Assembly (NCBI GenBank): GCA_004524425.1 | Contig: SDNN01000042.1 | Span: 1-17,870, forward strand | Length of the DNA: 17,870 nt | Reading direction: 5' to 3' | From: Promethearchaeota archaeon | GTDB lineage: Archaea; Asgardarchaeota; Lokiarchaeia; Sigynarchaeales; SOKP01 | In this document: piece by piece, positions 1 through 17,870 of the stretch | Numbering within the stretch: position 1 is the first letter of the stretch | Layout of the letters: each line of letters opens with the position of its first letter | Made by a program: the position numbers and the translations under genes | Notes under the pieces: model-generated | Told to the model about the DNA's origin: nothing | The model's input: the letters and a program-made list of their open reading frames with translations, nothing else | Database searches by the model: none

Positions 1-72
1 CAAATTTTCTGCTAATTTTTTTGCAACATACAGTGAATTCCCTGTACCCGAAAAATAATAAATCGATTGCAT
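1..72 (-). CDS. Flavodoxin-like (EFR1-type) protein, 5' end only
   Basis: The minus strand opens with ATG at 72-70 and stays open to the window edge, giving 24 residues that begin MQSIYYFSGTGNSLYVAKKL. The hydrophobic strand followed by SGTGNS is the FMN phosphate-binding loop of flavodoxins. This exact form (YYFSGTGNS at the extreme N-terminus) is typical of EFR1-type proteins, which join a flavodoxin domain to a 2[4Fe-4S] ferredoxin domain. The ferredoxin part would lie outside the window, so the fusion is inferred. A role in electron transfer in the cytosol is expected. The gene is divergent from the M28 peptidase, and the 101-bp spacer must hold both promoters. The sequence was too short to appear as a long open frame, but the motif makes it convincing. 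Confidence 0.72.
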   Translation of the reverse strand, partial: MQSIYYFSGTGNSLYVAKKLAENL

Positions 73-173
73 ATAAAAACAAATGATTTGATTTTTAATA
101 AATTGATTTTTAACTTCGATAACAAGCTATTTTTTTAACAAAATAGAATTGATTATTGAATTATTTGATTTAA

Positions 174-1346
174 ATGATCGAGCAAGACCATATAAAAGAA
201 AATCTGATAGATTTTTCTTTTCCCAGATTATCTGGTACTGAATATGAGGCAAAAGCATTTAAGATTGCTTTAGAAAAAATGAAGGCTTTAAATTTCAATC
301 CATCAACTCAAGAATTTAATTTTAGTACATTTTATTCAAGAATTTATCCAAAAGTGGCGTTAATTTTAACATTTTCGTTTCTTTTATTATTATACATTGA
401 TTTGTCCTTTATCTTTACTATAGTTATCTCATCCTTTATCGCCGTTATTTTTGTCTTTCTATTTATTTACACGAGAAATCCAGAAAAAATAAGATTTGGA
501 AGGATTCTGCACTCTCAAAATTTATTTGTAAAATTACCAAAAAAGAAAGATGAAATGAATGATGTTAAAGGAAATCTTTTCTTATTTGCCCATTTAGATT
601 CTAAGGGCCAAAAGCTCAATATAAACATGAGAATTCTGAGTTTTAAGTCGTGGTTAATCACACTAATACTATTTATATTGCTCTTAATCTTTAGAGAGAT
701 CATAGTAAGTGAATTAAAACTCTGGCTTAATTTAATTGCACTACTGGTGCTTATATTGAATTTTATCAGTACTTTTTTCATTTTAATAAATGTAACTAAT
801 AATCAATCGAATGGAGCCATAGATAATGCCTCTGGAGTTGCTTGTGTCATGGAGCTCTTGAAATATTATAGTAATCCTAATTCAAGATTGAAAAATTTTG
901 ATACGTATTTTGTTTTTACCGGAGCTGAAGAAACGGGAACCATGGGAATACGTCATTTTTACAATCATATCGAAGGTATTGATAAGGACAAATCAATAAT
1001 ATTGAATTTTGATGGGATTGGAAGCAATGTTGATGCATTTAGTAAAGACACCAAATCACCATACTTTCCGAAATTTTATAATGTTTTCCTAAATAAAGCA
1101 CAAAAATATGACATAAAATTAAATGTGAGTAGATTCTACATAGGTGTGCATAGCGATGGAATTTTCATGATGAGCAGAAAGAATTTCATGGGAATCGGAT
1201 TTGGAGATAAAAATTCATACAAATTCGTACATTCTGTTAATGATACTATAGATAAAGTAGATCCTTTGATTTTAAAGCAACTTTGTGAATTATTAATTGA
1301 ATTTTTAGCTGAAATAGATACCCAAATACAACAAAAAAAAAAATAG
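174..1346 (+). CDS. Membrane-embedded M28-family zinc aminopeptidase
   Basis: 390 residues. The M28 metal ligands and catalytic residues are all visible: H140-x-D142 (FAHLD), D217 (AIDNASG), the glutamate pair E252-E253 (GAEETG), D280 (NFDG), and H353 (VHSVNDTID); HSDG at 326-329 also fits the family. M28 enzymes bind two zinc ions and usually remove N-terminal amino acids. Unusually, four hydrophobic segments are present (about 60-75, 79-99, 158-175, 184-207). The second pair sits between H140/D142 and D217, so it splits the catalytic domain. An even number of spans puts both halves on the same side, and the basic stretch RNPEKIRFGR after helix 2 suggests that side is the cytoplasm. There is no signal peptide. 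The ATG at 174 is preceded by AT-rich sequence without a ribosome site, so a short or leaderless mRNA is likely. The fold assignment is firm; the substrate is unknown. Confidence 0.87.
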   Translation: MIEQDHIKENLIDFSFPRLSGTEYEAKAFKIALEKMKALNFNPSTQEFNFSTFYSRIYPKVALILTFSFLLLLYIDLSFIFTIVISSFIAVIFVFLFIYTRNPEKIRFGRILHSQNLFVKLPKKKDEMNDVKGNLFLFAHLDSKGQKLNINMRILSFKSWLITLILFILLLIFREIIVSELKLWLNLIALLVLILNFISTFFILINVTNNQSNGAIDNASGVACVMELLKYYSNPNSRLKNFDTYFVFTGAEETGTMGIRHFYNHIEGIDKDKSIILNFDGIGSNVDAFSKDTKSPYFPKFYNVFLNKAQKYDIKLNVSRFYIGVHSDGIFMMSRKNFMGIGFGDKNSYKFVHSVNDTIDKVDPLILKQLCELLIEFLAEIDTQIQQKKK

Positions 1347-1528
1347 AAAATTCATGAAGTTATAGCTGTTTAATGATTTTAGGTAAATTAAACTGAATCA
1401 TAACTAATTTATAATAAGCCTTATCATCTAAAATTCTTTAAAAGGGGAATATTGAAATTCTTTGCTTAATTATACGAATTAAATACCATATAATTATTGA
1501 AATTCTCTCATCTTAGGGTAAAAAAATC
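1347..1528. other. Spacer between peptidase and nitroreductase
   Basis: No gene is seen. It contains an exact 12-bp direct repeat (TATTGAAATTCT at 1450-1461 and 1495-1506), the second copy about 20 bp before the nitroreductase start. In such AT-rich sequence this may be chance. Confidence 0.35.
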
Positions 1529-2095
1529 ATGTCTATAAAAGATATCATAAATCAGAGAAGAAGCTATCGATCTATTGACTCAGTTCAAGTAAATAGAGAT
1601 TTAATCATCGAATTAGCTAAATCGGCACAGCTGGCACCTTCTTGTAAAAACTCACAACCATGGCGCTTTATTTTTGTTCATGATGAAAATCAGTTGAAGA
1701 GTCTTTATACTTGTGCATTTCCTGGAAATCAATGGATCAAGAGGGCTTCAATGATAGTTGCCGTGTTTAGCAACGTGCAATATGATTGCATTTTTCAAGA
1801 GCGTCTTTATTATCTTTTTGATACCGGGATGGCAACAGCATTTCTTATATTAAGAGCCACGGAATTAGGTCTTGTAGCACATCCCATAGCCGGATTCGAT
1901 GAGGCAATCGTGAAAAAAATACTTGATATTCCTAATACCATGAGAGTGATTTCCCTATTAATTATAGGCAAAAAATCTAATAAATTGCATCATGAATTAA
2001 CAGATCTAATGAAAATGACTGAAACAAAAAGACCTGGCAGGTTACCATTAAGTAAATTTGCTTTTATAAACAGATATGATCAGTCAGATCTATAA
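1529..2095 (+). CDS. Nitroreductase-family FMN oxidoreductase
   Basis: 188 residues, normal for a small archaeal nitroreductase. The N-terminus carries the FMN-contacting basic cluster (INQRRSYRSID, about 7-17) and the family motif LAPSCKNSQPWRF (35-47). GLVAHPIAGFD (114-124) and the terminal strand LLIIGKK (143-149) complete the fold. Members are cytosolic FMN flavoproteins that use NAD(P)H or ferredoxin to reduce nitro, quinone or enone compounds, and the substrate cannot be told from sequence. The ATG at 1529 gives a full-length N-terminus. The sequence before it (TTAGGGTAAAAAAATC) has only a weak purine-rich stretch. The gene is alone on the plus strand and converges on the GPH transporter across a bidirectional U-tract. 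No cysteine cluster or extra domain is present. Confidence 0.86.
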   Translation: MSIKDIINQRRSYRSIDSVQVNRDLIIELAKSAQLAPSCKNSQPWRFIFVHDENQLKSLYTCAFPGNQWIKRASMIVAVFSNVQYDCIFQERLYYLFDTGMATAFLILRATELGLVAHPIAGFDEAIVKKILDIPNTMRVISLLIIGKKSNKLHHELTDLMKMTETKRPGRLPLSKFAFINRYDQSDL

Positions 2096-2228
2096 AAAAT
2101 TCAGTTTCATAACTAAAACATATTTAATAACCGTTAATAAAGGTAATAATTTGGTCATACCATTACTCCGTGACTTAATTAATCATTATCTTTTTTAGGA
2201 AAATCTGATGCCCAATAGAAATTAATTA

Positions 2229-2262
2229 ATTTTTTTTAAACAAAATAAAAAAAATTTTTTTT
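2229..2262. terminator. Bidirectional U-tract terminator
   Basis: Between two convergent genes lie a T run (2230-2237), an A8 run (2247-2254) and a T8 run (2255-2262). Read on the plus strand the T runs, and on the minus strand the A run, give the poly-U ends typical of archaeal intrinsic termination. No strong GC hairpin is seen. Confidence 0.5.
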
Positions 2263-2288
2263 AGAATTTATTGTATTGTAGTTTTAAT

Positions 2289-3668
2289 TTATAGACCCAG
2301 TTCTAGAACTTTTTCTTGATTTACTTTAACTTTTTCTGGAGTTAAATCATAAAACTTCACAAAAATAATCATCCCAAGAAGCATAAATATCATTGGAATT
2401 ATGCCAAAATGAAGCTGGATCCCCCATACTGCTAGCTGCGACTGCGTAGATGCTCCCTCATTAAAACCTGTTATAGTGTGTACTACCATAAAAGTTATAG
2501 CTTGGATTAATATTGCCAATCTCCCAAAAAATTGTCGGAATCCAAAATAGATCCCTTCTTCGCGTTTACTTGTAATTACAACAGATTCATCGATAACATC
2601 AGCCAAAACGGGTGCTAACATTACCCAAAAACCACCTAAAGCTACTCCCCATATAATTAACACGGGAATAAGGATATAAAAATCTGTTATAAATGATAGT
2701 GGCAATGTTATGAAAGCAAGTAAAAAACCTGCTATCATGATAATTTTCCGATTGTTATCTGTTTTCTGGGCAAGTTTAACCCATATTGGAGTAGAAATTA
2801 TTGCTCCTATAAGAAAACTGGCCATCATGAAAATTATGGCATTCGCTTCCAATTCAAATACAAATCTTGTGATGTATGGAATAGAAGTTTGAACACATAT
2901 AACCAAGCTTTGGTATAATGTATAAAAAATGATGATTATTACAAAATTCTTTTGCTTTAATGCAATTCTTAAGGAACTAAAGAAGGAGACTCGTTCTTTT
3001 TTATCAAATCTTGCTAGATATCGATCAATGATTTCTTGATCTTCTCGACAACCGGGAATCGACAGAGCTAATAAAACAAGACCAATGAGGATCATCACCC
3101 CAGCTTGGATAATATATGTGCGTATTTCTCCGAATGTGATAAAAAGTGGTGGAAGTACCCCTCCAGCGACAATTCCTAAGATTCCTATGGGGGTTGCTAT
3201 AGCATTTGCTGTTCTGCGTTCTTCAACTGATCTAAACTTATCTGGAAAAAGAGAAGAAAAACTCACAAAGAAAAGTGAGTTGAAGGTATCAAATAAACAA
3301 GTAGCAAATACAAGCCATGCAAATAGTATCCAAGCTCCTGAAACTGGATCAACATTGGGAGGAGTAAATATCAAAATATAACTTATTACCCAGACAGCAC
3401 CTCCTAACATGATCCAAGGAAATCTTCTTCCCCATTTTTTAGTGAATTTAAAAGGGCGATCAGTTAAATAACCAACGAGAGGGTCATTTACGGCGTTATA
3501 AATTGCGAAAATAATATAACCTAATCCTACCAACAACACATTTAATCCAATTTCACTCTCATAATAGTAAAAACCAAAGGCAGTGAAAGCCATATCAATG
3601 AACATGCTGAGTGCTTTAGCAGATCCGTATGAAGCCATGCTTTTTTTCGAGTGTTTAATACTTTCCAT
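2289..3668 (-). CDS. GPH-family (MelB-type) sugar:cation symporter
   Basis: 459 residues with about twelve hydrophobic spans. The signature of the glycoside-pentoside-hexuronide family lies at the end of helix 2: YNAVNDPLVGYLTDR (57-71), followed by KKWGRRFPWI (77-86). The Asp in NDP (D62) corresponds to the region where MelB coordinates Na+/H+. The C-terminal half has ADVIDESVVITSKREEGIYFG, a second family motif with acidic and basic pairs. GPH proteins import oligosaccharides, glycosides or glucuronides with a cation across the cytoplasmic membrane. The ATG at 3668 is the first in frame and gives the usual short N-terminus. The gene is divergent from the GH172 glycosidase, and paired GH/GPH genes are a common catabolic arrangement, so this transporter probably brings in that enzyme's substrate or product. 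Substrate not predictable. Confidence 0.9.
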   Translation of the reverse strand: MESIKHSKKSMASYGSAKALSMFIDMAFTAFGFYYYESEIGLNVLLVGLGYIIFAIYNAVNDPLVGYLTDRPFKFTKKWGRRFPWIMLGGAVWVISYILIFTPPNVDPVSGAWILFAWLVFATCLFDTFNSLFFVSFSSLFPDKFRSVEERRTANAIATPIGILGIVAGGVLPPLFITFGEIRTYIIQAGVMILIGLVLLALSIPGCREDQEIIDRYLARFDKKERVSFFSSLRIALKQKNFVIIIIFYTLYQSLVICVQTSIPYITRFVFELEANAIIFMMASFLIGAIISTPIWVKLAQKTDNNRKIIMIAGFLLAFITLPLSFITDFYILIPVLIIWGVALGGFWVMLAPVLADVIDESVVITSKREEGIYFGFRQFFGRLAILIQAITFMVVHTITGFNEGASTQSQLAVWGIQLHFGIIPMIFMLLGMIIFVKFYDLTPEKVKVNQEKVLELGL

Positions 3669-3947
3669 AATTATCCCTTAATTTTTTATTGATAAAATAA
3701 AATTATCATTATAGATATTAAATATCAGCATTTTTATAGTATGTGCATGTTGAAATTATTGACGAAAAATCCCTGATGTACTAGTCCATTTGTCGTTTAT
3801 TCCACTTCAAGATTTGTTTTTCTGATCAGTTCTGATCTTACCTAAAATAATTTTAAAGATTTAAGTAAATTTAGAAAAGTTCACTTAACTTTATGACTTT
3901 TAATTTAGAATGAATTAATCTTAGTATAATTAATAAAGTTGATTAAA
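3669..3947. promoter_or_regulatory. Divergent control region, transporter / GH172
   Basis: About 270 bp separate the two divergent starts. Near the transporter start are TGATAA-N7-TTATCA (3690-3708) and the 13-bp dyad GATATT-A-AATATC (3714-3726), which flank a probable minus-strand TATA box. In the middle is a direct repeat TTCTGATC at 3820-3827 and 3830-3837, one helical turn apart. Near GH172 is an imperfect inverted repeat TTAAGTRAAY around an 8-bp spacer (3861-3870 and 3879-3888). A TATA-like box (TATAATTAAT, about 3925-3934) lies 20-25 bp before the two GH172 ATG codons. All sites are predictions from sequence only. Confidence 0.4.
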
Positions 3948-5072
3948 ATGAAAATGGGTTATCATTCTTTATCAAATTTAGCGAAAATTAGAAAAAATGT
4001 AAAAAGCAATAGAATTTCGAGCTATGATAAGACAGGAGCAAATATTGATACGACCACCATGAATCCGGGAGAAAAACATGAGGTTTGTTATATTAAGGGT
4101 GCGGGATGTATAAAACATATATGGATGACAATCGCATCTGAAGAGCCTTTTTATCTGAGGGAATGTATCATTCGGATGTGGTGGGATGATGAGGAGCATC
4201 CTTCGGTGGAATGTCCTATTGGAGATTTTTTTGGAGTAGGACATTCAAAGACTGTAAACTATTGGAGTTTACCGCTCTCCATGGGACCACAAGATGGAAA
4301 GGGATTCAATTGCTGGTTCCCGATGCCTTTTTCAGAAAGTGCGCGAATTGAAGTGGATAATGAAACTCAAAATAATCTCATCTGCTATTATTATGTGGAC
4401 TATGAGGAACTTGAGCTGTTAGATTCATCTTTTGGAAGATTTCATGTACAATGGCGCCGTGAAAATCCGTGCCAGGGACGAAATTATGATAAAATTAGGG
4501 GTAGCCGTATTGATAAATGGTCAAAAAAAAACCCCACTCATGAAAACGATTACGTGATTCTTGAAGCAGAAGGGGAAGGCCATTATGTGGGCTGTCATTT
4601 GGATATGCATAATCTTTATAAGACGGAAGATCCAGACTTTCACAATTGGCCAGGCGAGGGAGACGATTATATTGAAATTGATGATGGAGATAGAATTCTC
4701 TATGGGACGGGAACAGAAGATTATTTTTGTACTTCGTGGGCGCCATGGCAATATTATTGCTCTCCATATTTTGGAATCACTTTACCCGGAGGAGAACACT
4801 TTTCGGGAAAGATCTCATATTATAGATACCATATTGAGGATCCTATCTATTTTCATAAAAATATTAAGGTTAAAATAGAGCATGGTCATGCCAATCAGAG
4901 GTCAGATGACTATTCTTCTACGGCGTATTGGTATCAAACAGAACCTCACTTGAAATTTCCTCCCCTTCTTTCTCGAGAAGAAAGATTACCAAGAGAGGAG
5001 CCCAAAGAAATACCGAGAATTAAAACAACTCCAGATGAGAAGTTCCCATTTTATAAATCCAAGGAAGAGTAA
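3948..5072 (+). CDS. GH172 (DUF2961) glycoside hydrolase
   Basis: 374 residues from ATG 3948 (372 from ATG 3954; an in-frame TTG at 3939 is less likely). The N-terminus has the DUF2961 pattern: LSNLAKIRKNVKSNRISSYD, then MNPGEKHEV...GAGCIKHIWMT, then CPIGDFFGVGH. The strongest family motif, GTGTEDYF, lies near residue 255, and its Glu is a candidate catalytic residue; it is followed by YYRYHIEDPIYF. Characterised GH172 enzymes form jelly-roll oligomers and act on fructofuranosyl or D-arabinofuranosyl linkages, so a furanosidase is the best guess, not a proof. No signal peptide is present, so it probably acts in the cytosol on imported sugar. It is divergent from a GPH transporter. A T-rich stretch follows the stop. 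Length is normal for the family. Confidence 0.85.
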   Translation: MKMGYHSLSNLAKIRKNVKSNRISSYDKTGANIDTTTMNPGEKHEVCYIKGAGCIKHIWMTIASEEPFYLRECIIRMWWDDEEHPSVECPIGDFFGVGHSKTVNYWSLPLSMGPQDGKGFNCWFPMPFSESARIEVDNETQNNLICYYYVDYEELELLDSSFGRFHVQWRRENPCQGRNYDKIRGSRIDKWSKKNPTHENDYVILEAEGEGHYVGCHLDMHNLYKTEDPDFHNWPGEGDDYIEIDDGDRILYGTGTEDYFCTSWAPWQYYCSPYFGITLPGGEHFSGKISYYRYHIEDPIYFHKNIKVKIEHGHANQRSDDYSSTAYWYQTEPHLKFPPLLSREERLPREEPKEIPRIKTTPDEKFPFYKSKEE

Positions 5073-5110
5073 TCCTTTCAAAACCATAAGTAAGATTTAT
5101 AAAATTTATT

Positions 5111-5128
5111 TTATTTTTTTATTTTTTT
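5111..5128 (+). terminator. U-tract terminator after GH172
   Basis: Two T7 runs (5114-5120 and 5122-5128) separated by one A lie about 40 bp after the GH172 stop. This matches archaeal poly-U termination. They sit immediately before the decayed peptidase fragment. Confidence 0.45.
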
Positions 5129-5239
5129 AATGATATTATAGATAAGGTTGATGCATTGGTTTTATAGCAACGTATTATGTAGTTAATTGAGTATTCAAGT
5201 GGAATTGATGACCAAATAGAAACATGCCTGATTTTTTAA
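5129..5239 (+). pseudogene. Remnant of an M28 peptidase C-terminus
   Basis: In one frame this reads NDIIDKVDALVL, stop, QRIM, stop, LIEYSSGIDDQIETCLIF, stop. It aligns without gaps to the C-terminus of the M28 peptidase at 174-1346, residues 356 to about 385 (NDTIDKVDPLILKQLCEL then LIEFLAEIDTQI), sharing N-D, IDKVD, L-x-L, Q, LIE, ID and QI. DNA similarity is also evident (for example ATTATAGATAAGGTTGAT versus ACTATAGATAAAGTAGAT). TAG stops at 5165 and 5180 break it, and the residues before NDT, including the zinc-binding His, are missing. It is therefore a dead tail fragment of a second M28 gene, between GH172 and the methyltransferase. No promoter or start belongs to it. Confidence 0.75.
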
Positions 5240-5296
5240 GAAAAAAATAAATAATCCTTGAATGAAATATTATTTAGTGAATTGTTAATTCTTGAA

Positions 5297-5306
5297 TTAT
5301 AATTTT
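5297..5306 (+). promoter_or_regulatory. Candidate TATA box for the methyltransferase
   Basis: TTATAATTTT is centred about 30 bp before the ATA at 5333. Archaeal transcription starts about 22-27 bp after the box centre, which would put the mRNA start at about 5323-5328, consistent with a nearly leaderless message beginning close to 5333. Predicted from sequence only. Confidence 0.3.
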
Positions 5307-5332
5307 GAATGTTTTCGTGCGAGATGTGTTAA

Positions 5333-6880
5333 ATAATTAGTAAATTAACTAATAAACAACTTGGATTAGTTGAGACTCCAAGCAATACCGTTGATTATAT
5401 TATTTCAAGATTAGGGAAAATCGATGAGAATCAGAAGATTTTAGATCCTTGCGTAGGTCCCGGTATTTTTGTAAAGCGTCTGCTCAAGCATGGAGTTGCA
5501 AAGGATCAAATCCATTCCATAGACATAAATCCAGAATATAAAGATAAAATAGAAAAAATGGGTGTTACATTTGAACAAGCAGATTATTTATTATCAATTT
5601 CTCCTAATTCACATAATGAATATGATTTTATAATCGGAAATCCGCCCTATTTAAATAAATCGAGTGCATATGTGAGAAAAAACAAGCAGGAACTAAAAAA
5701 GATCTATGGTAAGATAAATTCTCACGAGGTGTATTCCATGTTTATTGTCTCTAGTATTTGGCGATTGAAAAATGGAGGCAAATTAGGTTTTATTACCAGT
5801 GATTCATTCTTATCCTTAATTACGCATAAGCGCCTGCGAAAGTTCATTTTAAATAATTGCATAATAAATGAAATACTATTAGCTCCCATAAATCTATTTG
5901 ATAGTCAGAATGTTAGCACGAGTCCAGTGATATTTATCTTAACCAAGTGTATTGGTAAAGATAATGAGAACAAAAGAAAAGCGAACCTCATGAGAATCAT
6001 ACCGAGGGTGGAAAGCGAGGAAAGTTATGATAATACTAAAAAAGCAATTGAATATAAACAAGAAAAGTATTATTTATTACCTTTTAACATATTTTTCACG
6101 GATGTTGAAGAGTCCGTTATTAATCTTTTTGAACAAGCTCCGAAACTTACTGAATTCCTTCAAGGTTTTATTGGAATGCACACTCACAACAATCGTAAAT
6201 ATATTGCTGCCATAGAAGGTACCGAATTAGCTGAGATCTTCAGGAAGAGAAATGAGAATGTATCCGATCTAGATAAAATGTACAATATAATAACTGAAAA
6301 GGAGTTTTACTCCGGAAAATGGAAACCTTACTTGAAGCGAGGGGGTTCGGATCAATATTACCGGCCAGTAATGGAAGCATTAGATTGGAATGTAGAATCC
6401 ATTAAGGTTTATGATATTCCTAAAAATGTTCCTTTTGAAGAGGAGGGAATAGTAATAAGTGGAGTGAGTTCAAGATTAGCTGCTAGATACATGCCCAAGG
6501 GCTGTTATTGGGATTCCAATAAAGCAATAGGATTTATTATCAATGATAATTCAATTTCAATTGAATACGTGTTAGGCCTTTTAAACAGTTCTTTATATAA
6601 TTATCTTGCAAAGGGGATAATTAACAATACTAATAGCATTCAACTGACTGGAATTCATTCATTACCGTTTATTTTACCCGATAGGAGTACCATGGGAAAA
6701 GTAGAGAATTTAGTTAGAAAAATAATTAACAATAAAAAGAGAAATATAAATTATGATTATTTAAATGAACAAAAAGCTATAGATGAGATCATCTTTAATT
6801 ATCATGCCAAAAAATACAATTTTTCCGAGGATCTCCAAAAGAAATTAGAAAATAAATATTCTTTTTACAAATATGGTTGA
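5333..6880 (+). CDS. Solitary N6-adenine DNA methyltransferase (TaqI/Eco57I type), no canonical start
   Basis: Methylates adenine N6 in a specific DNA site using S-adenosylmethionine. The open frame runs from a TAA at 5330 to 6880 (515 codons). Motif I, DPCVGPGIF, is at residues 38-46, the acidic loop SIDINPEY is at 62-69, and catalytic motif IV NPPY is at 103-106. The C-terminal half is a TaqI-like specificity domain ending LGLLNSSLYNYL and GIHSLPFILPD. The first in-frame ATG (5558) would delete motif I, so it cannot give a working enzyme. Between 5333 and 5558 there is no ATG, GTG or TTG; the likely N-terminus is (ATA) I-S-K-L-T-N-K-Q-L-G-L-V-E-T-P. Upstream in-frame ATGs at 5309 and 5324 run into the TAA. 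Either ATA/ATT is used as start, or an ATG was lost. No restriction nuclease domain or neighbour is seen, so it may be an orphan methylase. Confidence 0.8.
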   Translation: MISKLTNKQLGLVETPSNTVDYIISRLGKIDENQKILDPCVGPGIFVKRLLKHGVAKDQIHSIDINPEYKDKIEKMGVTFEQADYLLSISPNSHNEYDFIIGNPPYLNKSSAYVRKNKQELKKIYGKINSHEVYSMFIVSSIWRLKNGGKLGFITSDSFLSLITHKRLRKFILNNCIINEILLAPINLFDSQNVSTSPVIFILTKCIGKDNENKRKANLMRIIPRVESEESYDNTKKAIEYKQEKYYLLPFNIFFTDVEESVINLFEQAPKLTEFLQGFIGMHTHNNRKYIAAIEGTELAEIFRKRNENVSDLDKMYNIITEKEFYSGKWKPYLKRGGSDQYYRPVMEALDWNVESIKVYDIPKNVPFEEEGIVISGVSSRLAARYMPKGCYWDSNKAIGFIINDNSISIEYVLGLLNSSLYNYLAKGIINNTNSIQLTGIHSLPFILPDRSTMGKVENLVRKIINNKKRNINYDYLNEQKAIDEIIFNYHAKKYNFSEDLQKKLENKYSFYKYG

Positions 6881-6932
6881 AGAATACGAGTTTTATTAAT
6901 TATTAAGACACATTTTCAAATTTCATAATTAT

Positions 6933-6940
6933 AAAAAAAA
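6933..6940 (-). terminator. U-tract terminator of the sulfatase gene
   Basis: An A8 run on the plus strand reads as T8 on the minus strand starting 10 bp after the sulfatase stop. The methyltransferase and sulfatase genes converge here across only 69 bp. Confidence 0.45.
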
Positions 6941-6949
6941 TTTATTACT

Positions 6950-8500
6950 TTAATCGGGAGCAATTCGTTTTGGATTTCTTGTTTGAACATGAAGACATTC
7001 CTGCATCAACCTTTCAACTAATGCACATCTCTTTTCTTGAAACTTTTCATCAAACCATAGGTTATGTAATTCAAGAGGATCCTTTTTACGATCGAAAATA
7101 TCTCCATAACCCTTTATGCCTTCATAAACGGTTAATTTATGATCTCGAGTAATCAAATGCCTTAATCTACAGAAGAGAGGTCCTTTGGGGCCAACTTCCT
7201 CATCTTGTTCTATTAGGCAACAATCTCTTATATTCTTGCTAGGATCTTTTAAAACGGGAGTCATATCATAACCTTGCATGTCAGGCGGATGCTTTCTTTC
7301 AGGAATTCCTAATAAACTTAAAATTGTTTTAGGATAATCAATGGAACTTATTAAAGCGTCTGTAACTGCTGGATTTGTCACCCCTGGAACCTTCCATATC
7401 AGTGGAACTTGTAAAACTCCATTAAAAGGAGATGGTCCTTTAAAAAGCATTCCATGCTCTCCCATCAAGTCTGCATGATCACTTGTATACACAACTATCG
7501 TGTTATCAGCATAACCTAATTTTTCTACAGCAGCTAGAACTTGTCCTATACTGTCATCAAGTAAAGAGACGATGCCGTATGTATAAGCAATAAATTTTCT
7601 GGTCTCTTCTTCATTTGTTTCTCTTAACATCGCACCAGGCATGACATTTATATTATCTTTCAAAAATGGATGCTTTTGCAAGTTTTCTAAATCATCAAAA
7701 TTTTCTGGAAGCTCAATATCATCAGGCTTGTACATGTCTTTATATCTTCCTGGAGGATTGAGAGGATGGTGTGGATCTGGAAAGGAGCAATGAAGGTAAA
7801 ATGGTTTATCGCCATAATCGCCTCGAGCGTGTTTTTCGAGAAAATCAATAGTTTTTTCAACAATATAGGCATTTGGGTAAAGCTCAACCGTTAAATCACT
7901 GTCTACAAATGGTCCAAATGAAGCATCAAGGTTATTCCATCGTTTCTTCATTGTTTCGACATGCTTTGGAGATCTTTCTTCTAACCAGTCCATGTAATGA
8001 CCTGCTAAGGCGGTTCCATGACCCAGAACCATTTCAACCTCTTGGTAATGATAATATGGAATTGGAAAATTCTCACCAGTGGGAGTCCAGACATCATCAT
8101 CAGGAAATATCCAGTCATAGTAACTTTCAGCAGATTTTTTTTCCTTTATTCGATAGGGCGGAGTATCGTATTGATAATGGAATTTACCAATACCTGCCGT
8201 ACGCCAACCCTTATTAACGAGAGTTTGAGTAATTGTTGGAAGGCTCTCATCTAATAACATCCCGTTGCTTCTAACACCATGTACATTAGGATATAGACCA
8301 GTCAAAAGAGTTGCCCTATTTGGCATGCACATTGGATTCGTACAGAAAGCATTAGTAAACCTTACTCCTTCGCTTGCGAATCGGTCAAGGTTAGGTGTTT
8401 TTAAAATTTTATGTCCCGAGCAACTCATATGGTCCGCTCGATGCTGATCGGACATTATAAATAAAACATTCATTTTTTCACTCATGTGTATCAAAACCAT
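6950..8500 (-). CDS. Type I (formylglycine-dependent) sulfatase
   Basis: 516 residues from ATG 8500. In-frame ATGs at 8485 and 8473 are equally possible; the last gives the family-typical start MNVLFIMSDQHRAD. The active-site signature is C58-M-P-N-R62-A-T-L-L-T-G68, matching C-x-P-x-R-x4-T-G exactly. Cys58 should be converted to formylglycine. Metal and substrate residues are present: D18-Q19, K106 and H109 (GKFHY), H244 (DPHHP), D341-H342 (TSDHADLMGEHG) and K354. The C-terminal FDRKKDPLELHNLW is normal for the family. Such enzymes hydrolyse sulfate esters of sugars, choline or aryl groups; related phosphonate monoester hydrolases share the fold. No signal peptide is seen, so it is probably cytosolic. 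No maturase (FGE or anSME) lies in the window. It is divergent from the RHH regulator and shares its operator-rich spacer. Confidence 0.9.
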   Translation of the reverse strand: MVLIHMSEKMNVLFIMSDQHRADHMSCSGHKILKTPNLDRFASEGVRFTNAFCTNPMCMPNRATLLTGLYPNVHGVRSNGMLLDESLPTITQTLVNKGWRTAGIGKFHYQYDTPPYRIKEKKSAESYYDWIFPDDDVWTPTGENFPIPYYHYQEVEMVLGHGTALAGHYMDWLEERSPKHVETMKKRWNNLDASFGPFVDSDLTVELYPNAYIVEKTIDFLEKHARGDYGDKPFYLHCSFPDPHHPLNPPGRYKDMYKPDDIELPENFDDLENLQKHPFLKDNINVMPGAMLRETNEEETRKFIAYTYGIVSLLDDSIGQVLAAVEKLGYADNTIVVYTSDHADLMGEHGMLFKGPSPFNGVLQVPLIWKVPGVTNPAVTDALISSIDYPKTILSLLGIPERKHPPDMQGYDMTPVLKDPSKNIRDCCLIEQDEEVGPKGPLFCRLRHLITRDHKLTVYEGIKGYGDIFDRKKDPLELHNLWFDEKFQEKRCALVERLMQECLHVQTRNPKRIAPD

Positions 8501-8550
8501 TTATTATTACTTGCCTTTGAGTTAAATTTTAGTAAAATTATCATTAGTAA

Positions 8551-8587
8551 TTATTTATGTGATGGAATATATTCTTTAATATCACAT
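8551..8587. promoter_or_regulatory. Inverted repeat near the sulfatase promoter
   Basis: A perfect 7-bp inverted repeat, ATGTGAT (8557-8563) and ATCACAT (8581-8587), encloses 17 bp, inside which GAATATATTC (8565-8574) is a perfect 10-bp palindrome. The left arm touches a minus-strand TATA-like ATAAATAA (8551-8558) that could serve the sulfatase. The half-sites match those of the 21-bp operator next to it. Confidence 0.45.
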
Positions 8588-8607
8588 TGTAATAGCATGT
8601 ATCACAA
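8587..8607. promoter_or_regulatory. Candidate RHH operator, copy 1
   Basis: A 21-bp imperfect dyad of form TTGTRATA-N5-TATYACAA. Here the left arm is TTGTAATA (8587-8594) and the right arm TATCACAA (8600-8607). It is followed at once by a TATA-like AAATATAAAT (8606-8615), placed to drive the RHH gene at 8649. A bound repressor would block TBP/TFB. Copy 2 at 9303-9323 is identical at 19 of 21 positions. Confidence 0.65.
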
Positions 8608-8648
8608 AATATAAATAATTTCTTTTTATTATAATAAATTGAATAAAG

Positions 8649-9242
8649 ATGTCTAAAATGAATATTGATAAGAAAAAATCTAGTAAACAATCACGTATCA
8701 TGAGTCTTCGAATGGATGAGGAAACTTATCAAAAATTAAGTAAAATTTCGCAAGAGAATAATATTAAGAAAAGTGAGCTCTTAAGGAATTCATTCAATGA
8801 ATGGATTAATATTAAAAAAATTCTCCTAAAATCAGATAGCATGATTGTAGGTAAGGACTTTTTAAAGGGCATTTTTAATTTCGCAGATGAAGAAGGTATT
8901 ATCAATCTAGGAAAGAATATTGCTGAAATTTGGATAAATGAATTCAACATACATTTAATTGACACCCAAGCGAAGAAAGATTTTAATTCAATGCTTACTG
9001 TATTTACCGAAGGAATTGGACCTAATGAAGCAAACTGGTTTGATAAAATAAATTTTCGGAAAATTGCTGATAATAAAATTCTTATTTATGGAATACACTC
9101 TCTCAATAAGAATTTTTCACTATTCTTTAAGTCATTTTTGGAACATCTATTGGCTACACAGGTCGGTTCTATTTTAATTCAAGAATCTAGCAATATTTCT
9201 GACACAACTATAAGATTAGAATTTAAATTAACTGAGAAATAA
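8649..9242 (+). CDS. Ribbon-helix-helix transcriptional regulator with C-terminal domain
   Basis: 197 residues. A lysine-rich start is followed by a ribbon-helix-helix DNA-binding unit at about 15-57: a strand SRIMSLRMD, helix A EETYQKLSKISQEN, then IKKSELLRNSFNEWINI as helix B. RHH proteins bind DNA as dimers through the paired strand in the major groove. The remaining ~135 residues form an alpha/beta domain I do not recognise (ending IHSLNKNFSLFFKSFLEHLL and a terminal strand TIRLEFKL), and it could bind an effector. The gene lies between the divergent sulfatase and the downstream GPH transporter. A shared 21-bp dyad lies before this gene and before the transporter, so autoregulation and control of sugar uptake are likely but inferred. 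The ATG at 8649 has no ribosome site; a short leader is expected. Confidence 0.78.
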   Translation: MSKMNIDKKKSSKQSRIMSLRMDEETYQKLSKISQENNIKKSELLRNSFNEWINIKKILLKSDSMIVGKDFLKGIFNFADEEGIINLGKNIAEIWINEFNIHLIDTQAKKDFNSMLTVFTEGIGPNEANWFDKINFRKIADNKILIYGIHSLNKNFSLFFKSFLEHLLATQVGSILIQESSNISDTTIRLEFKLTEK

Positions 9243-9302
9243 CAAAAGGTTTTCGAATTATTCATCAAAACTTCTTATTGATAGACTTGAAGTAATAATA
9301 CT

Positions 9303-9323
9303 TTGTAATAAAATGTATCACAA
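9303..9323. promoter_or_regulatory. Candidate RHH operator, copy 2
   Basis: Left arm TTGTAATA (9303-9310), spacer AAATG, right arm TATCACAA (9316-9323). It differs from copy 1 only at two spacer bases (GC versus AA). A TATA-like TTTATATATT (9324-9333) follows directly, the same geometry as copy 1. It lies about 100 bp before the GPH transporter start. Confidence 0.65.
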
Positions 9324-9421
9324 TTTATATATTGGATTTCATTCAATAGTTTATTTAACATGATTAAAAACTTTAGATTTCAATTAAAAATTTCAACAAA
9401 AAATAAAAAAAATGAGGTAAA
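9324..9421 (+). promoter_or_regulatory. Promoter, leader and ribosome site of transporter 2
   Basis: TATA-like box at 9324-9333; transcription would start near 9353, leaving a leader of about 70 nt. GAGGT (9414-9418) lies 3 nt before the ATG at 9422 and is the ribosome site. It is embedded in ATG-AGG-TAA (9412-9420), a two-codon open frame that overlaps the site. Confidence 0.5.
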
Positions 9422-10834
9422 ATGAGCGAAAAACCATTAAAATTTAAGGAAAAATTTTTATTTGGCATCTCAGCTATTCCAGATCAATTGACCTATCAAT
9501 TATTTCAATTCCTAGTTTTCACCTATTATTTCACCGTTGTGAAATTGCCATTGGTTTTAATCATGACCGGATATATCATATGGGGCATATGGAATTCTGT
9601 AAACGATCCACTTGTAGGGGCATTATCGGAGAAGACAAAACACAAGAAAAGATGGGGTAAAAGAAGATTTTATATTCTCATTTCTATTATACCATTATCA
9701 TTTTTAATGATATTATTGTTTTATGTGCCCTTTGATACTAGCGACAAGCTTGTTGAATTTGTCTATTTTCTAATAGTAATCATATCATTCGAATTTGTCT
9801 ACAGCATGTTTAACGTCAATATGAACGCTATTTTTCCAGATCAATTTCCAACTGAAAAAAAAAGAGCAAGCATCCAAATTTTCAGAAACCTTACATTTGT
9901 TTTAGCCTTAATATTAGGTTCACTCATTCCTGCGTTAGTTATATCTGATCTTGTTCCTGACAATGAAGCAGCAATACCTCGCATTAAGGGCGAATACTTG
10001 ACAACTGGCATTATAGTAGCTATAATAACTCTTTTAGCAGCTATTCCTTTTGCTTTATGGGGTGTTAAAGAAAAAGAAGAAACAATTGAGGATTTTAATA
10101 AAAGGCCATCTATTTTTCAATCGTTTAAATTGACTTTGTCAAATAAAACTTTCTTAAAATTTACACTCGCAAATACGATGGTTTGGTATTGCTTTACAAT
10201 CCTTCCATTAGTAATGCCTATATATGCCGAACATGTTCTTAATGTGTCAAAAGGAGCCATGTTAGTAGGATTGAGTTTAATGTTAGCGTTCGTTGTTGCT
10301 GCCCTTTCCTTCCCGATCCATAGAAAAATTGGACTCAAAATAGGAATAAGAAATGCCATGATCTTGAATTTGAGTCTCTTTATTGTCATATTAATACCTT
10401 ATTTCTTAATGTTCGGTGAAGAGCACCAAATCTTATTCATGATAACTACCGCATGTGTAGGTTTTCCTATAGGTGGTTCAATGTTTTACATAGATCTCCT
10501 ACATTCTGATGTCATCGATGAAGATGCGCTTAAATGTGGAATTAGAAGAGGGGCTAGCTTCTATGGCGTCATGTTATTTATTCAGAGATCTGCAGTCATA
10601 TTGGTAATCATAACAGTGGCATTGATGTTCGGAAACATGGGTTGGGAACAAGAATATAATCCAGTACCAGAAGACCCAGCTTTAGTTGTTCTTGGTTTGA
10701 AATCATTGATGTTCATATTTCCCGCCATAGCTCTCACAATAGCAATACTTCTCCTCAAATCATATAACCTACATGGTGAAAAACTGCAAAAAGTAAGACA
10801 AGAAATAGAAAAACATCCAGAATTAAGGAAATAA
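9422..10834 (+). CDS. GPH-family (MelB-type) sugar:cation symporter, second copy
   Basis: 470 residues with about twelve hydrophobic spans. The GPH signature is at the same residue positions as in the other transporter: WNSVNDPLVGALSEKT (57-72), then KKRWGKRRFYI. D62 in NDP is the expected cation-site region. The later motif reads SDVIDEDALKCGIRRGASFYG. The two transporters are clearly diverged paralogues with different loops, so they may take different sugars. This copy has a longer periplasmic-type loop (VPDNEAAIPRIKGEYLTTG) between spans 5 and 6. GAGGT before the ATG supports the start. The upstream dyad shared with the RHH gene suggests control by that regulator. A T9 run (10846-10854) follows the stop. 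Confidence 0.9.
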   Translation: MSEKPLKFKEKFLFGISAIPDQLTYQLFQFLVFTYYFTVVKLPLVLIMTGYIIWGIWNSVNDPLVGALSEKTKHKKRWGKRRFYILISIIPLSFLMILLFYVPFDTSDKLVEFVYFLIVIISFEFVYSMFNVNMNAIFPDQFPTEKKRASIQIFRNLTFVLALILGSLIPALVISDLVPDNEAAIPRIKGEYLTTGIIVAIITLLAAIPFALWGVKEKEETIEDFNKRPSIFQSFKLTLSNKTFLKFTLANTMVWYCFTILPLVMPIYAEHVLNVSKGAMLVGLSLMLAFVVAALSFPIHRKIGLKIGIRNAMILNLSLFIVILIPYFLMFGEEHQILFMITTACVGFPIGGSMFYIDLLHSDVIDEDALKCGIRRGASFYGVMLFIQRSAVILVIITVALMFGNMGWEQEYNPVPEDPALVVLGLKSLMFIFPAIALTIAILLLKSYNLHGEKLQKVRQEIEKHPELRK

Positions 10835-10845
10835 TAAATTTTTAA

Positions 10846-10854
10846 TTTTTTTTT
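10846..10854 (+). terminator. U-tract terminator after transporter 2
   Basis: A T9 run 12 bp after the transporter stop, preceded by AATTTTTAA. No hairpin is needed in archaea. Confidence 0.45.
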
Positions 10855-10972
10855 CTATTCATTTTAAAATTGATTGGATTAATAAAATTTAATTGAAAAT
10901 ATTTAATTCTACTTTTTCATTGATAATTTTTAAGAATACTTCTACTAATATTTCAATTATTTTTCTTAGAAA

Positions 10973-12238
10973 ATGGGTCTAAAAATCTTATTAGTAAACC
11001 CAAACATGATGCAAAGTCCACCTGTCATTCCGATAGGTTTAGAATATTTGGCAACATCATTGGAGAAATATGAACACGATGTGGTATTATTGGATTTATG
11101 TTTTAATCCTTCTCCCATAGAGGAATTGCGTTATACCTTAATGAAAGATAAATTTGACATAGTCGGCCTCTCTATACGAAATATTGATTCATGTATTTAT
11201 TTTAATAACGATTTTTATTTATCAGAATTTAAAGAATTAATAGAAGAAATAAAGAATTACAATATACCTATTATTTTAGGCGGTTCAGGTTTTTCTGCCA
11301 TGCCCAATGAAATCCTGGAATATTTTCAAGCAGATTATGGCATAATTGGCCCTGCAGAGAACGCATTTCATAAATTTTTAGTTTTATGGAAAAAAAATGA
11401 ATTAAAAAGGAATATAATAAATGGTTGGAATTATGGTATAGACACTGCGGCTCTTCCCATAAGGGGAAAAGAAATAGATTACCAAAAATACATGGATAAA
11501 GACGGAATTATAGGTTTTACAACTCATAGTGGATGTCAAAATCAGTGTCCTTATTGTATTGAAGCGAATACTAAAGTTACATTAAAGAAAATAGCTAATA
11601 TCATTAAGGAAATTGAAGGTTTAGTCAATCAAGGCTATACTCATTTTCACTTATGTGATAGTGAATTCAATTCGGATCTTAAATATAGCATTGAATTTTG
11701 CAAACAATTAGCTCAAAAATCTCTACCAATGAAATGGACATTATATATGAAACCATTTCCGTATAATGAACAACTTTTTCAACTATTAAAAGACTCTAAT
11801 GCATATTTAATTACCCTCTCAGTCGATAGTGATAAAAGAATACAAAAGCAAAATAATTATTCTCAGAATGATTTGGCTAAAATTATTGATTATAGCAAAA
11901 AACAAGGAATTGATATAGCAATTGACTTATTGACAGGTTATCCACATGAGCCTATAGAATCTACAAGAAATATGTTGGAGTTTTTCAGAAAAACACGTCC
12001 CAAGACCGTGGGAATAAGTTTCTATTTTCGTATTTATAGCAATACTTCTTTAGCAACATTGATTAAGGCTGATAAGGCATTGCAAAAGAGATTATCAAGA
12101 CCATATACTGATAAGGAAGATTTTTTAGAACCAATTTTCTATAATCACCTCACACGAGAAATATTAGAAGATTTGATTGCAGTTGATGATCTTTTCCGCA
12201 TAGCTGGGCTTGAAGCAGGAGTTAATTACCAATTATGA
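10973..12238 (+). CDS. B12-binding-domain radical SAM protein
   Basis: 421 residues. The N-terminal ~140 residues form a Rossmann-like cobalamin-binding domain (KILLVNPNMM, PIGLEYLATSLEKYEHDVVLLD, IVGLSIRNID, IPIILGGSGFS, ADYGIIGPAENAF), without the His of the DxHxxG motif, so base-off His ligation is unlikely. The radical SAM core starts at about 180 with the iron-sulfur motif C188-x3-C192-x2-C195 (SGCQNQCPYC), followed by HFHLCDSEFN and LITLSVDSD. The cluster cleaves S-adenosylmethionine to start radical chemistry; many members are methylases or act on lipids or secondary metabolites. The substrate is unknown. It has no SPASM-type extra cysteine cluster, so it is not an anaerobic sulfatase maturase. 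It appears to stand alone, 138 bp after the transporter. Confidence 0.87.
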   Translation: MGLKILLVNPNMMQSPPVIPIGLEYLATSLEKYEHDVVLLDLCFNPSPIEELRYTLMKDKFDIVGLSIRNIDSCIYFNNDFYLSEFKELIEEIKNYNIPIILGGSGFSAMPNEILEYFQADYGIIGPAENAFHKFLVLWKKNELKRNIINGWNYGIDTAALPIRGKEIDYQKYMDKDGIIGFTTHSGCQNQCPYCIEANTKVTLKKIANIIKEIEGLVNQGYTHFHLCDSEFNSDLKYSIEFCKQLAQKSLPMKWTLYMKPFPYNEQLFQLLKDSNAYLITLSVDSDKRIQKQNNYSQNDLAKIIDYSKKQGIDIAIDLLTGYPHEPIESTRNMLEFFRKTRPKTVGISFYFRIYSNTSLATLIKADKALQKRLSRPYTDKEDFLEPIFYNHLTREILEDLIAVDDLFRIAGLEAGVNYQL

Positions 12239-12328
12239 GCTTTTAAATTCCAGAATAATGATGTTTCGAAGAAAATTATCATTTTTAAATATCTTATAAT
12301 ATTAATTATAAATTGGTGTTAAGAAAAC

Positions 12329-12532
12329 ATGCCGATCGTGCACGTTAATGTTTGGAAAGGCTTTGAGGAAGAGAAGGTGAAAGTCTTAATCGAAAAAATA
12401 ACTCAAGCATTTGTAGATGTGGGAGTTCCTCAACATGCTGTGGAAATAGTTGTACACGAAATTCCCAAAACACATTGGGGAATAGGAGGAGAAGTGGCTT
12501 CAGAGAAGTTCAAGGATTTAGGGCCAAAATAA
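12329..12532 (+). CDS. 4-oxalocrotonate tautomerase-family small protein
   Basis: 67 residues starting M-P, so processing exposes the catalytic Pro1 of the tautomerase superfamily. The pattern PIVHVNVWKGF...KVLIEKITQAF then IVVHEIPKTHWGIGGE aligns over the whole length to 4-oxalocrotonate tautomerase, including the GIGGE loop. Members are cytosolic hexamers of about 62-residue beta-alpha-beta units. Two residues important in the classical enzyme are changed: the position of Arg11 is Phe and that of Arg39 is Glu, while the Phe50 position is Trp. The classical dioic-acid substrate is therefore unlikely and a different carbonyl reaction is possible. A TATA-like stretch (TTATAATATTAA) and GGTG at about 12315 lie upstream. 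It converges on the next gene with only 6 bp between the two stops. Confidence 0.83.
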   Translation: MPIVHVNVWKGFEEEKVKVLIEKITQAFVDVGVPQHAVEIVVHEIPKTHWGIGGEVASEKFKDLGPK

Positions 12533-12538
12533 CCACTT

Positions 12539-13456
12539 TTAATCATCATTTTCCTTAAGGGTTAATTTATTGAAATAGGGCTTTCCTGCTATGTTGATGA
12601 CTTCAACAGCTTTATTTTTTTCAGGATTTGTGACAATTAATGCTACAGTTCCTTGTTTAGCGGGTAAATATTCATAACTAATGAAACTCCAGCCTTGAAG
12701 AACATGAGTTGGATTGTAATTAAATATATTGGAGATCTCTTCAACTAATTCATGAAATTTATCAAAAGATTTTTCTAGAAAACGAATAGCATCTATTTGT
12801 TTGTTATATCTAAATTGACGGATATTTTCTATTTCTGGATTATCTGGTAACAAGACAATTATCTTTTCATCTGGCTCGATTTCTAAATATGCATGAGTGG
12901 TAAGGGAGAATAAATAATATTCTAGATTTCTATATGATCTTAAATATTTTCCCGTTTCATTCCAATATTGCTCAAGGATATTCCATAATTCTACGGATAA
13001 AAACTTATATGATATGTGTCCGTTCTTTATCAGTATGTAAAAATTTTTCGGTAATGGTTTTCCGATTTTTTTACTTATTAACTGCAATAAAAGATCTTCC
13101 ATTATGATGAGTTTATTGATAGTGGGAGGAATCTTGGAAAGAAGATTCACTAGTTTATGAGACCAAAAGATAATTCTATTTTCATAAATCTCTAATTTAT
13201 TTTCAAGACTTTTAAATTGCTTAATACAGCCCTGCTCTAATGATTTAATTTGATTTAAGGTTAAGATTGTTGAAGTTGCGAATCCTAAGAGGATTTCAAA
13301 AATTTGCACGTTCTGTTTCCATCTCTCCCATATTTTTGCAAGATCTTTTTCTTTAGTTCTCATAAATTCTGAAAAAAATGAAGCTTTTACTTCCCGAAAC
13401 CACCCACCAAAATTTTGAAAAAGATCATGGGAATTAAATAGTTCTGCAATATACAT
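12539..13456 (-). CDS. Uncharacterised 305-residue protein
   Basis: I do not recognise a family. The protein is mostly helical in the first 170 residues, with a possible coiled-coil stretch (TLNQIKSLEQGC then KQFKSLENKLEIYENRI, about 65-95). A mixed region with strands (EKIIVLLPD, GTVALIVTN, AVEVINIAGKPYF) closes the protein, so two domains are likely. There is no signal peptide, membrane span or metal-binding cluster. ATG 13456 is the first start. Codon use and frame length make it a real gene. It is divergent from the FKBP gene across 174 bp and converges on the tautomerase gene with a 6-bp gap. That neighbourhood gives no firm clue to its job. Confidence 0.75.
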   Translation of the reverse strand: MYIAELFNSHDLFQNFGGWFREVKASFFSEFMRTKEKDLAKIWERWKQNVQIFEILLGFATSTILTLNQIKSLEQGCIKQFKSLENKLEIYENRIIFWSHKLVNLLSKIPPTINKLIIMEDLLLQLISKKIGKPLPKNFYILIKNGHISYKFLSVELWNILEQYWNETGKYLRSYRNLEYYLFSLTTHAYLEIEPDEKIIVLLPDNPEIENIRQFRYNKQIDAIRFLEKSFDKFHELVEEISNIFNYNPTHVLQGWSFISYEYLPAKQGTVALIVTNPEKNKAVEVINIAGKPYFNKLTLKENDD

Positions 13457-13630
13457 GATTTAGATTTAAAAATTTGAATTTATTAGGTTATAAAATATTA
13501 GAAATTAAAAAAAATGATTGAATTGCGGAATTAGCAATTTAATGAAAAATAATACCAAATAACTATAAATAACTAAGTATTAATGACTCTAAGAATTAAA
13601 CCTTTAACTTTTTCAAAAAAGTGACTTATC

Positions 13631-14086
13631 ATGGCTATAAAAAAAGGAGAAATCATAAAAGTCGAATATGAAGGTTTTTTGAAAGATGGTACTATTTTTG
13701 ACAGTACTGAGAGAAATAATGGTATTCCACTGAAGTTTAAGGTCGGAGACGGAAGCATTATAAAAGGATTTGATGAAGCGGTAGTAGGAAAAAAAGTCGG
13801 AGAAGAATTCACCATTAAACTTGAACCTCAAGATGCTTATGGAGATTATCAAGAAGAATTAATCCGGAAACTCCCAAAAAGTCTATTTCCAAAAGACCAG
13901 GATCCTAAACCAGGCATGGCAGTGCAAGTGGTAGATCAAAATGGGAGAAATTTGATTGCTTTAATAAAGGCTATTGAAGAAAAGGATGTTATTATTGACC
14001 TAAATCATCCTCTAGCGGGAAAAACGTTAAATTTTAAAATAAAAATAATTGAAACAGATTGTAAACCAAATTCTCCAGATAAATAA
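13631..14086 (+). CDS. FKBP-type peptidyl-prolyl isomerase (SlyD-like, archaeal short form)
   Basis: 151 residues. The FKBP half-domain reads VEYEGFLKDGTIFDST (11-26), with Y13, F23 and D24 in the active site, then VGDGSIIKGFDEAVVGKKVG (38-57). An IF (insert-in-flap) chaperone domain follows from about 72 to 125 (YGDYQEELIRKLPKSLF...MAVQVVDQNG), and the FKBP fold closes with DLNHPLAGKTLNFKIKI (123-139). This is the SlyD arrangement: proline isomerase plus chaperone activity. There is no signal peptide or C-terminal His-rich tail, so it is a cytosolic folding helper without the nickel-binding tail of bacterial SlyD. ATG 13631 fits the family start. A T8 run (14158-14165) lies downstream as a terminator. 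Confidence 0.92.
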   Translation: MAIKKGEIIKVEYEGFLKDGTIFDSTERNNGIPLKFKVGDGSIIKGFDEAVVGKKVGEEFTIKLEPQDAYGDYQEELIRKLPKSLFPKDQDPKPGMAVQVVDQNGRNLIALIKAIEEKDVIIDLNHPLAGKTLNFKIKIIETDCKPNSPDK

Positions 14087-14157
14087 GGATTTGGATAAAT
14101 TAACTAATTTTAATTGGAATAAAATTTAGATAATCTTTCTGATTTACGATTATTTAC

Positions 14158-14165
14158 TTTTTTTT
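14158..14165 (+). terminator. U-tract terminator after FKBP
   Basis: T8 run about 70 bp after the FKBP stop, in the 116-bp spacer where FKBP converges on the ThDP gene. Confidence 0.4.
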
Positions 14166-14202
14166 ATCGAATTTTCAAAGAAGGTTAAAAGTGAAGTAAG
14201 GA

Positions 14203-16026
14203 TTATAATTTTTCTCCTCTCATTTCCTCTTCATACTTCTTTCTTCTTTCTCTTAGGTATTCTGGTATGGGAACATCCCACCATCCCACTGCAGGTGATC
14301 CTGTATAAGGCCATAATCTTTGAACCTCAATTTCTATGACAGCTGGTTTTCCAGATTTAGCAGCTCGTTCTAAAGCGGGAATAATTTCTTCTTTTTTTGA
14401 AATTTTCTCAGCATGACAACCAAATGCTTCACCAATCTTAGCAAAATCAGGAGAATAGGTATTACCATTTTTATCTTCAAAAGCAGTTCCATAACCGCGT
14501 TCTTCACCAAATGCCGCCTGTTGCAAGTCTTTAATGGCGATCCATCCATGGTTGTTGACTACAATAAAGAAGATATTACTCAAACCGAGTTGCACTGCTA
14601 CTGAAATTTCAGATATGGTCATCATAAAATCACCGTCTCCTACGAGTGCTGCAACCTGACGATCAGGTTTTCCAATATCGATAGACCCTAATTTTGCCCC
14701 TATTGCCGCAGGTACGCTATAACCCATAGTAGAGAATCCCCCTGCAGTTAAACACGTTTTAGGCTCGTAAAACTCTAATTCCTGCAGCATTTGAGCTTGT
14801 ATATTTCCGGAGCTAGTTACTAATACGGCATCCCGTTCAAAAAACTTTCTAATTTCTTGCAATACTGTGGAGATCATTACTGGTACTTTAGAATCGTCTC
14901 TATTCTTATCAAGGAATTCGAACCATTCTTTTTTCTCCTCTTGAATATTTTTAAAATACTCTGTATTCTTATAATCCTTAGAATACCCTTGCTCATTTAA
15001 TTTGTCCAACATCTGACGCACGCATGCTTTAGCATCCCCATAAATTCCAACTGTAACTGGATAATTTTTTCCTATTTCGTGAGGATCAATATCGATTTGT
15101 ATTAATTTTGAAGGTGGAATTGAAAAGCTGACCCCTTCTTTATAAGAAGAGGCAGTCTCGTCAGCAAATCGACAGCCAACCGCTAAAATGACATCTGCTT
15201 TTCTCGTCATTTTTAGCCCAACAGTAGTCCCTTTTGAACCGGCTGACCAACAATAAAGTGGATGGTCGTTTGGAAATGCATCTTTCCCCATCATGGTTAC
15301 CACTATAGCGGCTCCAAGTTTTTCTGCTAATTGCTTGATTTCTTCCGTGGCATCAGCAGTGATAACTCCACCTCCTAGAAAAACGACGGGTCGCTTTGCA
15401 TCCTTTAATAAATTGACAGCTTCTTCAATTAATTCTGGATCGCCTAAAATTCTTCCTGGTGACCTTCTTTTTAACGGTTCAGGTATTTTAGTATCTAATG
15501 AAGCTGCTTGGACATCCATGGGAAGATCAATATGAACAGGGCCTCGCCGTCCAGTCATCATGTGATTAAACGCACGCTGCATGATGGTGGGTAATTGTTC
15601 TACAGAACTTACTTGCCAGCTTCGCTTTACAATGGGTTCCAATATGCGAGGCATATCCGAATCTTTCGAACGTTCAATCTCTTGCAGGACCCCTTTACCC
15701 CTCATGTGCACGTGGGTATCTCCAGTGATGGCGAGCAAAGGCATGGAATCAACGTAAGCATCTGCTAATCCAATGGCGGTATTGATTGCTCCCGGACCAA
15801 TTGAAGTGAACACGCAGAGTGGTTGGCCCGTGATTCTGTAATATCCTACAGCAAGATGACACGCAGCCATTTCCTGCTTAGGTTGAATAAGGGTTAGTTG
15901 ATCTCGATCTCTATAGAAGGCATCCACGAGGGCAAGACATCCATGTCCAGGAATGCCGACAACATACTTAACTTTTTCCTTTATTAAATACTTTGAGATT
16001 ATTTCTCCTCCAGTGTATTTAGTCAT
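14203..16026 (-). CDS. ThDP-dependent enzyme of the acetolactate synthase family
   Basis: 607 residues from ATG 16026; an in-frame TTG three codons earlier (16035) is less likely. The N-terminal Pyr domain has GIPGHG (27-32 if counted from the TTG) and the activating Glu in PKQEMAACHLAVGYYR (E55), followed by TSIGPGA. A central domain resembles the FAD/nucleotide-binding fold of the family (FLGGGV, AVGCRFADET). The C-terminal PP domain carries the ThDP-Mg motif GDGD (466-469) through VVNN (492-495). The tail YTGSPAVGWWDVPIPEYL differs from standard IlvB. No regulatory subunit lies next to it. Possible activities are acetolactate synthase, another carboligase or a C-C hydrolase such as the IolD group; the family is sure, the reaction is not. 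By eye it is less AT-rich than its neighbours, so acquisition by transfer is possible. Confidence 0.85.
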   Translation of the reverse strand: MTKYTGGEIISKYLIKEKVKYVVGIPGHGCLALVDAFYRDRDQLTLIQPKQEMAACHLAVGYYRITGQPLCVFTSIGPGAINTAIGLADAYVDSMPLLAITGDTHVHMRGKGVLQEIERSKDSDMPRILEPIVKRSWQVSSVEQLPTIMQRAFNHMMTGRRGPVHIDLPMDVQAASLDTKIPEPLKRRSPGRILGDPELIEEAVNLLKDAKRPVVFLGGGVITADATEEIKQLAEKLGAAIVVTMMGKDAFPNDHPLYCWSAGSKGTTVGLKMTRKADVILAVGCRFADETASSYKEGVSFSIPPSKLIQIDIDPHEIGKNYPVTVGIYGDAKACVRQMLDKLNEQGYSKDYKNTEYFKNIQEEKKEWFEFLDKNRDDSKVPVMISTVLQEIRKFFERDAVLVTSSGNIQAQMLQELEFYEPKTCLTAGGFSTMGYSVPAAIGAKLGSIDIGKPDRQVAALVGDGDFMMTISEISVAVQLGLSNIFFIVVNNHGWIAIKDLQQAAFGEERGYGTAFEDKNGNTYSPDFAKIGEAFGCHAEKISKKEEIIPALERAAKSGKPAVIEIEVQRLWPYTGSPAVGWWDVPIPEYLRERRKKYEEEMRGEKL

Positions 16027-16364
16027 GTTAATCAATCGTAAACAGTTTTAGGTAATTAAATAAAAAGTATGAATGGAGAATTTAAAACTTTAATAATTAT
16101 TCTAAAAAAATGTTAAAAGACGAATTATTCGTTTAGTAAAGAGGTTATTCAAAGCTAAAATTGAATTTATGAGATAATACTTATAGTACTATTTTTTAGT
16201 AGGGAGTAATAAGGCCTTATATCCTTAATTTAAAATTTTTAACAATAAGTAAGTAGGTTTTGTTATTTTAAATTAGAAATAATTTAATTGTAAATTATAG
16301 CACATAAATAAATAAAAAAAAAAAGAAATGTTATTAGATTTTTATATATACTGTCTTTAAATAT
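16027..16364. other. 338-bp AT-rich spacer
   Basis: No gene is supported. It holds a TATA-like TTTTTATTTAAT on the minus strand about 30 bp before the ThDP start, two short dyads (ACGAAT-T-ATTCGT at 16120-16132 and ATAGTACTAT near 16185), and an A11 run (16314-16324) that is the terminator of the upstream membrane-protein gene. Confidence 0.4.
16314..16324 (-). terminator. U-tract terminator of the membrane-protein gene
   Basis: A11 on the plus strand is T11 on the minus strand, 40 bp after the stop at 16365. Confidence 0.5.
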
Positions 16365-16820
16365 TTATTTCTCCCAAGTAAAGATCATAATCAATGAAAA
16401 TAGAACAGTTAGTAAAGTACAGGATATTCCTCCGTAAAAAGCTGGTCCAAACTCCCAACCTACGCCCTGAGAGTTATAAATTGACGCAGTTATTACCGCT
16501 CCTATTACAAACATTATTAAAACAATAAATGCTATAATAAGACTTACAATCATAGGCGTTTTACTCGTCATTTTTCCAGGTATAAAAGCTATAATTGAGA
16601 TTACGAAGCATATAAATAAAAAAAGAGCAGCCAATACGATAAACGCACTTTCTGGTCCTGAACCTACTGTTACGACTCCACTTCCTCTATAAAGCCAACC
16701 ATAACTTCGATAACTATACCACCAGTAAGCCCAAGGAGTAGTTAGTAAAAGAATTGCTCCGACTAAAGAGAAGATTGCAGCTAATATTGAACTTAATTTA
16801 AAAATGTTTTTATTTCCCAT
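16365..16820 (-). CDS. Four-helix integral membrane protein, function unknown
   Basis: 151 residues with four clear membrane spans: about 9-32, 57-80, 88-114 and 126-148. Between spans 1 and 2 is an aromatic- and glycine-rich loop (WAYWWYSYRSYGWLYRGSG) that lies outside if the lysine-containing N-terminus (MGNKNIFK) and the 2-3 loop (PGKMTSK) are cytoplasmic. The layout resembles tetraspan proteins of the claudin/PMP22 size class, but I see no diagnostic motif and do not claim homology. The ATG at 16820 is preceded by AGGGG about 8 nt upstream, a plausible ribosome site. It may share its orientation with coaD, but the gap is 475 bp. The role is unknown. Confidence 0.72.
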   Translation of the reverse strand: MGNKNIFKLSSILAAIFSLVGAILLLTTPWAYWWYSYRSYGWLYRGSGVVTVGSGPESAFIVLAALFLFICFVISIIAFIPGKMTSKTPMIVSLIIAFIVLIMFVIGAVITASIYNSQGVGWEFGPAFYGGISCTLLTVLFSLIMIFTWEK

Positions 16821-17011
16821 AATATAAACCCCTAAATTAAATAATTATTAATCAATTTTAGAAAAGAAATATCATTTAAATATCTATCTCAATAGCTAAA
16901 TACAATTAAAAGGATTAAAGCTAATGATTGAATAAAGATTTTTGCTTACGGATTTGTTAAATTAGGATTTTTAAAAAACTACGGAAAATAGAAGATCAAT
17001 TTCGTAAACCA

Positions 17012-17131
17012 TTAGATGGATTGATTAAAAAATACTATCATCGCGTTTATAATTAACAATACTCCTATAATCGTAAGTGATACTAAGACTAATAATTTAA
17101 ATTTTTTTTGGGAATCTTTGGAGTTATCCAA
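17012..17131 (-). CDS. Possible 39-residue single-span membrane peptide, or C-terminus of a broken gene
   Basis: A TTG-started frame codes for a hydrophilic N-terminus (MDNSKDSQKKFK) followed by one hydrophobic span (LLVLVSLTIIGVLLIINAMI) and the tail VFFNQSI. The composition is typical of a small membrane protein, but no ribosome site precedes the TTG. Upstream, other frames also look coding, so this may instead be the C-terminal end of a frameshifted gene. Confidence 0.3.
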   Translation of the reverse strand: MDNSKDSQKKFKLLVLVSLTIIGVLLIINAMIVFFNQSI

Positions 17132-17295
17132 TGGCCTACTTTAGTTACAGCATAATTAATAAAATACAATTTCATCTACATCTTTTCCTGTTTTTCGAGT
17201 AAAATGCTCTAAACCCGCAGGGAATCTAATAACATAGAGTATGAAAAGTATAAAAAATTGGAAGTAAGGAAATTTATTTAATATTAACCGAAATT
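17089..17295 (-). pseudogene. Possible frameshifted 5' part of a small membrane-protein gene
   Basis: Just after coaD on the minus strand, one frame reads FFILFILYVIRFPAGLEHF then TRKTGKDVDEIVFY and stops at 17156. A second frame (ATG 17175 to TAG 17089) reads on with INYAVTKVGHWITPKIPKK. At an A8 homopolymer (on the minus strand, about 17100-17110) a one-base shift would join it to FKLLVLVSLTIIGV in the frame ending at 17012. The joined product would be a membrane-hydrophilic-membrane protein of about 90 residues. Decay, assembly error in the homopolymer, and chance are all possible. No family is recognised. Confidence 0.3.
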
Positions 17296-17736
17296 TTATT
17301 TCAATTTTGCTCTTATCGCCGTAGAGCTATATCTCTGATTATCTTCTCCCTTGATCATTGGAATTACTATGATAATAAGAGGTTTAAGATTGTTTGATTG
17401 TCTTGATTCATTTAATCTCAAAGCACTTTGATAGGTTTCCTGACTAACTATTAATCCTTCATATTCTGGTTCTTTGATTGGAGGTCCATATGGATCATTT
17501 AGCTCGATGATTTTTACCCGGTTTTTATCAGCCACGTTACTAATGAATTTTTCGAGGTTTCTTTTTCTGGTTTCATAAGATTCGATTTTTGATGCGTGTT
17601 TTTTCTTTTTAAGCATCTTCTCTCCAGTTAATCCAATAACAACTTGATGAGATATGGATAAAGCAGTTTTAATTAAAAGTTTATGACCTTCATGTAAGTG
17701 ATCGAAAGTTCCCCCCATTCCAACCAGATTTAACAA
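17296..17736 (-). CDS. coaD: Phosphopantetheine adenylyltransferase, archaeal type
   Basis: 146 residues. Transfers AMP from ATP to 4'-phosphopantetheine to give dephospho-CoA, the penultimate step of coenzyme A synthesis, in the cytosol. The nucleotidyltransferase motif is GGTFDHLHEGH (8-18), with H15-x-G-H18 binding ATP. The late motif YSSTAIR (136-142) is the second nucleotide site. IVSQET at 96-101 also fits archaeal and eukaryal PPATs better than the bacterial CoaD group. The start is TTG at 17736: the only in-frame ATG (codon 7) would remove the first strand, an in-frame TGA lies just upstream, and GAGGTG sits 8 nt before the TTG. Length is normal for the archaeal form. Confidence 0.9.
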   Translation of the reverse strand: MLNLVGMGGTFDHLHEGHKLLIKTALSISHQVVIGLTGEKMLKKKKHASKIESYETRKRNLEKFISNVADKNRVKIIELNDPYGPPIKEPEYEGLIVSQETYQSALRLNESRQSNNLKPLIIIVIPMIKGEDNQRYSSTAIRAKLK

Positions 17737-17756
17737 CTCTATTTCACCTCATATTA
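17737..17756 (-). promoter_or_regulatory. Ribosome site deciding the TTG start of coaD
   Basis: On the minus strand ATGAGGTGAAATAGAG precedes the TTG. GAGGTG matches the 16S 3' end well and lies 8 nt from the start. As in the leader of transporter 2, the site is inside a two-codon frame, here ATG-AGG-TGA. Confidence 0.6.
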
Positions 17757-17824
17757 TAAAATTATAAATCATTAGCTTTCATAAATTATTGGTTTTCACT
17801 CCATTTCTATGGTATCATTTTTTA

Positions 17825-17870
17825 CTATCTCATCTTTTCGGTGGTTTTCTTGATAATAACTAAAAAAAAA
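17825..17870 (-). CDS. Possible 3' end of an upstream minus-strand gene
   Basis: An open frame from the window edge ends at TAG (17827-17825) with FFLVIIKKTTEKMR. It could be the tail of the gene upstream of coaD. It is too short to identify and may be chance. Confidence 0.2.
   Translation of the reverse strand, partial: FFLVIIKKTTEKMR

Follow-up and report, generated by a model that had tools for sequence, protein, structure and literature searches.

Several ribbon-helix-helix (RHH) repressors, among them CopG, Arc, MetJ, and NikR, regulate their own genes and have palindromic or tandem boxes in their own promoters, and NikR carries a ligand-binding C-terminal domain with an ACT-like fold. 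In bacteria, DmpR, MopR, and PoxR are phenol-responsive sigma-54 activators. The nearest archaeal analog is MsvR, the methanogen-specific V4R domain regulator: one homolog prevents TBP/TFB binding at its own promoter, and for another the box likely blocks the BRE (available text of PMC3729527). The TRAPPC3/V4R proteins of Asgard archaea are likely ligand binders (available text of PMC10933270); the words "ribbon" and "DNA-binding" do not occur in the main text of that paper, which does not describe these proteins as DNA-binding. In Lokiarchaeum, RHH-HisKA-REC proteins join an Arc-type RHH domain to signaling domains (available text of PMC5847659).

In the stretch of DNA analyzed here (the window, 17,870 nucleotides from a Promethearchaeota archaeon), a minus-strand sulfatase gene comes first, next a gene whose 197-aa product weakly matches an RHH profile, and then the gene of an MFS_2/GPH-type transporter; a 21-bp site stands before each of the latter two genes (Table 1). 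Judged from sequence, the two sites are most likely a switch by which the regulator of this Loki-type archaeon would control both itself and the transporter. Taken as a whole, they are probably the operators of the intervening protein, an RHH plus V4R/TRAPP-like one-component regulator for which we infer binding, repression of both promoters, and release by a ligand.

Table 1. Features of the candidate regulatory locus, in window coordinates.
Feature	Position	Strand	Evidence and remarks
Divergent sulfatase	6950..8485	-	PF00884 E=9.7e-45; also found at this position in L001 and L002
Upstream extension of operator 1, TAATATCACA	8577..8586	+	In 40-nt repeat D1; partly conserved; weak
Operator 1 (putative), TTGTAATAGCATGTATCACAA	8587..8607	+	41 bp to RHH start codon; counterparts L001:3325-3345 (exact), L002:2222-2242 (degenerate)
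TATA-like box TATAAATA, RHH gene	8610..8617	+	Sequence; aligns with TTTAAATA in L001; putative promoter use
Regulator gene, 197 aa	8649..9242	+	N-terminal RHH ~15-56; C-terminal predicted V4R/TRAPP/H-NOX-like fold ~56-197
Upstream extension of operator 2, TAATAATACT	9293..9302	+	40-nt repeat and alignment of relatives; weak
Operator 2 (putative), TTGTAATAAAATGTATCACAA	9303..9323	+	98 bp to transporter start codon; counterparts L001:4040-4060 (exact), L002:2932-2952 (degenerate)
TATA-like box TTTATATA, transporter gene	9324..9331	+	Sequence; aligns with TTTATA in L001 and L002; putative promoter use
MFS_2/GPH-type transporter, 470 aa	9422..10834	+	PF13347 E=1.5e-46, 159.3 bits vs. cut-off 27

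Such a regulator would resemble CopG, Arc, MetJ, and NikR as an RHH protein with boxes in its own promoter, and NikR also in its ligand-binding C-terminal domain, but the predicted sensor is V4R/TRAPP-like rather than ACT-like, and the promoter is archaeal. From the V4R aromatic sensors DmpR, MopR, and PoxR it differs in the absence of their conserved cysteines and in sequence (6-7% identity). With MsvR it would share the status of an archaeal one-component regulator, a V4R-type domain (predicted here), a conserved motif before its own gene at the BRE/TATA, and a further target gene (putative here), which in one MsvR-bearing species is fpaA; MsvR, however, combines a helix-turn-helix with three conserved V4R cysteines (available text of PMC3729527), whereas the protein here has a probable RHH domain and 0-1 cysteine per sensor domain, and the motif before the msvR gene differs in sequence from the window dyad. 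The fold predicted here belongs to the same superfamily as that of the Asgard TRAPPC3/V4R proteins (available text of PMC10933270). The RHH-HisKA-REC proteins likewise pair RHH with signaling domains in a Loki-type archaeon, but those are two-component domains, and a V4R-like sensor is absent from the proteins as described there (available text of PMC5847659). A literature search on V4R and ribbon-helix-helix returned other architectures only, the predicted RHH plus V4R/TRAPP-like arrangement not being found in the literature searched, and the titles and abstracts of the literature searched describe no regulator-operator pair of an Asgard archaeon. The candidate would be a local one-component regulator of a known type whose predicted pairing of domains those searches did not turn up.

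The first-pass annotation described two 21-bp copies that agree at 19 of 21 bases, fit TTGTRATA-N5-TATYACAA, and are each followed directly by a TATA-like box. All three statements hold: the copies differ solely at positions 9-10 (GC vs. AA), neither has a mismatch to the pattern, and the boxes are in place (Table 1). Each copy lies in a 40-nt direct repeat (8577-8616 and 9293-9332, 80% identical) that spans dyad, upstream flank, and TATA box, and that is the longest of 6 direct-repeat families in the scanned positions 8000-11000; the extension TAATATCACA is a possible third 10-bp box. In an alignment of 10 sites, picked by eye and by matrix, the outer-arm pairs are complementary in 63/80 cases (equaled by 1/5000 column-order shuffles), and a 10-bp direct repeat matches at 59/100 positions (equaled by 8/5000). 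The arms of the dyad as first described are thus borne out, but its five free spacer bases are not: A11 is kept in 10/10 sites, T12 in 9/10, and G13 in 8/10, only positions 9-10 vary without a majority base, and the direct repeat is present as well.

The best 21-mer common to the two window spacers is this 19/21 match, which none of 2000 dinucleotide-shuffled pairs reached (maximum 18). Looser matches are another matter, as two dyads with up to 3 mismatches occur in the window vs. 1.33 expected, and 77/200 shuffles have at least two. This chance level of matches with 2-3 mismatches, together with AT-rich spacers such as those of L002, which favor repeats of this kind, would suit the idea that no regulator is involved and that the pair arose by chance, is an AT-rich repeat of promoters, or belongs to a mobile or RNA element. 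That idea is very improbable, given the shuffle result, the conservation of position and sequence in L001, and the rarity of the site in the genomes searched. As for an RNA element, Rfam gave no match at gathering scores, and the site lies upstream of the TATA-like box, so it is probably outside the RNA that it precedes.

Related loci were found on three genome contigs: L001 (Lokiarchaeia ABR15), L002 (Lokiarchaeota HM4_B22), and L003 (Lokiarchaeota LW40_45). The order sulfatase, RHH gene, transporter is kept in L001 and L002, and the check proposed in the first-pass annotation, on conservation of the dyad in relatives with the same gene order, came out in favor of it for both loci fetched, before the RHH gene and before the transporter, exactly in L001 and in degenerate form in L002. 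In L001 the sites lie 41 and 100 bp from their ORFs, vs. 41 and 98 bp in the window. In L002, ATGTAGTTATATGTATCACAA precedes the RHH gene and TTGTATTAAAAGATACCACAA the transporter, and both align to the window sites. When the two spacers of a locus were compared with each other, 18/21 bases were shared in L001 (equaled by 29/2000 shuffles) and 16/21 in L002 (equaled by 1298/2000).

In L003, the RHH gene lies among sulfatase genes; an exact site is 219 bp upstream of it, and one with 2 mismatches is 15 bp upstream. Six sulfatase-like genes surround the RHH gene there (L003:3680-13823), and the edge of the locus holds another fragment. In L059 (genome G119), where the protein is 26% identical, two sites precede the RHH gene; this relative is divergent from a gene for a B12-binding (corrinoid-type) protein, and both site copies are in the spacer (L059:1424-2752). 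The RHH gene is therefore the constant partner of the site, while the other neighbors change in L003 and L059. Two further genomes (G156 and G154) have RHH relatives divergent from MFS transporters. In L056, one site outscores 99.5% of 400 random windows; it is directed toward the transporter, with TATTTATATT coming after it. The shared spacers of L058 and L057 were not counted, since 15.75% and 40.5%, respectively, of 400 random windows reached their matrix scores.

We searched 227 genomes of the phylum, of which 41 match the family profile at E 0.001, many weakly. At up to 2 mismatches, dyad counts are close to those of a reversed-pattern control (dyad/control: G001 29/28, G002 39/28, G003 27/47, G154 20/26, G156 36/31), and a wide regulon was accordingly dropped and no distant targets are claimed. 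With loose matches at chance level, the evidence lies in exact or refined matches and in the conservation of position. Exact dyads were found at 8 places, spread over 7 genomes, vs. 5 for the reversed-pattern control; G002 has none. Two of these places, in G001, and one, in G003, are at family genes, and the two in G001, the genome of L001, are its only exact dyads and coincide with the L001 RHH and transporter sites. The 5 places away from RHH loci are attributed to chance: 3 are within ORFs (L052, L054, L055) and 2 between ORFs (L051, L053), and the genomes that carry them have no family gene at E 0.001.

A refined pattern, TTGTMATA-N2-ATGTATCACAA (TTGTMATANNATGTATCACAA), matches at 5 places in the 227 genomes with up to 1 mismatch (control 2), and 4/5 are at family genes (G001 twice, G003, G119), the pattern having been drawn up after L059 was seen, such that the G119 match is not independent of it. 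A matrix trained on the window and L001 only also found L059, among loci chosen beforehand as holding family genes. The fifth match (G080, L074:1501-1521) is taken as chance, with no family gene in G080 at E 0.001; it lies between minus-strand ORFs 451-1497 and 1599-2285, inside an opposite-strand 103-aa ORF. The possibility raised by the first-pass annotation that the dyad occurs at random across the genome, examined here on relatives, is thus true of loose matches and not of exact or refined ones.

Another regulator, perhaps a global one, could instead use the site, which would then lie near the RHH gene by coincidence. This is improbable: the lack of a clear match in L002 and most distant relatives would suit it, but a global regulator should leave many sites, whereas G001 has two exact ones, both at this locus, and the neighbors vary in L003 and L059 while the RHH gene stays. 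With the RHH gene constant beside the site and 4/5 refined matches at its family, the proposal that the RHH protein has its operators here is well supported from sequence: the sites are conserved before the RHH and transporter genes in L001 and L002, G001 has no other exact matches, and sites also precede RHH relatives whose neighbors differ.

In the mechanism we propose for these operators, RHH dimers would bind the 21-bp site through its inverted arms, TTGTNATA and TATCACAA, with TGT boxes 10 bp apart. The bound site would lie at the upstream edge of the presumed BRE/TATA, in the regulator's own promoter and in that of the transporter, and TBP/TFB would be blocked. The sensor domain would bind a small molecule, probably one linked to what the transporter imports, upon which the protein would release the DNA and the regulator and transporter genes would be expressed. 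The site ends where the BRE/TATA begins and the MsvR analog represses, which favors autorepression together with repression of the transporter; repression is in our estimate the likelier sign of control, with activation a serious contender. Should the same protein on the same operators be an activator, it would recruit TBP/TFB with the ligand as co-activator, a version we regard as unlikely though worth weighing. A TATA-like box directly follows the site in 7/10 cases (the exceptions are the second L003 site and the two L059 sites), and as of 2013 TBP recruitment alone was clearly defined as a mechanism of activation in archaea (available text of PMC3729527), both of which would suit activation; yet the right arm overlaps the expected BRE position, the nearest archaeal analog represses, and the second L003 site, which the presumed TATA box precedes by ~175 bp, suits a block.

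The regulator has 30 relatives in the protein database, and the 4 with an organism name are all from Promethearchaeota/Lokiarchaeota/Promethearchaeati; a wider profile search gave 49 proteins in all, with the 7 named ones from the same group. Among viral contigs, none of 95 pattern-matching stretches encodes a relative. The window protein matches RHH_3 weakly (17.7 bits, under the 21.6 cut-off), RHH_1 matches 33/49 family members at E ≤1 (best 1.9e-05), and the PDB sequence search gave a single weak match, 2kel_A (E 0.25), which covers RHH-part residues. Identity with aCcr1, the best NCBIfam match, was rejected at 22.2 bits, far under the 60-bit cut-off. The first-pass annotation recognized the RHH protein and missed the predicted ligand-sensor domain, whose predicted fold is of the V4R/TRAPP/H-NOX-like superfamily; Pfam V4R, TRAPP, and HNOB are not among the matches in the 25 of 32 families listed for the 49 members. 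This C-terminal domain has an invariant Gly148-x-His150. Heme sensing was discarded as a candidate function, since YxSxR, the heme motif of H-NOX heme sensors, is found in the C-terminal domain of 0/49 members. MsvR-like redox sensing was likewise discarded: there are no conserved cysteines, and the sensor domain has none in 44/49 members and one in 5/49.

Against TIGR00792 (GPH sugar:cation symporters), the transporter scores 151.3 bits, under the 231.35 cut-off. The sulfatase ORF was listed to 8500, and its start at 8485 (MSEKMN) is common to L001 and L002. The sulfatase is at most a possible further target; a third operator there is not claimed, the half-site ATCACA-TAAATAAT (minus strand, 8550-8563, found by eye) not being clearly kept in L001/L002. 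Elsewhere in the window are an Eco57I-type DNA methylase-like gene (5558-6880), a relative of which adjoins the sulfatase in L001 too, a second MFS_2/GPH-type transporter (2289-3668) that adjoins a DUF2961 gene and has no dyad within 3 mismatches, and a 27-bp tandem repeat in two copies 3' of the transporter (10888-10941). By eye, RHH relatives in L072:4281-7751 and L073:6397-9986 adjoin genes resembling GH4 glycosidases and UroD-type methyltransferases.

A paralogous RHH clade has a different dyad, TGTTWTCATWTGAWAACA, ~100 bp upstream of its own gene. It is present in 10/16 genes at up to 1 mismatch vs. 2/2000 random 180-bp windows, and in 11/16 vs. 3/2000 at up to 2 mismatches (L020-L022, L024-L027, L061, L064, L065, L070); those spacers themselves served to draw up the pattern, and the genes, from related genomes, are not fully independent. 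It was not found in 5/16 genes (L062, both L063 genes, L066, L069). On balance, we lean toward the view that Promethearchaeota have their own expanded one-component family, in which RHH is fused to a cysteine-poor TRAPP/V4R-fold sensor, with subfamily-specific operators in the regulators' own promoters and, for some, also at a neighboring transporter. If true, a fold that eukaryotes employ in TRAPP vesicle tethering would be sensing ligands for ordinary gene switches in these archaea. A concrete candidate results, testable with purified protein alone, for which the window supplies the predicted 21-mer, the promoter geometry, and a putative two- or three-gene regulon, and the paralogous clade with its different conserved dyad is a natural test of changing RHH specificity. 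In the 11 genes that have it, TGTTWTCATWTGAWAACA lies beside a TATTTAAA- or TATATAAA-like box, and in most cases a ATCGACAACTTTATA-like element, picked out by eye, then follows.
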